Of a stretch of DNA of 64,000 nt, positions 1 through 64,000 are shown piece after piece (positions within the stretch are counted from its first letter, which is position 1; the number at the start of each line of letters is the position of its first letter). Origin of the DNA: Actinomycetota bacterium (GTDB taxonomy: Bacteria; Actinomycetota; Acidimicrobiia; Acidimicrobiales; Ilumatobacteraceae); NCBI GenBank assembly GCA_005790505.1, contig SXUP01000019.1, forward strand, positions 1 through 64,000, written 5' to 3'. The position numbers and the translations under genes were made by a program. The notes under the pieces are model-generated. The model was not told where the DNA came from. It did not search any database and saw only the letters and a list, made by a program, of their open reading frames with translations.

Positions 1-759
1 ATTGTTGTATTTGACGATGGAACCGTCGACGCGCGTCCGTCGCAAGCCTTTGATCGAACCCTTGAATTGACCTATGTAGAGATTTTTGGTCTCAGTGTTC
101 TAGCCGATGCGGCGGCTCAGTTACCGGGAATGAAACGTGACAAGCGACTTGCATCGGCAATTTTAAAACTACGAGATTTTTTGGGTGGGGATGTGGTGGA
201 TGTGGAAACGGAGCAAGCCACGTATTTAGACATTGTTTGGGAGGCATCCCAAAAAGGGCAAAAAGTAGAGATTGAATATTTGTCGCCAAGCAAAGATGTT
301 GCCACCCGACGAACAATCATCCCACGAACAGTGTTCAGTGATGCGGGACATTGGTACACATCGGCCGACGATGATTTGAGTAATGAATTACGGACGTTTC
401 GGATCGATCGAATCCAAGATCTGCGGGTGACAGGTGAGACTGTCGAAGTTGTCGCCACGACAGTTTCAATTCCGCGCTGGTTTCCCGACGATGGAACGCT
501 TCCAGTCGTAAGGGCGCATTTGAAAGCTGCTGCAGCGTGGGTGGTGGAGTCTTATCCATGTCGTGATGTAACAGAAAATGACGATGGTTCATTCGATATT
601 TCGATTGTGGCCAACAGTCCGCATTGGCTTGGCCGATTGGCTCTCCGTGCTGGCTCAAACATTCAGATAACTCAACCTGCTGAGTTTAAAGATATTGCCC
701 AACGCACTGCTCAAGCCGTATTGAGTCGCTACTTGGACACTTCTTCTTCCGTCGGCTGA
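1..759 (+). CDS. WYL-domain transcriptional regulator, PafC-like (5' partial)
   Basis: The frame is open from base 1, so the N-terminus lies outside the window; 252 residues are visible. The stretch from about residue 75 (KVEIEYLS) through RTFRIDRI is the WYL ligand-sensing domain of PafB/PafC-type regulators, and the end resembles the WCX extension. PafBC controls LexA-independent DNA-damage genes in mycobacteria; that role is family knowledge and is not shown here. No HTH is visible in the part present. Its end overlaps the convergent exonuclease gene by 31 bp. An internal TTG at 67 is an unlikely start because homologous sequence continues upstream. It could equally be another WYL regulator. 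Confidence 0.8.
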   Translation: MVVFDDGTVDARPSQAFDRTLELTYVEIFGLSVLADAAAQLPGMKRDKRLASAILKLRDFLGGDVVDVETEQATYLDIVWEASQKGQKVEIEYLSPSKDVATRRTIIPRTVFSDAGHWYTSADDDLSNELRTFRIDRIQDLRVTGETVEVVATTVSIPRWFPDDGTLPVVRAHLKAAAAWVVESYPCRDVTENDDGSFDISIVANSPHWLGRLALRAGSNIQITQPAEFKDIAQRTAQAVLSRYLDTSSSVG

Positions 760-1370
760 TTTTGACGTTGGCGAGCCTCAGCAAGCAAAACTACGAGTAG
801 TTCAGCAGTTGCCTTGGCGTCTGCAAGCGCGTTGTGTGCGATGGCTCGTGAAATACCGTACTTCTCGAGAAGGTTGGTGAGGGTATGAGAATATTCTTTT
901 TTGGGGTCAAGGTCACGAGATAAAGAAAGTGTGTCAACGTAATCGGTGATGATCCAGGGCTGTCCGATGCGAGTTGATTCAGCATGTAAAAATCCCAGAT
1001 CAAAACGCGCATTGTGGGCCGTAAAAATCGAGTTTTGGCTGATTTTTCTGAGGCGGCGCATTGCTAGCCCGAGCGGCATCCCATTGCGAACGTCGTCTTC
1101 ACTGATGCCGTGCACATGTTCAGCCCCATGTGTATATTCACTCGGCTGTTCGGGTGTCACAATAGTTTCAAATGAATCAAGGACGCATCCGTTGGCATCA
1201 ATGACTACTGCTGCCATTTGTAAAATCCTGTCAGTCGTCGGACTCAGACCAGTCGTTTCAAAGTCAATGACCGCAAATGACTGATGGGTAAAAACATCAG
1301 TGAATCCAAGGCTGTTGGAGATTGCTGGAGATGACTCAGTTGCGGTTGGCTCGCTTGAAGGCTGTTGCAT
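729..1370 (-). CDS. DEDDh 3'-5' exonuclease, DNA polymerase III epsilon-like
   Basis: This 213-aa protein carries the DEDDh exonuclease motifs in order: ExoI DFETTG near residue 37, ExoII HNARFD near residue 119, and ExoIII HNALADAKAT near residue 179. Such enzymes remove 3' nucleotides from DNA or RNA with two metal ions. The protein is free-standing, without the UvrC-like or BRCT extensions found in some actinobacterial relatives, so a proofreading or repair role is inferred. A TACGCT hexamer ends 7 nt before the ATG, pointing to a leaderless mRNA. The first 25 residues are low in complexity and may be non-catalytic. Confidence 0.85.
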   Translation of the reverse strand: MQQPSSEPTATESSPAISNSLGFTDVFTHQSFAVIDFETTGLSPTTDRILQMAAVVIDANGCVLDSFETIVTPEQPSEYTHGAEHVHGISEDDVRNGMPLGLAMRRLRKISQNSIFTAHNARFDLGFLHAESTRIGQPWIITDYVDTLSLSRDLDPKKEYSHTLTNLLEKYGISRAIAHNALADAKATAELLVVLLAEARQRQNQPTEEEVSK

Positions 1371-1377
1371 AATTTTC

Positions 1378-1383
1378 AGCGTA
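1378..1383 (-). promoter_or_regulatory. -10 hexamer of exonuclease gene (leaderless)
   Basis: On the minus strand TACGCT is followed by 7 nt and the ATG at 1370. No Shine-Dalgarno sequence fits between them. Confidence 0.45.
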
Positions 1384-1409
1384 GACAGGGGGTGACACGC
1401 AGATTGAAT

Positions 1410-1808
1410 CTACGCCCCTCCACCAAGCTGATCTCTAAAAGTTGGCTGGTCGAAATAGTCACGCCATAAAGTTATTTTGCCTTTGCGCACTTCAAATATT
1501 CCGCACACGGGAATTTCAATCCACCGCCCACCCATTTGAAATCTGTCTGTCCTTTCATTAAAGACAACGCCAGATTCCACGGATCCGGTTTCAACCTGCC
1601 GATGAATATCCCAAACGATTGAAGTGCATCCACCCAGGAAGGGACCCAGGCTCGCCCCTATCCCTTCAGGCCCAAAAACCTTCCCCATTGGAACATTGTC
1701 ATATTCGCAATCACTAGAAACCATCGCGCACGCTGCCTCGACCTGATTGGCAACGAGTAAATCAATGAAGGTTTGTACTAGTGCGCCAGGGGAGTCACTC
1801 AATTGCAT
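1410..1808 (-). CDS. Limonene-1,2-epoxide hydrolase-like protein
   Basis: This 132-aa alpha+beta-barrel protein matches the LEH family (PF07858) within the SnoaL/NTF2-like fold. All catalytic positions of the Rhodococcus enzyme appear to have counterparts: Tyr36 and Asn38 (YDNV), Arg86 and Asp88 (NERTDRF) and Asp117 (LWRDYFD). It should therefore be able to hydrolyse an epoxide; the substrate cannot be read from sequence. I chose the ATG at 1808 because a longer frame up to 1925 would run into whiB and adds a non-homologous Arg-rich leader. It lies 23 bp downstream of whiB and is probably co-transcribed with it. Confidence 0.8.
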   Translation of the reverse strand: MQLSDSPGALVQTFIDLLVANQVEAACAMVSSDCEYDNVPMGKVFGPEGIGASLGPFLGGCTSIVWDIHRQVETGSVESGVVFNERTDRFQMGGRWIEIPVCGIFEVRKGKITLWRDYFDQPTFRDQLGGGA

Positions 1809-1831
1809 GGCTCCAGTGTGCCACGCGATGG

Positions 1832-2161
1832 TCAAGCAATCCGAGGTAGACGAGTACGGATCCCAATCGGCGCAGCAACCGTAAATCCAGCGAGATGACG
1901 ATCTTCTTCGTTTTCGCCACCCCAATAACCGTATTCACGATTTTGACGAGCAGATTCTCTACATTCCATGGCGACTGGACATTTGGAGCACAGTTGATTA
2001 GCGCGTGCTTCCCTGCGAGTTCGCGCCTGAGGCCTCTCCGCCCGAGGAGCAAAAAACAGGTGAGTCTTGCCGTGACATAATGCTTCAGCCGTCCAGGAAC
2101 GAGCAACAATGACTGTGGTCAATTCAATGGTTTCGTCAAAATCGAGAACCTCTGATTGCAT
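1832..2161 (-). CDS. WhiB-family [4Fe-4S] transcription factor
   Basis: This 109-aa protein has the four cluster-binding cysteines of WhiB proteins (Cys29, Cys58, Cys61, Cys67) and the GYWGG turn near residues 78-82, followed by a basic C-terminus. WhiB proteins bind the primary sigma factor and act as redox- or NO-sensitive regulators specific to Actinobacteria. The Cys58-x2-Cys61-x5-Cys67 spacing is typical. A strong GGAGG Shine-Dalgarno sequence precedes the ATG, unlike most first genes in this window. The epoxide-hydrolase-like gene follows on the same strand. The WhiB subclass cannot be assigned safely. Confidence 0.92.
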   Translation of the reverse strand: MQSEVLDFDETIELTTVIVARSWTAEALCHGKTHLFFAPRAERPQARTRREARANQLCSKCPVAMECRESARQNREYGYWGGENEEDRHLAGFTVAAPIGIRTRLPRIA

Positions 2162-2320
2162 ACCGTTTTTCCTCCGCAGGATTTAAAGATTGGACTGCTA
2201 TGTCAACAACACTGATAGTAGTGAGTTTTGTAACGAAACGCAAGTATTTTAGCACTAAAACTGAATAAAAGTCAGAAAGCCTTATTTCATATGGGTCTTA
2301 TCAAATTAATTAGGGTTGAA
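2162..2320 (-). promoter_or_regulatory. whiB upstream region with SD and possible -35
   Basis: This 159-bp gap lies between the PhoH stop and whiB. On the minus strand a consensus TTGACA (plus-strand 2201-2206) sits about 40 nt before the ATG, with TTTAAATC-like sequence downstream but no clean -10 at 17 bp. GCGGAGGA is placed as a ribosome binding site. No terminator is obvious. Confidence 0.4.
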
Positions 2321-3718
2321 CTAGAGCAATTCAGCAGCCAAACTGGCTACTTCGCTGCGTTCACAAGCAGTGAGGGTGATGTGGCCGAAACAGCGCTGGT
2401 TCCCAAAGGCATGAATAAGGACGGCAAGGGCGTTGTTTGATTCACCCATGTAGGGCACGTCTATTTGACTGGTGTCGCCGGTGAAAATGACTTTTGTTCC
2501 CTCACCGATACGCGTCAAGATTGTTTTTAGAGTTGTTGGTTCTAAATTTTGAGCTTCGTCGACAACCACAATTTGTCTGTGCAATGATCTCCCTCTTAAA
2601 AAAGTTACAGACTCAAGTGAGAGTTGATTGCGCGTTGTTAGATCTTCAATTAGTCGTCGAGCATCGTTGCTAGATCTTTGATCAGTCAATGCCACGATTG
2701 CGTCATGAATGGCTGACATCCACGGATCAAGTTTTTCATCTAAACCACCTGGCAGAAAACCAACGTCAGCACGCCCCACGGGCACAAGCGGTCGGTAGAC
2801 CGCAAGTTTTTCATAGCGCCTATGTTCAACAACTTGTTCCAAGCCAGCGGCAATCGCCATCACAGTTTTTCCTGTACCGGCGCGTCCGTCTAGTGCCAAC
2901 ACGCTGACCTCTGGATCCATCAACAGATCAAGGGCGAAACGTTGTTCTTTGGACCGTGCTCGCAACCCCCAGGGTTCTGCACAGGACACGGAAAGCACGG
3001 TCAGATATTCGTTGGTGCGTCGCGTCAAAGCTGATTGTGAGCCGGCCCGCACAACGGCGAACTCATTTTGAAAAAGATTGTCTGCACCAGGCACGATGTC
3101 CGTTGGAATGGAACCGTCAGAGTACAGCCGATCAATGCACTCAGCAGTCGTTTCAATTGTTACCCAACCAACGGGACGGGTCGAAACACTGCGGCCTGTT
3201 GGAAGGTGCTCTTCTGCCGTTAAGCCGAGGTGGGCGGCTTTGATTCGCAGACCAGCATCATTGGAAATAATGCGTGTTGGAGCATGGTCTGCCTGACCAA
3301 GGGCCGCTCCAATAATGCGATTATCAGGAATTTCTGGGTCGAGACCGAACTCAATTAGTCGATGGCGTTGAATGCCGTTGACTTCGATATGAACTGTTCC
3401 CCCCAGTACGTCAGATTCGACTGGAACAGGAAGATGAATCGACCCACCAGCACGACGGCGCATTTCCTCAATTGCCCGCAAAGCAGTTCGTGCCGCACGT
3501 CCAACATCGTCCATGCGTGATTTCAATCCATCTAGCTCTTCCACGACAGTTAGTGGGATGACTACTTCACAGCCAGGGAATGCGCGCAGGCTTGAGGGAT
3601 CAGCAACGAGAACTGAAGTGTCTAGAACTATGCGGGTCTTTTGAGCCGTGCCGGGAGCAACGGGAGGGTGATCGGGAACCAGAGAATCTGTAGGACCTGC
3701 CCCGAGAACATCAGTCAC
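2321..3718 (-). CDS. PIN-domain / PhoH-family ATPase (PhoH2-like)
   Basis: This 465-aa protein has two domains. The N-terminal PIN nuclease domain (about residues 28-165) shows acidic residues Asp33 (LDTSVL), Asp132 (PDNRII) and Asp154 (SNDAG). The C-terminal PhoH ATPase domain (about 250-465) has Walker A GRAGTGKT at 278-285 and a Walker B-like VVVDEAQN. In mycobacteria the PIN-PhoH2 fusion is an RNA helicase and ribonuclease; that activity is inferred. The start is a GTG at 3718. No small antitoxin-like gene is visible upstream, where an AT-rich gene-free region begins. YlaK-type is an equivalent label. Confidence 0.88.
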   Translation of the reverse strand: MTDVLGAGPTDSLVPDHPPVAPGTAQKTRIVLDTSVLVADPSSLRAFPGCEVVIPLTVVEELDGLKSRMDDVGRAARTALRAIEEMRRRAGGSIHLPVPVESDVLGGTVHIEVNGIQRHRLIEFGLDPEIPDNRIIGAALGQADHAPTRIISNDAGLRIKAAHLGLTAEEHLPTGRSVSTRPVGWVTIETTAECIDRLYSDGSIPTDIVPGADNLFQNEFAVVRAGSQSALTRRTNEYLTVLSVSCAEPWGLRARSKEQRFALDLLMDPEVSVLALDGRAGTGKTVMAIAAGLEQVVEHRRYEKLAVYRPLVPVGRADVGFLPGGLDEKLDPWMSAIHDAIVALTDQRSSNDARRLIEDLTTRNQLSLESVTFLRGRSLHRQIVVVDEAQNLEPTTLKTILTRIGEGTKVIFTGDTSQIDVPYMGESNNALAVLIHAFGNQRCFGHITLTACERSEVASLAAELL

Positions 3719-4343
3719 GTGTCCACCAGTTCATGTTCATTGGCGAATCACCAAGATTTGTTGAGAGATCCAAGATGTATTCAACGACCCCATATTTGTT
3801 GCCCTGCTGCCTCAGGTGGTGGATACGCGGTAGATATTCAGATCAATTTTTGGCGTCAAAAAATCAAAAAAAGTTCCTGAATGGGTTTGCGATGGACGAA
3901 TTTCGACAAATTTGGGATTTTTTTGAAAATATTTTAAAAAAAATTTTGTTGACCAACTACAAAATTTTCCCCCGCCTCATGACCGTTGCGTCGCTGTTCG
4001 GAGCAAGACAGTTGGAGTGCTATGAAAACAATTATTTCGATCTAATTGCAATCCCTTCAAAAAAAATAATTTACAAAAACCCCAATAAATAACGGGTTAT
4101 TTGACATGAAAGCAAAAACTGACCTGATTCCAGCAGCGGTTTGGGGCATTTTTTTAAAGCCTTCTCAGATGGCATTTTGGTGCCCGAAATGGCCAGTGAC
4201 AGCCCTGATTTCCTTGCGGGGTCAAGGTGCGAGAGGACCACCAAATCGGCATAGTTGCAAATGCAACTATTTCAATGCTTGCATTTGTGCTCAAAACCTA
4301 TTCAGATACTTGGGACACTCCGATTCGAGGAGGAATGGAAAAA
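3719..4343. other. AT-rich intergenic region upstream of HU
   Basis: This 625-bp stretch has no credible gene. Its middle part (about 3840-4100) is very AT-rich, with many A- and T-runs, unlike the surrounding coding DNA. It contains two inverted repeats, AAATAAC-GG-GTTATTT at 4087-4102 and a 20-bp one at 4251-4270. A 119-codon frame crosses it but has no family-like sequence. It probably holds the promoter regions of both phoH (leftward) and HU (rightward). Confidence 0.5.
4251..4270. promoter_or_regulatory. 20-bp inverted repeat upstream of HU (candidate operator)
   Basis: The arms ATAGTTGCA and TGCAACTAT are perfect reverse complements separated by AA. The site ends 73 bp before the HU start codon. 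No T-run follows, so an operator is more likely than a terminator. Confidence 0.4.
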
Positions 4344-4628
4344 ATGACAAAAGCAGAGCTCATCGAAGAAGTTGCAAAGGCAGCGGATTGTTCCAAGGCA
4401 GATGCCGAAAGAACAATTGCGGCTTTCTTTGAACTGGTGGTTGCTTCTACCAAGAATGGCGGAAAGGTTGCTTGGCCGGGCTTTGGCTCGTTCAGCGCAA
4501 CTCAACGCAAGGCGCGAACAGGCCGTAACCCTCAAACGGGTGCCACGGTTAACGTTCCTGCTTCAACTGCGATGAAGTTCTCAGCGAGCTCAACGCTCAA
4601 GGCTGAGCTAAACCCAAACCGTAAGTAA
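4344..4628 (+). CDS. HU-family DNA-binding protein
   Basis: This 94-aa protein begins MTKAELIEEVAKAA and ends with the DNA-binding arm region (GRNPQTG at about residues 62-68), the usual length and pattern of HU. It should compact and bend DNA as a dimer. I chose the ATG at 4344 because GAGGAGGA at 4327-4334 is ideally spaced for it; the ATG at 4335 is too close and the frame further upstream is not HU-like. The long lysine-rich tail of mycobacterial HupB is absent, but a lysine-rich protein is encoded 28 bp downstream in another frame. Codon use fits high expression. Confidence 0.95.
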   Translation: MTKAELIEEVAKAADCSKADAERTIAAFFELVVASTKNGGKVAWPGFGSFSATQRKARTGRNPQTGATVNVPASTAMKFSASSTLKAELNPNRK

Positions 4629-4656
4629 ATCACTTACACAACGAGAGGAAACTCAA

Positions 4657-4878
4657 GTGGCAGCAAAAAAGAAGGCCCGTAAGAAGGCCCCAGCAAAGAA
4701 AAAAGCAGCAGCGAAGAAGGCTCCTGCAAAGCGCAAGAAAAAAGCAGCAGCGAAGAAGGCTCCTGCAAAGCGCCGTAAGAAAGCAGCAGCGAAGAAGGCT
4801 CCTGCAAAGCGCAAGAAAAAAGCAGCAGCGAAGAAGGCTCCTGCAAAGCGCCGTAAGAAAGCAGCAAAGAAGAAGTAG
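4657..4878 (+). CDS. Lys/Ala-rich histone H1-like repeat protein
   Basis: This 73-aa protein is almost entirely Lys, Ala, Arg and Pro. Residues 15-66 are four tandem 13-residue units of the form KKAAAKKAPAKR(K/R). It resembles the C-terminal tail of mycobacterial HupB and histone H1-like proteins and should bind DNA electrostatically. It starts at GTG with GAGAGGAA as ribosome binding site and is followed by a strong terminator, so it is probably co-transcribed with HU. It is in a different frame from HU, so one stop-codon change would not fuse them. A ribosomal-protein-like tail is a less likely reading. Confidence 0.8.
   Translation: MAAKKKARKKAPAKKKAAAKKAPAKRKKKAAAKKAPAKRRKKAAAKKAPAKRKKKAAAKKAPAKRRKKAAKKK
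4699..4854 (+). repeat. Four tandem 39-bp coding repeats
   Basis: Four near-identical 39-bp units encode the 13-aa Lys/Ala repeat. Units 1 and 3 end in AAGCGCAAG-type codons and units 2 and 4 in AAGCGCCGT-type codons, giving a higher-order period of 78 bp. This suggests duplication of a two-unit block. Confidence 0.85.
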
Positions 4879-4930
4879 TTCTTCTTCACTGATTTCAACA
4901 AAGAACCAATCGGTTCAGAGTGTCAAGGAG

Positions 4931-4962
4931 CGGAGGGCGAAAGCCCTCCGTTTCTGCTTTTT
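4931..4962 (+). terminator. Rho-independent terminator of the HU operon
   Basis: A perfect 8-bp stem, CGGAGGGC (4931-4938) with GCCCTCCG (4943-4950), closes a GAAA tetraloop and is followed by a T-rich run to 4962. It lies 52 bp after the Lys-rich gene. Confidence 0.9.
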
Positions 4963-4993
4963 GGTAACAAGTTTGAGGACAGAAGATTGTCCT

Positions 4994-5770
4994 TCAGAGA
5001 CGATCCATGTAGTGAAAAATTTCCGCAGCAGCGAACGCATGAGGTGCGCCTAGGTCGGTCATGCGTTGCTGGATGCGTTGGCGAAATTGCTCTATTCCGG
5101 CGCTATCAATCGCCTTCATCGTGCTCTCAAATTGGCTCGCGTGTTTGAGTAAGGCATCAAGTTTGATGTCTACAAATGCCGACACGTCTTCGGCGTGATT
5201 CGCCTCATCGGCTTCCCAAAACAACAACGCATCTGGTCGATGATGCTGCACGCCAAGATTCAGAATCTGATGTCGCAAAAAATGTGGATCACGAGCAGCC
5301 ACAATTGCGTCACAGGTATTGATGCCGGCATTGCGATGATCTGGATGCAGACGGTAACGCTTCCAAGGATCATGGGTAAAAACCACATTTGGTCTTATTT
5401 GTCGAATATGCAGACAAATTTGTTCAACAACGGCAGGTGAATGCATGAGTTCACCATCGGTATGGCCAAGAAACTTGACTGAACCCGTTCCGCCTAGTGC
5501 AAGTGCGGCGTTTTTTTGTTCGGTCTGGCGTTGCGCTACAAGTTCGATGATGTCAGCATCGGGGTTCCATGAGCCCTTTGAGCCGTCAGTAAGTACGAGG
5601 TGGTGAACAGTAGCACCCACAGATGACCATTTTGCCAGCGTTCCGCCGCATCCGAATTCGACATCATCTGGATGCGCTCCGATTGCAAGCACGATTTTTG
5701 GTATCGAGAGATTTGTCGTCCACGCATCAACTGTTTGCATTGGAGTTTGACCAGGGTCATTTGAGGTCAT
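4994..5770 (-). CDS. PIG-L family N-acetylglucosaminyl deacetylase-like
   Basis: This 258-aa LmbE/PIG-L protein has the zinc and catalytic motif AHPDD near residue 33 and the second zinc histidine in HPDH near residue 142. The family removes acetyl groups from N-acetylglucosamine derivatives, including mycothiol precursors (MshB) and conjugates (Mca). The sequence does not tell which substrate applies. Its start overlaps the end of cofC by 4 bp (ATGA), so the two are translationally coupled, an unexpected link to F420 synthesis. It converges on the HU operon terminator. Confidence 0.85.
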   Translation of the reverse strand: MTSNDPGQTPMQTVDAWTTNLSIPKIVLAIGAHPDDVEFGCGGTLAKWSSVGATVHHLVLTDGSKGSWNPDADIIELVAQRQTEQKNAALALGGTGSVKFLGHTDGELMHSPAVVEQICLHIRQIRPNVVFTHDPWKRYRLHPDHRNAGINTCDAIVAARDPHFLRHQILNLGVQHHRPDALLFWEADEANHAEDVSAFVDIKLDALLKHASQFESTMKAIDSAGIEQFRQRIQQRMTDLGAPHAFAAAEIFHYMDRL

Positions 5771-6330
5771 GCTCTTTTTTCCAATTCGACTAGATCATCT
5801 GCCGTGTCAAGATCAAGTGAGAGGTCGTCATCGTTAACAACGACATATTTGTACCGCAGTGCCGCAAGGATCTCTTGATGACGACTGAAACTTTGGGGTC
5901 CATAGGCCGTAGTAAAGCGCATCACGGTTGGAAAACTCAAGACATTTGTCCCATCCCCATGGCGGTCTGGCACCAATGCGACATGTCCGTCCAGGACAAG
6001 ATGCTCAAAAGTACTAGCAAGCGGCAGATCGCCATGCGCCACCACAACATGTTGCGCTCCATCGGCTATCGCCGCAGTCACCCCGGCAGCGACTGCAACA
6101 TCAAGTCCAGGCGATGGACAGGACACCACGTTGGCACCCACTGATGTTGCCCAACTTGCAACATCGGTTGCATCACATACGACGTAGGTAGCCCAGTTGC
6201 CACCTGCGGTGATCACGATGCGCGCACAATCGCGGGCAAGCTGTTCGCGTTCTTTGGCACTGAGTACGTTAGTGAGACGGCCTTTGGCGATGCCAAATGA
6301 TTTCATTGGAACAACAAGAGCCACTCGCAT
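5767..6330 (-). CDS. cofC: 2-phospho-L-lactate guanylyltransferase CofC
   Basis: This 187-aa protein activates 2-phospholactate (or phosphoenolpyruvate in many actinobacteria) with GTP for coenzyme F420 synthesis. The N-terminal VPMKSFGIAKGRL and the central HGDLPL (about residues 97-102) are characteristic of CofC. Its partners cofD and cofE lie 21 kb away in this window rather than adjacent. TAGGCT ends 6 nt before the ATG on the minus strand, predicting a leaderless transcript. It is divergent from gpsA. Confidence 0.92.
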   Translation of the reverse strand: MRVALVVPMKSFGIAKGRLTNVLSAKEREQLARDCARIVITAGGNWATYVVCDATDVASWATSVGANVVSCPSPGLDVAVAAGVTAAIADGAQHVVVAHGDLPLASTFEHLVLDGHVALVPDRHGDGTNVLSFPTVMRFTTAYGPQSFSRHQEILAALRYKYVVVNDDDLSLDLDTADDLVELEKRA

Positions 6331-6336
6331 TCCATC

Positions 6337-6342
6337 AGCCTA
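6337..6342 (-). promoter_or_regulatory. -10 hexamer of cofC (leaderless)
   Basis: TAGGCT on the minus strand is 6 nt from the cofC ATG. The divergent gpsA -10 lies about 30 bp away, so the two promoters are nearly back to back. Confidence 0.5.
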
Positions 6343-6371
6343 GAGGGAGGCAGCAAGAGTGCTCGGACAGT

Positions 6372-6377
6372 TATCCT
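6372..6377 (+). promoter_or_regulatory. -10 hexamer of gpsA (leaderless)
   Basis: TATCCT is followed by six bases and the ATG at 6384. There is no Shine-Dalgarno sequence. Confidence 0.5.
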
Positions 6378-6383
6378 GAAGAC

Positions 6384-7394
6384 ATGACAAACACCACCGG
6401 TCTTCGTATTGGTGTGGTGGGAGCAGGGTCGTGGGGGACAACGGTTGCTTCACTGTGTGCGGCGAATACATCAGCCATCATGCTGTGGGCGAGACAACCT
6501 GATCTGGCAGCAAGCATTAATTTGGCGCATTGCAATCAGGTCTATTTGCCCGACATTGCGCTTCACCACGCAGTACGCGCATCTGCAGACTTAGCAGACG
6601 TTGTCGGAGGTGCCCAAGTAGTGATGATGGCGGTGCCATCGCATGGATTTCGTGATGTATTGCAACAAGCTGCCACGTTTATGGCGCCAGGAGTTCCCAT
6701 CGTTAGTTTGACCAAAGGTCTTGAGCGCAAGACACTGCTACGCATGAGCCAAATTGTCAATGAAGTCACTCCGGGACATCCTGTTGCGGTGTTAACAGGG
6801 CCTAATTTGGCGTTTGAGATTGCTTCTGGTCAACCAGCAGCGTGCGTAGTGGCAATTGATGACCAAGGTGTTGCGGCCCAATTACAAGAAGTTCTCACTT
6901 CATCAACATTGCGTGTTTACACCAATCCTGATGTAGTTGGCTGCGAAATTGCCGGCGTTGTAAAAAATGTGATTGCGATTGCGGCGGGAATGGCTTTTGG
7001 AATGGGTTTTGGGGATAACTCAAGAGCGACGCTGATTACTCGTGGCTTGGCTGAAATGACGCGGCTAGCCATCGCTTTGGACGGAAAGGCCCTCACTCTG
7101 TCTGGACTTGCTGGCATGGGTGATTTGATTGCAACTTGTTCGTCAATGAAAAGTCGCAACACCACGGTCGGGTTGCGCTTGGGTCACGGGGAATCCATAG
7201 ATGACATTTTGTCTTCAATGTCAATGGTTGCTGAAGGAGTAAGAAGTTCACCATCGGTTCTTGAACTTGCCAATCGTCACGGTGTGGAAATGCCAATTAC
7301 TGAACAAGTTGTTGCAGTGTGTCGCGATGGTGTGACCGCTGCCGAGGCGCTAACGGCTCTGATGAATCGAACATTGAAATCAGAAACACTATGA
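6384..7394 (+). CDS. gpsA: Glycerol-3-phosphate dehydrogenase [NAD(P)+]
   Basis: This 336-aa enzyme makes sn-glycerol 3-phosphate from dihydroxyacetone phosphate for phospholipid synthesis. The N-terminal Rossmann motif GVVGAGSWG (about residues 10-18), the LTGPNLAFEIASG stretch and the catalytic lysine in GVVKNVIAIAAG are all present. The length matches the family. I chose the ATG at 6384; the open frame extends 29 codons further but overlaps the cofC promoter and has no family sequence. The stop overlaps the next start by 4 bp (ATGA). Confidence 0.95.
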   Translation: MTNTTGLRIGVVGAGSWGTTVASLCAANTSAIMLWARQPDLAASINLAHCNQVYLPDIALHHAVRASADLADVVGGAQVVMMAVPSHGFRDVLQQAATFMAPGVPIVSLTKGLERKTLLRMSQIVNEVTPGHPVAVLTGPNLAFEIASGQPAACVVAIDDQGVAAQLQEVLTSSTLRVYTNPDVVGCEIAGVVKNVIAIAAGMAFGMGFGDNSRATLITRGLAEMTRLAIALDGKALTLSGLAGMGDLIATCSSMKSRNTTVGLRLGHGESIDDILSSMSMVAEGVRSSPSVLELANRHGVEMPITEQVVAVCRDGVTAAEALTALMNRTLKSETL

Positions 7395-8617
7395 GCGGTC
7401 ATGCCCACGAAACGATTGGCGTACGAGGAAACAAGTGGAGGACCCAAGTCACCAACTGTGGGATGCTGATTCCGCGTGATGGTTCTGCCCCCATGTTGTG
7501 GCGTGTCGCTGCTGATGACCGTTGGTATGTGCCCGAAAACGAGTCGACACTGCGACAAAAGTGGTTAGCAGGTACGCCTGTTGCAGAAACTCGCCTACAC
7601 GTGCCAGGAGGCGACATCGTGCAACGCATTTTCTGTGTTGCTGATTTGGGTGGCATGACCGTAATGGAGTTTGTGAATGAGTCAACTTTGCCGGTCGTCA
7701 TTGCACTCAGTCGCAATGACGTACTAACGACACATCCACCAAGCGATGTTGCCCCCCTAGGCATTGAGATGCCCAGCAATAGTCTTGTTTTGCCTCTCGG
7801 GCATCAATCAAGCGTGCGCACTGCACTGCTGCACAGCAATCCTCACGCTGGTCATCTTCCCGACACGACAGCGGGGTATATGCAGGTACTGAATGGCTGG
7901 GAAACAGCATGCGAAGTGGCTTCGCGAGTGGTCCTGCCAGATCAATCGTTGTGTTCTCGACTCACCGCTGTGCGATCAAAATTATTGTTAGACGTGGCCG
8001 TTGATGATGTGGACACAGACTCGAACGCGGAGCACTCAGTCATTGAGCGCATTCGACTCGGAGACTTTAATTCTGACAGTATTTTGGATGTTGTTCGTGT
8101 TGTGGAGCGCCGCATCAAGCGTGAAAGAAAGTCATCTATGTTGTCCTGGGACACAGCACACCTGCTCACGACTGCTGCGAGCGTCTGCGCCCACCACAAT
8201 GAAGACGCTGCAGTTGATGATATTGCGCGGGCGTGGTTACGTTTGGCTGATAACTCTGTTGAGCCGATTCCAGATGAAGCACCTGAAGATCATTTGCTAG
8301 CCGCTTGGCTGGAGTCGTTGTTGGCGCAGCCGTCTGCAAGCGGTGGCGTGGTCAAGTTACTGCCGAGAGGAATTCCAAAACCATGGTGGGGGCAAAACTT
8401 CCAGTGCCATCGGCTGGTCGCTGACGCTCGTCGTCAAGTGTCTTATGCCGTGCGGTGGCACGGGGCTCTTCCAGCGTTGCTGTGGGAGGTACACGGACAA
8501 CCAGGATTAGTTCTCACTGCTGGACACTCTGGCTTGGAGTCGTCGTCGTGGTCCTCAACGCAAGCCGCAGGAGAGACTCTCCTTGAGGCGCCAACAGCGC
8601 CAAATAGTGTCAAATAA
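7391..8617 (+). CDS. Conserved protein of unknown function
   Basis: I do not recognise this 408-aa protein. It is soluble-looking, with no signal peptide or membrane segment. The N-terminal part (residues 1-170) is beta-rich with repeated W/V patterns (for example PMLWRVAADDRWYVPEN); the C-terminal part contains KPWWGQNF and VSYAVRWHGALPALLWEVHG, resembling a small carbohydrate- or peptide-binding module. It is coupled to gpsA (ATGA) and to rnhB (TAATG), so it is genuinely translated. Position does not reveal a function, since the flanking genes are unrelated housekeeping enzymes. Confidence 0.75.
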   Translation: MSGHAHETIGVRGNKWRTQVTNCGMLIPRDGSAPMLWRVAADDRWYVPENESTLRQKWLAGTPVAETRLHVPGGDIVQRIFCVADLGGMTVMEFVNESTLPVVIALSRNDVLTTHPPSDVAPLGIEMPSNSLVLPLGHQSSVRTALLHSNPHAGHLPDTTAGYMQVLNGWETACEVASRVVLPDQSLCSRLTAVRSKLLLDVAVDDVDTDSNAEHSVIERIRLGDFNSDSILDVVRVVERRIKRERKSSMLSWDTAHLLTTAASVCAHHNEDAAVDDIARAWLRLADNSVEPIPDEAPEDHLLAAWLESLLAQPSASGGVVKLLPRGIPKPWWGQNFQCHRLVADARRQVSYAVRWHGALPALLWEVHGQPGLVLTAGHSGLESSSWSSTQAAGETLLEAPTAPNSVK

Positions 8618-9291
8618 TGTCAAGGCGATTATCTCCCCGCATTTATCCAACATGTGATCTTGAACGATCTCTGTGCACGACTGACAGCACCGTGGTGGCA
8701 GGAGTCGACGAAGTCGGCCGTGGCGCACTTGCTGGTCCAGTGATGGTGGGCATCGTGGCTATTTTGCGAACGTGTGCAAAGCCGCCCGAGGGACTTGCAG
8801 ATAGCAAGTTGTTGACTGCGCATCAGCGTGAGGTCGTCGTTGGGCCTGCTCGGCAATGGGCGACAGCGTGGGCAACCGGAATCGGAACTGCACGAGAAAT
8901 TGATGACCATGGGATTTTAGTCGGACTGCGCTTGGCCGGAGAGAGAGCCTTGGCAGCGTTGGGAGTGATACCAGATGTTGTGATTTTGGATGGAAATTAC
9001 AACTGGCTCTCAAAGCCCGAGCGACCAGCAGATGCGGATGGGCTGGTTTGCACATCACGAATCATCGTTCAAAAAAAGGCAGACCGCGATTGTTGCTCGG
9101 TGGCCGCAGCAAGCGTGATCGCCAAGGTTGAACGCGATGCGATGATGCGGGAATTACATGCCCAATATCCGATTTTTGAGTGGGCATCAAATAAAGGCTA
9201 CGGAGCTCGCGTTCATATGGATGCAATTAAAAAACATGGACCGACTCCTCATCACCGAATATCGTGGAACCTAACCCGAGGAGTCAAATAA
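8617..9291 (+). CDS. rnhB: Ribonuclease HII
   Basis: This 224-aa enzyme removes RNA from RNA-DNA hybrids and single ribonucleotides from DNA. The motif GVDEVGRGALAGPV near residue 30 carries the catalytic Asp-Glu pair and the GRG loop, and VILDGN supplies a further acidic residue. The C-terminal block with HGPTPHHR is typical of the family. The start overlaps the previous stop by one base. It ends 22 bp from the convergent acyl-CoA dehydrogenase gene with no obvious terminator between. Confidence 0.93.
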   Translation: MSRRLSPRIYPTCDLERSLCTTDSTVVAGVDEVGRGALAGPVMVGIVAILRTCAKPPEGLADSKLLTAHQREVVVGPARQWATAWATGIGTAREIDDHGILVGLRLAGERALAALGVIPDVVILDGNYNWLSKPERPADADGLVCTSRIIVQKKADRDCCSVAAASVIAKVERDAMMRELHAQYPIFEWASNKGYGARVHMDAIKKHGPTPHHRISWNLTRGVK

Positions 9292-9312
9292 TATTTCAGC
9301 CTTTGGAAACGC

Positions 9313-10584
9313 TTACTTTTGAGAAACCGAGATCTTCAATTCACGGAACGGTGACACCGAGTCGATTCCAGGCTCTTTGGGCAATCCGAGGACACGTTCT
9401 CCAACGATATTGCGCATGACTTCGTCCGATCCTCCAGCGATTCGTAGTCCAGGTGTTCCCAGCACGAGGGATCCCCATGAGAAGGTTCCCCACTCACCGG
9501 TGTCCGCTTGAATTCTTGGGCCCAATACTCGAGCAGCAAAGTTGCCGAGCTTTGTTTGATTCAATGTCAAGGCCATCTTGGCGATGGACATTTCTGGTCC
9601 AGGAGTTTGTCCCGCCCGTATTTTGGCCATTGCCCGTTGGTTGTTGTAGCTCGCCACCCGATAGCCCGTGATCAGGGCAGCTAATTCGTCACGCACTAGA
9701 GGGTCATTGTTCAACCCGAAATGTTGAACCATTGCAATCATGCGCACGATGAGTGGATTATCGGCGTTCGTGCCGGTGCTGCCACCGCCCCCAATAGAGG
9801 CCCGTTCGTTCATCAGTGTGGTCAGGGCAACGTTCCAGCCGTTGTTTTCGTCACCTAGTCGATGACTGTCTGGGACGCGGACTTCGTTGAAAAAAACTTC
9901 GTTGAAACTCGCGCCACCTGTCATCTGCCGAAGTGGTCGAATTTCAATGCCGGGAGCGTGCATGTCAACGATAAATCCAGTCAAACCTTTGTGTTTGGGC
10001 AGGTCGGGATTGGTTCGGCAAATAATTTCACCAATGTCTGAATACTGAGCACCTGAGGTCCATACTTTTTGACCCGTGACAATCCACTCATCACCATCTC
10101 GAATCGCCTTTGTGCTCAAGGATGCAAGGTCACTGCCCGCACCTGGCTCGCTGAATAATTGACAGGCGACAATGTCGGCACTCCACATCGCCGTTAGGTA
10201 GCGCTCTTTTGCTTCTTCGGTTGCGTGGGCCAAGATGGTGGGCGCAACCATTCCAAGTCCTATTCCAAAGATGCCCTCATTGGGCGTGCGGTATTCAGAC
10301 TCAAGACGGGCAAAGGTCTTTTCGTAAGCACCCGGAAGTTCGCGTCCGCCAAACTTTTTCGGGCCAGTGATCCATCCAAATCCAGCGGCGAATTTCTTCC
10401 CACGCCAGTTTTTAGCATCGCCAACGATGCGCTCTTCAGATTCGCGCGAGCGTTCTTCAAAGGCGCCCATCATGTCTGCACCTTCGCCCCAGACGAAAGC
10501 TTTCTCTGCTTCCCGCCGTTCGGCGTTTGCGTCCAAGAATTTTCTTGCTTCTTGTTCAAAATCATCGAGCGTTATTTCGGCCAT
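9313..10584 (-). CDS. Acyl-CoA dehydrogenase family protein
   Basis: This 423-aa flavoprotein has the acyl-CoA dehydrogenase layout: N-terminal helical domain, a middle FAD/substrate-binding strand region with FSEPGAGSDLASL (about residue 143) and WIVTGQKVWTSGA, and a C-terminal helical domain ending with GGSDEVMRNIVGERVLGLP. Such enzymes oxidise acyl-CoAs at the alpha-beta bond. I see no confident catalytic Glu assignment, and the substrate (fatty acid or steroid side chain) cannot be told. GGGG precedes the ATG as a modest ribosome binding site. It is a single-gene unit divergent from the next gene. Confidence 0.88.
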   Translation of the reverse strand: MAEITLDDFEQEARKFLDANAERREAEKAFVWGEGADMMGAFEERSRESEERIVGDAKNWRGKKFAAGFGWITGPKKFGGRELPGAYEKTFARLESEYRTPNEGIFGIGLGMVAPTILAHATEEAKERYLTAMWSADIVACQLFSEPGAGSDLASLSTKAIRDGDEWIVTGQKVWTSGAQYSDIGEIICRTNPDLPKHKGLTGFIVDMHAPGIEIRPLRQMTGGASFNEVFFNEVRVPDSHRLGDENNGWNVALTTLMNERASIGGGGSTGTNADNPLIVRMIAMVQHFGLNNDPLVRDELAALITGYRVASYNNQRAMAKIRAGQTPGPEMSIAKMALTLNQTKLGNFAARVLGPRIQADTGEWGTFSWGSLVLGTPGLRIAGGSDEVMRNIVGERVLGLPKEPGIDSVSPFRELKISVSQK

Positions 10585-10685
10585 AAAACCCCTTCAATTC
10601 GACGAGACACACTCGTTCTTTAAACCCTGAATTGTACTTCTAGGCAATCTACCGAGTGAAGCCGTGCTCTTGGATAGTTATTGAC

Positions 10686-10691
10686 TATCGT
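10686..10691 (+). promoter_or_regulatory. -10 hexamer of the 10699 gene (leaderless)
   Basis: TATCGT lies 7 nt before the ATG at 10699. A TTGACT at 10681-10686 overlaps it and is probably not the -35. Confidence 0.4.
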
Positions 10692-10698
10692 CGGGTAA

Positions 10699-11145
10699 AT
10701 GGGTCAGCCGGTAGCCGTTGAAGAAAAAACCTCCGCATTAGGTCGAATGGTCCGATTTGAGACCAACAGGTCTCTCACTGGGCAGGGACATGAGAACTTT
10801 GTCTCGGTAGAGAGTTGTCAGGGAACCAGACCATCGGCTGTGATTTCTCGGCGTTTTCTGGAATCAGGGCAAGTGATTTCGGTGCACGTCTTTAGCAATA
10901 TCGTGACCGCACAACTTGCGCCCGGAGCGACTCAGGCAGGCTTGACGGACATCGTGCGAGATCTCTATCAATATTGGAAACCCGGAATGGAACCACCAAG
11001 TATTGAATCTTTGATGGCTCAAGTAGAAGCACCAGTGGTTGACACTGCGCCGGTGGCGGCAGGTGGCGAAATCCTTGATCCACGCGTGCCAGCACATCTT
11101 TTTCAACGCAGCAAAGATGCACGTGCTCGTTTGACGGGGTCTTGA
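10699..11145 (+). CDS. Small conserved protein, possibly Nfu N-terminal-like
   Basis: This 148-aa protein is not securely recognised. Residues 17-95 (VRFETNRSLTGQGHENF, RRFLESGQVISVHVFSNIVT, DIVRDLYQYW) recall the small alpha/beta domain at the N-terminus of Nfu-type iron-sulfur scaffold proteins, but the CxxC scaffold domain is missing, so no Fe-S role can be claimed. The C-terminal 50 residues are Ala/Pro-rich and likely flexible. It stands alone with its own leaderless-type promoter. Confidence 0.6.
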   Translation: MGQPVAVEEKTSALGRMVRFETNRSLTGQGHENFVSVESCQGTRPSAVISRRFLESGQVISVHVFSNIVTAQLAPGATQAGLTDIVRDLYQYWKPGMEPPSIESLMAQVEAPVVDTAPVAAGGEILDPRVPAHLFQRSKDARARLTGS

Positions 11146-11171
11146 TTATGAATTCGCAAAGCATTCCAAAT

Positions 11172-11196
11172 CATGTTTGTTGCTCCAACAAACATG
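11172..11196. promoter_or_regulatory. Perfect 11-bp inverted repeat before the CarH-like gene
   Basis: CATGTTTGTTG (11172-11182) and CAACAAACATG (11186-11196) are perfect reverse complements with a CTC spacer. The site ends 47 bp before the regulator's ATG and 35 bp before its -10. There is no T-run, so it reads as an operator, perhaps for autoregulation. Confidence 0.55.
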
Positions 11197-11231
11197 TTGG
11201 GCTCAGTCATAGTTGAAGTTCCTTTCACGCT

Positions 11232-11237
11232 TAGCCT
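11232..11237 (+). promoter_or_regulatory. -10 hexamer of the CarH-like gene (leaderless)
   Basis: TAGCCT ends 6 nt before the ATG at 11244. This spacing favours that ATG over the GTG at 11241. Confidence 0.5.
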
Positions 11238-11243
11238 GACGTG

Positions 11244-12110
11244 ATGGATTCTCCAGAGCGACGTTTTGTCTCGTTGAAGGAGGCCGCCGACTTGCTCGGA
11301 GTTCACTACATGACGGCTTATCGCTACGTGCGGCACGGTCAATTGGAGGCGCACAAAGAAGGTGGTATCTGGGTAGTTGCAGTGGATGATCTCTTGCTCT
11401 TTCAGAGCAAGCAAAATGACAGCAAGAAACCGCTTATCCAGACCAGTCAAATGATTCAAGATGTTCGGTCCTCTATCTGGCGCGATCGTCTTGAAGCATG
11501 CTTACTTGCCGGAGACGGCTCAGGATCTTGGTCAGTTCTAGAGGCAGCCATAGATTCTGGAGCAGAATTTGTAGATGTTTACCTTGATATCTTGGCGCCG
11601 GCAATGGCCGCGATTGGCGAGCGTTGGCATGCCGGCAAACTTGAAATTTATGTCGAGCATCGAGCGACAGGTATTGCTACTCGACTAGTGGCTCGCTTGG
11701 GTGCCAAGAGTGCTCATCGCGGACGCACACGCGGGGTTGTGTTGCTTGGAGCACCGTCCGGGGAGCACCATTCGCTGGCAATCTCAATTTTGGCGGACGT
11801 TGTTCGGTTGGCGAGATTTGAAGTGCATGATCTGGGGGCAGATCTACCAAACGAGACATTCTTGTCGGCCGTGCACCACTCCAATGGGATTTTAGCAATC
11901 GGGATCAGCGCAAATGCCGACGAATCGCGCTCAGCGGTGCGTGATTTAATTGTTCAGTTGCGGAATGTCATTGACCAAGATGTACGAGTATTTGTCGGCG
12001 GCAGAGCAATCAATAGCATGGCTGAAGCTCATCAACTCGGAGCCGATGAGTGGGCTTTGGACGCGCGTTCATTTGTGGTGGCACTTGACCGAATACTCAA
12101 AGGCAAATAA
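11244..12110 (+). CDS. B12-binding, CarH-like regulator with excisionase-type HTH
   Basis: This 288-aa protein has an N-terminal helix-turn-helix (residues 9-50, SLKEAADLLGVHYMTAYRYV), an all-helical B12 cap (about 80-155) and a Rossmann-like cobalamin domain (about 160-285). The cap carries the CarH photoreceptor signature W-x9-EH (Trp128, Glu138, His139). The lower axial histidine is probably His176 in an E-x-H context, with Ala instead of the usual Gly three residues on, and GG at 252-253 fits the nucleotide tail. CarH uses adenosylcobalamin to sense light; whether this one does is inference. It sits directly upstream of the SOS mutasome genes. Confidence 0.82.
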   Translation: MDSPERRFVSLKEAADLLGVHYMTAYRYVRHGQLEAHKEGGIWVVAVDDLLLFQSKQNDSKKPLIQTSQMIQDVRSSIWRDRLEACLLAGDGSGSWSVLEAAIDSGAEFVDVYLDILAPAMAAIGERWHAGKLEIYVEHRATGIATRLVARLGAKSAHRGRTRGVVLLGAPSGEHHSLAISILADVVRLARFEVHDLGADLPNETFLSAVHHSNGILAIGISANADESRSAVRDLIVQLRNVIDQDVRVFVGGRAINSMAEAHQLGADEWALDARSFVVALDRILKGK

Positions 12111-12134
12111 CTAAAGGGCAAATAACTAAAGGGC
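12103..12134 (+). repeat. Short 15-bp tandem repeat
   Basis: The unit GCAAATAACTAAAGG occurs just over twice, beginning inside the regulator's last codons. It places a TAA stop in successive units. No function is apparent. Confidence 0.6.
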
Positions 12135-12177
12135 AAGGAATAAAACAACCGAAATACAAGAATCAATTTTGTAAGTA

Positions 12178-12191
12178 CGAACATATGTTCG
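12178..12191. promoter_or_regulatory. LexA-type SOS box upstream of imuA
   Basis: CGAACATATGTTCG is a perfect 14-bp palindrome matching the actinobacterial LexA consensus CGAAC-N4-GTTCG. It overlaps the promoter spacer: a TTGTAA lies at 12169-12174 and a TACAAT -10 at 12193-12198. Confidence 0.92.
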
Positions 12192-12192
12192 C

Positions 12193-12198
12193 TACAAT
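12193..12198 (+). promoter_or_regulatory. -10 hexamer of imuA (leaderless)
   Basis: TACAAT directly follows the LexA box and is 6 nt before the ATG at 12205, so transcription should start at or next to the start codon. Confidence 0.6.
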
Positions 12199-12204
12199 AG
12201 TGGC

Positions 12205-12855
12205 ATGATTCGTCCTGGGGTGGCAGAAATACTCACAAGTACCCATCTCATGTCTGGTCAAGATCTAGTGCAACGCCAGACCCAGCATGGGCTCATCTCT
12301 GTTGCTGCTGAGGCATGTGCAATCTTGCCGAAGGGTGCGCTTGAACGGGGTTGCGTATATCAGTGCGTCGGGTCTGGCGCGACGTCACTTGTGTGGTCGC
12401 TTGTCGCGCGTGCAATATCTGACGGATCATGGATGGCTTTGGTAGATCTGCCGCACGCAGGTTTGTTGTCGGTGCGCGAGTACGGAGTAGCACTCGAAAG
12501 ACTGTTGTGTATTAATACCAGCCGTGTGACACAGCATTGGTCGCGCATGATGGGTGCCCTAGTTGACGGTATTGATCTTGTCGTAACTGCCCCGCCACGA
12601 TGCAGTGCAACAGATGCGCGCAAACTCACAACACGAGTCAAAGCACAGTCTGCAGTGCTGTTCGTAATTGGCGACACACATGATTTTCCAGTTGACATCA
12701 CCCTGCGTATTGCATCATCGCGATGGATGTTTAGTGGACATGCCCGTCAACGGGAAGTCACGGTTATCACAGAAGGCCGTCGTGTGTACAACATGCAGCC
12801 ACAAAAAATACTTCTACCACGACTATCTGAGCACTTTTTGCAAGTGTCATGTTGA
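12205..12855 (+). CDS. imuA: ImuA' accessory protein of the DnaE2 mutasome
   Basis: This 216-aa protein has a RecA-like core of the ImuA/SulA type. The region that would be Walker A (VGSGATS, near residue 56) lacks the usual lysine, so ATP binding may be lost. In mycobacteria ImuA' and ImuB connect DnaE2 to the beta clamp during translesion synthesis. The identification rests on modest sequence similarity plus the SOS box and the adjacent imuB. The stop overlaps the imuB start by 7 bp. The transcript is predicted to be leaderless. Confidence 0.82.
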   Translation: MIRPGVAEILTSTHLMSGQDLVQRQTQHGLISVAAEACAILPKGALERGCVYQCVGSGATSLVWSLVARAISDGSWMALVDLPHAGLLSVREYGVALERLLCINTSRVTQHWSRMMGALVDGIDLVVTAPPRCSATDARKLTTRVKAQSAVLFVIGDTHDFPVDITLRIASSRWMFSGHARQREVTVITEGRRVYNMQPQKILLPRLSEHFLQVSC

Positions 12856-14354
12856 GAACCACACGTACTGCAGCAGTTATTTTTCCAAACTGGGGCGCCA
12901 TGCCCGGGCACGACGATACAGATACTGCGCATCGCGCTTTTGAATCTGTAGTGCGTGCATTGTCTAGTCTTGCCCCACTGATTCAAGTAGATACTGCTGG
13001 CATTGCGCTTCTGGCAACAAGGGGCCCTTCACGGTACTTTGGCGGAGACGTCGCAGTCGGTTATCTGCTGCATGAGTTGTGCACAAAGCAAGCGTTGCCA
13101 GTGGTTCACGGTATAGGTATCGCCGATGGTCGAGTCGCAGCCTTGGCAGCGGCACACCAGTCATCTTTTTCTGACTCACCTTGCGTTGTTCCAGTTGGCA
13201 GCTCAGAAGACTTTCTGGGGCACTTGCCCACGGATGCATTAGGTGTGTGCGCAGACATTGATGCCGACACAATTGATTTGTTGCGACGACTTGGCCTTAC
13301 AACAATAGGGGCAGTCGCCGGACTAACAGAACGTGAATTAATCGACAGGTTTGGATTACTTGGCGAACGCTTGCACCAAATTGTTCACGGCTCTGATGTC
13401 AGCATGCTGGTGCCCGATGCGGTACCCATTGATGATGGTGTACAGCACATTTTTGAAGATCCAGTCTTGATTAGTGGAGCAGTGGTGGTAGCGCTGAGCG
13501 AGCCATCACACAATCTCATCAGGACGCTTGAGAGTCGTGCTCTGCAGTGCATTCGGTTGCACATGCTTTTTGAAACAGACCACGGCGAGCGCAATGAACG
13601 GATGTGGCATCAGCCCCGTGGATTCAGCGAAAAAGCAATTCTTGAACGCATGCGCTGGCAACTAGACGGCTGGCTCGGTGCTGATGTCGGAACGGCAGCA
13701 ACGGCTGGCATTACGCGGGTGCAACTTTCTCCCATGGACGTGCGCCCCATTGATGCCCAGCAACAGAGTCTGTGGGGTGGTCGTCAGGAGCATGTTGAAC
13801 GCGTCTTGCGAAGCATTTCACTCGCAATTTCCGTACATGCCGATATTGATATCACTGTTCCAGAATGGCAAGGTGGGCGTGATGTTGCCCGTGTTTTTTC
13901 ACAAGTTCCAGTGGGCAGTGTAGATATTCGAGATTATGTGGCGTGTGCAGAACGCGTCAGCATCGGACGCGGAGCCCAACAACACTGGACAGGTTCGGTG
14001 CCCACGCCTTGGCCAGCAATTGTCTTTTCGCAACCACAACTAGTGCAATTGCAAGACAAAGATGGGTTGATGGTGGTGATTACTGGACGTCACGAACTAT
14101 TGCAGATGCCAAGCATCCTGTGTGTGCGGGGTGGATTACTGGATCACAGTGCACGCTTGGCAGATGTAGTTAATTATACAGTGCAAGAATTTGCTGGTCC
14201 GTGGCCCGTAGAAGAACGATGGTGGGATCCGATACGTCGACGTCGGCTGGCGCGATTGCAACTACTCGTTCAGCACCCCCATACGCAAGTGGAGTATCTA
14301 GTTCTGTTGACGATTGAAAATCAACAATGGTATATCAGTGCCGTATACGACTAG
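12849..14354 (+). CDS. imuB: ImuB, catalytically defective Y-family polymerase homologue
   Basis: This 501-aa protein aligns with Y-family DNA polymerases, with the N-terminal region (VIFPNWGAM) where an active enzyme has DMDxFF, and VDTAGIALLAT where it has the SIDE motif. The catalytic acidic residues are therefore missing, as in known ImuB proteins, which act as hubs linking ImuA', DnaE2 and the beta clamp. A helix-hairpin-helix-like segment occurs near residues 136-165 (LLRRLGLTTIGAVAGL). The C-terminus (about 380-501) is the ImuB-specific tail. It is coupled to imuA by a 7-bp overlap. Confidence 0.92.
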   Translation: MLRTTRTAAVIFPNWGAMPGHDDTDTAHRAFESVVRALSSLAPLIQVDTAGIALLATRGPSRYFGGDVAVGYLLHELCTKQALPVVHGIGIADGRVAALAAAHQSSFSDSPCVVPVGSSEDFLGHLPTDALGVCADIDADTIDLLRRLGLTTIGAVAGLTERELIDRFGLLGERLHQIVHGSDVSMLVPDAVPIDDGVQHIFEDPVLISGAVVVALSEPSHNLIRTLESRALQCIRLHMLFETDHGERNERMWHQPRGFSEKAILERMRWQLDGWLGADVGTAATAGITRVQLSPMDVRPIDAQQQSLWGGRQEHVERVLRSISLAISVHADIDITVPEWQGGRDVARVFSQVPVGSVDIRDYVACAERVSIGRGAQQHWTGSVPTPWPAIVFSQPQLVQLQDKDGLMVVITGRHELLQMPSILCVRGGLLDHSARLADVVNYTVQEFAGPWPVEERWWDPIRRRRLARLQLLVQHPHTQVEYLVLLTIENQQWYISAVYD

Positions 14355-14364
14355 CGTGGCGGTC

Positions 14365-14901
14365 ATGTTGCATCAACTTCTTGGTACGTTGCGCGCCCAT
14401 GTTGCAATTGATCAGCGAGAACAAGACTCAGTACAACATTTTTTAGATGTGGTCCCCACTTTGTTGCGTCCGTGTGACGAAGACGCAGGGCCACTGCATG
14501 TCACTGCCTCGGCAATCGTTGTTAATTCTGCAATCAGTCCAACAGCAACCGTTCTGCATCTGCACAAACGACTGAATCTATGGTTGCAGCCAGGTGGGCA
14601 TATTGAAGTCGGTGAAACACCTGCTGATGCAGCACTTCGGGAAGCTCATGAAGAAACTGGTCTCGTAGTGGCACATCCCATCACAGGTGAACGCTTTATT
14701 CATGTTGATGTGCATCCCGGACCACGCGGTCACACGCATTTCGATTTGCGCTATGTCGTGGTTGCACCGCACGAGACGCCAAAACCCGGACCAGAAGAAA
14801 GCCAGGATGTGGATTGGTTCACATGGGAGCAAGCCTTAGCAATTGCTGATGACGGGTTGCGGGGTGCACTGTTGGCCTGCCAAGCCATAATCGGTGGTTA
14901 A
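14365..14901 (+). CDS. NUDIX hydrolase within the mutasome cluster
   Basis: This 178-aa protein has a complete Nudix box, GHIEVGE-x7-REAHEETGL, at about residues 77-99, which binds divalent metal and hydrolyses nucleoside diphosphate derivatives. Its position between imuB and the dnaE2 SOS box suggests that it is co-induced by DNA damage and may sanitise oxidised nucleotides; that is inference. The start is ATG 14365, or a GTG at 14356 two bases after the imuB stop. The substrate cannot be deduced. Confidence 0.88.
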   Translation: MLHQLLGTLRAHVAIDQREQDSVQHFLDVVPTLLRPCDEDAGPLHVTASAIVVNSAISPTATVLHLHKRLNLWLQPGGHIEVGETPADAALREAHEETGLVVAHPITGERFIHVDVHPGPRGHTHFDLRYVVVAPHETPKPGPEESQDVDWFTWEQALAIADDGLRGALLACQAIIGG

Positions 14902-14904
14902 GTA

Positions 14905-14918
14905 CGAACATATGTTCG
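14905..14918. promoter_or_regulatory. LexA-type SOS box upstream of dnaE2
   Basis: The same 14-bp palindrome as at 12178 occurs here, within 24 bp of exact identity between the two sites (12172-12195 and 14899-14922). It begins 3 bp after the nudix stop codon. Confidence 0.92.
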
Positions 14919-14919
14919 C

Positions 14920-14925
14920 TACGAT
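14920..14925 (+). promoter_or_regulatory. -10 hexamer of dnaE2 (leaderless)
   Basis: TACGAT abuts the SOS box and ends 6 nt before the ATG at 14932, the same geometry as at imuA. Confidence 0.55.
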
Positions 14926-14931
14926 GGCTGG

Positions 14932-17900
14932 ATGGTCGCGTACGCAGAGTTGCATTGTCGCTCAAATTTCTCATTCTTAAATGGGGCATCCCATCCCGAA
15001 CAACTGGCTGAATGTGCAGCCCAACTCCAACTAGGAGCACTCGCCCTGACCGATCGCAATGGGTTTTATGGTGTCGTGCGGTTTGCTCAAGCAGCACGAG
15101 CAGTGGGTTTGCCGACTGTTTTTGGCGCCGAGATGTGGTGTAGCGGTTTTAGTGGAGCAGTTTGTGCCGGCGATGTGGTGTTTCTGGCCAAAGGGGTAGC
15201 CGGATACGCACAGTTGTGCCGAGCAATCAGTGAAGCCCAACTAGCGGGTGTCAAGAACGCCCCACTCACAGATGTGCGAATGTTTGCGGCGCATGTCATG
15301 AATCATTGTTGGGTACTGACGGGCTCATCAAGCGGTGCAGTAGTGCGTGCACTGATGCAACATGGACCAGCCGCTGCAGACCGAGTATTGGCACAATTGT
15401 GCGAACTATTCGGGGCGTCCAATGTTCTTGTTGAATTATGGGATCATGGCGACCCTCTAGACACTGCACGCAATGATGCACTCGTGCAACTTGCCGCACG
15501 ACGCGACTTATTGTGCCTAGCAACTAACGATGTGTCATATGCACTACCGGCACATCATCGCGTTGCCACAGCTTTTTCTGCCATCAACAAACGTTCTGCA
15601 TTGAATACGGTTGATTATCTATTGGCCCCTGCCGCTACTGCGTATTTGCGTAGCACCGCAGAGCAATATCGTCGGTTTGCGCGCTATCCAGGTGTTGTTG
15701 AGGCGGCTGGCAGCATTGGAGCCACCGCCGCGTTTGATCTGTCGCTTGTAGCACCGCGACTCCCACCATTTCCATGTCCAGAAAACATGACAGAAATTGC
15801 TTACTTGCGAGATTTGACAGAGCAAGGTGCAACGCATCGCTACGGTCTACGACCCGCAAATAGCGAAGAAGATTTATCACTTCGTGCCAGGGCTTGGCGA
15901 GTTATTGATCACGAACTTGAAGTCATCGAGGTGCTTGGGTTTGCCGGGTATTTCTTGGTGGTTTGGGATATTGTTGAGTTCTGCCGACGCTCAGATATTT
16001 TGTGTCAAGGACGAGGTAGTGCAGCCAATAGTGCCGTGTGTTACGCCATCGGCATCACCAAGGCCGATGCCGTGTCGCTGGGCTTGTTATTCGAGCGGTT
16101 CTTGTCGCCAGAGCGTGATGGTCCGCCTGACATTGACATTGACATTGAAAGTGGTCGTCGCGAAGAAGTAATTCAGTACGTCTATCAACGACACGGACGG
16201 CACCATGCTGCTCAGGTGGCAAATGTGATTACATATCGCACTAAATCAGCAGTGCGCGACATGGAACGTGCACTCGGTGTTGCTCACAACCAAGAAGACA
16301 CAGATCCACAGGTGCAAGAACTAGCAGACCTCATTCAGGATATGCCGCGTCATTTGGGTATTCATTCTGGCGGAATGGTGATGTGTGATCGACCTGTAAT
16401 TGAAGTGTGTCCAGTCGAGTGGGGTCGGATGCAGAATCGAAGTGTGTTGCAGTGGGACAAAGATGACTGTGCTGCTGCTGGGCTTGTAAAATTCGATCTT
16501 CTGGGGCTCGGAATGCTGTCGGCTCTGCATAACGCCACAGACTTTATTTTGCAGCACCGCGGATACGAACTCGATCTGGCAACATTGCCCCAAGAAGATG
16601 ATGTGTATGCCATGTTGTGTCGTGCCGACACCGTGGGTGTGTTTCAGATCGAGTCAAGAGCGCAAATGGCAACATTGCCTCGCCTCAAGCCGCGCCGATT
16701 TTATGATCTAGTCGTCGAAATCGCGCTCATTAGACCAGGACCCATTCAAGGTGGATCCGTTCATCCCTATATTCGACGACGCAACGGTAAAGAGCCCGTG
16801 ACATATCTACATCCATTGCTTGAAAATAGTTTAGGAAAAACACTTGGTGTGCCGTTGTTTCAAGAACAGTTGATGCAAATGGCAATTGATATCGCTGGGT
16901 TTACGCCAGCAGAAGCAGATCAATTGCGCCAAGCAATGGGTTCAAAGCGATCTCGAGCACGCATGCAACAGTTGCGAGAGCGTTTGTATATCGGCATGGC
17001 AGAGCGCGGTGTCAAGGGGGCAATCGCTGATCAAATTTTTGACAAGATGAAGGCGTTTGCTCATTATGGATTTCCTGAAAGTCACGCAGTCAGTTTTGCC
17101 TATTTGGTGTACTCATCGTCGTGGATCAAGTTGCATGAACCGGCAGTATTTTGTGCAGCATTGCTAAATGCTCAGCCGATGGGATTTTGGTCACCGCATA
17201 CATTGGCTCAAGACGCAAGACGACATGGCGTAGTGGTGCTTTCACCTGACATCAATGAGTCCTCAGATAGTGCGACATTAGAGTTTTGTGCTGAGTCAAA
17301 TGGTCAATTAGCCGTGCGAATGGGCGTCGGCTCAGTGCGTGGAGTCGGCGCTGAATTGGCTGCTCGCATTGCCTCGGGTAGGCCATACGTCAGCATCGAT
17401 GATCTAAGCCGGCGTGTGAGTGGGTTGTCACGTCCACATATAGAAGCGATGGCCACTGCCGGTGTATTTCAGAATGGTTTTGGGCTCAGTCGGCGCAGTG
17501 CACTTTGGAGTGCTGGTTCACATGTATCTGGTAACGCAGAAAGATTAGAAGGAGTTACTGCCGTGCAGACAGCACCACACCTGCCAGGCATGAAACCCAT
17601 CGAAGAAGCCATTGCAGATTTATGGGCAACAGGAATATCTCCCAACGGGCACCCCACAAAGTTTGTGCGCGAGCAACTGTCCGCACTCGGAGTGGTGTGC
17701 GCTGATGTGCTCAACCACATTCCCAGCACACAGCGAGTGTGGGTGGCTGGAGTTGTAACACATCGTCAGCGACCAATGACGGCTAACGGTGCAACATTCA
17801 TCAATCTTGAAGACGAAACAGGGCTTATTAACGTTGTATGTTCAATCGGATGCTGGGCTCGACATCGCAGCGTGGCTCGCAATGCACCAGCGTTGTTGGT

Positions 17901-18003
17901 GCGTGGACGAATTGAAAATGTTGAAGGTGCAATCAACATTATCGCTGAGGTCATATCCCCGTTGCACGCCGTCGCTTCAGCAGGTAGTCGTGATTTTCGG
18001 TGA
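14932..18003 (+). CDS. dnaE2: Error-prone DNA polymerase III alpha subunit DnaE2
   Basis: This 1023-aa polymerase begins with a PHP domain (AELHCRSNFSFLNGAS), followed by the C-family palm with catalytic aspartates in PPDIDID (residues 398-404), the fingers (about 500-750), a helix-hairpin-helix region (about 790-860), and an OB fold near the C-terminus (VWVAGVVTHRQRP at about 925). It lacks the long C-terminal tau-binding extension of replicative DnaE1, as DnaE2 does. It performs mutagenic translesion synthesis with ImuA' and ImuB. Its own SOS box sits 13 bp upstream. It converges on the DUF3039 gene with a 3-bp gap. Confidence 0.96.
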   Translation: MVAYAELHCRSNFSFLNGASHPEQLAECAAQLQLGALALTDRNGFYGVVRFAQAARAVGLPTVFGAEMWCSGFSGAVCAGDVVFLAKGVAGYAQLCRAISEAQLAGVKNAPLTDVRMFAAHVMNHCWVLTGSSSGAVVRALMQHGPAAADRVLAQLCELFGASNVLVELWDHGDPLDTARNDALVQLAARRDLLCLATNDVSYALPAHHRVATAFSAINKRSALNTVDYLLAPAATAYLRSTAEQYRRFARYPGVVEAAGSIGATAAFDLSLVAPRLPPFPCPENMTEIAYLRDLTEQGATHRYGLRPANSEEDLSLRARAWRVIDHELEVIEVLGFAGYFLVVWDIVEFCRRSDILCQGRGSAANSAVCYAIGITKADAVSLGLLFERFLSPERDGPPDIDIDIESGRREEVIQYVYQRHGRHHAAQVANVITYRTKSAVRDMERALGVAHNQEDTDPQVQELADLIQDMPRHLGIHSGGMVMCDRPVIEVCPVEWGRMQNRSVLQWDKDDCAAAGLVKFDLLGLGMLSALHNATDFILQHRGYELDLATLPQEDDVYAMLCRADTVGVFQIESRAQMATLPRLKPRRFYDLVVEIALIRPGPIQGGSVHPYIRRRNGKEPVTYLHPLLENSLGKTLGVPLFQEQLMQMAIDIAGFTPAEADQLRQAMGSKRSRARMQQLRERLYIGMAERGVKGAIADQIFDKMKAFAHYGFPESHAVSFAYLVYSSSWIKLHEPAVFCAALLNAQPMGFWSPHTLAQDARRHGVVVLSPDINESSDSATLEFCAESNGQLAVRMGVGSVRGVGAELAARIASGRPYVSIDDLSRRVSGLSRPHIEAMATAGVFQNGFGLSRRSALWSAGSHVSGNAERLEGVTAVQTAPHLPGMKPIEEAIADLWATGISPNGHPTKFVREQLSALGVVCADVLNHIPSTQRVWVAGVVTHRQRPMTANGATFINLEDETGLINVVCSIGCWARHRSVARNAPALLVRGRIENVEGAINIIAEVISPLHAVASAGSRDFR

Positions 18004-18006
18004 TAC

Positions 18007-18309
18007 TTATTCTGAGGGCGAGTCGCCTAGATGCTCATTGAACATGCGGTAAGTGTCATAGATGTCTTTGCATTTTTGACACATCGGTAATTGTTTGGGA
18101 TCGCGAGATGGCACCCACACGTGTCCGCATACCGCTTCCAGAGGAGTGCCATAAACTCGCGCCTCAAGGACTTTTGCAGCCGCTGATTCGCCCGGTTCAG
18201 TTTTGACGATATGGGCAACGATTGGTTCACCTGTCTCGGGGGTCAGTTCGGTCTCTGGCACCACCTGCGCAGGTCTGGTTTGTAGGGGAGTCGACAAGCG
18301 CGGGGACAT
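18007..18309 (-). CDS. DUF3039 family protein
   Basis: This 100-aa protein matches DUF3039, a small actinobacterial family. The signature is ARVYGTPLEAVCGHVWVPSRDP followed by a CxxC zinc-ribbon-like LPMCQKCKDIYD at the C-terminus, with the first Cys in EAVCG probably completing a metal site. Its function is unknown. I chose ATG 18309; a TTG at 18321 is the only upstream alternative. It is divergent from the fmdB-like gene. Confidence 0.85.
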   Translation of the reverse strand: MSPRLSTPLQTRPAQVVPETELTPETGEPIVAHIVKTEPGESAAAKVLEARVYGTPLEAVCGHVWVPSRDPKQLPMCQKCKDIYDTYRMFNEHLGDSPSE

Positions 18310-18339
18310 AGAGTTAGTCAACCAGCCAAGAATCTGCTC

Positions 18340-18345
18340 TACACT
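18340..18345 (+). promoter_or_regulatory. -10 hexamer of the FmdB-like gene (leaderless)
   Basis: TACACT is followed by 6 nt and ATG 18352. The same hexamer with the same spacing precedes the rhomboid gene on the other strand. Confidence 0.55.
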
Positions 18346-18351
18346 CTAGAT

Positions 18352-18582
18352 ATGCCTTTATATGAGTTCCGCTGCCGCACTTGTGAAGCGACTTTTGAAG
18401 AGCGTCGACCAATGGCTCAAGTCAACAATGCAGCTACCTGTCCAAATGGTCACGACAACGCTGTGCGACTGCTGAGCGTGTTTGCCTCCGTTGGGACTTC
18501 GACGTCTGGGGCGACAACACCAGCACCAATGCCCACAAGTAGTGGTGGCGGCGGTTGTTGCGGTGGAGCCTGTCACTCTTAA
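18352..18582 (+). CDS. FmdB-family zinc ribbon protein
   Basis: This 76-aa protein has the FmdB/CxxC_CXXC_SSSS zinc ribbon: MPLYEFRCRTC at the N-terminus and TCPNGH in the middle. The tail is Gly/Ser/Pro-rich and ends in a Cys cluster, GGGGCCGGACHS, which is common in actinobacterial members. The family was named for a formamidase regulator, but its general function is unknown. It is a single-gene unit converging on the rhomboid gene. Confidence 0.88.
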   Translation: MPLYEFRCRTCEATFEERRPMAQVNNAATCPNGHDNAVRLLSVFASVGTSTSGATTPAPMPTSSGGGGCCGGACHS

Positions 18583-18590
18583 GCAGTCTG

Positions 18591-18608
18591 CGACTTTTAA
18601 AAAAGTTG
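18591..18608. terminator. Possible weak bidirectional terminator
   Basis: CGACTTT...AAAGTTG can form a 7-bp stem (one G-U pair) over an A/T loop in the 29-bp gap between two convergent genes. It is AT-rich and weak. Confidence 0.3.
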
Positions 18609-18611
18609 TTG

Positions 18612-19451
18612 CTACAGAGTCATGTTCGCGACAAAAAATGCGCCGACGATGGCAATCGCCGGAGCAGCCCAAGACAACCACGGTGTCGACCGATTGAGGT
18701 TTGGGTTTACCATCACCCAACTGATTCCTGCGCCAACGAGTGCACCACCAACGTGACCGCCAACTGAAATTCCTGGAAGCGCAAATGTAATCACCAAGTT
18801 GAGCACCAACGTGGCACCTAGACCTGTTTGCATTGGATTGATGCCGCGTTGACTCAAGACCACCGCAGCACCAGTCATCAAGCCAAAGACTGCCCCCGAT
18901 GCACCACCTGTAAGACCAAAAGGGCTGGTGATGATAGCGCCCGCAGAACCACCCAGTAGCGCCCCAAAATACAGCAGAATGAATTTACCGCGCCCCAAAA
19001 TTGGTTCCAGCAGGTTTCCGAGTTGATATAACAACAACATATTCATGCCAATGTGGAAAAGGCCAAAATGCAAAAACCCAGCTGTAACCATGCGGTACCA
19101 CTCACCCTGGCGCAAAAATTCTTGTGCTAGTCCCAGATCAACGTGGTGTTGATTGATTGAACCACCCAACAGTGAACCCTGAGAGCCACCAGCGATTAGC
19201 CACACAAATACCAGAGCATTGATGCTGATCAGTAGGCGAGTGATAATGCCTTGTTGCCCTGCATTCCAGAAGCGGGCGCGAGTCCGCAGATTTGGTTGTA
19301 ACTCGCGGACGCATCCAACGCATCGAGAGCCAATGTCGGCTTGTACCAAACAGTCGCCGCACGCGGGGCGCCCACAACGAGTGCAATGCCGACCCGTAAA
19401 GCGATTCGGGTGCCGATAGCAACTAGGGAGCGTTGGGGGAGGAAGTGTCAC
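18612..19451 (-). CDS. Rhomboid intramembrane serine protease with N-terminal zinc finger
   Basis: This 279-aa protein has an N-terminal B-box-like zinc finger (Cys11, His14, Cys23, Cys26, Cys31, Cys34, Cys44, Cys47) followed by six or seven membrane segments from about residue 68. The catalytic pair is Ser185 in GGASG and His233 in GGHVGG, and the HIGMN sequence at about 133-137 marks the oxyanion-side helix. It should cleave membrane proteins within the bilayer. Zinc-finger rhomboids are common in actinobacteria. The start is GTG 19451. Confidence 0.92.
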   Translation of the reverse strand: MTLPPPTLPSCYRHPNRFTGRHCTRCGRPACGDCLVQADIGSRCVGCVRELQPNLRTRARFWNAGQQGIITRLLISINALVFVWLIAGGSQGSLLGGSINQHHVDLGLAQEFLRQGEWYRMVTAGFLHFGLFHIGMNMLLLYQLGNLLEPILGRGKFILLYFGALLGGSAGAIITSPFGLTGGASGAVFGLMTGAAVVLSQRGINPMQTGLGATLVLNLVITFALPGISVGGHVGGALVGAGISWVMVNPNLNRSTPWLSWAAPAIAIVGAFFVANMTL

Positions 19452-19457
19452 GCCCTA

Positions 19458-19463
19458 AGTGTA
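19458..19463 (-). promoter_or_regulatory. -10 hexamer of the rhomboid gene (leaderless)
   Basis: Minus-strand TACACT ends 6 nt before the GTG start. GTGAC lies about 17 bp upstream as a partial -35. Confidence 0.5.
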
Positions 19464-19514
19464 GGACGCACGCATTGGGGGTCACTGTGACATGTTTATA
19501 AAAAGCAACATGCT

Positions 19515-20474
19515 TTAGCGTGGTTCTGCTTCGGCGATATGGCGGTTGGCAAGATACCAATCCACGGTATTGCGCAAGCCTTGCTCAAAGTTCATGGTGG
19601 CTCGCCAACCGAGGTTGCTGTGAGCTTGGCTTGGGTCAATGCGACGCCGAGGCTGACCATCAGGTTTGCTTGAATCCCAAATCACTTTGCCTTTAAAACC
19701 TGTTATTTCTGAAATTTTCTCAACCGTTTGGCGAATTGTTACTTCATTGTCAGTACCAAGATTAAGGGGATCCGTGCCGTCGTACAGTTCAGCAGCCAAA
19801 ATAATTGCTGCTGCTGCGTCAACTACATAAAGATATTCACGACTCGCCGTACCGGTGCCCCAAACATTGATTGTCTCGGTGCCAGATTCTTGAGCATCGA
19901 TGCATTTTTTTATCAACGCTGGAATTACGTGGGAGACCGAAGGATGAAATTTGTCACCTGGTCCATAAAGATTCGTCGGGATCAAATAAGCAAATTTTTG
20001 ACCGTACTGCTGGGCATTAACCTGGGCGTGAATAAGATGTGCTTTTTTGGCAATTCCATAGGGTGCATTCGTTTCTTCGGGATAACCATCCCAAAGAGAT
20101 GTCTCAGCAAATGGCACCGCTGCGAACTTGGGGTAACTACAAACGGTTCCGAGTAAAACAGTTTTTTCCACACCAAATGTGCGGGCAGCCTCAATTACAT
20201 GAGTGCCCATTAACAGGTTGTCCAAATACAAAGGTGCAGGTGCGATTTGGTTGTATCCGATACCGCCTACACGGGCGGCAAGATGAATTACATGCGTGGG
20301 TGAGTAGTGGGCCAGCATTTTTTCTGAGACACCAGGCATGGTGAGGTCATAGGCTTGACGGGTGGGCGCGGCAACAACAGCTCCGACCGACTCTAAAAGA
20401 TGCACCACCACACGGCCCAAAAACCCATGGCCACCAGTAACAAGGACAGGGCGATTGTTCCAGAATGACGACAT
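19515..20474 (-). CDS. fcl: GDP-L-fucose synthase
   Basis: This 319-aa SDR enzyme converts GDP-4-keto-6-deoxymannose to GDP-L-fucose by epimerisation and NADPH reduction. It has TGGHGFLGR for nucleotide binding (about residues 12-20), the catalytic YGIAKKAHL (Tyr and Lys in YxxxK, about residue 135) and the C-terminal RRRIDPSQAHSNLGW characteristic of fucose synthases. I chose ATG 20474; the frame extends to 20549 but would overlap the divergent glycosyltransferase. Its substrate would come from the gmd product encoded 8 kb away. Confidence 0.92.
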   Translation of the reverse strand: MSSFWNNRPVLVTGGHGFLGRVVVHLLESVGAVVAAPTRQAYDLTMPGVSEKMLAHYSPTHVIHLAARVGGIGYNQIAPAPLYLDNLLMGTHVIEAARTFGVEKTVLLGTVCSYPKFAAVPFAETSLWDGYPEETNAPYGIAKKAHLIHAQVNAQQYGQKFAYLIPTNLYGPGDKFHPSVSHVIPALIKKCIDAQESGTETINVWGTGTASREYLYVVDAAAAIILAAELYDGTDPLNLGTDNEVTIRQTVEKISEITGFKGKVIWDSSKPDGQPRRRIDPSQAHSNLGWRATMNFEQGLRNTVDWYLANRHIAEAEPR

Positions 20475-20481
20475 GAGTGCA

Positions 20482-20487
20482 AGCGTA
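20482..20487 (-). promoter_or_regulatory. -10 hexamer of fcl (leaderless)
   Basis: Minus-strand TACGCT is 7 nt from the ATG at 20474, supporting the shorter start. Confidence 0.4.
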
Positions 20488-20504
20488 GGGCGGGAGCGGT
20501 CAGA

Positions 20505-21581
20505 ATGAGAGCCGTGCGTGTGGCCTATACCCTTGAGCAATGTTGGCACCGTGTGCCAGGGGGGACGGCGGTTGCTGCCCTAGAGGTGGCGCGAGCCCTA
20601 CAAGTAATGCCGAATCTGGAACTGATTGGGGTTGCCGGGCGACATCGGGGCGGGGCAGCGGTTGGGTTTGAGCCAGTGGTCCCGATGCGGTACCTGCCTT
20701 GTGGCGGACCGCTCCTTTATGAATCTTGGTTGCGGCTGTCATGGCCAAAAGTTGAAGCGGTAGTAGATGATGTAGATCTCGTACACGCCACAACAATCAT
20801 TGCACCAGCAACAACGCGACCACTCGTCGTGACGCTGCACGACCTCGCGTTTTTGCATTACCCGGAATTTTTTACGAGGCGTGGCAACAAAATTTTCAGG
20901 CGCAACCTGGATATTTTGAAGAATAAAGCCGTGGCAGTGCTTTGCTCCTCGCGGGCAACCATGTCTGATTGTGCGGAGGCGGGATTTGATGTTTCACTGC
21001 TTCATCACGTTCCGCTCGGAGTACGTCAAGCACCGACAACAGCATCTGATGTGCAACGGGTACGTAGTCAGTACTCGTTGGCATCTGATTATTTGTTGTT
21101 TGTAGGGACTCTTGAACCACGTAAAAATCTGATGAGGCTGGTTGAAGCGCATTCATTGATGACAGATGTGCCACCACTCGTCATTGTTGGTGCGCCAGGT
21201 TGGGGAAATGCAGCACCAGTTGTCTCCAAGAATATTGTTTTTTTGGGGCATGTGCCAGCCGATGATCTTGGAGCCTTATATGCGGGTGCACGAGCATTGT
21301 GTTGTCCGTCAATCATGGAAGGCTTCGGATTACCCATTCTTGAGGCGATGATGCACGGAACTCCGGTGTTGACATCTCGGGGAACGAGCACAGAAGAAGT
21401 CTCTGCTGGGGCAGCAGTCTTGGTCGATCCTTTGGACATTGAAGCAATTGCTGATGGTCTGCGGCAGGTGCTGGCGCGTTATGACGAACTCAGTCATCTG
21501 GGTCGAGCTCATGCCCAAACAATGTCATGGCAACAAACTGCCGCTCTTACTCATAGTGTGTATTCAAAGGTGTGCGCATGA
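20505..21581 (+). CDS. Glycosyltransferase family 4 (GT-B fold)
   Basis: This 358-aa GT-B enzyme has an N-terminal acceptor domain (GGTAVAALEVARAL near residue 19) and a C-terminal donor domain with TLEPRKNL (about 203) and the E-x7-E motif in EGFGLPILEAM (about 268-278). It likely adds a sugar, perhaps mannose or fucose given the neighbours, to a lipid-linked glycan at the inner face of the membrane. It begins a run of four closely overlapping genes; its stop is fused to the next start (ATGA). Confidence 0.88.
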   Translation: MRAVRVAYTLEQCWHRVPGGTAVAALEVARALQVMPNLELIGVAGRHRGGAAVGFEPVVPMRYLPCGGPLLYESWLRLSWPKVEAVVDDVDLVHATTIIAPATTRPLVVTLHDLAFLHYPEFFTRRGNKIFRRNLDILKNKAVAVLCSSRATMSDCAEAGFDVSLLHHVPLGVRQAPTTASDVQRVRSQYSLASDYLLFVGTLEPRKNLMRLVEAHSLMTDVPPLVIVGAPGWGNAAPVVSKNIVFLGHVPADDLGALYAGARALCCPSIMEGFGLPILEAMMHGTPVLTSRGTSTEEVSAGAAVLVDPLDIEAIADGLRQVLARYDELSHLGRAHAQTMSWQQTAALTHSVYSKVCA

Positions 21582-22702
21582 TGAAGCGTCGCGTACATGT
21601 GGGGATGAATCTTTTGTGGTGTCGTCCTGGAGTGGGCGGCAGCGAGGACTATCTCGTGCGACAATTGCTGGGGCTCAAAGAAAATGAACATGAATTTGAA
21701 ATTCAAGTTTTTGCTCCGAAGGGTTTTGGTGCGCGACATAAGTCCATCGCCAAAGAATTTAAAGTGGTTGAAGCACCTTTGAAATGTACGACTCGGGCTC
21801 TGCGTGTCGCATTTGAGCATTCCTGGTTGCCAATGATGTCGCGTTCTGTTGAGTTGATGCATCATGGTGGAGGCACTTTGCCCCGCGCCCAAGCCAAGCC
21901 GTCCGTATTAACCGTGCATGACATCCAGTGGGCGGAGTACCCGCACTATGTAAAAAACTTAAAGTTGCGGTATTTAAAGATGATGGTTCCATCTTCAGTA
22001 AGACGGGCATCACTAATTGCAGTGCCGTCGCAATTTGTTGCCAATAGTCTGGTACAGCATCTAGGCGTTGAGGCCAAAAAAATACATGTAGTTCCGCACG
22101 GGATTGAAAAACAATTAGGGGTAAATGCAACATCGCCAGACGCACTGCGGCGTAAGTATTCACTTGGGTCAGGCCCTGTAATCGTGTATCCAGCCATTAC
22201 GCACCCACACAAAAATCATCAGTTTTTACTGAAACTGCTGGCCTCTGATTACTCAGCGTGGTCTGACCCGACACTGCGGTTGGTCTTGACAGGTTCTACG
22301 GGTCATGCTGAGTCTGAAGTGATGCGCATGGTTTCAGCACTTGGCCTCGACCAACGCGTCGTTCGCACGGGTCACATTACGCCCGATGAGCGCGATGGTT
22401 TGATTGAGATGGCAGAGGCCGTGGTGTTTCCGTCGGAGTATGAAGGTTTTGGCGCACCCGTCGTTGAAGCGATGACGCTTGGGGTGCCAGTTATCTGCAG
22501 CGATAAAACGAGCCTGCCTGAAGTGGTAGGGGACGCCGGAATTGTGCTGCCGCTCAGGATCGAGGCGTGGGCAGACGCTCTTGTTGCAGTGCGGGCCAGA
22601 CGCCAAGAATTGTTTTTGGCTGGCAAAACTCGTGCAACTTGGTTTACAACTCAGCGCTCAGGGGCAGCACTCATGCAGGTGTATCGCCAGGCTTTGCTAT
22701 GA
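21578..22702 (+). CDS. Glycosyltransferase family 4 (GT-B fold)
   Basis: This 374-aa protein is a second GT-B enzyme, with GVGGSEDYLVRQLLG (about residue 15) in the acceptor domain and SEYEGFGAPVVEAM (about 285) as the donor-binding E-x7-E motif. VYPAITHPHKNH marks the linker to the donor domain. The ATG at 21578 overlaps the previous stop, which favours it over the GTG at 21572. Sugar and acceptor specificity are unknown. Confidence 0.88.
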   Translation: MMKRRVHVGMNLLWCRPGVGGSEDYLVRQLLGLKENEHEFEIQVFAPKGFGARHKSIAKEFKVVEAPLKCTTRALRVAFEHSWLPMMSRSVELMHHGGGTLPRAQAKPSVLTVHDIQWAEYPHYVKNLKLRYLKMMVPSSVRRASLIAVPSQFVANSLVQHLGVEAKKIHVVPHGIEKQLGVNATSPDALRRKYSLGSGPVIVYPAITHPHKNHQFLLKLLASDYSAWSDPTLRLVLTGSTGHAESEVMRMVSALGLDQRVVRTGHITPDERDGLIEMAEAVVFPSEYEGFGAPVVEAMTLGVPVICSDKTSLPEVVGDAGIVLPLRIEAWADALVAVRARRQELFLAGKTRATWFTTQRSGAALMQVYRQALL

Positions 22703-23973
22703 AGACCGCTCCCGCGATGCGACTTGTTGTTTTGTGTCCACACTTTGCGCCAGACATTGCACCAACAGGGGATGTCATGACGGCAATCGTTGCTGAACTT
22801 GTGAAGTACAACATTGAAGTACATGTCGTTACTGCGCTTCCGTGGTACAGAGATCACGAGATTGAATCTAGTTGGACGGGTCGCCTCATTCGCCGCGAGC
22901 ACACGGCGTGGGGCTCGATTACTCGTCTGCATCCGTTTCCAGGAAAAAATAAACAGGGCCTTGTGCGTCGCGCTCTTGGCTTTATCGCTTTTAGCGTGCT
23001 TGCTGGAGTCAGTGCGTTGTTTGCTGGTGGCATTCATCGTCGAGTCCATGCCGTAATTTCAATGTCTCCACCACTAACCCTAGGGCTAATGGGTTGGTGC
23101 TCAAGTTTTCTCCGTCGGGCTCCACTTATATTTAATATTCAGGATATTTTTCCAGATGCCGCAGTCACAACGGGTGCAATCACAAATCGATTCGTAATCG
23201 CATGTGCAAAAAAATTGGAGATAGTGACCTATCATCGGGCGAGCAAGATTGTTGTCCTATCCGAGGACCTACAGCGCAATGTTCAGAAAAAAATCAAAAG
23301 CAAAGCACACAATCGGGTGGTTGTGATTCCGAATTTTATTGATGTCAATGCCATTCGTCCCCTCAATCGCATGACTGCTTATCGACGAGAACTTTCTATC
23401 GGACCCGAGTTGGTGGTGATGTATGCCGGCAATGTCGGTTTTTCACAGTCACTTGAGCTTTTGATTGAAGCGGCACGACAGATGCCTCATGTCACTTTCG
23501 TCATCAACGGAGGAGGAAGTGCCAAGGAGGCATTGCAAGCGCAAGCAATTGGCATCTCAAATCTTCGCTTTGGTCATTATCAGCCAAAGGAGCGTTTGTC
23601 CGAAGTCTTGGCGACTGCTGATATTCATGTCGTCCCACTTCGTGCGGGTCTCGGTGTGGTCAGTGTTCCTTCCAAGACCTACAGCATCTTGGCTGCAGGT
23701 CGAGTCATCGTCGCCGCAATCGATCCAGACACAGAGGTGCCACGAATTTTGGCAGCGAGTGGTGGTGGACTCTGTGTTGCGCCCGACGATCCGCTGGCCC
23801 TTGTCAGTGCCATATCTCGTTTGGTGAGCGACCCTGTCATGTCAGAGACCATGGGGAAATCAGGCCGAGAGTGGGTGGAACTACATGTTTCTGCTGAGGC
23901 TGTGGCAAAGATGTATGCCGATTTGCTCAGTATGGTGACGAATCGCCTTGTAGCCTCTTTGTCTCATGGCTAG
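22699..23973 (+). CDS. Glycosyltransferase, WbuB/WcaI-like family 4
   Basis: This 424-aa protein resembles WcaI/WbuB-type transferases. PHFAPDIAPTGDV lies in the N-terminal nucleotide fold, a hydrophobic patch spans about residues 95-130 (membrane association), IFNIQDIFPDAAV is typical of the family, and VPSKTYSILAAG lies in the donor site. WbuB acts as a fucosyltransferase in E. coli O-antigen synthesis, which would fit the gmd/fcl genes nearby, but this is inference. The ATG at 22699 overlaps the previous stop (ATGA); a 44-codon upstream extension is rejected. Confidence 0.87.
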   Translation: MKTAPAMRLVVLCPHFAPDIAPTGDVMTAIVAELVKYNIEVHVVTALPWYRDHEIESSWTGRLIRREHTAWGSITRLHPFPGKNKQGLVRRALGFIAFSVLAGVSALFAGGIHRRVHAVISMSPPLTLGLMGWCSSFLRRAPLIFNIQDIFPDAAVTTGAITNRFVIACAKKLEIVTYHRASKIVVLSEDLQRNVQKKIKSKAHNRVVVIPNFIDVNAIRPLNRMTAYRRELSIGPELVVMYAGNVGFSQSLELLIEAARQMPHVTFVINGGGSAKEALQAQAIGISNLRFGHYQPKERLSEVLATADIHVVPLRAGLGVVSVPSKTYSILAAGRVIVAAIDPDTEVPRILAASGGGLCVAPDDPLALVSAISRLVSDPVMSETMGKSGREWVELHVSAEAVAKMYADLLSMVTNRLVASLSHG

Positions 23974-24757
23974 TGGATCTTCAGCAAAACGCTTGGCGCG
24001 TCTAGCGCAAAAGGGCAAGGGCAAAAAAGTCCGATTTCAAGGCGGAACACTTTTTCCTGCCGTGATGGCTGTCATTTTGGTGTTGGGTTTCGTACTAATC
24101 GCGTATGCCAGAGAGTCAGCACCGAGCAAGAATACGCCACCAACGGCCAACGACCATTGGCATGTCGCTCTGGGTTTCTATAAGTGCGCAGATCCGTCCC
24201 AGACCACAAACGATGGAAAGTTTCTCGAAAAATTAGTTGGTAACAAAGAAGAGCCACTTGATCCGAATTTCATAAAATACGGAATCCACAGTCACGACGA
24301 TGGCGTGATTCATTGGCACCCCTCGGCATTGGCCTCTGGAAATCGGGCCAAACTCGGTGTTTTCTTTGATGTGTACGGATTATCAGTCACAAAAGACAAA
24401 ATTGTTTTCCCGGCTGATCAAAATGATGGCGTCACCTACGATGTCGATGTTGACAAGTGCAAGGATGCCAAAGGAAAAACTGTGAATGGTGTAGTCAAGG
24501 TTGTGGCATGGGACAGATATGACGATCCAGATCAGAAAAAACTTTTTATAACCGACTTTGATAATATTCGAATCAAAGAAGATGGAATGGCGATCACCAT
24601 TGCCTATGTAGCAGCCGACGCCGACGTGCCAATCCCTGAGGCGGCTGCCAACTTGCCTGAACTTGGTGCAAAAGATTCGGGTGGCATCACCTCTACAACT
24701 CTCGCCGATGCTCCTGCGACGACTGTCGTTGGCGTTACTACTACTACGAGCGGATAA
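23966..24757 (+). CDS. Membrane-anchored H-x-H protein of unknown function
   Basis: This 263-aa protein has a basic cytoplasmic start (residues 1-28), one membrane helix (about 29-47) and an extracytoplasmic domain. That domain carries three His-x-His pairs (His64/His66, His108/His110, His116/His118) and at least two cysteines, suggesting a metal site. A Thr-rich tail follows. I recognise no family. It overlaps the glycosyltransferase upstream by 8 bp and the sugar pyrophosphorylase downstream by 1 bp, so it belongs to the glycan operon. A role in glycan attachment or modification is possible but unproven. Confidence 0.72.
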   Translation: MASGSSAKRLARLAQKGKGKKVRFQGGTLFPAVMAVILVLGFVLIAYARESAPSKNTPPTANDHWHVALGFYKCADPSQTTNDGKFLEKLVGNKEEPLDPNFIKYGIHSHDDGVIHWHPSALASGNRAKLGVFFDVYGLSVTKDKIVFPADQNDGVTYDVDVDKCKDAKGKTVNGVVKVVAWDRYDDPDQKKLFITDFDNIRIKEDGMAITIAYVAADADVPIPEAAANLPELGAKDSGGITSTTLADAPATTVVGVTTTTSG

Positions 24758-25758
24758 TGCGTGCGGTTATCCTGGTCGGTGGTTTTGGCACCCGGCTGAG
24801 GCCGCTCACATTTACAACACCCAAGCCACTTTTGCCCGTGGCCAATGTTGCATTGCTGGAGCATGTCATCGCCGGATTAAGTGTGGTAGGAGTTACCGAG
24901 GTTGTTTTAGCGCTGGGTTTCAAACCTGAGCCTTTTATGTCGGCGTTTCCAGATGGTGTGTGTGCTGGGGTTGCACTTCGTTATGCCGTAGAGCCAGAGC
25001 CGATGGACACGGCTGGAGCCATTGGATTTGCCGCACGTTTTGCCCAAATCAACGAAACTTTTATTGTTGTCAACGGGGACATCCTCACTGATCTTGATAT
25101 TTCAACGTTGATTGCTTTTCATCGAAATCATGGAGCCATTGCGACTCTGCATCTCACTCCCGTTGAAGATCCATCACAGTACGGGGTTGTTGAAACAAAC
25201 AACGACGGAGTCGTGCAGCGTTTTGTAGAAAAGCCTCAAGCCCACGAAACTACAAGTCGGGCCGTAAATGCCGGAACTTATATCTTTGAGCCATCCGTTC
25301 TTGACTATGTTGTCCCAAATAAGCCTTTATCAGCTGAACGCGTAGTGTTTCCGGCCCTCGCAGCAAAGGGCGTGCTTTATGCAATGTCCACGAATGATTA
25401 CTGGATAGATACGGGCAGACCTGAGACTTACTTGGCGGCGAACCTTGACCTAATAGATGGAACTCGCTCTCAAATATTGGCGTCAATTGCCGCCCAAGCC
25501 CACATTGCAGGAACTGCAGTGATTACGCACTCAGTCGTGGGCGATGGTTGCCGAATCGGAGCCGGAGCAATTGTTGCAAACTCAGTTTTGCTGCCTGGTG
25601 CAGTAGTCCAAGACGGGGCTCGCGTTGAAGCCAGCATTGTGATGGGACATATTGGTGCGTACGCCAATGTTACAGATTGTGTTGTTGGGGCTGAAGGACG
25701 AATTGATGGCCACACGACACTGGTAGCAAAAAAGATCCCCGACCCTGCGACTCTGTGA
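24757..25758 (+). CDS. NDP-sugar pyrophosphorylase, mannose-1-phosphate guanylyltransferase-like
   Basis: This 333-aa protein has the nucleotidyltransferase signature GGFGTRLRPLT followed by KPLLPV at the N-terminus, NGDILTD (about residue 107) for metal binding, and a left-handed beta-helix-like C-terminus (VITHSVVGDGCRIGAGAIV). It best fits mannose-1-phosphate guanylyltransferases of the GMPPB type, supplying GDP-mannose for gmd; a glucose-1-phosphate enzyme is the alternative. The start overlaps the previous stop (TAATG). Confidence 0.85.
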   Translation: MRAVILVGGFGTRLRPLTFTTPKPLLPVANVALLEHVIAGLSVVGVTEVVLALGFKPEPFMSAFPDGVCAGVALRYAVEPEPMDTAGAIGFAARFAQINETFIVVNGDILTDLDISTLIAFHRNHGAIATLHLTPVEDPSQYGVVETNNDGVVQRFVEKPQAHETTSRAVNAGTYIFEPSVLDYVVPNKPLSAERVVFPALAAKGVLYAMSTNDYWIDTGRPETYLAANLDLIDGTRSQILASIAAQAHIAGTAVITHSVVGDGCRIGAGAIVANSVLLPGAVVQDGARVEASIVMGHIGAYANVTDCVVGAEGRIDGHTTLVAKKIPDPATL

Positions 25759-25768
25759 GAATGTTTTT

Positions 25769-26698
25769 ATGACTCCATCTCGCATCATGGTATGTGGCGG
25801 CGCAGGTTTTGTCGGATCACACCTTGTCGATCGCCTTCTTGCTCAGGGTATTGAAATTGATGTAGTTGATAATCTTTCTTCGGGATCTCTCGGCAATTTG
25901 TCGGATGCCCGTCAACAAGGCGGAAAACTGAAATTTCAGCACGTTGATATTTTGGGTGATTCGTTTGCGGAGTTGGTCAGTTTACGGCGACCCGATGTGG
26001 TGTTTGTATTGAATGCGTTTGCTCCATCAAACTCTCAAACGACCGGCGCGCTGACTGCAATAGCAAGCGCAATCGCCGTGCTGGAGGCAGCACGCATTTC
26101 GGGTGTGTCAAAGGTGATCACGACACTTCCGGCCAAACTTTTATATGGCGAGGTAGCAGTGCGTGACCTTCCAATCAAAGAAGGTCATATGTCTGAATCA
26201 CGTTCTATTCCAGAAATTATCGCTCGCTCAATTGCTGACGCACACAGTGTCTACCGTGATCTTTCTGCCGTGGAATACACCGTTCTTGCGACAGGTCATG
26301 TGTATGGGCCACGCCAGCGCGCAAAAGATGGCGTAGTTGCGGCATTTATTGATGCTCATATGAACGGACAAGCACCAGTAGTACATGGAAACGGAAAGCA
26401 AAGTCGTGATTTTATTTTTATTGATGATGTTGTCGATGCACTAGTGCGATCAATAGACCGTGCTGGTGGTCTTGTAATCAATGTGGGTACGGGTGAACAA
26501 ATAACGGTTCGAGATGTCTGGAAAGCAGTCGCTGGAACTTCCGGAGTCACCCCCCGCACAAGTGCTGCACGTCCGAGTGATATCAGTCGTCTTGCCATTT
26601 CGCCTGTGCGGGCGCGTATCCAGTTGGGTTGGTCGCCGTTCACGCCATTTGCAGATGGACTGGCAGCAACTCGAGGGGCTTACACTCCTTCAGAATAA
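25769..26698 (+). CDS. Extended SDR, NAD-dependent epimerase-like, degenerate active site
   Basis: This 309-aa protein has a clear Rossmann motif GGAGFVGSHL and the epimerase segments DNLSSG, GHVYGPRQR and GKQSRDFIFIDDVVDAL. However, where UDP-galactose 4-epimerases have SPYxxSK, it has SRSIPEIIARS, so the catalytic Tyr and Lys appear to be absent. It may be inactive, non-canonical or regulatory. It follows the pyrophosphorylase gene after 10 bp and is followed by the convergent cofE gene. Confidence 0.8.
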   Translation: MTPSRIMVCGGAGFVGSHLVDRLLAQGIEIDVVDNLSSGSLGNLSDARQQGGKLKFQHVDILGDSFAELVSLRRPDVVFVLNAFAPSNSQTTGALTAIASAIAVLEAARISGVSKVITTLPAKLLYGEVAVRDLPIKEGHMSESRSIPEIIARSIADAHSVYRDLSAVEYTVLATGHVYGPRQRAKDGVVAAFIDAHMNGQAPVVHGNGKQSRDFIFIDDVVDALVRSIDRAGGLVINVGTGEQITVRDVWKAVAGTSGVTPRTSAARPSDISRLAISPVRARIQLGWSPFTPFADGLAATRGAYTPSE

Positions 26699-26713
26699 AT
26701 CGGCATCGCTGAA

Positions 26714-27424
26714 CTATCGAAATAGGTCTTCTTGGGCGGGACGAACGATTTCATTCATCGATGAATCACGAAACCACTCGGGTTCGGCGCCTCTGATGAC
26801 AGCGACAGGAATTCCAGTCGACTTACCCATCACAAGTTCTGCGGCACAAGCAAGTTCGTCGGCAACACACACTTCGGTGACCTGCATCATCCGACCAAGT
26901 GCGTCTTCTGTTCCACGCAGATCGACGACGGCGGCAATACCAGCGACCCCAATGGCAACATCCGTGAGTCCCTTGCGCCACGGACGCCCAAATGTGTCAC
27001 TGATGATTACGCCTACATTGACCCCTGATTTAGCAAGGATGATGTCTCGGATGCGTCGCGCCGAGCGATCACTATCAATGGGCAAGAGTGCGGCGTATCC
27101 ACGCTCAACATTGGAGAGGTCAATACCACTATTGGCACAAACAAATCCGTGCTTTGTTTCAGTTATAATTAAATCTCCACGACGCCGAACGATGCGCACA
27201 GCCTCTTGTTCGACAAGGACCTTATGTGAAAGCGGATCGGTGGGATCAATTTCTACCAGCCGTCCCTCAGCTTTGGACACAATTTTTTGCGTTACAACCA
27301 AAACATCGTTGTCTTGCAATGGTCCGTTCGGTTCGGTGCTGCAGGCCTCAAAAATAATGTCACCAAGTTGTTGACCAGGTACTATCTCGCCGATTCCACT
27401 CACACCCCATGCAGTAATTTTCAT
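26714..27424 (-). CDS. cofE: Coenzyme F420:L-glutamate ligase CofE
   Basis: This 236-aa enzyme adds glutamates to F420-0 using GTP. GEIVPGQQL and NDVLVVTQKIVSKAEGR near the N-terminus, then SDTFGRPWRKGLTDVAIGVAG (about residue 160) are diagnostic of CofE/FbiB ligase domains. It lacks the C-terminal nitroreductase-like domain of mycobacterial FbiB, so it is the short, archaeal-like form. It lies 13 bp downstream of cofD. An AGGGA upstream may serve as ribosome binding site. Confidence 0.93.
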   Translation of the reverse strand: MKITAWGVSGIGEIVPGQQLGDIIFEACSTEPNGPLQDNDVLVVTQKIVSKAEGRLVEIDPTDPLSHKVLVEQEAVRIVRRRGDLIITETKHGFVCANSGIDLSNVERGYAALLPIDSDRSARRIRDIILAKSGVNVGVIISDTFGRPWRKGLTDVAIGVAGIAAVVDLRGTEDALGRMMQVTEVCVADELACAAELVMGKSTGIPVAVIRGAEPEWFRDSSMNEIVRPAQEDLFR

Positions 27425-27437
27425 TTCAATCCCTACC

Positions 27438-28403
27438 TTACATCACCGACTCAATGACAACCTGTGCCAAGTTGCGAGCGGCAATCGGGTCTGACATCAC
27501 GGTGTTGGTTACGACGCAGTGCATCCCCGTGGCTTCAATTTCTGAGCGGCGATCCTTGTCGGCATGATCAATGACCAACGTTGCGCACACCGAACTGTAC
27601 AGACGCGCGATACCAACTACGGATGCCTCGTGACCAAGTTCTCGCAACATCCGATCAGCAGGCCCCTTGAGTGCAGCGCCGGCAATGATGGGGGAGACGG
27701 CAATGACTTTTTCGCGACGGGCAGTCAGGGCTTCATCAACACCGGCTAGTGCTCGCAACGGCCCGATAGACACAATGGGGTTAGAAGGTGCAATCACAAT
27801 CGCGTCACTCGCACGCAGTTCATCAAGTGCGCCAAAGATTGCAGTTTCTGATCCGCGAAAACCAACAGATTGCACAGGAACCGAGTGTTGGTGGCGGACA
27901 AAATATTCTTGAAAAGAGATTGTTTGTCCGCTAACGCTTGCATCGCAACTCGCCACTGTTATTTCGGTACTGACAGTCTGATCACACATTGGAATAATTC
28001 GTACCTGCACATCAAAGGCACGCCGTATTTCATCGGTGACCTGGGTCAGGGTGGCACCTTCTTGGAGGCGCGCGGTTCGGTAAAAGTGGGTTGCCAGATC
28101 TGCATCTCCCAAGTTGAACCATGTCGGGGCTGCCAATGAGCCAACTGGTCTTATGTTTTCAAAACGTAGCAGTGAGTTCATTGCCCGCCATGTCTCATCG
28201 CGCAATCCCCAACCACGCTTCGTATCTATGGCTCCAGCAAGCGTGTATGTCAAAGTGTCAATGTCGGGCGAAATATTGAGGCCATGCAAAATAGTGTCAT
28301 CTGCGGTATTGACAATGGCAGTCACTGACTGTGGGTCGACTAGTTGGACAAGTCCAGACAAGAATTTGGCCGCTCCAACGCCACCCGACAGCACACTTAT
28401 CAT
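27438..28403 (-). CDS. cofD: 2-phospho-L-lactate transferase CofD
   Basis: This 321-aa enzyme transfers the phospholactyl (or phosphoenolpyruvyl) group to Fo to give (dehydro-)F420-0. [12 protein letters not shown] at the N-terminus, [20 protein letters not shown] (about residue 32) and [12 protein letters not shown] (about 208) are typical. It is the first gene of a two-gene unit with cofE. TACGAT ends 7 nt before its ATG on the minus strand. It is divergent from gmd. Confidence 0.94.
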
Positions 28404-28410
28404 GGGTCGA

Positions 28411-28416
28411 ATCGTA
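28411..28416 (-). promoter_or_regulatory. -10 hexamer of cofD (leaderless)
   Basis: Minus-strand TACGAT is 7 nt before the cofD start. On the plus strand TAGCGT at 28445-28450 lies 8 nt before gmd, so the 55-bp gap probably holds both promoters. Confidence 0.4.
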
Positions 28417-28458
28417 CTTGCCCATCAAACATCTGCCTCGGTGCTAGCGTTTGATGGC

Positions 28459-29445
28459 ATGCCAAGAGCTTTTATTACGGGAATAACTGGCCAAGACGGA
28501 CAGCATCTGGCGGAATTTCTTCACGGTAAGGGATATGAAGTATTCGGCATGATCAAGGGTCAAAATAATCCCCGCGCCATTCAGTTGGCCGAGGAGTTTC
28601 CTTACGTTGAACTCGTCCCCGGAGATCTTGCCGACCTCACCAGTTTGATATCTGCGCTGGAATATGCTCAGCCAGACGAGGTCTACAATCTCGGCGCTAT
28701 TTCATTTGTGGCGATTTCTTTTAACCAAGCAGAATTGACCAGCAATATCACGGGACTTGGTGTGTTGCGCATGCTTGAGGCGATCCGCATGGTCGGTGGT
28801 GTACAAAATAATCCGATTCGTTTTTATCAAGCGTCATCATCAGAGATGTTCGGGCAAGTTCGTGAGACACCACAGACTGAACTCACACCTTTTCATCCGC
28901 GATCACCGTACGGATGCGCCAAAGTATTTGGGCACAACATCACGGTTAACTATCGCGAAAGTTATGGTATCTATGCCTGTTCTGGAATTTTGTTTAACCA
29001 CGAAGGTCCGCGCCGTGGGCTTGAATTTGTAACTCGCAAAATCAGCAGTGCCGTAGCCAAAATAAAATTAGGGGTGCAACGTGAAATCGTGATGGGCAAT
29101 CTTGATGCCAAGCGAGACTGGGGTTATGCCGGAGACTATGTGCGGGCAATGTGGATGATGCTGCAACAAGATTCGCCTGACGACTATGTAATTGCTACAG
29201 GAAAGACCCACTCCATTGAAGAATTTTTGACGCAGGCTTTTGATGAGGCTGGATTGCCTGATTGGCATCAGTTTGTGCGCCAAGACCCGCGCTTTTTCCG
29301 CCCAGCAGAAGTCGATTTATTGATTGGCGACGCCTCTAAAGCGTTTAAAAATCTTGGATGGAAACCTGAAGTTGACTTTTCTTCGCTCGTCACGATGATG
29401 GTTGAACACGATTTGGCAATTGAAACTGCCAAACTTGGTAGGTAA
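28459..29445 (+). CDS. gmd: GDP-mannose 4,6-dehydratase
   Basis: This 328-aa SDR converts GDP-mannose to GDP-4-keto-6-deoxymannose, the precursor of GDP-fucose. [16 protein letters not shown] binds the nucleotide, SSSEMFG carries the catalytic Ser/Glu, and [11 protein letters not shown] (about residue 150) the Tyr and Lys. [15 protein letters not shown] is diagnostic of GMDs. The open frame extends 115 codons upstream but overlaps cofD on the other strand and is not SDR-like, so I chose ATG 28459. Confidence 0.93.
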
Positions 29446-29451
29446 TTGTTC

Positions 29452-30783
29452 TTATAGCGGGTGGTCGAAAGCGCCTTCAATAACCGAATCAATATCGGGC
29501 GGCAATCCTGCCTTAACTTGGGAATGCAGGGCGTAGGAAAACAGCATCAATGACGCAATTGATGCGCTCACGAGGCCAAGTTCAACACGCAGATATAGGT
29601 CGTCGGCAGAAAATGCGGTCACCACTAGAAATGTTGCCATTCCAGCAGCCCAACCCAATGTGACAAAGACATGCCCGTGCAGGGCGATGACAGCTTGTGC
29701 TGTGGCGAGGGCAACCATGTACAAGGCGCTAGCGAATGCCAGCAATGTCAATGTCCGCCGATCAAGTCCACCCTCGTACACTTTGTCAAGAACAAAAGGA
29801 CCCAATGCAAATGAACCTGCAGTCCCAATAATGCCAACGCCAATCACAACGATGAGTAGTTGTTTAAAAGCCTTCAGGAAATCACCCAAGTCCCCCCGCG
29901 CAGCGAGTCTTGCAAGTCTTGGCAACAAAGCTGCTTGCACGGCTTGAAATAAAAACAGTGGGATGCGTGACAACAACACCCCGTTAGCAAAAGCAGTCAC
30001 ATCTTCTGCTTGATCCGCGCGTGCCAAAATATCCACTCCGAGCGGTCCGGCATTGACAAGTGCTGCGCCCAAGATTGAACCGCCGAGCAACCAACCCAAA
30101 TTTGGGGTGATTTCTGCGTAGTCGGCTGAGGGGCCATCCTCTGTTGCAAGATCCCCGCGCATCCAAACAATGAGCACTCCAACGCCGGGAGAGAGGGCGA
30201 TGACAAGTGCGTAGGCGCCAACTGCTTTGACATTTAGTTGCCACAACACAATGCAGCCCAAAATTCGTACTAGTCCATCTAGTCCCATGATTATTCCGTA
30301 AGCAGTGAAGCGTCCAGAACCTGAACAAATTCCCCGCGCAAGATGAACAGGCGCGTAACTAATGAACGCCAAAATAAGCGTGAAGGTGATTAGATTGCGT
30401 CCCTCAAACAAGTCATCTGTCAACCAAGGACCGGCAACAAGCACCAGCACACTGACAAACGTAAGTAATCCAAGAACGAGGGGAATGACACGCTGAACAA
30501 CTGGTTTGCCACCGTGACCAAGTGCACGACGATGAGCGAGTGCACGTCCAACTTCTTGTTCTACTGGCATAAAAAAACCCGGAGCCAGTGCAAAAGTTGC
30601 AAACCACAACGCAACGATTGGCTTAAAGTCTTCTTTGCCGAGTGCTTGTTGACCTACTTTAAAAAAAGCGTAACTAGCAACGCCCGCAATCAGCAAACCT
30701 ATTCCGACAGGCAGGGTTCCTTCTGGTAAAGGGGTTCTTTTGTTATCGAGGCTTATTCGTTGGGACTCTTGGTTTTCTGACAC
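29452..30783 (-). CDS. Polysaccharide flippase-like membrane protein (MATE/Wzx-like)
   Basis: This 443-aa protein is strongly hydrophobic, with about 12 predicted membrane segments starting at about residue 25 (GIGLLIAGVASYAFFKV). It resembles MviN/Wzx-type lipid-linked oligosaccharide flippases, and GGSILGAALVNAGPLGVDIL around residue 235 is the kind of repeat-half start seen in that superfamily. Its position among glycosyltransferases supports export of a lipid-linked glycan. The start is GTG 30783, with TAGCCT 7 nt before it. Substrate is unknown. Confidence 0.8.
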   Translation of the reverse strand: MSENQESQRISLDNKRTPLPEGTLPVGIGLLIAGVASYAFFKVGQQALGKEDFKPIVALWFATFALAPGFFMPVEQEVGRALAHRRALGHGGKPVVQRVIPLVLGLLTFVSVLVLVAGPWLTDDLFEGRNLITFTLILAFISYAPVHLARGICSGSGRFTAYGIIMGLDGLVRILGCIVLWQLNVKAVGAYALVIALSPGVGVLIVWMRGDLATEDGPSADYAEITPNLGWLLGGSILGAALVNAGPLGVDILARADQAEDVTAFANGVLLSRIPLFLFQAVQAALLPRLARLAARGDLGDFLKAFKQLLIVVIGVGIIGTAGSFALGPFVLDKVYEGGLDRRTLTLLAFASALYMVALATAQAVIALHGHVFVTLGWAAGMATFLVVTAFSADDLYLRVELGLVSASIASLMLFSYALHSQVKAGLPPDIDSVIEGAFDHPL

Positions 30784-30790
30784 TTCAATT

Positions 30791-30796
30791 AGGCTA
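30791..30796 (-). promoter_or_regulatory. -10 hexamer of the flippase gene (leaderless)
   Basis: Minus-strand TAGCCT is 7 nt from the GTG start at 30783. It also lies between the small 30811 gene and the flippase. Confidence 0.35.
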
Positions 30797-30810
30797 GTGC
30801 AGCGGAGGAT

Positions 30811-31059
30811 TCACTGAGCGGTGTTGGTGCGAGTCTTGCGGGCAGTTGCGATTTCTTGACGCAACACTTGAATCCGCTGAAATGCAAGAACACCAAAGCC
30901 AACCACCGTGTATGTTGCTTCTTTGGCTTGTTTAGCCGCATCTGAATTTATTATTGCCTGCAGATCAACGTCAGTGCACTTTATTTTGGACAGATCAATT
31001 TTTTGAATTTCTGATAAAAAAGAACATTTCACACCTTCTATCCTACTTTTATCTGTCAT
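30811..31059 (-). CDS. Small single-helix conserved protein
   Basis: This 82-aa protein has one moderately hydrophobic segment (TYTVVGFGVLAFQRIQVLRQE, about residues 49-69) followed by a basic, coiled-coil-like end. Short proteins with a VGFGVLGFQR-type core occur beside glycosyltransferases in related actinobacteria; this is recollection of a pattern and not a named family. I chose ATG 31059; a 24-codon upstream extension is Cys-rich and implausible. It is upstream of the flippase and divergent from the GT2 gene. Confidence 0.55.
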   Translation of the reverse strand: MTDKSRIEGVKCSFLSEIQKIDLSKIKCTDVDLQAIINSDAAKQAKEATYTVVGFGVLAFQRIQVLRQEIATARKTRTNTAQ

Positions 31060-31146
31060 TTTAAGCAAGTGGCAGACGCATTCTGGATAGTAAACACATC
31101 CACATAGGGCGAGTATTTCTGCCTGTACCACTATCCTTCATAGGGC

Positions 31147-34100
31147 GTGACTGAGTTTTTTGAAATCCCCTCCGACTCATCTCTTGGGACAGAGGTAGTC
31201 GTAGCACCACCTGTTGTAGCTGTGGTGGTGGTTCATGAACAAGGTGATTGGACAGCAGAGTGTCTGAGCGCACTTGGCTCCCAGGATTACCCGAACCTCC
31301 AGATCTTGGTTCTTTCAACAAGTGGCGAGACAAATGAAGCAGCAACTACCACTGTGGACATGGTTGCCAATAATGCGCCAAACAGTGTTTTGCGCTTTAT
31401 GGATGCCAATCCAGGTTTTAATGCTGCCTGCAACAACGTGTTGGCGATGGTGGACGGGGAAAATGGTTTTTACCTTTTTCTCCATGATGACGCAGTACTG
31501 GCCACAAACGGAGTTTCGCGTTTAATTGAGGAGCTTTATCGATCAAATGCCGGAATCGTCGGACCAAAGATCGTGTCTTGGAGCGACACTCGTCAATTGG
31601 AAAGTGTTGGCGTTGCGATTGATCGTTTTGGGGAACGTGACCCAGTCGTAGATATTGGCGAAATTGACCAAGAACAACATGATGCCGTGCGAGACACATT
31701 TATGTTGCCGTCAACTTGCATGCTGATTCGTGCCGATCTCTTTCGTGCACTAGGCGGATTTGAAGTGTCTCTCAGCAACGAAAGTGCTGATCTTGATTTG
31801 TGTTGGCGCGCTCATACAACAGGAGCTCGTGTTGTTGTTGTTCCGGCTGCTGTTGTCAGGCATCAGCACCGAAGTGCCAATAGCGTTCGACCTGAAGATG
31901 CTCGCCACGATTTGGCGAGAGCGCAAAGAGAGCGAATTCACACGACAATCGCGCTTACTCAGGCGGTTTATTTGCCTTTTGTGATTTTACAGTTATTGAT
32001 CGTATCAATTGCTCAACTTGTCGTTGGCATCTTTTCTGGAAGTCCAGCGCGCGCATGGACATCCCTGCTTTCACTAATCACGAGTCCATTTCATATTCCG
32101 CAGTTGACCGCTCGTCGAAAGAAAGTACAACACTCGCGCGTCGTGGACGATAACGAAATTCGCGCGCTGCAGAGTCGCGGTAGTGCACGGCTCTCGGCGT
32201 ATCTGCGCAAACGGGCTCGCGTTATCGGAAAAGCCGAAGCCGAAAACAGTGCTTCAATCGGTGATGTTGCAGTTCGGCAACGCGGAACCGTTGCGTTCTG
32301 GCTGACTTTATTTATTTTGACTCTTCTAGGATCGCGTTCTTTGCTTGCGTCTGGAGTTCCGCGTGTCGGTCAATTCGTTCCGTTTATAGGCAATGGACGC
32401 GAGATGATGAGCCTTTATTCATCTGGGTGGTGGCCTAGTGCGTTTGGCAAAGCGGTGAGCGCACCAACCGGGGTGTTGCTGAATGCGTTTGCAACGTTTG
32501 CATCACTTGGGCGGGTTGGACTGTTGCAGACTTTGACAGTCGTGACCCTGCCGTTCATTGGATATATCGGTGCCTGGCAATTTGCCTCCGTTTATGCCAC
32601 CCGACGAGCGCGGATTATCACTGCACTGACTTATGCGGCTGTTCCTCTCCCGTATGCGTGTATCTCAGTTGGGCGTTGGGGTGGACTCCTTGTTTACGCC
32701 GCTTTCCCATGGTTTGCCCATATCGCTCGTTTATTGGTGGCACATCGACCAGTCGTTGCTTCATCTCGTGAGGATGCAATGGACTATTTCATGTATCGCA
32801 GTCAGCGAGTCTTTACAAAACGAGTCGCCACTCTCACGCTAATTCTTGCAGTCGTCACCGCTTTTGAAGTTGGCGTATTAATTGTCGTTGCAGAACTTGT
32901 TGTCGTTTGGTTTTTGGTGACATGGCTTCATGGTGCCAGACTCCGAGATGCGCTGATGTGGCCGCTGATGTTTGCATTGGCGGGACTCGGCACCCTCGTG
33001 TTGCATGCTCCCTGGTTGGAGTGGTTTGCAACAACTGGATGGTGGTCAAGAGTATCGGGTGCCCCAATCGAGGGTGGAAGAGACATCGGTCTTTTGGGGC
33101 TCGCTTCTTTTGATATTGGAATATTGCCACTATCCAGTGTTGCAGTGCTTCTGTTTGTTCCCGCGTTCGCCTCAATATTTATTGTGCGGGGCAGTCGCGC
33201 GCCTTGGGCTTTGCGCGGTTCTCTGCTTGCTGCGAGCGCACTCCTTGTGGCACTCCTGGACGATCGCGCAATATTGCCAATTCATCTTGCAGAGCCAGCC
33301 ATCATGTTGGTTCCTGTGGCCTTTGGCCTCAGTGTGGCAGTCGGCGCACTCGGTGCGTCGATGACTGTTGATGTTCGACATGCAAAATTTGGTTGGCGTC
33401 AGCCACTAAGTGCATTGGCAAGTATTGGCCTAGTAGTTGGAATGCTCCCCAGTGTCCTTAGTTCTCTTGACGGTCGTTGGAATCAGGCGACCACATCAGT
33501 GATGGATTTGCTAGAACAACTCCCTGCTGAATCGGAGGCAGGCTCATATCGGACAGTTTTTCTGGGAGACGTTCGGATGCTTCCTGGTGCGCCGATCAGT
33601 ATCGGATGGGGAGTGGGGTACTCAGTTATCACAGGAGCACAAATATCGACTGTCGACATTTGGGAGCCACCGCGATCACGAGCCACGGATGAATTAGCCC
33701 AAGCAGTGCGAGGCATTGTCAGGGGTAGCACCGCTCGTGCAGGTCGATTGGTAGCCCCCCTTGCGGTGCGCTTCATTGTTGTGCCCATTATCGATGGTGC
33801 TGCGTCTACTCGCGACGATCAGTTGCCAGTGCCACGGGATTTATTGACAGCACTGAGTGATCAGTTGGATCTGCGCAGAAGGTACTCATCGCCCGATCTT
33901 GTGATTTTTGAAAACTCAGCGTGGGTGCCTGTTCGTTCTTCATTGTCAACGTTGGGCGCGGAGGCCAGCAAGTTAGCTGGAGCGGCATCAACAATTGCGG
34001 CTGATTTGGCGGGCGCAACACCCGTCTTGTCGTCGGTGCGGCCAGATTTTGGAGCGTCTGCATTACTCAAGGAGGGGACTGTTCACTTGGCCGTCCCATT

Positions 34101-34380
34101 TTCGCCGGGATGGAAACTCAAAGTCAACGAAACGTCGATTGCTTCACGCACTGCCTTTGGAATAACCACTGCTTTTGATGTGCCAAGCGACGGAAAAGCG
34201 ACGCTGTCATACCAAACTTCGGTCTTCAGAATGCTGGCAATTCTATCTGGATTTGGTTTTTGGTCGGTGACAGTGTTTTTAATGCTTGTGCGCAGCCGAA
34301 AAAAAGAAAAAAAATCCTCTGCGAACATGGGAACAAAGTTTGACTCTCCTGTTCTCTCGTTTGAGGATATTTCAAAATGA
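31147..34380 (+). CDS. Large GT2 glycosyltransferase fused to a multi-pass membrane region
   Basis: This 1077-aa protein begins with a GT2 (GT-A) domain (about residues 15-270): DANPGFNAACN, FLHDDA (metal-binding acidic cluster) and ADLDLCWRAH. A first membrane segment at about 275-297 and roughly ten more between about 380 and 770 follow, then an extracytoplasmic domain (about 780-1020) and a last helix near 1028-1050 before a Lys-rich tail. The layout suggests transfer of a sugar and further handling of the product across the membrane. The GTG start at 31147 has no clear ribosome binding site. The stop overlaps the DUF5719 gene (ATGA). Confidence 0.85.
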   Translation: MTEFFEIPSDSSLGTEVVVAPPVVAVVVVHEQGDWTAECLSALGSQDYPNLQILVLSTSGETNEAATTTVDMVANNAPNSVLRFMDANPGFNAACNNVLAMVDGENGFYLFLHDDAVLATNGVSRLIEELYRSNAGIVGPKIVSWSDTRQLESVGVAIDRFGERDPVVDIGEIDQEQHDAVRDTFMLPSTCMLIRADLFRALGGFEVSLSNESADLDLCWRAHTTGARVVVVPAAVVRHQHRSANSVRPEDARHDLARAQRERIHTTIALTQAVYLPFVILQLLIVSIAQLVVGIFSGSPARAWTSLLSLITSPFHIPQLTARRKKVQHSRVVDDNEIRALQSRGSARLSAYLRKRARVIGKAEAENSASIGDVAVRQRGTVAFWLTLFILTLLGSRSLLASGVPRVGQFVPFIGNGREMMSLYSSGWWPSAFGKAVSAPTGVLLNAFATFASLGRVGLLQTLTVVTLPFIGYIGAWQFASVYATRRARIITALTYAAVPLPYACISVGRWGGLLVYAAFPWFAHIARLLVAHRPVVASSREDAMDYFMYRSQRVFTKRVATLTLILAVVTAFEVGVLIVVAELVVVWFLVTWLHGARLRDALMWPLMFALAGLGTLVLHAPWLEWFATTGWWSRVSGAPIEGGRDIGLLGLASFDIGILPLSSVAVLLFVPAFASIFIVRGSRAPWALRGSLLAASALLVALLDDRAILPIHLAEPAIMLVPVAFGLSVAVGALGASMTVDVRHAKFGWRQPLSALASIGLVVGMLPSVLSSLDGRWNQATTSVMDLLEQLPAESEAGSYRTVFLGDVRMLPGAPISIGWGVGYSVITGAQISTVDIWEPPRSRATDELAQAVRGIVRGSTARAGRLVAPLAVRFIVVPIIDGAASTRDDQLPVPRDLLTALSDQLDLRRRYSSPDLVIFENSAWVPVRSSLSTLGAEASKLAGAASTIAADLAGATPVLSSVRPDFGASALLKEGTVHLAVPFSPGWKLKVNETSIASRTAFGITTAFDVPSDGKATLSYQTSVFRMLAILSGFGFWSVTVFLMLVRSRKKEKKSSANMGTKFDSPVLSFEDISK

Positions 34381-35864
34381 GCGGGACTGCGGCTCCTCGG
34401 GCACATATGCTGCGCAGGGTTTTCGGCGCAATTCTCGTACTAGCGTCGATTGGAACATTGGCTTATGTGGAGGTGCAGCGACCTGTTGTTCCCGAAGGAG
34501 CATCGGCGGCACGCTCAGATCTTGATGCGTTCGCCCAGATGCCGACCCGATCCCGGATTAGCACATCGTGGTTTTGTCCAGGTGTAGCAGCAGGTGATGG
34601 AGTGAGCAAGGGTCGTGTTGTTATCGCTAATCCAACCGATGTGGATATCACGGCGGCTGTCACATTATTGAGTGATGGCAATCCAGAGCAGCAGACGGTT
34701 ACTGTTGCGGCACGCTCACGGCAAAGCGTCGATCTTTTGCGCGGTCGCACAAAAGGTGTTGTCGTGCCCGTTGTCGAAGTCATCGGCTCACAGGGTGTCG
34801 TAGAGCAACAGCTTGACTTTGCCGCCGGAGACACTACATCGCTCTGCGCAACCAGCACATCTTCATCATGGTTTTTTGCAGATGGTTTCACGCTTGAGGG
34901 CTCACGAGAGCGACTGATCTTGGCGAACCCATTTCCCGAGAGTGCCGTCGTCAACATCACATTCTCCACTATTGATGGACAACGACGCCCAACGGCTTTG
35001 CAGGGTTTCATCATGCCTGCGCGATCTGTTAAAAGTTTTGATATGAGCAAGGAGGGGGCAAACGAGGAACAGCTTTTAGCAATCGAGGTTCGCGCGACAA
35101 CTGGCAAAATAATTGCGTCTCGAGCGCAGCACTATTTAGGTGGAGGAAGGCTTGGCTACAGCACAACACTGGGTCTTCCGTTGGCGCGGAGTAAATGGTG
35201 GTTTGCTGGTGGTCAAACCGCCACAAATGCAATAGAAAAACTTGTTCTGTACAATCCAGGAGAACGAGACATCGTAGTTGATGCAGTTTTTTTACATCAA
35301 GAATTAAATGCAAATGCTGATTCCTCTGGCCCCATACCGCCACTCGGTACAACTTCCATCGCCGTGCCTGCTGGCGGCGTTGTATCTGTAAATACCGAGT
35401 CTGCTGCTTCACTGCCAAAGGGCGCGCATGGAATAGTTCTTTCAACATCCTCGCAGGCTGAGTTTGTTGCTGAACACGCATTCAGCAGAAAAACAAAATC
35501 AAGCACATTCACTGCGCTTACGCAGGGCACGCCCGATGAATTGACCTCACGAGTGTGGTGGATTCCAACTGGTGTAACGCCAGATTCACGTGATGCTCTA
35601 TCTATTCTCAACACGACTAGTGAGCCAGCAGTGTTGAGCGTTGTTGGAATCGGGCCGGGCGGGGAGTTTCCGTTGGCTGGATTGACCGATATTGTCCTGC
35701 CACCCGCAGGCGTGCGAAATATTTCCTTCCCTAAAGATGTCACTGATGGTCAACTCATTGTGCGCAGTACAGAACCCCTCGTCGTGCGTCGCCAACTCAA
35801 CCGCGGGCATGGACTAGTCGGTTTTAGTTCTGTCTTGGCATTGCCGCAACGCGGACAACAATGA
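34377..35864 (+). CDS. DUF5719 family exported protein
   Basis: This 495-aa protein has an N-terminal membrane anchor (about residues 13-32) and an exported beta-rich part with three or four similar immunoglobulin-like units (each with an F/WWF...N.....LVLANP pattern, for example SWFFADGF, KWWFAGGQ, VWWIPTG). This matches DUF5719, which in actinobacteria lies next to a large GT2 protein, as here. It is translationally coupled on both sides by ATGA overlaps. A role in glycan assembly or presentation is inferred from context only. Confidence 0.82.
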   Translation: MSGTAAPRAHMLRRVFGAILVLASIGTLAYVEVQRPVVPEGASAARSDLDAFAQMPTRSRISTSWFCPGVAAGDGVSKGRVVIANPTDVDITAAVTLLSDGNPEQQTVTVAARSRQSVDLLRGRTKGVVVPVVEVIGSQGVVEQQLDFAAGDTTSLCATSTSSSWFFADGFTLEGSRERLILANPFPESAVVNITFSTIDGQRRPTALQGFIMPARSVKSFDMSKEGANEEQLLAIEVRATTGKIIASRAQHYLGGGRLGYSTTLGLPLARSKWWFAGGQTATNAIEKLVLYNPGERDIVVDAVFLHQELNANADSSGPIPPLGTTSIAVPAGGVVSVNTESAASLPKGAHGIVLSTSSQAEFVAEHAFSRKTKSSTFTALTQGTPDELTSRVWWIPTGVTPDSRDALSILNTTSEPAVLSVVGIGPGGEFPLAGLTDIVLPPAGVRNISFPKDVTDGQLIVRSTEPLVVRRQLNRGHGLVGFSSVLALPQRGQQ

Positions 35865-36313
35865 TTCGAGTCTTGCTGGCAATGTTTGTTGGAGGAGCGG
35901 CCTTCATTGTTGCTGCGATTATTCGTCATCGACAACCTGACGCACCCACGCAAGGTGCCTACCAGTTGCCTACGCAGCTTGATCGGGCGGACTTTTCACA
36001 GCACACGGCGCCTTGGCTCGTCGTGGTGTTTACATCGGCGACATGCCACACCTGCTCTGATGTTTTGGCAAAAGCAATTGTCGTAAAGTGTGCCGATGTT
36101 GACGTTGTCCATGTTGAATTTCCGACCGATGAGCAAATGCACAAGCGTTACAACATTGATGGCGTTCCAGCTTTAGTCGTCGCAGATCAAGAAGGCGTCG
36201 TGAGAGCTGGATTTTTGGGACCAGTCAAGGCCCAAGATCTGTGGGCAACAATTGCAGAATGCAGACAACCAGGTTCTACCCCTGAGCCCGAATTGGGAAA
36301 GCTACAAAATTAG
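35861..36313 (+). CDS. Membrane-anchored thioredoxin-like protein (CHTC)
   Basis: This 150-aa protein has an N-terminal anchor (residues 1-21) and a thioredoxin fold with the active-site CxxC at Cys62-His-Thr-Cys65 and the cis-proline loop GVPALVV (about residue 105). The domain should face the cell exterior and act as a thiol-disulfide oxidoreductase. It overlaps the DUF5719 gene by 4 bp, suggesting that it services that protein or the glycan enzymes. Its last 4 bp overlap the convergent ftsH gene. Confidence 0.85.
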   Translation: MIRVLLAMFVGGAAFIVAAIIRHRQPDAPTQGAYQLPTQLDRADFSQHTAPWLVVVFTSATCHTCSDVLAKAIVVKCADVDVVHVEFPTDEQMHKRYNIDGVPALVVADQEGVVRAGFLGPVKAQDLWATIAECRQPGSTPEPELGKLQN

Positions 36314-38268
36314 TCCCCAGAAGTTGCCGGGGCGTCGGTCGCAACAACAGCTTCGTCGAGTGCTGTCTGAATGAGGCGAGCAACGGTTGCACCGTCAATT
36401 GTTTCTTGTTCAAGGAGCGCCTCTGCCACAAGATTCAGTCCCTTGCGGTGTTTTGTCAACACTTCGTGAGCCCGCTGTTCTTGTTCTCGCAAAATCCGTC
36501 CAATTTCATCGTCCACAAGACGAGCCGTGTTGTCGCTGTATTCGCGACCACTCGTCAACAGGTCTTCTCCCATGAAAACTTGCTGCTGTCCGTTCCATGC
36601 CATTGGACCGATCTGATCTGACATTCCCCATTCCCGCACCATGCGACGTGCAATTGAAGTCGCTTGCTCAAGGTCGTTAGCCGCACCGCTATTGAGATTG
36701 CCGAAAACAATTTTTTCAGCGACGCGTCCACCCATTGCTTTGCAAATTACGTCCTCAAAATACTCGCGTGAGTATGTATGGCGTTCTTCTGGCAGAGACC
36801 AGGTGATACCGAGGGCCATACCCCGAGGCAAGATGGTGACCTTGTGCAAAGGATCACTGTGAGGCAAGACAGTTGCGAGCACGGCGTGTCCACCCTCATG
36901 GAAGGCGGTAGCGCGACGTTCCTCCGCGTTGAGGACAAGGCTTTCGCGACGAGCACCCATCACTACTCGATCCCTCGCATTTTCAAAATCGATGTGTTCA
37001 ATTTCTTTTGAACCGCGACGAACGGCAAAGAGAGCAGCTTCATTAACCAAGTTGGCCAGATCAGCCCCACTCATTCCAGGTGTTGCTTTGGCCATCATTT
37101 CCAAATCGGAGTTTGAACTCATGCGCTTGTCGCGAGAATGCACCTTCAAAATTGCCAGCCGTTCATCACTCTCTGGAAGTGGAACGATAATTTGGCGATC
37201 AAATCTACCGGGACGCAACAATGCTGGATCTAGAACATCAGGCCGGTTTGTTGCGGCAAGCACAACAACCCCTTCAGAGGTTTCAAATCCATCCATCTCA
37301 GCCAGCATTTGATTCAGCGTTTGTTCACGTTCATAGTGACCACAACCAAGACCAGCCCCACGCTTACGACCAATCGAATCAATTTCATCGACAAAAATAA
37401 TTGCGCGGCCCATTTTGCGGGCTTGAGCAAAAAGATCTCGCACTCGGCTCGCGCCAACTCCGACAAACATCTCCATAAAGTCAGAACCTGTGACTGACAA
37501 AAACCCCACGCCTGCTTCGCCTGCAACGGCACGGGCAAACAGGGTTTTGCCGGTTCCAGGAGGACCCACGAGGAGAATACCCTTGGGCACGCGAGCACCT
37601 ATTTCTTTGAAACGCTCGGGCATTCGAAGAAAGTCAACGACCTCTTTGATTTCAAGTTTGACACCGTCATATCCAGCGACGTCAGCAAATGTAGTGCCTG
37701 GTTTGTCGGCTTGATAGGGCTTTGCTCGACTACGTCCGACTGACATTATGCTTCCGGCTTGACCCATCGCGCGCTTTTGCATCCACATAAAAATGCCGAC
37801 AATGAAAAGGAATGGAAGGAAAATTGGAATCAGACTCGTGAGCCAATTTGCCTGAGGAGTTTTGAAGTCATAATCAACACCCCGCGCTTTGAGAAGTTGT
37901 TCGTCACCGTCACTCAGAGTCGTAGCTCCCGTTGTTGAGAATTTTGTCCCGTTGTTCAATATTCCACTGATCACATTTGACGAGTTGTTGATTGATACAC
38001 GCTTGACATCGCCTTTATCTACAAGGACAAGAAACTCTGTATAGGTGACCTTCGTGCCAGTTGCCGAAGACATGAAGCGGGATCCAAATGCCAACACCAC
38101 AATCACCCCAAGTACGACCCAGAACACCCACCGAGGCACTGGTGGCTTGTCGGATTTGTCTGCTTTTGAGCCACCGGATTTTTGCGACCCAGTAAAACGC
38201 GAAAAAGGATTTCCTGATCCTTGAGGCGTCTGAGATGGGGGAGGCGGGGGCGGAGGAAGATTGCTCAT
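36310..38268 (-). CDS. ftsH: ATP-dependent zinc metalloprotease FtsH
   Basis: This 652-aa AAA+ membrane protease has two membrane helices (about 46-65 and 143-164), Walker A GPPGTGKT (235-242), pore loop MFVG (267-270), Walker B IIFVDEID (290-297) and the zinc site HEGGH (457-461). It degrades membrane and regulatory proteins. Two substitutions stand out in the loop after Walker B: the usual GGGHDER reads GCGHYER (Cys309, Tyr312). The N-terminus is Pro-rich. TAGGAT ends 6 nt before the ATG. Confidence 0.96.
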
Positions 38269-38274
38269 ACTCTT

Positions 38275-38280
38275 ATCCTA
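38275..38280 (-). promoter_or_regulatory. -10 hexamer of ftsH (leaderless)
   Basis: Minus-strand TAGGAT is 6 nt from the ATG, with GGGACA 17 bp upstream as -35. Confidence 0.55.
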
Positions 38281-38325
38281 TGGCCGATGTGGCCGCTTGT
38301 CCCCGTGGGGCGCCACCTCAGGCAT

Positions 38326-38331
38326 TACCGT
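38326..38331 (+). promoter_or_regulatory. -10 hexamer of the DUF3499 gene (leaderless)
   Basis: TACCGT ends 7 nt before ATG 38339. Confidence 0.4.
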
Positions 38332-38338
38332 TGTCACA

Positions 38339-38569
38339 ATGGCTCGGCAATGTTCTCGCAGTGGGTGCGCCAACGCGGCTCATGTCACTCTTTCTTACCA
38401 ATATGCGAGATCGTTGGTTTGGCTTGATGATTTGAGCCCCGAAAGAGACCCGCACTCTTATGACATGTGTGACCAGCACGCTGCTCGCACAACGCCTCCC
38501 ACTGGTTGGCGCCTGCAGGATCGACGACATCGAATCATTGTTCATGATTCAAATCGCCTCGCGGGGTAA
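38339..38569 (+). CDS. DUF3499 family protein
   Basis: This 76-aa protein is a small actinobacterial family member with paired cysteines for a zinc site: MARQCSRSGC at the N-terminus and YDMCDQHAAR in the middle. VWLDDLSPERDPHSYD and PPTGWRLQDRR are the family hallmarks. Its function is unknown. It is easy to miss because longer frames overlap it. It overlaps the start of the CPBP protease by 26 bp if that gene begins at 38544. Confidence 0.85.
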   Translation: MARQCSRSGCANAAHVTLSYQYARSLVWLDDLSPERDPHSYDMCDQHAARTTPPTGWRLQDRRHRIIVHDSNRLAG

Positions 38570-39269
38570 CGAACTGGAGCATCCCCGAATTCCCTTTTCC
38601 CGCGCCGTTGCTGTGTGGGCCGCAAGTTATCTCGTGTCAAATATCTTGGCGTTTGTTTTATTCGCGGTGTCGGGGCAGAGCGATGGTGAGCTAACTCCCA
38701 TCTGGCTCGTTGCAACAACATCTTTAGTGTTGTGGGTGCCTATCGTTGGTGGCGTTCAGTTTCTTGGAGTTCGCTATGGGCGCGGCGATATTCGGAAGGA
38801 TTTTGGGGTTACTTTTTCGTGGCGGGATGCGTGGGGAGTTCCTGCCGGTGTCGCCAGTCAGTTGGTTCTCGTCACGGTGGTGACATGGCCCTTCACGCAA
38901 TGGTTTCCTGACGAATTTTCAAGTGACAAGATTGAACAACGAGCCCGTGAATTAATTGATGCGGCCGCCGGCGCCTGGTTCGTTATCTTGGCATTAGTTG
39001 TGGTGATTGGTGCGCCTTTTGTGGAAGAGCTGACATATCGAGGTCTCTTGCAAGGGAGCCTTGCAAGACTCATTCATCGGCGAATCGCCTTAGTCGTCAT
39101 TGCTATGTTCTTTGCGTGCATTCACCTATCAGCCGTGGAGATACCGGGTTTATTCGCCTTTGCAATTGTGTTGGGGTTGATGCGGGAGCGGACCGGAAAC
39201 CTTGGAATGTGTATGGTGACTCATGCGGCATTCAACGCAACGGGATTAATCCTGTTGGTATTGACCTGA
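38544..39269 (+). CDS. CPBP-family intramembrane metalloprotease
   Basis: This 241-aa protein has about seven hydrophobic segments and the three CPBP (Abi/CAAX protease) motifs: EELTYRG (EExxxR), FFACIHLS (FxxxH) and HAAFNA (HxxxN) at the C-terminus. It may process prenylated or other membrane proteins; bacterial substrates are mostly unknown. The start is uncertain: ATG 38544 gives a 26-bp overlap with the DUF3499 gene, and an ATG at 38460 is possible but would overlap more. It ends 7 bp before the next gene. Confidence 0.82.
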   Translation: MIQIASRGNELEHPRIPFSRAVAVWAASYLVSNILAFVLFAVSGQSDGELTPIWLVATTSLVLWVPIVGGVQFLGVRYGRGDIRKDFGVTFSWRDAWGVPAGVASQLVLVTVVTWPFTQWFPDEFSSDKIEQRARELIDAAAGAWFVILALVVVIGAPFVEELTYRGLLQGSLARLIHRRIALVVIAMFFACIHLSAVEIPGLFAFAIVLGLMRERTGNLGMCMVTHAAFNATGLILLVLT

Positions 39270-39276
39270 GGGACAA

Positions 39277-41724
39277 ATGAATTCTCAAGATTTTGATGGG
39301 TCCACAGACAAGGCTGGGGATGATGTTGAGGTGGTTGATTTGTTCAAAAATGATTCTGCATTGACAGTAAAGTCGGTAACCACAACTGCGATTCTTGTGG
39401 GTGCTGTTCTGATGTTGCTTTCGACACTTCACCCCGAACTTATTTTGCGTAACAACACGCCGACCGGTGGTGATATGGGCGCTCACGTGTGGGGTCCTGC
39501 TTATTTGCGCGATGTTTTAATTCCAAATTGGCGAATCTCGGGGTGGAGTATGGACTGGTATGCCGGACTGCCGACGTATCGCTTCTACATGGTCGTTCCA
39601 GCATTGATGATGGTGTTGCTTGATGTCGTCCTTCCCTATGGCATTGCATTCAAAATTATTGTCGTTCTGGGTCTTGTGACCCTTCCGATCTGCGCATGGG
39701 CGATGGGCAAGTTTGCGCGCCTGGCATATCCGATTCCCGAACTTCTTGCCGTGGCGGCTGTTTTATTTTTATACGACGAAAGCTTCACTATCTACGGCGG
39801 CAATATCGCGTCAACGATGGCTGGAGAATTTTCTTTCTCCATTTCATTTGCCATTGCATTTTTAGCCTTCGGCCTTTTTGCTCGGGGCCTTGATGATGGC
39901 AAGTATCGAGGACTGGCAGCCTTGGCCATCTCATTAAGCGCACTTTGCCACGGGATTGTTCTCATTTTTGTTTTCTTCGGAGTAGGGCTGATGCTTTTAT
40001 TGCGATTAGACCGACAACGGTTGCGGTACGGAGTCACAACAATCGGAACAGCTCTACTCTTGTCGGCATTTTGGGTGGTGCCATTTTTGGGTGGACATTC
40101 GATCATGACCGATATGAAATATGAGCCACGACCAAGTGGCGGCAGTGATTCGTTGTGGAAAATGTTTTTTCCACTCGCCCCCGTCTGGAATATTTTGTTG
40201 GTCTGTCTGTCTGTCGTTGCGTTTGTGGCGTCACTCAGGCACCGACGACTCTTGGGTATCTGGATGGGTGTCTACTGCATCATTTTGATGATTGGTGTAA
40301 AGGTTGCTCAACAAAGTCTGCCCATCATTGGTCTTTTGTGGAATCCAAGATTGTTGCCATTTTTGTACATCTTGCGATACATGTTGGCCATCATCGGAGC
40401 CTATGAAGTGCTGGTATTTCTGCTGAAATTTGTACGATTGCAGCGTTATGCACGATCGGTAGTCACTGACTCTCCTGTTGGGCGTCCATCTCTTGTGATG
40501 AGTCTTAATTCATCGACGCGCGTGTTGTGGGTGGTGACGATATTCGCACTCATCGTGTTGGGATTTCGATATCAACAACTTCCCGGTGGGCGCTTTGTTA
40601 CCTCTGGCTCCCAAACGAAGTACGCATGGGGACCTATTGAAATCCCTGCAGCGAGAGGCTTCTCAGATGGCTGGGCGCGCTGGAATTTTCAAGGTTACGA
40701 AGGAAAAAGTTCCTACGGTGAATATCACGGCATCGTCAAAACGATGCAAGGGCTTGGTGACGACCCAGCGCATGGCTGTGGGCGTGCCGTGTGGGAAAAT
40801 AATGGGGAACTAAACAAGTACGGAACCACGATGGGGCTGATGTTGCTCCCATTTTGGACGAAGGGTTGCATCGCTTCGATGGAAGGACTCTTTTTTGAAG
40901 CCGCCGGAACCACGCCGTACCATTTCGTCACTGCAGCAGCCGTATCAAAACAAAGCAGCAATCCAGTTCGCGAATTGCGTTATGAGGACAATGATGCCGC
41001 CAAGGGAGTTCCGTATTTACAGCAACTTGGCGTGCGCTATCTCATGGTTTTTACTCCTGAAGCAGTTGCCCAAGCAACGACTCAGGCATCGCTGAAAGAA
41101 GTTGGTGTTTCCGGGCCATGGCACGTTTATGAAGTTGCCAACACGCAACTCGTGGTGCCCCTCACCACGCAGCCAGTTGTGGTTGCGAAACGCAAAGGAG
41201 ACCAGCGCGAGCGTTGGCTTGAGCTTGGGATGTCGTATTTTCAGCACACCGATGAGTGGGATGCCTTGCCTGTTGCCCATGGTCCAGATTCATGGCAACG
41301 CATCAAAGTTGAGGCAGATCTCGAACGCCGTCAGGGTGATCCAGGTGAACCGAGTCGGCGTGTTGACATCGTTGTTCCGACTGCAGACACCAAGATCACC
41401 CCAGTTGCTGTCGAGCCGACGAAAGTGACCGAAATAAAAATAGATAATGAATCAATTTCATTTCATGTTGACAAAATTGGCGTGCCAGTTTTGGTGAGGG
41501 TCAGTTATTTTCCAAACTGGAAGTCTCACGGAGCATCAGCACCTGTTCGAGCGGCCCCCAACATGATGGTCGTGATTCCGACGCAAAATAATGTTCGACT
41601 GACATATGACTCATCGGCAACGGACAAACTGGCTTATTTGCTGACCTTTATCGGAATCGCAGTCACGATTTATTTCATTCGGCGGCCACTTCGTTACGGG
41701 GTGGCCATGCCTCCTCGCGACTAG
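39277..41724 (+). CDS. Large multi-pass membrane protein (GT-C-like)
   Basis: This 815-aa protein has about a dozen membrane segments between residues 28 and 440, an extracytoplasmic C-terminal domain (about 450-770) and a final helix near 780. The first loop after helix 1 contains TPTGGDMGAHVW and DWYAGLPTYRF, acidic and aromatic features like those of GT-C glycosyltransferases and the 6-pyruvoyl-tetrahydropterin-synthase-related membrane family. It probably modifies surface glycans, which fits manB directly downstream (TAGTG overlap). No catalytic residue can be assigned with certainty. Confidence 0.72.
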   Translation: MNSQDFDGSTDKAGDDVEVVDLFKNDSALTVKSVTTTAILVGAVLMLLSTLHPELILRNNTPTGGDMGAHVWGPAYLRDVLIPNWRISGWSMDWYAGLPTYRFYMVVPALMMVLLDVVLPYGIAFKIIVVLGLVTLPICAWAMGKFARLAYPIPELLAVAAVLFLYDESFTIYGGNIASTMAGEFSFSISFAIAFLAFGLFARGLDDGKYRGLAALAISLSALCHGIVLIFVFFGVGLMLLLRLDRQRLRYGVTTIGTALLLSAFWVVPFLGGHSIMTDMKYEPRPSGGSDSLWKMFFPLAPVWNILLVCLSVVAFVASLRHRRLLGIWMGVYCIILMIGVKVAQQSLPIIGLLWNPRLLPFLYILRYMLAIIGAYEVLVFLLKFVRLQRYARSVVTDSPVGRPSLVMSLNSSTRVLWVVTIFALIVLGFRYQQLPGGRFVTSGSQTKYAWGPIEIPAARGFSDGWARWNFQGYEGKSSYGEYHGIVKTMQGLGDDPAHGCGRAVWENNGELNKYGTTMGLMLLPFWTKGCIASMEGLFFEAAGTTPYHFVTAAAVSKQSSNPVRELRYEDNDAAKGVPYLQQLGVRYLMVFTPEAVAQATTQASLKEVGVSGPWHVYEVANTQLVVPLTTQPVVVAKRKGDQRERWLELGMSYFQHTDEWDALPVAHGPDSWQRIKVEADLERRQGDPGEPSRRVDIVVPTADTKITPVAVEPTKVTEIKIDNESISFHVDKIGVPVLVRVSYFPNWKSHGASAPVRAAPNMMVVIPTQNNVRLTYDSSATDKLAYLLTFIGIAVTIYFIRRPLRYGVAMPPRD

Positions 41725-43103
41725 TGTTATTTGGCATGCCACAGACAGATCCAAGCGTTCTTGATGAGATTATAAAGGCATACGACATTCGCGGCACCAC
41801 ACCTGATCAATTCAACGAAGAAGTGGCATTTGCGATAGGGGTTGGCTTTGCAACTTTTGTGCAGTCGGACTCAGTTCTGGTTGCCCGAGACATGCGCGCC
41901 ACCGGAGAATCTTTAGCACAGGCTTTTTCCGAGGGAGTGATGTCGTGTGGCGTTGATATTGTTTATCTTGGTCTAGCCAGTACCGACCTGTTGTATTTTG
42001 CTGCGGGTCGGCTGAATGCTCCAGGAGCAATGTTTACCGCATCACATAATCCTGCCGAATACAACGGAATTAAATTCTGCTTATCTGGCGCTCGTCCTGT
42101 GGGGGCAGACACCGGACTCGGGGAGATTAAAGAAATAGCGCGTGCCGTGATGAATGGTCGGGCACCCCGAAACTCGGCAACACCCGGCTCCTCAAGCTCG
42201 CAAGATCTGTTGTCTGCTTTTGCGGATCATGTGGTGTCTTTTGTCAACATAGATGCACTGCGTCCGATGCGCGTAGTCGCCGACACTGCAAATGGCATGG
42301 GTGGACTTATCGTTCCGGTTGTATTTGAGCGTCTACCGATGATTGAAGTTGAAGTGATGTATCCAGAACTTGATGGATCTTTTCCCAACCATCCAGCAGA
42401 CCCGATACAAACTGCCAATCAAAAAGATCTGATGGCACGCGTCATCGCCGGAGGTTTTGACATCGGTCTCGCCTTTGATGGCGACGCGGATCGAGTTTTT
42501 GTTGTTGATGAACTCGGTAAAGGTGTTTCTGGTAGTACGACGACGGCAATGTTGGCGGCTGCAATGTTGCGGACTTATCCGGGCGCAACAATCCTGCACA
42601 ATATTATTTGCTCGCGGGCGGTTTCAGAGATTATTCGCGAAAATGGTGGTGTGCCCGTCCGCACCAAAGTGGGACATAGCAACATCAAGCAAGTGATGGC
42701 TGAGACGGGTGCAGTATTTGGTGGCGAGCACTCAGCGCATTATTACTTCTTGGATAACTTTCGGGCAGACAGCGGAATCATCGCGGCGATGTTGGTGCTT
42801 GCTGAGATGAGTAGATCGGGGCAGCCATTATCGATAGTGCGACAACCATTCGAACGCTACGAAGCGAGTGGAGAGATTAATACGAGCGTCGGTGATACAA
42901 CCGAAGTGATCAGCCGCGTTGCAATGAGTTATCCATCCTTTCCTCAAGACACGCTTGACGGCCTGACGGTGGATGGCGGCGACTGGTGGTTCAATCTGAG
43001 ACCGTCCAATACGGAGCCTCTATTGCGCCTAAATCTGGAAGCCTCAACTCGGGACATGTGTGATGAGCGTGTGGCAGAGGTTCTTGCTCTCGTTACCGCC
43101 TAA
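41724..43103 (+). CDS. manB: Phosphomannomutase/phosphoglucomutase
   Basis: This 459-aa alpha-D-phosphohexomutase converts mannose-6-phosphate to mannose-1-phosphate, feeding GDP-mannose synthesis. KAYDIRG near the N-terminus, the phosphoserine loop TASHNP (Ser107 in 105-110), the metal-binding DGDADR (about 252) and the C-terminal RPSNTEPLLRLN are all present. The start is a GTG overlapping the previous stop, with ATG 41736 as alternative. It completes the GDP-mannose/GDP-fucose route with the pyrophosphorylase at 24757, gmd and fcl. Confidence 0.92.
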   Translation: MLFGMPQTDPSVLDEIIKAYDIRGTTPDQFNEEVAFAIGVGFATFVQSDSVLVARDMRATGESLAQAFSEGVMSCGVDIVYLGLASTDLLYFAAGRLNAPGAMFTASHNPAEYNGIKFCLSGARPVGADTGLGEIKEIARAVMNGRAPRNSATPGSSSSQDLLSAFADHVVSFVNIDALRPMRVVADTANGMGGLIVPVVFERLPMIEVEVMYPELDGSFPNHPADPIQTANQKDLMARVIAGGFDIGLAFDGDADRVFVVDELGKGVSGSTTTAMLAAAMLRTYPGATILHNIICSRAVSEIIRENGGVPVRTKVGHSNIKQVMAETGAVFGGEHSAHYYFLDNFRADSGIIAAMLVLAEMSRSGQPLSIVRQPFERYEASGEINTSVGDTTEVISRVAMSYPSFPQDTLDGLTVDGGDWWFNLRPSNTEPLLRLNLEASTRDMCDERVAEVLALVTA

Positions 43104-43106
43104 GAT
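43101..43106 (+). promoter_or_regulatory. -10-like hexamer before the Trm112-like gene
   Basis: TAAGAT, which begins with the manB stop codon, is 6 nt before ATG 43113. Read-through from manB is equally possible. Confidence 0.3.
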
Positions 43107-43112
43107 ATAGGC

Positions 43113-43346
43113 ATGAGTATTGACCGTGCACTTTTGGGCATTCTTGCCTGCCCCAAAGACAAGGGTGCTTTGTTTTACATTGAGGCTGAATCCTTTTTAT
43201 ACAATCCGCGACTCCATATGAAATATTCCGTGCGTGATGGAATCCCAGTGATGCTGATCAATGAAGCAGAGACGGTGACTGATGTGGAGAATGACCGCAT
43301 CATGAGCCTCGTTGCATCGGCTGGACTAAAACCCACCTTTGACTAG
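43113..43346 (+). CDS. Trm112/UPF0434-like small protein
   Basis: This 77-aa protein has the Trm112 family pattern (LLGILACPKDKGAL, then YSVRDGIPVMLINEA near the middle). Only one cysteine is present where zinc-binding members have several. Trm112 proteins activate methyltransferases in eukaryotes, and bacterial relatives are uncharacterised. It sits between manB and ahcY, the latter recycling the product of methyl transfer, which may be coincidental. Confidence 0.85.
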   Translation: MSIDRALLGILACPKDKGALFYIEAESFLYNPRLHMKYSVRDGIPVMLINEAETVTDVENDRIMSLVASAGLKPTFD

Positions 43347-43469
43347 TTCGTCAGTTAGCATTGAGGATTGTTCGGGCTGACTCGATCGGAGCCAGTAGGC
43401 CCCAGCCCGTTGACTAAAACGTGAAGTGCTTTCGGTCGCTTCGGTTCCACGCATATCAAAGGAGTTCTT
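43347..43469 (+). promoter_or_regulatory. ahcY leader with two potential hairpins and SD
   Basis: This 123-bp gap can fold into CGGGCT (43373-43378)/AGCCCG (43404-43409), enclosing a GGAGCC/GGCCCC hairpin, and a second hairpin, CGTGAAGTG (43420-43428)/CGCTT...CACG (43437-43451). GGAG at 43461-43464 is a good ribosome binding site. I see no conserved SAH-riboswitch core. Confidence 0.35.
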
Positions 43470-44918
43470 ATGTCAACATTTGCCACCCGTCGCGATTATC
43501 GCGTAGCCGACCTCAGTCTTGCTCCCTTTGGTCGCAAAGAAATTCACCTTGCGGAACATGAGATGCCAGGCCTCAGATCGTTGCGCAAGGAGTATGGCAC
43601 GATCAAGCCCCTCACTGGTACGAGAATTTCTGGTTCATTACACATGACGATTCAGACCGCGGTGCTGATTGAAACACTCGTTGAACTCGGCGCCGAAGTG
43701 CGGTGGGCAAGTTGCAATATTTTCTCCACACAGGACCACGCTGCGGCGGCAATTGTTGTTGGCCCTGAAGGAACAATGGAAGAGCCCAACGGGGTACCAG
43801 TGTTTGCTTGGAAGGGCGAAACACTCGAGGAATATTGGTGGTGCACTGACCAAATGATGACATGGCCAGATGGCAACGGACCAAACATGATCCTTGATGA
43901 TGGTGGCGATGCAACAATGCTCGTTCATAAAGGAGTGGAGTTTGAAAAAGCGGGAGCGGTTCCAGATCCAACAACTGCATCGAATCCCGAACTCGCAATC
44001 GTTCTCGGATTACTGCAACGATCACTCAAACAAGACCCCAAGAAGTGGACGACTATGGCAGCGGGTATCAAAGGAGTCACGGAAGAAACCACGACTGGAG
44101 TAAAACGCCTCTACAAGATGGCGGAAAAAGGAGAACTGTTGTTCCCGGCGATTAATGTCAACGACAGTGTGACAAAAAGTAAGTTTGACAACTTGTACGG
44201 TTGCCGTCACTCGTTGATTGATGCTATTAATCGAGCGACCGATGTGATGATTGCCGGCAAATCCGCCGTCGTCTGTGGTTACGGTGACGTGGGGAAAGGA
44301 TGTGCCCAAAGTTTGCGTGGTCAAGGCGCGCGTGTTGTCGTGACCGAGATAGATCCAATCAATGCATTGCAGGCAGCGATGGAGGGCTACCAGGTCAGCA
44401 GATTGGAAGATGTCATCGGCGACATTGATATTTTCGTAACGGCCACGGGTAACGAGGCAATCATCACTGCCGAGCACATGGACAAGATGAAACATAATGC
44501 AATTGTTTGCAATATCGGACACTTCGACAATGAAATAGACATGGCGGGATTGGCGCGTAGTGGTGCGACTCGTGATGAACTCAAGCCCGGCACCGACTTG
44601 TGGACATTCCCAGACGGTCACGCCGTTATCGTGTTGGCAGAAGGGCGGCTCGTAAATCTTGGTTGCGCGACGGGACATCCCAGTTTTGTAATGAGTTGTT
44701 CTTTTAGTAATCAGGTCATTGCTCAGATTGAGTTATTTAAAAACACAAAGAATTACCCACTAGGCGTATATGTGTTACCCAAGCATTTGGACGAAAAAGT
44801 TGCGATGGCTCATCTTGAAGCACTCGGAGTCAAATTAACCAAGCTCACCGACGAGCAGGCTGATTATATGGACATGAATCCAACCGGACCGTTTAAGACT
44901 GAGCACTATCGCTACTAG
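43470..44918 (+). CDS. ahcY: Adenosylhomocysteinase
   Basis: This 482-aa NAD-dependent enzyme splits S-adenosylhomocysteine into adenosine and homocysteine, removing the inhibitor of methyltransferases. [12 protein letters not shown] near the N-terminus, [13 protein letters not shown] (about residue 225), the [11 protein letters not shown] motif (about 270) and the C-terminal FKTEHYRY (catalytic Lys and Tyr) are all present. An insert of about 40 residues relative to short archaeal forms fits actinobacterial enzymes. The 3' end overlaps the convergent YczE-like gene by 26 bp. Confidence 0.96.
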
Positions 44919-45534
44919 TTTTCTCTGGCAATTTGAACCAATTAATCGTGACATGGACTAGCGGACCGATCCCGAGGGCAAATACGAATGTCCCAAATCC
45001 AATTTGACCTCCCAGCAGCAATCCGATTGCTATAGCGAGGATTTCCACTAGCGTGCGCGCCAGACGCACACTGATGCCGAATCGTTGGTGCAATCCAACC
45101 ATCAGGCCGTCTCGCGGACCTGTTCCGAGTTCAGCGCCAATGTACAAACCACTGCCCACGGCAACCAAAATCATTCCAAGAAAGACGTAGCCGACTCGAA
45201 TCACCAAAAGGCGGGTTTCAGGCAGGAGATCTTGGGCAATGTTTTCTACCAGACCGATTTCCAGAGCATTCATGATCGTACCGATTCCTGGTCGTTGGCG
45301 AAGTGGAATCCAAAGCACCAAGATGCTCAACCCCACAATAATAATGATGGTGCCAAGTTCAATATCGGTGTGTTTAGAGATGCCTTGATGCAACATGTCC
45401 CAGGGGGCTAGTCCGAGTCCACCACAGACAAAACATGCGATTCCGATTCCAAACAAGGCCAGACCCGTCGCACATCGTGTGATGCGTTCAAAAAGTCTGT
45501 CTGCGAGTGGTCGATTGGCGGATGAATCCAGCAT
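44893..45534 (-). CDS. YczE/YitT-like integral membrane protein
   Basis: This 213-aa protein has five or six membrane segments and the family sequences [15 protein letters not shown] (about residues 39-53) and [17 protein letters not shown] (about 130-146), an internal duplication typical of YczE-like proteins. The function is unknown; some members influence lipopeptide secretion. Its ATG at 45534 shares the bases CATG with the start of the divergent phosphoribosyltransferase gene. Confidence 0.85.
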
Positions 45535-46051
45535 GCACTTAAACAGTAGCGAGTGCGATGGTTTAGCGACTGCGCCATTCTTCTACGAAGGCGCAATAAG
45601 AACTCAAATTTTGAGGTTGAAGTATGCAAATCAGCGACCTATTGCACGGCAGTTGGCACGGTATTTGGTGATTCATATTCAGGAGCGCATTGGGGGTGTC
45701 GGATGTATCGTGACCTGGGCACCGACGCTTCAATCACATCGCCGCAAACGAGGCATCGATCAAGCCGAACTACTTGCTTGGCATGTTGCACGAGAGTTAG
45801 ATATGCCTTGTCGCGAATTGTTGATCAGATTGAACACTGAATCTCAAACAGGGAAATCTCGTGCCACGCGATTAGTTCAGCCGTTATTCAGGGCTCGTGC
45901 CCCGTCTGATGGGGCTGGTGTTTTGGTAATCGACGATGTCATCACAACTGGTTCGACGATGCGAGCTGCGACAGAGGCCTTCCGTCAGGTTGGTGTCTCA
46001 AAAGTATTTTGTGTGGCTGTTGCTAAGACGCGAGGAAGTAGGGCGACCTAA
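45533..46051 (+). CDS. ComF-like phosphoribosyltransferase lacking the zinc finger
   Basis: This 172-aa protein contains the ComF core: YEGAIRTQILRLKYANQRPIA at the N-terminus, the HRRKRGIDQAELLA helix, and the PRPP-binding loop VLVIDDVITTGSTMRAA (about residue 140). ComF proteins assist DNA uptake by an unknown mechanism. The N-terminal Cys4 zinc finger usual for ComF is absent, and no Cys-rich reading exists upstream. ATG 45533 is the only start near the homologous region; a GTG or ATG further upstream would overlap the divergent gene by more than 100 bp. Confidence 0.82.
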   Translation: MHLNSSECDGLATAPFFYEGAIRTQILRLKYANQRPIARQLARYLVIHIQERIGGVGCIVTWAPTLQSHRRKRGIDQAELLAWHVARELDMPCRELLIRLNTESQTGKSRATRLVQPLFRARAPSDGAGVLVIDDVITTGSTMRAATEAFRQVGVSKVFCVAVAKTRGSRAT

Positions 46052-46713
46052 AGTTGGGCCAGAAGACGAGTCTGGGCAATGGCGTCACTAGGGTCATCGT
46101 CCACGCGGATGCCGTACATTCCAAGTGCATTTGCGGCGTCAATATTGGGTTGCAGGTCATCCAGAAACGCGGTCCGTGAGGGAATTGCCCCCAGCCGATC
46201 CATCGTCAAATGATAAATCGCCGGATTCGGCTTGCGTAATCCGACTTCGTGGCTATCGACAACAGTGTCAAAGATCGCTTCAAAGTCCATTAACGACCAC
46301 CACGACTCCCTGAACTCACGCACATTATTTGTAAGCACTCCGATGCGGACATCATCGCTGCGCAATTCGTGAATCAGTTCCACCATCGGCTCACTTAAAG
46401 CAAAATTAAATGTGATGCCACTAGTTGAGGAAGATTCTGACGCGAGAGATTGAGTCACGGCAACGAGAGGCGTAATTCCTGATTCGATGATTGCATCGCG
46501 GGTCAGCCGCCTGCATTCTTCCATGGTTATTTCTCCACGCTCTACGCGGTGCCAAGGGTGATCAGAGTCTTGCCCGTATGGACCCATGATGATCTCAATG
46601 ACACGTGCTCGACTGGCTTCCGGAAAACGATTGGCAAAATCGGATGGTTTTCCGTTGCTCATAATGACGCCGCCCAGGTCGAATATGACGGTGTCAACCG
46701 TGCGTTGAGGCAT
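46048..46713 (-). CDS. HAD-superfamily hydrolase
   Basis: This 221-aa phosphatase-like protein has motif I FDLGGVI (the first Asp is the nucleophile, but the usual DxD second Asp is replaced by Gly, as in some HAD subgroups), motif II LTNN (about residue 125), motif III Lys in KPNPAIYH and motif IV FLDDLQPN. It resembles HAD-IA, epoxide hydrolase N-terminal-like proteins. The substrate is unknown. I chose ATG 46713, since the upstream TTG is weak. It converges on the phosphoribosyltransferase gene, with 4 bp overlapping. Confidence 0.85.
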   Translation of the reverse strand: MPQRTVDTVIFDLGGVIMSNGKPSDFANRFPEASRARVIEIIMGPYGQDSDHPWHRVERGEITMEECRRLTRDAIIESGITPLVAVTQSLASESSSTSGITFNFALSEPMVELIHELRSDDVRIGVLTNNVREFRESWWSLMDFEAIFDTVVDSHEVGLRKPNPAIYHLTMDRLGAIPSRTAFLDDLQPNIDAANALGMYGIRVDDDPSDAIAQTRLLAQL

Positions 46714-46790
46714 AAGAAACAAGTCTAGCGTTTATGATCCGCATGACCGAACTGTCTCGGCGAGTTGACGCCGATACAATGATTATCCAT

Positions 46791-49574
46791 ATGGCAATCC
46801 TTGATCGAGTCCTGAGAGCCGGTGAGGGTAAGCGTGTCAAGGCGCTACATGGGCTACTTCCCGATATAAATGCCCAAGCGGCAGCAATGTCTGCGTTGTC
46901 AGACGATGCGTTGAAAGGCAAAACGGCTGAATTCATTTCCCGTATTGAACGCGGAGAAGATCTCAACGATCTTTTGGTTGAAGCATTTGCTGTCGTGCGC
47001 GAAGCCGCCTCTCGTGTAATTGGACAGCGGCACTACGACATGCAACTCATGGGTGGGGCAGCATTGCATTTTGGATGGGTCGCAGAAATGAAAACTGGCG
47101 AAGGAAAGACGTTGGTCTCGACCCTGCCTGCTTACCTCAATGGGGTTTCCGGCAAAGGTGTGCACCTGGTCACGGTCAACGACTATCTGGCTCGACGTGA
47201 TGCCGAGTGGATGGGTCGAATACATCGCTGGCTGGGTTTATCAGTCGGACTCGTTGTTCCTGGTGCGCGCGAATCCTCCTCTGAAAAGCGTCGAGACTAC
47301 GCAGCGCACATCACCTATGGGACAAATAACGAATTTGGCTTCGACTATCTGCGTGACAATATGGCTGGCTCGCTAGAGGACAAAGTTCAGCGTGGACACA
47401 ATTTTGCCATTGTTGACGAAGTTGACAGCATCCTGATCGACGAAGCCAGGACCCCCCTCATAATCTCCGGGCGTCTTGCTGATGCGGCCAAGTTGTATTA
47501 CAGATTCGCTTCAATAGTACGAGTCTTGCAGCGCGACACTGACTACGAGGTAGAAGAAGATAAGAGGATTGTCGTTCCGACTGAAGCAGGCATCGAGAAA
47601 GTGGAAACTGAACTTGGTGTTGACAATCTGTATGACGAGGTACAGCAGAATCTTGTCCACCAATTACAGGTTGCGCTAAAAGCAAAAGAACTCTATCGGC
47701 GTGACAAGGACTACATCATTCAAGAAGGTCAAATAAAGATCGTAGATGAGTTCACCGGGCGCGTCCTCGAGGGTCGGCGTTGGAGTGAGGGTATCCATCA
47801 AGCGGTCGAGGCCAAAGAGGGTGTCAAGATTGAGGAAGAAAATCAAACTCTAGCGACGATTACTTTGCAGAATTATTTTCGCATGTATGAGAAGTTGGCA
47901 GGTATGACCGGTACCGCACAAACAGAAGCAGCTGAGTTGATGAACATATATGGTCTGCAAGTTGTCCCGATTCCGACAAATAGACCCCTCATTCGCCAGG
48001 ATTTTGCTGACTTGATTTACAAGACTGAAGCATCAAAATTTGAAGCAGTCGTCGACGATATTGTCGAGCGTCACTCCAAGGGACAACCAATTCTTATCGG
48101 GACAATCAGTGTTGAAAAGAGCGAGATGCTCGCCCGGCAACTTACCAAGCGGGGTGTTGCCCATGAAGTTTTGAATGCCAAGCAACACTCTCGTGAAGGA
48201 GCAATCGTCGCCCAAGCAGGTCGTAGGGGTTCGGTGACTGTCGCGACCAATATGGCGGGACGAGGTGTTGACATTTTGTTGGGTGGAAATCCTGAGGGAC
48301 TGGCGTTGCAACAGTTGATTGGTGAAGGCATTGATGCCGATCTGGTTATCAATGAGTTTGAACTCCCCGTAACGCTTGATCAAATGAGTGATGAGTTTCG
48401 CTCTGCGAGGGCCGTTGCGCTGGCACGTCTTGCCGAACTAACCCAAAAATTCAAAGATCAATGCACGGCTGAGGGTGATGAAATACGAGCACTGGGTGGC
48501 GTCTATGTTCTCGGAACCGAGCGTCATGAGAGTCGCCGAATTGATAATCAGTTGCGAGGACGCTCTGGCCGTCAAGGCGATCCCGGAGAGAGTCGTTTCT
48601 ACTTGAGTCTTGACGATGAACTTATGCGATTGTTCGCGACTGGTGCATTGAGTTGGGTGATGGGGCGGGCCTTGCCCGATGATGAGGCCATCGAAGCAAA
48701 AATGGTGACCAAAGCAATCGAACGTGCTCAAACGACGGTGGAACAACGAAATGGTGAGATTCGCAAGAATGTCCTTAAATATGACGAAGTAATGAACGAA
48801 CAACGCAAGGTCATTTACAAACGTCGTGACCAGATTCTTGACGGGCAAGATCTCAAAATAGAGGCCCTTGACTATTTGGTGGAGGCTGTTGACTCGTTGA
48901 TCCAGGCCTATTGCGTTTCAGAGGCAAATGATGAATGGGATTTAGAGGGTCTTGAACTAGAACTTCACTCCTATTGGCCAACAGAAATAACGATCACCCA
49001 TCTTGAAGCATGCGCGGATACTGACGAAATGTATGACGTTGTTATGGCAGATGCTTCAGCGCACTATGCGCGGCGCGAGACGGAACTTGGTGTCGAGGCG
49101 ATGCGCTCCGTCGAGCGGCAAGTGATGTTACGCATTATTGATCAGCGCTGGCGTGAGCATCTCGAAGAAATGGATTATCTGCAAGAAGGAATCAACCTGC
49201 GAGCAATTGGTCAAAAAGATCCTTTATCTGAATGGCAGCGTGAGGGCTTCGAGATGTTCGGCACGATGATGAAGGGAATTGCCCAAGATTTTGTCAAATA
49301 CATCATGCATGTGCAGGTGGTCCGAGATGCTGGGGCTGGCATGCAGATGCATAATGTTCAAGAACTTTCCAGTGACAATGTTGAAATTGATGGTTTTACC
49401 GCAGTCGCCAATGATCAAGATGTTGATCCAGCCTTTTTGGCTGCGCGAGAAGCATTAGAGCCTGTTCAAAAGACTGTCAGGAAGGACGCATCTGACTGGT
49501 CAAATACCCCTCGCAATGCTCCTTGCCCTTGTGGATCGGGGCGCAAATACAAAATGTGTCACGGCACGGCCTAG
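46791..49574 (+). CDS. secA: Preprotein translocase ATPase SecA
   Basis: This 927-aa motor drives protein export through SecYEG. It begins AILDRVLRAGEGKRVK, like other SecAs, then has Walker A MKTGEGKT (about residue 100), DEVDSILIDEART (about 208), the preprotein cross-linking domain, the second nucleotide domain (TNMAGRGVDI) and a C-terminal zinc motif PCPCGSGRKYKMCHG for SecB or ribosome contact. The open frame reaches ATG 46734; I prefer 46791 because homology starts there. It leads secA-prfB. Confidence 0.95.
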   Translation: MAILDRVLRAGEGKRVKALHGLLPDINAQAAAMSALSDDALKGKTAEFISRIERGEDLNDLLVEAFAVVREAASRVIGQRHYDMQLMGGAALHFGWVAEMKTGEGKTLVSTLPAYLNGVSGKGVHLVTVNDYLARRDAEWMGRIHRWLGLSVGLVVPGARESSSEKRRDYAAHITYGTNNEFGFDYLRDNMAGSLEDKVQRGHNFAIVDEVDSILIDEARTPLIISGRLADAAKLYYRFASIVRVLQRDTDYEVEEDKRIVVPTEAGIEKVETELGVDNLYDEVQQNLVHQLQVALKAKELYRRDKDYIIQEGQIKIVDEFTGRVLEGRRWSEGIHQAVEAKEGVKIEEENQTLATITLQNYFRMYEKLAGMTGTAQTEAAELMNIYGLQVVPIPTNRPLIRQDFADLIYKTEASKFEAVVDDIVERHSKGQPILIGTISVEKSEMLARQLTKRGVAHEVLNAKQHSREGAIVAQAGRRGSVTVATNMAGRGVDILLGGNPEGLALQQLIGEGIDADLVINEFELPVTLDQMSDEFRSARAVALARLAELTQKFKDQCTAEGDEIRALGGVYVLGTERHESRRIDNQLRGRSGRQGDPGESRFYLSLDDELMRLFATGALSWVMGRALPDDEAIEAKMVTKAIERAQTTVEQRNGEIRKNVLKYDEVMNEQRKVIYKRRDQILDGQDLKIEALDYLVEAVDSLIQAYCVSEANDEWDLEGLELELHSYWPTEITITHLEACADTDEMYDVVMADASAHYARRETELGVEAMRSVERQVMLRIIDQRWREHLEEMDYLQEGINLRAIGQKDPLSEWQREGFEMFGTMMKGIAQDFVKYIMHVQVVRDAGAGMQMHNVQELSSDNVEIDGFTAVANDQDVDPAFLAAREALEPVQKTVRKDASDWSNTPRNAPCPCGSGRKYKMCHGTA

Positions 49575-49586
49575 AAAGCTCCCACG

Positions 49587-50687
49587 ATGCGCGATTTCAG
49601 TACGGATTTGCGAGAAATTGCTCGTCGGTTGGCTGAAGCGAGTGATTATCTAAGGGTGAACGAGATGAGAACCCGTCTCGTCGAATTAGAAGGACAAATT
49701 TCTCAGCCCGATCTTTGGAATGACCAAGATTTAGCCAAAAGCGTCAACGCCGAGTATTCCAACACCAAGTCTGATCTGGATGAGTACGACTTGCTGAGAG
49801 CCCAATTAGATGATTTAGAGGTGCTTCATCAACTTTCTCGCGAGGAACAAGACGAGGCACACGAGCAAGAAATTAAAGAAGGCATTGCTGGCCTTGGAAG
49901 AAGTTTGTCGAAACTTGAGTTGCGAAGCTTGTTTACGGAAGAACATGACGAAGCGAATGCAATAGTGCAAATCAACACGAAAGATGGGGGAGTGGACGCT
50001 CAGGATTGGTCGGAACTATTGCTTCGTATGTACACCCGTTGGGCGGAACGGCGCGGTTTCACACTCGAACTAGAAAATATCAGTCCCGGCACGGAAGCCG
50101 GAATAATGTCTGCAGAATTCACAATAAAAGGTAGATATGCCTATGGCCTGATGAGGTCAGAGCGCGGAGCACATCGACTTGTGCGCATCAGTCCATTTGA
50201 CAATCAAGGTCGTCGCCAGACGAGTTTCAGTTTGATTCAGGTGTGGCCTGAAATAGACGAACCAAACATTGAGATCAATGAGAGTGACATTCGCATGGAG
50301 GTCTTCCGCGCGTCAGGAGCAGGAGGTCAGCATGTGAACAAGACATCATCTGCTGTACGTCTTATTCATGAACCAACAGGTTTGGTGACTTCCTCACAGG
50401 AGGAAAGAAGCCAGTTGCAGAATCGCGAAAAAGCACTGCACCGCCTCAAAGCCATGATTGCGGTTCGTGCTGAAGAAGAAAGGCTCGTCGAGCGAGATCG
50501 GATTGCAGGTAAACCAGCGCACATCGGATGGGGAAGTCAAATTCGCTCCTATGTTTTGCAGCCCTATCAAATGGTCAAGGATGTGCGGACAGAAATTGAA
50601 TCAGGCAATGTTGCGAGCGTCTTAGATGGTGATTTAGATGATTTTATGGAAGGATTTCTGCGTTGGCGCCGTTCTGGTGGTGAGTAA
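49587..50687 (+). CDS. prfB: Peptide chain release factor 2
   Basis: This 366-aa factor terminates translation at UGA and UAA. It has the RF2 anticodon-like tripeptide SPF in RISPFDNQG (about residue 208) and the catalytic GGQ in GAGGQHVNKT (about 246). Unlike the E. coli gene it is read in one frame, with no in-frame UGA or CUUUGA slippery site, as is usual for actinobacteria. It follows secA after 12 bp. Confidence 0.95.
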   Translation: MRDFSTDLREIARRLAEASDYLRVNEMRTRLVELEGQISQPDLWNDQDLAKSVNAEYSNTKSDLDEYDLLRAQLDDLEVLHQLSREEQDEAHEQEIKEGIAGLGRSLSKLELRSLFTEEHDEANAIVQINTKDGGVDAQDWSELLLRMYTRWAERRGFTLELENISPGTEAGIMSAEFTIKGRYAYGLMRSERGAHRLVRISPFDNQGRRQTSFSLIQVWPEIDEPNIEINESDIRMEVFRASGAGGQHVNKTSSAVRLIHEPTGLVTSSQEERSQLQNREKALHRLKAMIAVRAEEERLVERDRIAGKPAHIGWGSQIRSYVLQPYQMVKDVRTEIESGNVASVLDGDLDDFMEGFLRWRRSGGE

Positions 50688-50738
50688 TCGCCCAGAATCT
50701 CTTTATCTCTGAATCCGCTGATAGGTTTTTATCTTCGT

Positions 50739-51416
50739 ATGATTCGTTTTGAAAATGTCACAAAGATGTACGGAAATGATGTTGCCGCGATTCGCGAGGC
50801 ATCATTTGATGTACCCAAAGGAGAATTCGTTTTTCTCGTCGGCCCATCGGGCTCGGGAAAATCAACTCTGTTGCGGTTGATGAATCGGCAAGAGCGTCCA
50901 GAGCGTGGAACGGTGTGGGTTGCGGGGGCAAACATCAACGAACTTGCAGACTCGCGTGTCCCATATTTGCGGCGTGGGATGGGCAATGTTTTCCAAGATT
51001 ACAAGTTGCTCCTGAACAAGACAGTTTTTGAAAACGTAGCATTCAGTTTGCAAGTCATTGGAAGACCAAAGCACGTGATTCGTCAACAGGTTCCACAGGT
51101 TCTTGAACTTGTCGGACTAGCAGATAAAGAAGACCGTCTACCATCCCAGTTATCGGGTGGAGAGCAGCAGCGTGTCTCAATCGCAAGGGCATTCGTGAAT
51201 CGTCCACTCATTTTGCTTGCTGACGAGCCCACCGGAAACCTTGATCCCGGTACGGGGGAAGAAATCATGTCGCTACTTGATGCGATCAATCGCACTGGAA
51301 CCACCGTGGTGATGGCAACTCATGATCATCGAGTCGTCAATGCAATGCGTCGACGAGTAATCCAACTAGATCGTGGTGTGGTTGTTCGAGATCAAGAGAG
51401 AGGGGTATACGAATAA
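50739..51416 (+). CDS. ftsE: Cell division ATP-binding protein FtsE
   Basis: This 225-aa ABC ATPase works with FtsX at the septum to activate cell-wall hydrolases. Walker [10 protein letters not shown] (about residue 35), the Q-loop FQDYKLL, the signature LSGGEQQR (about 136) and Walker B LILLADEP are complete. It overlaps ftsX by one base (TAATG). The 51-bp upstream gap contains no good Shine-Dalgarno sequence. Confidence 0.95.
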
Positions 51417-52321
51417 TGTTCGCTCGTATCTCGTACGCCTTCCGCGAAACAATCGCAAGTTTTCGCCGCAATGTCACGCTTTCCGCCGCGGCTATATTGA
51501 CCTCGGCAGTATCACTTTTACTGGTCGGTACAACTTTTTTAATTCAGCGCGCCTTTGACAATCTCCTCGTGCAGTGGCGAGGTGATGTGGGGATGATTGT
51601 CTTTGTCAGACCTGATGTAAGTGAAGAGCAACTTAGTTTTATAAAGCAAACCCTAGAGGCGCAGCCAAACGTAATCAATGTTGAAAAACTTGATTATCTG
51701 GATCGTGCGGCCAGTTTTGAAGAAGCGAAGCGCGTTTTTGCAGGGGATCGAACCACCCTGAGTTTGTTGAGTGTCGAAACAATTCCTTCGCAATTTAAAG
51801 TTGTTCCCGTGACCACTGACCCCACTTTGGTGAGGGGGCTGGCTGATCAATATCGCAATCTGCCCGGGGTTCAAGGTGTCGCACTAGCCGAAGATGAGTT
51901 TGAGGTCATCTCCACGATGTCTGATTTTGTCCGAAGTGTGACTATCACCATGTCATTGATCCTGTTGGGAGTAGCAGTCACCCTGATTTGGAATACGATT
52001 CGCACTGCGATGGTGGCACGTCGCAACGAAATTGAAGTCATGAAACTTGTGGGTGCTACGAACTGGTTTATTCGAATACCGTTCATTCTTGAAGGACTGA
52101 TACAGGGAATATTTGGGGCGATTGTGTCGTGTGGTGGGTTGTGGGTACTCAATCGTGCTTGGACCAGCGGAGTCGCCGGCTTCAAAGCAGGAACTGGCGT
52201 CAGTTCTTTGGTAGTGCCGGGGTCCTATGTCAGCGGAGTGATGATTATTCTTTTGGTCGTCGGAGCATTAGCCGGAAGTATCGGATCCGGTATCGCTGCA
52301 AGTAAATTCCTTGATGTTTAG
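51416..52321 (+). CDS. ftsX: Cell division membrane protein FtsX
   Basis: This 301-aa protein has four membrane segments: about residues 21-43, 170-195, 221-245 and 268-295. A large extracytoplasmic loop (about 45-165) between the first two recruits wall hydrolases in relatives. The IRTAMVARRNEIEVMKLVGATNWFIRIPF stretch is the cytosolic coupling region facing FtsE and is diagnostic for FtsX/MacB-type permeases. It is translationally coupled to ftsE. Confidence 0.93.
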   Translation: MFARISYAFRETIASFRRNVTLSAAAILTSAVSLLLVGTTFLIQRAFDNLLVQWRGDVGMIVFVRPDVSEEQLSFIKQTLEAQPNVINVEKLDYLDRAASFEEAKRVFAGDRTTLSLLSVETIPSQFKVVPVTTDPTLVRGLADQYRNLPGVQGVALAEDEFEVISTMSDFVRSVTITMSLILLGVAVTLIWNTIRTAMVARRNEIEVMKLVGATNWFIRIPFILEGLIQGIFGAIVSCGGLWVLNRAWTSGVAGFKAGTGVSSLVVPGSYVSGVMIILLVVGALAGSIGSGIAASKFLDV

Positions 52322-52352
52322 TTGCGTTTCGTTGTTGGCAATCTCTCGTCGC

Positions 52353-52358
52353 TAGTCT
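52353..52358 (+). promoter_or_regulatory. -10 hexamer of the enoyl-CoA hydratase gene (leaderless)
   Basis: TAGTCT is 6 nt before ATG 52365, at the end of the 43-bp gap after ftsX. Confidence 0.5.
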
Positions 52359-52364
52359 GCAAAG

Positions 52365-53225
52365 ATGAACTATCAAGAAATTTTGTTCGAAGTGTCGGAC
52401 AACATTGCCACAATTACATTGAATCGACCAGACAAATTGAATGCATTTACCAACACGATGATGCGTGAGGTTATTTCTGCTTTTGATGCCACGGATGTTG
52501 ATGATGAGGTAAGGGCTGTCATCGTGACTGGTAGTGGTCGCGGCTTCTGCGCTGGGGCAGATTTGTCGGCAGGGGGTGACACTTTCTCGGGCGGTGGAAG
52601 TGATGTCGCCACCAAACAGGGTGTTCCCCGCGATGGTGGGGGGCTCGTGGCGTTGCGAATTTTTGAGAGCCTCAAGCCAGTGATTGGGGCGATCAATGGT
52701 GCAGCGGTTGGTGTTGGCGCCACAATGACATTGCCGATGGATATTCGTATGTCAAGTGATAGCGCTAAATTTGGTTTTGTTTTTGCCAAACGGGGAATCG
52801 TTCCAGAGGCCTGCTCTTCATTTTTCTTGCCACGCATCGTGGGAATTTCTCAAGCAACTGAGTGGGTCTTCACAGGCAGAGTTTTTGAAGCAGAGGAAGC
52901 CAAAAATGCTGGCCTGATCCGAAGTGTGCATGCACCAAACGACCTTATTCCGGCAGCTCGCGCTCTGGCTGGCGAAATTGTTGCAAATACCTCTCCTGTG
53001 TCCGTAGCTGTTTCGCGCCGAATGTTGTGGCGCATGCTTGGCGCGTCACATCCAATGGAGGCTCATCGCGTGGATTCGCGTGGCATAAAAGAGCGTGGTG
53101 GCAGTCGTGACTCACGGGAGGGAGTCATGAGTTTCTTGGAGAAAAGAAGTGCCGTGTTTCCGGACAAGGTGAGTGACGGTCTGCCAGATATCTTTCCCGA
53201 CTGGGAAGAACCAAAGTTTTTTTAA
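52365..53225 (+). CDS. Enoyl-CoA hydratase/isomerase family protein
   Basis: This 286-aa crotonase-fold protein has the oxyanion-hole segments GRGFCAGADLS (about residue 59) and GAINGAAVGVGATMTLPMDIRMSS (about 106). A Glu in FVFAKRGIVPEACSS (about 147) is the likely catalytic residue. It probably hydrates enoyl-CoA thioesters in beta-oxidation. The Gly-rich insert at about 68-80 (AGGDTFSGGGSD) is longer than usual. The gene is followed after 3 bp by glbO, so the two are probably co-transcribed. Confidence 0.88.
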   Translation: MNYQEILFEVSDNIATITLNRPDKLNAFTNTMMREVISAFDATDVDDEVRAVIVTGSGRGFCAGADLSAGGDTFSGGGSDVATKQGVPRDGGGLVALRIFESLKPVIGAINGAAVGVGATMTLPMDIRMSSDSAKFGFVFAKRGIVPEACSSFFLPRIVGISQATEWVFTGRVFEAEEAKNAGLIRSVHAPNDLIPAARALAGEIVANTSPVSVAVSRRMLWRMLGASHPMEAHRVDSRGIKERGGSRDSREGVMSFLEKRSAVFPDKVSDGLPDIFPDWEEPKFF

Positions 53226-53228
53226 CAG

Positions 53229-53639
53229 ATGATCGAATCCGATGCTCCAGAGCCGACGCTCGCTCAAATAGTTGGAGGCGAGGATTTCTTTATCTCGCTG
53301 GTTGATCGTTTTTATGATGGCGTGAAAGATGACGATGTGTTGATCACGTTGTATCCCGACGGAGTCGACACAACTGCAGCGCGTCGGCGTTTGGCGATGT
53401 TTCTGGAGCAATACTGGGGCGGGTCTGATGCCTACTCGGCAGAACGGGGTCACCCGAGGTTGCGAATGCGGCATGCTCCTTTTGTAATCGGGGATAAGGA
53501 GCGAGACAGATGGCTGGTGCATATGTTGGCTGCCCTTGAAGTTCAGGTTGCATCGTTACCGGAGCAGGTGCGTCAAAGTGTTCACCAACAGTTCGTGGCT
53601 TACGTAAAAAACGCTGCTGATCATTTACGCAACGCCTGA
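53229..53639 (+). CDS. glbO: Truncated haemoglobin, group II (trHbO)
   Basis: This 136-aa globin has the group II features: FYDGVKDD near the N-terminus, YWGG (about residues 62-65), the proximal histidine in RMRHAPF (about residue 81) and the conserved Trp at position G8 (RWLVHM, about 95). GlbO binds oxygen and may supply it to terminal oxidases or detoxify NO and peroxide. It ends 4 bp from the convergent SpoU gene. Pairing with an enoyl-CoA hydratase is not an established link. Confidence 0.92.
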   Translation: MIESDAPEPTLAQIVGGEDFFISLVDRFYDGVKDDDVLITLYPDGVDTTAARRRLAMFLEQYWGGSDAYSAERGHPRLRMRHAPFVIGDKERDRWLVHMLAALEVQVASLPEQVRQSVHQQFVAYVKNAADHLRNA

Positions 53640-53642
53640 TGT

Positions 53643-54449
53643 TTATTTTGACGGGGCAAAAACGTGAAGCGCGATAGCCGCTGCAGCCCCGACATTAAGT
53701 GAATCGATGCCGGCATTCATGGCGATGCGCGCACGGTACGTGGCCATTGAAAGAACCTGCTGGCTGAGACCGTTTCGTTCTGACCCAAGCAGCAAAGCAA
53801 TTTTTTTGGTTGAGGGACTGATATTGCGTAAGTCTGTTGCGCTGCAATCAGGCGTAAGTGCAATCGTTGAAAATTCTTGTTGGTGTAGCAATGAAACAAA
53901 ATCAAGACCCGACTCGCACTTTGCAAAAGGTAGTTGCAATGCAGTCCCCATGGACACTCGGAGGGCGCGGCGAGCAAGTGGGTCTGCGCTCGTGGAATCT
54001 AAAATCAAAGCGTCCCAACCCAGAGCAACGGCACTGCGCATGATGGCACCAAGATTGGTTGGATTATCTACTTCTTCAAGGACAACTATGTGGGTACTCT
54101 CCTCACAGAGTTGTCTCGCATTGCGCAGAGCAGGTCGCCGAAATAATCCAGTGGCATCAAGTGGAACACCGAGACCGGTGACGATTCCGCGTGTCTTGTC
54201 ATCGGCTACGTAGATCGCAACATCGGATGGAAACCGTTGCAATAAGTTCGCCGCCACTTTTTGAGCGCACAGAATAGCAATCGGCTCACAACCAGCGAGG
54301 TGAGCCCGTTCAACTACTAGTTCTCCTTCGGCGACAAAAAGGCCTGCGCCGACGGTTTCAAGGCGGTTGGATTTGCTGGCAAGTTGCCGGTCTCTCCATC
54401 TGAAGGCATCAAGTCGAGAATCTCCAATGTCTGTGACATGAGTAATCAC
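53643..54449 (-). CDS. SpoU/TrmH-family RNA 2'-O-ribose methyltransferase
   Basis: This 268-aa protein has an N-terminal substrate-binding (L30e-like) domain and a C-terminal SPOUT knot domain with EEVDNPTNLGAIMRSA (about residue 145), ALLLGSERNGLS (about 224) and NVGAAAAIALHVF. It should methylate a ribose in tRNA or rRNA using S-adenosylmethionine. I chose the GTG at 54449, 4 nt after the menB stop; the frame extends to 54530 but overlaps menB and is not family-like. The target base is unknown. Confidence 0.9.
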   Translation of the reverse strand: MITHVTDIGDSRLDAFRWRDRQLASKSNRLETVGAGLFVAEGELVVERAHLAGCEPIAILCAQKVAANLLQRFPSDVAIYVADDKTRGIVTGLGVPLDATGLFRRPALRNARQLCEESTHIVVLEEVDNPTNLGAIMRSAVALGWDALILDSTSADPLARRALRVSMGTALQLPFAKCESGLDFVSLLHQQEFSTIALTPDCSATDLRNISPSTKKIALLLGSERNGLSQQVLSMATYRARIAMNAGIDSLNVGAAAAIALHVFAPSK

Positions 54450-54453
54450 CGCT

Positions 54454-55356
54454 CTAGTACAGCCACGGAAACTCCGACCAATCTGGATCACGCTTCTCGA
54501 GGAATGACTGGCGTCCCTCTTGGGCCTCATCGGTCATATATGCGAGACGGGTTGCCTCCCCGGCAAAGATTTGTTGACCAACAAGACCATCATCAAGCAT
54601 ATTAAAAGCAAATTTGAGCATTCGCTGCGCCATCGGGCTTTTGGCATTTATTTCGGCTGCCCATTCAAGTGCAACCTTTTCCAAATCAGCATGTGGAACT
54701 ACCGCATTGACCATTCCCATTTGATGTGCTTGCTCCGCCGTATATTCTCTGCCTAGAAAAAAAATCTCGCGCGCAAATTTCTGTCCGACTTGTCGTGCCA
54801 AATACGCAGATCCATAACCACCATCAAATGACGCAACGTCTGAATCGGTTTGCTTAAATCTTGCGTGCTCCTTGCTGGCAAGTGTTAGGTCACTAACAAC
54901 GTGCAAACTATGTCCACCTCCTGCGGCCCAACCAGGTACAACACTGATGACAATTTTCGGCATGAAACGAATGAGTCTTTGAACTTCCAAAATGTGCAAA
55001 CGACCCGCTCGACCTGATTCGATTGTGTCAGCAGTTTCTCCATCGGCATATTTGTAACCATCGCGTCCACGGATTCGTTGGTCACCGCCACTACAAAATG
55101 CCCAGCCTCCATCTTTGGGGGATGGGCCATTGCCGGTAAGCAAAACGCAACCGACATCGGTGGTTGATCGAGCGTGTTCTAGCGCCGTGAAAAGTTCGTC
55201 GACGGTGACTGGACGAAATGCGTTGCGCACTTCTGGTCGATTGAATGCGATTCGGACGGTTCCTTGGGCGACGGCACGGTGATACGTGATGTCATTGAAA
55301 GAAAATCCAGGAACGGTTGCCCACGCTGCTGGGTCAAACAATGGCGAGATAGTCAC
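54454..55356 (-). CDS. menB: 1,4-dihydroxy-2-naphthoyl-CoA synthase
   Basis: This 300-aa crotonase-fold enzyme closes the naphthoquinone ring in menaquinone synthesis. FCSGGDQRIRGRDGY (about residues 86-100), VVPGWAAGGGHSLHVV and QTDSDVASFDGGYGSAYLAR (with the catalytic Asp and Tyr) are diagnostic, as is the C-terminal EGRQSFLEKRDPDWSEFPWLY. No other men genes are in the window. It starts at GTG and is the first gene of a two-gene unit with the methyltransferase. Confidence 0.95.
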   Translation of the reverse strand: MTISPLFDPAAWATVPGFSFNDITYHRAVAQGTVRIAFNRPEVRNAFRPVTVDELFTALEHARSTTDVGCVLLTGNGPSPKDGGWAFCSGGDQRIRGRDGYKYADGETADTIESGRAGRLHILEVQRLIRFMPKIVISVVPGWAAGGGHSLHVVSDLTLASKEHARFKQTDSDVASFDGGYGSAYLARQVGQKFAREIFFLGREYTAEQAHQMGMVNAVVPHADLEKVALEWAAEINAKSPMAQRMLKFAFNMLDDGLVGQQIFAGEATRLAYMTDEAQEGRQSFLEKRDPDWSEFPWLY

Positions 55357-55400
55357 GGCTCTATTATTCTACGCCAAGCGTCGATTTATGCAAAACAAAG

Positions 55401-55406
55401 TAGTCT
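55401..55406 (+). promoter_or_regulatory. -10 hexamer of the FMN reductase gene (leaderless)
   Basis: TAGTCT ends 6 nt before the GTG at 55413. Confidence 0.45.
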
Positions 55407-55412
55407 TGTTGT

Positions 55413-55949
55413 GTGCCAAAAACAGTTCTTTGCCTCGTAGGCTCTCTCCGCCAAAACTCGTTTAATAGTTTGATGGTTGCGGCGCTGCCTGAGTTTGCCC
55501 CTCAGGACACAGTGTTTGTGTGGTTTGATGTGGCCCAGATTCAGCTCTACAACCAAGATCTTGATACTGATACTCCTCCGGATGCGGTGGCGGCATTACG
55601 GATAGCAGTCACCCAAGCAGATGCAATTGTTATTGCAACCCCTGAGTACAACCACAGTATTCCAGCGGTCACTAAGAACTTCATTGACTGGGCGTCGCGG
55701 CCGTTTATGAAAGGTTCGCTGACGAAAAAGAAAATAATGGTTTTGGTGTGTGGCCCCGTGGCCGGGTCTGGATCACATGGCTTGGCAGCGACTCGTCAGG
55801 TTTTGGAATTATTAGGAAACACTGTCAGTTTTGCGCTCGCGATTGGTGAAGCCCATAAAAAAGTAAAAGATATTGATGGTCAAGCAACCGTTGTTGACTC
55901 AGATCTTGCTCAACAGTTGCGCGCAGGAGTGACTGAACTACTGGTGTGA
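55413..55949 (+). CDS. NADPH-dependent FMN reductase family protein
   Basis: This 178-aa flavodoxin-like protein has the FMN phosphate loop GSLRQNSFN (about residues 10-18) and the TPEYNHSIPAVTKNFIDW motif (about 77-94) typical of NADPH:FMN/quinone reductases. It may reduce quinones, azo dyes or chromate; the native substrate cannot be read. The start is GTG 55413. It is divergent from menB and converges on the carboxyltransferase gene with a 4-bp gap. Confidence 0.9.
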   Translation: MPKTVLCLVGSLRQNSFNSLMVAALPEFAPQDTVFVWFDVAQIQLYNQDLDTDTPPDAVAALRIAVTQADAIVIATPEYNHSIPAVTKNFIDWASRPFMKGSLTKKKIMVLVCGPVAGSGSHGLAATRQVLELLGNTVSFALAIGEAHKKVKDIDGQATVVDSDLAQQLRAGVTELLV

Positions 55950-55953
55950 TTAA

Positions 55954-57786
55954 TTACCATGTGTCAATCATTGGTCGTTTTTTGCCATTGCGCGGGGGCG
56001 CTGTCGGACAGGATTTTAAAATTCCAAGTATTCGTTGTCGGGTGTCGGCCGGATCAATTACATCATCAATCTCGACATGACTCGCCATATTTAGGGCATT
56101 GCCTCTTTCGTACGCTGACGCAATGAGTTTGTCTTCAAGTTTCTGACGCTCGTCTGGATCGAGCGTCGCTTCGAGTTCTTTACGAAAACCCAATCGCACC
56201 GCGCCCTCTAATCCCATTCCACCAAATTCACCCGTTGGCCAAGAGAGTGTCGCGATCTTGGAATGGAAACTCCCGCCCGCCATCGCTTGAGCACCGAGGC
56301 CGTACCCCTTGCGCAGAATCACTGTGATCCAGGGAATGGTTGTGCTCGCGGCCGTCACAAACATGCGCGAAAAATGTCGCACTTGAGCAGTTTCTTCTGC
56401 TTCAGGGCCGACCATAAAACCAGGAGTATCACACAACGAAATCAGCGGTAGATCGTAGGCGTCACATAATTGCACGAAGCGAGCAGCCTTGTCAGCAGCA
56501 GGTGAATCAATTGCCCCTCCTAGATGTGCTGGATTATTGGCAATCACACCTATCGGCTTGCCCTCAATGCGCATCAGAGCGGTCAGTATTCCGATGCCAA
56601 ATGTTGGTCGTAACTCGAGCACAGAATCAATATCACCAAGAGCGTCCAAGACAGTTCGTATGTTGTAGACCCGAGTTCGTTGCTCTGGAACAAGAGCCCT
56701 CATTGATTCGTCGCTGTGTCGAGAAAAAATTCGTGTTGAACCCTGAAAGTATGAGAGGTACTTCTTGGCCATTACCACGGCTTCTGCTTCGTCGGTGACG
56801 CGAATATCTACAACGCCGTTGGAAGTCTGCACATCTATCGGGCCGATATCGGTGGGGAGAACTTTTCCGAGACCGCCACCTTCAATCATGGCTGGTCCAG
56901 CCATGCCGATGTTTGAGTTTTGGGTTGCAATGATGACATCACAACATCCAAGTAGTGCTGCGTTGCCTGCGAAACAATATCCAGAAGCGATACCAATGGT
57001 CGGGCTTAATCCTGAGAGTTGGGCAAAAAGTGCAAATGCCATCGTGTCAAGGCCTGCAACTCCAGGAGAGTCCGTGTCGCCTGGACGTCCACCCCCGCCT
57101 TCGGCAAATAAAATCACAGGCAATCTCAAATCATGGGCAAGCGAAAAGAGGCGGTCTTTTTTGCGGTGATTCAAAAATCCTTGAGTGCCCGCAAGCACCG
57201 TGTAGTCATAAGATACGACAGCACAGCGGGACGCATCGGTGCCAAATGCATCAGCATTTATGGTTGCAAGACCACCAACAAGGCCGTCTGCAGGCGTGTT
57301 CTCAATCAGGTCTTGTAAATCTCGTCGTTGTCGCTGTGCTGCAATTGCAAAAGATCCATACTCTATGAAAGACCCGTCATCAACTAGGTCTGCAATATTT
57401 GCGCGGGCAGTTCGTTGACCTTTTTTTGCTCGCCGCTCTACAGCCTCGGGTCGTGCGGCATCAGAGGTCAGACTGCGGCGGACTTTGTAGCGGGCAAGGT
57501 CTGCACGCTCCGAAGGCTGTGTTGGTGTCGTTGCTTTTGTCGTGACTGGATCAACGGATCCTGGCGTGATTGTCAAAATAACCTGCATAGCAGCAACTGT
57601 GTCTCCGGCTTTGACATAAATTTCGTTGATCGTCCCACTCACGCCAGAAACAAGTGAGTGTTCCATCTTCATTGACTCAAGCACGCCAACTTCTTGGTCT
57701 GCTGAGACATTGTCACCTACCTCAACAGAAACCCGAACCACCGTTCCAATAACTGGCGAAGTGATCGTGTGAAGACGTAAAGACAC
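55954..57786 (-). CDS. Biotin-domain and carboxyltransferase fusion (acyl-CoA carboxylase)
   Basis: This 610-aa protein begins with a biotinyl domain (residues 1-75) whose biotin-attachment lysine is in the ESMKMEH motif (about residue 40). A full carboxyltransferase of the fused alpha-beta type follows (about 100-590): SFAIAAQRQRRDLQDL, GYCFAGNAALLG, NSNIGMAGPAMIEGGGLG, DTPGFMVGPEAEE and AGGSFHSK. It should carboxylate an acyl-CoA using a separate biotin carboxylase not seen here. The biotin domain at the N-terminus is less usual than at the end of the carboxylase subunit. The start is GTG. Confidence 0.85.
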   Translation of the reverse strand: MSLRLHTITSPVIGTVVRVSVEVGDNVSADQEVGVLESMKMEHSLVSGVSGTINEIYVKAGDTVAAMQVILTITPGSVDPVTTKATTPTQPSERADLARYKVRRSLTSDAARPEAVERRAKKGQRTARANIADLVDDGSFIEYGSFAIAAQRQRRDLQDLIENTPADGLVGGLATINADAFGTDASRCAVVSYDYTVLAGTQGFLNHRKKDRLFSLAHDLRLPVILFAEGGGGRPGDTDSPGVAGLDTMAFALFAQLSGLSPTIGIASGYCFAGNAALLGCCDVIIATQNSNIGMAGPAMIEGGGLGKVLPTDIGPIDVQTSNGVVDIRVTDEAEAVVMAKKYLSYFQGSTRIFSRHSDESMRALVPEQRTRVYNIRTVLDALGDIDSVLELRPTFGIGILTALMRIEGKPIGVIANNPAHLGGAIDSPAADKAARFVQLCDAYDLPLISLCDTPGFMVGPEAEETAQVRHFSRMFVTAASTTIPWITVILRKGYGLGAQAMAGGSFHSKIATLSWPTGEFGGMGLEGAVRLGFRKELEATLDPDERQKLEDKLIASAYERGNALNMASHVEIDDVIDPADTRQRILGILKSCPTAPPRNGKKRPMIDTW

Positions 57787-57822
57787 AACCTCAGGTTTAG
57801 CCCAAAACAGACTGTGCCGGTA

Positions 57823-58368
57823 CTAGTCAAGGGCGTCAGCGACGCGTTGCGACCAATCTATTGATTCAGTCGACGTACCTGTTTCGTGAAGTTCGGCTCG
57901 CTGTCGCGCCAGTTCAAGAGCAGCTTGGGCAAGATTGCTGGGCAATGTAGCCGCAATCTGATTGCGAAGGTGGGTAGCCAAGGCAGGACTTTTTCCCTGA
58001 GTAGATACTGCAATAACAACATCACCATCCCGATGAGTTGCCGCTAAGTAGAAAGAGCAACGCTGCGGATCATCAGCAGAGTTAACCCAGATTCCTGCGG
58101 CGTCTGCTTCGTCGTAAATCTGTTGGTCAACAAGATGATCACCCGTTGCGGTGATCACCAACTGAAACTTGAGCGCATCACCATTCAGATAGGGGCGATC
58201 CACAACCGTCACATTGGTCATCGCTCGTAATTCATCCGTCACGCTTGGTGCAATAACAGTGACGAGCGCCCCTTGATCAGACAAAGCATGAGCCTTGCGG
58301 GTGGCTATTGGTCCACCGCCGACGACAAGCACTTTTCTGCCGCGCAGGTCAAGCATGATGGGCAACAT
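57823..58368 (-). CDS. Precorrin-2 dehydrogenase / sirohydrochlorin ferrochelatase-like (Met8/CysG N-terminal)
   Basis: This 181-aa protein has the Rossmann motif VVGGGPIATRKAHAL (about residues 15-29) and the STQGKSPALATHLRNQI stretch (about 131) of the CysG N-terminal domain. It oxidises precorrin-2 to sirohydrochlorin with NAD and may insert iron. The C-terminal part is shorter than in fungal Met8. It lies 8 bp after cobA and completes siroheme synthesis for the reductase two genes upstream. Confidence 0.92.
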   Translation of the reverse strand: MLPIMLDLRGRKVLVVGGGPIATRKAHALSDQGALVTVIAPSVTDELRAMTNVTVVDRPYLNGDALKFQLVITATGDHLVDQQIYDEADAAGIWVNSADDPQRCSFYLAATHRDGDVVIAVSTQGKSPALATHLRNQIAATLPSNLAQAALELARQRAELHETGTSTESIDWSQRVADALD

Positions 58369-58376
58369 CGGACCAA

Positions 58377-59114
58377 CTATTTAACGTTCACAAGTTGAGC
58401 AAGTTGAAGCGGGTCTCTGAGGTCCAAGCCTGCAACTGCACCAATCACAATCACGCTTGGAGCATGAGCACTAACAAACACTGCTTCGTGTAACTGCATG
58501 CGTAAGACCGTTTGCTCGTCGCGGGTACCTTTATGCACAATTGCAACAGGGGTAGATGCATCTAGCCCCCCTGCCATTAACTCTGTGGCAATACTTGCTA
58601 GCCGTTCGGTGCCCATCAAGATGACAAGAGTTGAGTCCGTGCGAGCATGTGCACGCCAGTCAACCGACTGAGACCCTTGCGCGCAGTGACCAGTCACGAC
58701 AGTGACTGCTCGAGAGACAAGTCGATGTGTGACAGGAATTCCAGCTGCCGCAGGAACAGCAAAAGCAGATGAAATGCCAGGGACAATCGTAAATGCAATT
58801 CCGGCACGAGCAAGGGCTTCTGCCTCTTCACCACCGCGTCCAAAAACAAAAGGGTCTCCACCTTTGATGCGAACCACTACGTCATGTTGGCGACCCAGAG
58901 AAACGAGTAAGTCATTGATGAGCTCTTGAGTGTGACTCGTGCCGGGACGCTTACCAACGTCAATGAGTTCGGCAGTTACACATGCCAGCGCAAGAATTTC
59001 AGCAGAGACCAACCTGTCAAAAACCACGACATCAGCACATTGCAAAAGTGATAATGCTTTGACGGTGAGTAATTCAGGATTCCCAGGTCCGGCTCCGACT
59101 AAATGTACGGTCAT
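58377..59114 (-). CDS. cobA: Uroporphyrinogen-III C-methyltransferase
   Basis: This 245-aa SUMT enzyme adds two methyl groups from S-adenosylmethionine to uroporphyrinogen III, giving precorrin-2. VGAGPGNPELLT at the N-terminus, RIKGGDPFVFGRGGEE (about 82) and PGISSAFAVPAAAGIPVTHR (about 114) are diagnostic. It is separate from the Met8-like domain rather than fused as in CysG. The ATG overlaps the upstream reductase stop (ATGA), indicating coupling. Confidence 0.94.
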   Translation of the reverse strand: MTVHLVGAGPGNPELLTVKALSLLQCADVVVFDRLVSAEILALACVTAELIDVGKRPGTSHTQELINDLLVSLGRQHDVVVRIKGGDPFVFGRGGEEAEALARAGIAFTIVPGISSAFAVPAAAGIPVTHRLVSRAVTVVTGHCAQGSQSVDWRAHARTDSTLVILMGTERLASIATELMAGGLDASTPVAIVHKGTRDEQTVLRMQLHEAVFVSAHAPSVIVIGAVAGLDLRDPLQLAQLVNVK

Positions 59115-60901
59115 ACTGCACACTCAGAATCACCGACTGCCGCAACAAAGGGTCCGGTTTCGTCGTAATCGACAAAGAAATCAGGATTTGCTTCTGGGGT
59201 TGGAAAGTGGTCAAGGTCGCGCAAGTCGCTCGCTATTGCATCCGCTCCACCGACACGATCCATCCATTGGCGAAATGTTTCAGCAGAAACTCGTTCGTTG
59301 GCAAAACGACGAACAACTCGGGCAACTGCCTCTGGTGCGGCTTTTGCCGGAAGACGCAATGCTTTTTCGCCGAAGTGAATCTGCTCTTGACCTACGTATC
59401 CGCCCAGCAACATCTGATATCCGGGCGCTGCTTGACCGTGAGCACGACGTTCTGCCCCAAAAAATCCGATGTCAGAAGCATGATGTTGGCCGCAACTATT
59501 TGTGCAGCCCGAGATGTTTATTCGAACCCCACCAACTTCGGCAAGTCCTTCTTCTTCCAAAATATCTCCGATTGCTTTTGCAAGTCCGCGTGACTGTGTG
59601 ACTGCAATGTTGCAGGTGTCTGAGCCAGGGCAGGCTACGACATCTCGAGCCAACTCGGCTCCTGGTCGAGCCATTCCAATAGCGTCGAGGGCGCCATACA
59701 AGCGGGGCAATTGGTCGTTGCTCAACGCCCTAAACACGACATTTTGCCGATTTGATAAGCGCACATCAGAATTTAGTTCACGCTGAATACTGGCAAGAGC
59801 CAAGAATTGTGCGGCAGTTATATCGCCAAGGGGAGCATAAGCAACAGCGGAAACTGTGCCATTGGCGGTGCCGCGAATCACGCTTGTCTGGACCCAACGT
59901 TCGTATGGATCTTTTGCTCGCAATTGAATGCTTACTCCTTGACCAACGGCTGTTATCTCTCCCGTCAGCGCTCGACCTGCTGGTGCATCACCAGCAGCAA
60001 CTACTTCTGGTGGTATCCCTCCAGGCCATGACGAAGACGCAGGCAATGTCGTGCGTATTTTCATAACGCGACTACGGACTTCGTCAATGCCAATCTGATC
60101 AACGACCCACTTCAGGCGAGCGCGAAGTTTGTTGTCGCGATTGCCGGTTTGTTCAAATACCCGAAGTGTGGCTTCAATTGTTGGCAGCAAGTCTTCTCGC
60201 GACGTAAAATCTTCGAGTGCTAAGGCGGGATGAGGAGTGGCTCCTAGTCCACCTGCAATATAGACACGAAATCCTTGCTCAATGGACCCGTCGGAGTTTT
60301 GACGCGATGTTGCAATCACCCCGAAGTCATTGAACATTGCTTGACCACAATCCGTTGAGCAACCAGAAAAGTTCACCTTGAACTTACGGGGGAGTCTCTG
60401 CCCAAGTGGGTTGCGTACAAAATGGCGAAACGTTGCTTCTGCCCATGGCGTGACATCGAGTTGTTCGTGGGGACATGCGCCTGCCAAGTGACAAGCCATT
60501 ACATTGCGCACCGTGTCTCCGCACGATTCGCGAGTAGTGAGTTCAACTTTGGCAAGTTCTCTTAGAAGATCGGGTATGCGAGTGAGTTCGACGAAGTGAA
60601 ACTGAATGTTTTGTCGTGTCGTGATGTGTCCCCAACCGCGTGAATATTGGGTCGCAAATGTTGCCATCAATTCAAATTGTTCGGGAGTAATAGACCCCGC
60701 AGGCAACTTGATGCGCACCATTTGGCTCGTACCGCCTTGGCGTTGTCCGTAGATGCCGTTGTTCAAACGCATCACCCGAAACACATCTTCTGCAATTTCT
60801 CCTGCAAGGTATTGATTTATGGCGATTTCAAAACGCTCAATGTCGGCGTCTTGTTCAGCACCCAAGTCTCGGTGCGGAGTTATTGCTGGGGGTATTGCCA
60901 T
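59111..60901 (-). CDS. Siroheme [4Fe-4S] nitrite/sulfite reductase
   Basis: This 596-aa enzyme has the two ferredoxin-like/NiR-SiR repeats and the [4Fe-4S]-siroheme cysteines Cys424, Cys430, Cys466 and Cys470 (C-x5-C and C-x3-C). Substrate-contact arginines lie in the TRQNIQFHF (about 95) and SNRQNVVF (about 383) segments. It performs a six-electron reduction of nitrite or sulfite with reduced ferredoxin. Sequence alone does not separate NirA from SirA; no nitrate-assimilation or sulfate-activation gene is nearby. It precedes cobA in the same operon. Confidence 0.92.
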   Translation of the reverse strand: MAIPPAITPHRDLGAEQDADIERFEIAINQYLAGEIAEDVFRVMRLNNGIYGQRQGGTSQMVRIKLPAGSITPEQFELMATFATQYSRGWGHITTRQNIQFHFVELTRIPDLLRELAKVELTTRESCGDTVRNVMACHLAGACPHEQLDVTPWAEATFRHFVRNPLGQRLPRKFKVNFSGCSTDCGQAMFNDFGVIATSRQNSDGSIEQGFRVYIAGGLGATPHPALALEDFTSREDLLPTIEATLRVFEQTGNRDNKLRARLKWVVDQIGIDEVRSRVMKIRTTLPASSSWPGGIPPEVVAAGDAPAGRALTGEITAVGQGVSIQLRAKDPYERWVQTSVIRGTANGTVSAVAYAPLGDITAAQFLALASIQRELNSDVRLSNRQNVVFRALSNDQLPRLYGALDAIGMARPGAELARDVVACPGSDTCNIAVTQSRGLAKAIGDILEEEGLAEVGGVRINISGCTNSCGQHHASDIGFFGAERRAHGQAAPGYQMLLGGYVGQEQIHFGEKALRLPAKAAPEAVARVVRRFANERVSAETFRQWMDRVGGADAIASDLRDLDHFPTPEANPDFFVDYDETGPFVAAVGDSECAV

Positions 60902-60985
60902 CGGGACTCGTTCCTGTTTTGTCCTCTAAATCCGACTAACTTGGTCAAGATTAGCAGGACATGTACCCGAGAGCAACGGAAGAGC

Positions 60986-61240
60986 CTAAATGTTGGGGTC
61001 ATGACCTATTTCTCGCAAGGCATCAGTAAGTGCGTGGCGTAGTCGCATCGTGTGTTGAGGAAGAAGATGAGCGACTAGTCCTTGACCAGGACGCCCGACT
61101 TCTTCAATCGTGAGCACCACTCTAGGTACCGTGTCGTCGTAGTCGTCACTGATTGCTACAGCCCAAGACAACAAAGAGGCATCCTCGATGCCTTCGAGGT
61201 CAGATTGGCTGAAGGGGTAATCGTCAATTGATCTGCGCAT
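60986..61240 (-). CDS. Small acidic protein of unknown function
   Basis: I do not recognise this 84-aa protein. It is acidic, with EGIEDASLLSWAVAISDDYDD in the first half and QHTMRLRHALTDALREIGHDP in the second, and has no membrane segment or signal peptide. It sits 7 bp after the 2OG-Fe(II) oxygenase gene and 84 bp before the reductase gene on the same strand, so it is probably co-transcribed with the oxygenase. Confidence 0.6.
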   Translation of the reverse strand: MRRSIDDYPFSQSDLEGIEDASLLSWAVAISDDYDDTVPRVVLTIEEVGRPGQGLVAHLLPQHTMRLRHALTDALREIGHDPNI

Positions 61241-61247
61241 GTTGTAA

Positions 61248-62216
61248 TTATGCCACTACGGGGGGAGTGCGCTCAGAAATTTGATAGTCACTCACTTGGG
61301 TGTCATCTGCTCCGAGATCCTCAAAATTGTCGTAGGCCCGAGCAGCCATAAAATTTCGCCACGGAATCGGGCGATAGCGAACGCTAGAGGTGCAAAGTTC
61401 GGGGATTGGTTCAATAATCGCATCTCGTTGTGGGTTGGCAAAATAGGGAATACTGAACCGACGTTGTGTGGTCATTGGAAGAACGCGATGCACGGCAGCG
61501 CGGTATCGATCGTTTGTCCACGCTTGCATCATGTCGCCAAGGTTGACAACAATCGTGCCCGCTGTGGGCGCCACATCAATCCACCCATTGTCTAGCGACT
61601 CTGTTTGCAACCCACCAGTGTTGTCTTGCAACAATAATGTCAGTACTCCTGGGTCGGTGTGATGTCCTAGAGCGGTTTCTCCCAAGCTGGCGAGTCCATC
61701 ACGCTCATCCTTTGGAACAGGGTCGCCGATTGGATAGTGATTGAGCCGAACTGTGCTACTTGTTCGGGCACAAGATGTAAGTGTGCGCGAAGTGGAAGAT
61801 AACTGTAGTGCGTCGTGCAGTAGGGACAGAGTTCGATCCGCCAAGATGCTGAACGAATTGAAAAAATCAACCATGACTTCTCGAAATCCGGGAAGATCTG
61901 CCGGCCATTGATTGCGAGCATCAAGAAGTTTTTCTGTGGGGTCGATGAAGTCAAGCACCTCTTTGTTGTCACGTTTGCGTTTTGTCAATTCGCGATCAAA
62001 GTATCCAAGGGGGTTTTCTTTGGATCGCATAATCGATGTGCGTACCGAGCGATCAGCATCAAAAAAGCGTCGTGTTTGAGTCCATGTTTGAGCGATTAAA
62101 TCGTCGAGTCCATGACCACTCAGTAAAAAGAAACCGTGGTCGCGACATGCCGCATCAAGCGACTGCATTGAGACGGCGGAGGGGTCAGAGATATCTACAG
62201 TCGGGACTGCGGTCAT
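61248..62216 (-). CDS. 2-oxoglutarate/Fe(II)-dependent oxygenase, isopenicillin N synthase-like
   Basis: This 322-aa protein has a DIOX_N-type N-terminal domain (ACRDHGFFLLSGHGL, about residue 25) and a jelly-roll core with the iron ligands H-T-D in LGHHTDPGVLTLL (about residue 190) and His in AAVHRVLP (about 250), followed by the 2-oxoglutarate-binding RRFSIPYF. It resembles gibberellin-oxidase and IPNS-like enzymes widespread in bacteria. The substrate is unknown. It begins a leftward gene run that leads into the reductase operon. Confidence 0.9.
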   Translation of the reverse strand: MTAVPTVDISDPSAVSMQSLDAACRDHGFFLLSGHGLDDLIAQTWTQTRRFFDADRSVRTSIMRSKENPLGYFDRELTKRKRDNKEVLDFIDPTEKLLDARNQWPADLPGFREVMVDFFNSFSILADRTLSLLHDALQLSSTSRTLTSCARTSSTVRLNHYPIGDPVPKDERDGLASLGETALGHHTDPGVLTLLLQDNTGGLQTESLDNGWIDVAPTAGTIVVNLGDMMQAWTNDRYRAAVHRVLPMTTQRRFSIPYFANPQRDAIIEPIPELCTSSVRYRPIPWRNFMAARAYDNFEDLGADDTQVSDYQISERTPPVVA

Positions 62217-62283
62217 GACCCAATGTTTGCACAGCAGGTGCTAGGAGCACCCCGTGACATCCTGCTACCAGTCGCATCTAGGT

Positions 62284-62298
62284 TGATAACGGTTCTCA
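62284..62298. promoter_or_regulatory. Zur-like box upstream of the metal ABC transporter
   Basis: TGATAACGGTTCTCA has the TGAxAA-N3-TTxTCA dyad of actinobacterial zinc-uptake regulator sites. It overlaps a TTGATA -35 at 62283-62288, which is spaced 17 bp from a TATGCT -10 at 62306-62311. Confidence 0.65.
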
Positions 62299-62305
62299 TT
62301 ACTGT

Positions 62306-62311
62306 TATGCT
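62306..62311 (+). promoter_or_regulatory. -10 hexamer of the metal-binding protein gene (leaderless)
   Basis: TATGCT is 6 nt before ATG 62318 and 17 bp from the TTGATA -35, the best full promoter seen in this window. Confidence 0.6.
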
Positions 62312-62317
62312 GAAGGC

Positions 62318-63247
62318 ATGAACCTTAAAATCAAGCAATACCAAGTCAATAGTGTTTTAGTTCTGGCTCTAGGGGCCCTTCTTGTCGGTTGTGGATCAAG
62401 CCAAAGCACCAAGTCTGAGGAGGCGAAAAAGCCTGTCATCGTCGCGTCCTACAGCATTCTTGGAGATCTTGTGACTGATCTTGTTGGTAGCAATGCAGAC
62501 GTTGTTGTGCTTGTTGAAAACGGTCAAGATCCGCATGAGTTTGAGCCGACGGTAAAAGATGTTGAGCAGATCAACAATGCAGATCTAGTCATTGTTAATG
62601 GGCTTGATCTAGAAGAGAATCTTGTGGACGTGTTGGCACAAGCCTCCGCCAAGGGTGTAGCCGTGTTTGAGGTAGCAGAGCATGTGACATTGCGAACCGT
62701 AGGTTCCGAATCAGCGGCAGGTTCAGAAATGGAAGATAGTAAAGATGGCAGGGATCCGCATGTTTGGCTTGATCCGCTCACGTTGTCTGAGATGATTCCA
62801 GATTTGTCGGCAAAATTAGGAGAAATCCTTGAAATTGATCTCGTCAGCCAGGCCAATGAATTGACCTCGAAGTTGTCTTCTCTCAATGATCAACTTGCAT
62901 TAATCATGTCGCCAATCTCAAACTGTGCCTTAGTAACGGGGCACGATTCACTTGGATATTTTGCGGCACGATACGGGTGCGACGTGGTTGGCGCGGTGAT
63001 TCCGAGCTTGTCATCTTCTGCTGAGACATCGGCTGGCGAACTCTCCGACCTCAAGAAACTTGCCACCGATGCCCAGGTGAAGGCAATCTTCACCGAACTC
63101 GGAACTCCGCGCGCCGTAGTTGATCAAATCGCCCGCGAAGTAGGCGTCAAAGTGGTCGAATTGCAAACACATTTCTTGCCCGACGACGGCCACTATGCAG
63201 ACCTAGTCACGCAACTAGCGACGTCCATCGCCAATGCCTTGAAGTAA
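62318..63247 (+). CDS. znuA: Zinc/manganese ABC transporter substrate-binding lipoprotein
   Basis: This 309-aa cluster A-I binding protein has a lipoprotein signal (ALGALLVGCGS, with the lipidated Cys near residue 25) and metal-ligand histidines in QDPHEFEP, DPHVWLDP and TGHDSLGYF. The flexible loop before the second His, which is His-rich in many zinc ZnuAs, is acidic here (EMEDSKDGRD). The Zur-like box upstream argues for zinc; manganese is possible. It is followed after 19 bp by the permease gene, without an ATPase gene between. Confidence 0.9.
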   Translation: MNLKIKQYQVNSVLVLALGALLVGCGSSQSTKSEEAKKPVIVASYSILGDLVTDLVGSNADVVVLVENGQDPHEFEPTVKDVEQINNADLVIVNGLDLEENLVDVLAQASAKGVAVFEVAEHVTLRTVGSESAAGSEMEDSKDGRDPHVWLDPLTLSEMIPDLSAKLGEILEIDLVSQANELTSKLSSLNDQLALIMSPISNCALVTGHDSLGYFAARYGCDVVGAVIPSLSSSAETSAGELSDLKKLATDAQVKAIFTELGTPRAVVDQIAREVGVKVVELQTHFLPDDGHYADLVTQLATSIANALK

Positions 63248-63266
63248 AGTCTGCTGGACTAGATGG

Positions 63267-64000
63267 ATGGTTGATTTTCTGCTTGGTCCTTTTGCCGACA
63301 ACGAGTTCTTGCGTCAGTCACTTATGGCGGGAATCTTGGTCGCCTGTATCTGCGCTGTGGCTGGAACATTCGTGGTGCTACGGGGACTTGCTTTTGTCGG
63401 AGACGCCCTCGCCCACGGCGTTGTTCCTGGAGTTGCAACAGCAACATTGCTCGGTGTTTCAGGAATATTCGGTGCGGCCATCGGAGCGATAGTAATGATG
63501 ACTGGAGTTGCCCTGGTATCACGGCGTTTTCGAATGTCAAGCGACACGTCAATCGGCTTGTTGTTTGTTGGGATGCTGGCTCTCGGAGTGATTATCACTT
63601 CACGATCCAGTTCTTTTTCGGGAGACATCACAGAAATTTTATTTGGAGAAGTACTGGGCATAAGCGATGCTGATTTATGGTGGCAGGCTGTTGCCTTAAT
63701 GGTGGTAGGGGCAATCGCATGGGTTTGTCGTCGGCCATTTCTGTTGTTGTCGATTGATGAAGGCCTCGCCCAGACATCGGGGTTTTCAGTGCACCGTTAT
63801 CACAACATGATGTTGGGGATGGTCGCACTAACAGTCGTGGCAAGTTTTCAAACCGTCGGCACATTGCTTGTGCTCGGTATGTTGATTGCACCAGCAGCAA
63901 CCGGAGTCCTATTTGCACGTCGGGTATCAACGGTGATGTTGACTGCGGCTGGGGTTGGAATTCTCTCTACCTATGTCGGGCTTTTGCTGAGCTATCACGC
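63267..64000 (+). CDS. znuB: Metal ABC transporter permease (ZnuB/MntB-like), 3' partial
   Basis: At least 244 residues of this ABC-3 family permease are visible before the window ends. ATG 63267 begins MVDFLLGPFADNEFLRQSLMAG, followed by GDALAHGVVPG (the EAA-like coupling region, about residue 50), several membrane helices and SFQTVGTLLVLGMLIAPAATG near the cut. It should move zinc or manganese with the preceding binding protein. The ATPase gene is expected beyond the right edge. Confidence 0.9.
   Translation, partial: MVDFLLGPFADNEFLRQSLMAGILVACICAVAGTFVVLRGLAFVGDALAHGVVPGVATATLLGVSGIFGAAIGAIVMMTGVALVSRRFRMSSDTSIGLLFVGMLALGVIITSRSSSFSGDITEILFGEVLGISDADLWWQAVALMVVGAIAWVCRRPFLLLSIDEGLAQTSGFSVHRYHNMMLGMVALTVVASFQTVGTLLVLGMLIAPAATGVLFARRVSTVMLTAAGVGILSTYVGLLLSYH

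Follow-up and report, generated by a model that had tools for sequence, protein, structure and literature searches.

In the window, the whole 64,000-nucleotide stretch of Ilumatobacteraceae DNA analysed here, a gene that very probably encodes a B12 photoreceptor lies immediately upstream of an SOS-controlled mutasome operon, and this placement is conserved across the family. The protein domains, the photoreceptor signature, the gene order, the LexA boxes, a conserved promoter element and the lack of a predicted terminator behind the gene in the window together support, at the level of sequence, a picture that we put forward tentatively: an autoregulating AdoCbl photoreceptor repressor with an excisionase-type HTH, whose light-released promoter would read through into imuA'-imuB. 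The regulator may alter mutasome expression, and it is about as likely to be a mere passenger at this locus. The relevant features of the window are as follows.

10699-11145, plus strand: u148, a small protein, always directly upstream of the regulator
11172-11196, no strand: perfect 11-bp inverted repeat CATGTTTGTTG-CTC-CAACAAACATG, in the 98-bp gap before the regulator gene
11200-11214, plus strand: GGGCTCAGTCATAGT, a degenerate copy of the conserved element GCACRRTCACGCA with five mismatches to the consensus; candidate autoregulatory site
11232-11237, plus strand: inferred -10 of the regulator, TAGCCT, 6 nt before the ATG (leaderless start)
11244-12110, plus strand: CarH-like regulator gene (frame 11241/11244-12110, 288 aa); HTH_17 at residues 9-57, four-helix B12 cap at 80-152 and Rossmann B12 domain at 165-268 (Pfam and AlphaFold2)
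12178-12191, no strand: LexA box CGAACATATGTTCG of imuA', 27 bp before the ATG
12205-12855, plus strand: imuA' (NCBIfam ImuA', Rv3395c, 91 bits, cut-off 65)
12849-14354, plus strand: imuB (weak Y-family polymerase matches; gene order)
14314-14901, plus strand: NUDIX hydrolase (NUDIX 64.5 bits), conserved between imuB and dnaE2
14905-14918, no strand: second LexA box CGAACATATGTTCG, 27 bp before dnaE2
14932-18003, plus strand: dnaE2 (PolIII alpha domains; gene order)

The regulator has B12-binding domains and an excisionase-type HTH

An earlier, sequence-only reading of this DNA had given its observation the interval 11172-12110. As an open frame that interval fails, since it contains two stops and 11172 is merely where the inverted repeat starts, but there is indeed a gene at 11244-12110. 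The same reading had described a W-x9-EH photoreceptor signature joined to an excisionase-type HTH, and both are present. The Pfam matches all exceed their cut-offs (HTH_17 38.6 bits, B12-binding_2 51.4, B12-binding 49.2); no MerR family of Pfam matches the protein, its DNA-binding domain being HTH_17 instead, and the NCBIfam "excise" model, at 28.1, falls just below its cut-off of 28.8. The B12-binding helical cap and Rossmann domain (PF02607 and PF02310) also give Foldseek matches to CarH. Nevertheless, because the protein reaches only 46.6 bits with the NCBIfam CarH model, whose cut-off is 400, the regulator is not a CarH in the strict sense.

The signature residues are W128-x9-E138-H139, H176 occupies the position expected of the lower axial ligand, and the published signature of light-responsive B12 domains is complete: GxxW (G125/W128), EH (E138/H139), GxxH (G173/H176) and GxxxP (G198/P202). 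All four motifs are near-invariant in 81 orthologues, W128, E138, H139 and H176 being strictly so; these orthologues were fetched by peptide patterns, which somewhat biases the invariance, and a wider alignment that includes paralogues agrees. In other proteins this signature predicted a green-light response that was confirmed experimentally, and its W, EH and GxxxP motifs, which contact the adenosyl group, are markers of light-responsive domains (PMC11796333). The histidine next to the tryptophan in the window's protein, H129, is the equivalent of H132 of TtCarH; this position is Ala, Glu or Ser in most orthologues. The confident AlphaFold2 model (mean pLDDT 91.8) shows a small winged HTH followed by a four-helix bundle and then a Rossmann domain, and its best structural matches are the photocobilins (rmsd 1.7 Å), the CtMerR B12 domain and CarH. 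A sequence-profile ranking of the solved B12 domains likewise puts the photocobilins and CtMerR above CarH (E down to 6.5e-38). Such a protein would be expected to bind AdoCbl and to respond to light.

An SOS-controlled mutasome cassette

That the regulator adjoins the SOS mutasome, as the first reading had it, is clear from the operon imuA'-imuB-NUDIX-dnaE2 and its LexA boxes. The box of imuA' is flanked by a -35 (TTGTAA, 12169) and a -10 (TACAAT, 12193), and the boxes before imuA' and dnaE2 are placed alike in most relatives; there is no clean LexA box before the regulator gene. The distance from LexA box to start codon is a fixed 27 bp (12178-12204 and 14905-14931 in the window), with the -10 about 6 nt before the start codon, a layout of leaderless SOS promoters that is retained throughout the family.

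The window also encodes a WYL-WCX protein of the PafBC type, at 67-756, some 11 kb from the mutasome. PafBC is a second regulator of the mutasome cassette in mycobacteria (PMC10421592), as is DdiA for dnaE2 in Myxococcus (PMC12288472). In the open-access literature we found no system in which light controls the SOS response or translesion synthesis, a light-sensing regulator of this cassette included.

Conservation of the neighbourhood

Among 222 Ilumatobacteraceae genomes, a regulator homologue occurs in 131 and imuB in 192. At least 94 genomes have both, and in at least 72 of these the two are adjacent, with the regulator upstream on the same strand. The mutasome-linked regulators form a single clade (SH-aLRT 97 in a tree built by a quick method), within which imuA' lies directly downstream of the regulator in 51 of the 55 testable loci; the comparison of neighbours that the sequence-only reading had proposed thus finds the adjacency conserved across the family. 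Since the more distant neighbours are kept less often (ACAD in 35/52 loci, rnhB in 20/44), the link to imuA' is tighter than the surrounding synteny. It is no tighter, however, than the link to u148, which directly precedes the regulator in all 59 loci. The u148 proteins of relatives score 18-19 bits against Nfu_N, below the cut-off of 27, and the window's own u148 has no match to it; where the regulator is missing, u148 remains beside imuA'.

Relatives without the regulator have otherwise the same order, rnhB-ACAD-u148-imuA'-imuB-NUDIX, and the LexA box of imuA' is still present in 10 of the 11 gaps read in them (L143 being the exception). Consequently, the SOS-controlled cassette appears complete by itself, with the regulator as an optional extra; within the window's genus the regulator is found in only 7 of 32 genomes. 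There are other departures from the common arrangement. One sub-clade has a convergent gene between the regulator and imuA'; in loci of the genus g9 type (L188, L189, L062 and L074) the regulator stands at the rnhB-ACAD site and the mutasome is elsewhere; and in L151, which lies outside the clade, imuA-imuB is also a neighbour of the regulator. Several genomes of the g9 type carry a phytoene synthase.

The regulator promoter and the inverted repeat

The inferred leaderless -10 of the regulator has a counterpart, TAATCT, at identical spacing to the ATG in its three nearest orthologues (L033, L034 and L035; 65-69% protein identity). A motif search of the non-coding sequence upstream of the regulator gene found the element GCACRRTCACGCA in many lineages, with a log-likelihood of 88.7 versus 36-41 in shuffles. 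It begins about 33 nt before the -10 in the loci counted (the window, L033, L034, L036, L069 and L081). The exact pattern gives 17 sites in 11 genomes, versus 1 for the reversed control; every intergenic site is before a regulator gene and the remaining ones fall inside open frames, for which reason a wider regulon was rejected. No copy of the element stands at the promoters of imuA' or dnaE2 in 1 Mb of sequence from related loci, and no other element shared among the mutasome promoters was found. The simplest reading of GCACRRTCACGCA is as a candidate autoregulatory site, and that the regulator controls itself seems to us a reasonable supposition.

The sequence-only reading had drawn attention instead to a perfect 11-bp inverted repeat before the gene, which it took for the operator. 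The repeat is real: no other perfect inverted repeat with arms of 11 bp or more and a loop of 0-8 occurs in the 64 kb, and none arose in 12 first-order Markov shuffles. Perfect, unique and located in the right gap, it could pass for an operator, but several observations make this very improbable. The three nearest orthologues have no such repeat in the same gap; the genome search that this reading had suggested, run at up to 3 mismatches, returned this single site and no further copies; the repeat is a palindrome, whereas CarH takes tandem 11-bp direct repeats (PMC8156234); and it sits well upstream of the leaderless promoter, some 48-72 bp from the inferred transcription start. Being both unconserved and of the wrong type, it is not best read as a CarH operator, and is apparently species-specific. 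Alternatively, the repeat may be the terminator of u148, since its sequence can form a hairpin of -16 kcal/mol, although the T tract is missing. As for direct repeats of the CarH type, neither a set of 50 mutasome-linked promoters nor the window showed marked 10-11 bp periodicity.

Light-related genes and the paralogues

The window's genome encodes a rhodopsin, both a photolyase and a photolyase-like protein, and a PduO-type cobalamin adenosyltransferase, the gene for the latter being close to that for methionine synthase. Phytoene synthase is absent from this genome, and comparing the listings by hand we found it in only 10 of the at least 72 genomes with an adjacent regulator-imuB pair; a carotenoid target is therefore unlikely. 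The photolyase gene is unlinked to the regulator, and as a discriminator the presence of photolyase was discarded because it is almost universal (193/222 genomes).

Within the family, paralogues of the regulator face rhodopsin genes head to head, and beta-carotene dioxygenase and lycopene cyclase genes lie close to some of these pairs. The gaps between rhodopsin and paralogue (L172, L173, L176-L178, L182, L183, L185 and L186) contain TTAGY direct repeats at 10-bp spacing, and autocorrelation in the rhodopsin gaps gives z values of 4.3 at lag 10 and 6.8 at lag 20, a layout like that of CarH operators. It looks as if rhodopsin expression were under B12-light control by these paralogues. Other paralogues in the order adjoin lycopene cyclase, a photolyase-related protein, or an amine oxidase-cyclopropane synthase-SDR cluster that resembles a light-inducible cluster of Pseudomonas (PMC9758184). 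In a further sub-group of regulators (L101, L105, L108, L153, L155 and L168) the gene overlaps or abuts that of a sigma-70-type factor, with a peroxiredoxin and a photolyase-related protein (DPRP) also nearby in L153 and L155. Finally, L157 has a distant regulator homologue followed directly by formamidopyrimidine-DNA glycosylase (Fpg/Nei) and ferrochelatase, a second instance of a DNA-repair neighbour.

Could the regulator act on the mutasome?

The distance from the regulator stop to the imuA' LexA box is as little as 4 bp, in nine loci, with a median of 20 and a maximum of 94 (a lone -17 probably reflects a mis-called start or stop). With the LexA box beginning only a few bp after the stop, the short-gap lineages have no room for a terminator. 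In the window, short tandem duplications directly follow the regulator stop (12101-12137), as also in L049 and L112, and lengthen the gap to imuA'. No terminator-like site is predicted in the window's gap either. Transcription of the regulator should therefore run into imuA'-imuB. LexA bound between the two genes could limit or block this read-through, and in the sub-clade with an inserted convergent gene the route would be unusable.

As a working hypothesis, read-through from the regulator's own promoter is the best available route by which light could control mutagenesis. In the dark, the AdoCbl-bound regulator would repress its own leaderless promoter through an element that overlaps, or lies just upstream of, the -35. 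Light would break the Co-C bond and free this promoter, and transcription from it would continue into imuA'-imuB, because imuA' begins only a few to about 100 bp past the regulator stop with no terminator between. Sunlit cells would in this way gain a second input that primes the mutasome, besides LexA, which controls imuA' and dnaE2. The binding of AdoCbl, the response to light, the autorepression, the read-through and an effect on mutagenesis are the inferred parts of this scheme. The conserved placement of regulator and mutasome makes light-primed mutagenesis plausible. A more general version, in which the B12 photoreceptor repressor sets a light-dependent mutasome level throughout this family of sunlit-water actinobacteria, so that daylight primes error-prone synthesis before or alongside damage, is possible though rather doubtful. 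The notion of light-dependent mutagenesis control is still a hypothetical one, because the mutasome has its own LexA boxes, its promoters share no element, and SOS control is kept where the regulator is missing.

The most serious alternative, with a probability not far short of even, is that the regulator is a passenger by synteny, a light sensor that acts on itself and on distant targets (rhodopsin or photolyase, for example) and whose adjacency to the mutasome has no regulatory meaning. The regulator's bond to u148 is closer than that to imuA', the link has been inherited vertically within one clade, the loci without the regulator keep the remaining gene order, and the mutasome promoters have no common element. 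A passenger sits less easily with the far flanks, ACAD and rnhB, which are much less conserved than the regulator-imuA' pair, with a gap reduced to 4 bp in many lineages, or with the recurrence of an imuA-imuB neighbour outside the clade, in L151.

Direct repression of the CarH type, with the protein binding at or near the imuA' promoter and blocking it in the dark, would fit a gene directly upstream that carries a photoreceptor signature; we consider it improbable, given that the element of the regulator promoter is absent at the imuA' and dnaE2 promoters and that the imuA' promoter does not differ between loci that have the regulator and loci that lack it. Equally improbable is a light-independent sensor of B12 status that ties the gene to the cobalamin supply. 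The B12 domains, and an adenosyltransferase near methionine synthase, would suit such a role, but W, EH and GxxxP, the motifs that mark light-responsive domains (PMC11796333), are near-invariant, and the paralogues adjoin rhodopsin and carotenoid genes.

Comparison with known systems

The AdoCbl photoreceptor repressors CarH and class I LitR (of Thermus, Myxococcus, Bacillus and Streptomyces) share with the regulator a two-part B12 C-terminus, the W-x9-EH signature, the lower-ligand histidine and an N-terminal DNA-binding domain. In these known repressors light breaks up an oligomer that depends on AdoCbl. The regulator differs from them in having HTH_17 in place of MerR, in the lack of 11-bp direct repeats at its promoter, and in its mutasome neighbour where they have carotenoid genes. 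Its closest solved B12 domains are those of CtMerR and of the photocobilins SasPcob and AbDPcob, all three found by SignatureFinder and AbDPcob coming from an Acidimicrobiaceae bacterium. All of them have the four signature motifs, but the photocobilins bind biliverdin and are without a DNA-binding domain of this kind, and that of CtMerR is different.

The cassette itself resembles the mycobacterial ImuA'-ImuB-DnaE2 mutasome, with an ImuA' above the NCBIfam cut-off, ImuB, DnaE2 and LexA boxes; unlike the mycobacterial one, its genes lie in one neighbourhood, include a NUDIX gene and are preceded by a photoreceptor-type regulator. PafBC in mycobacteria and DdiA in Myxococcus provide a precedent for another regulator joining LexA in the control of these genes, but neither PafBC (WYL) nor DdiA (XRE) is a sensor of B12 or light.

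The B12 photoreceptors known so far control pigments and photoreversal. Should the clade described here control the mutasome, the mutation rate of abundant freshwater bacteria would respond directly to light. In either case, a family of excisionase-type B12 photoreceptors is now defined, with sub-clades tied to the mutasome, to rhodopsin/retinal genes and to photolyase-related genes.
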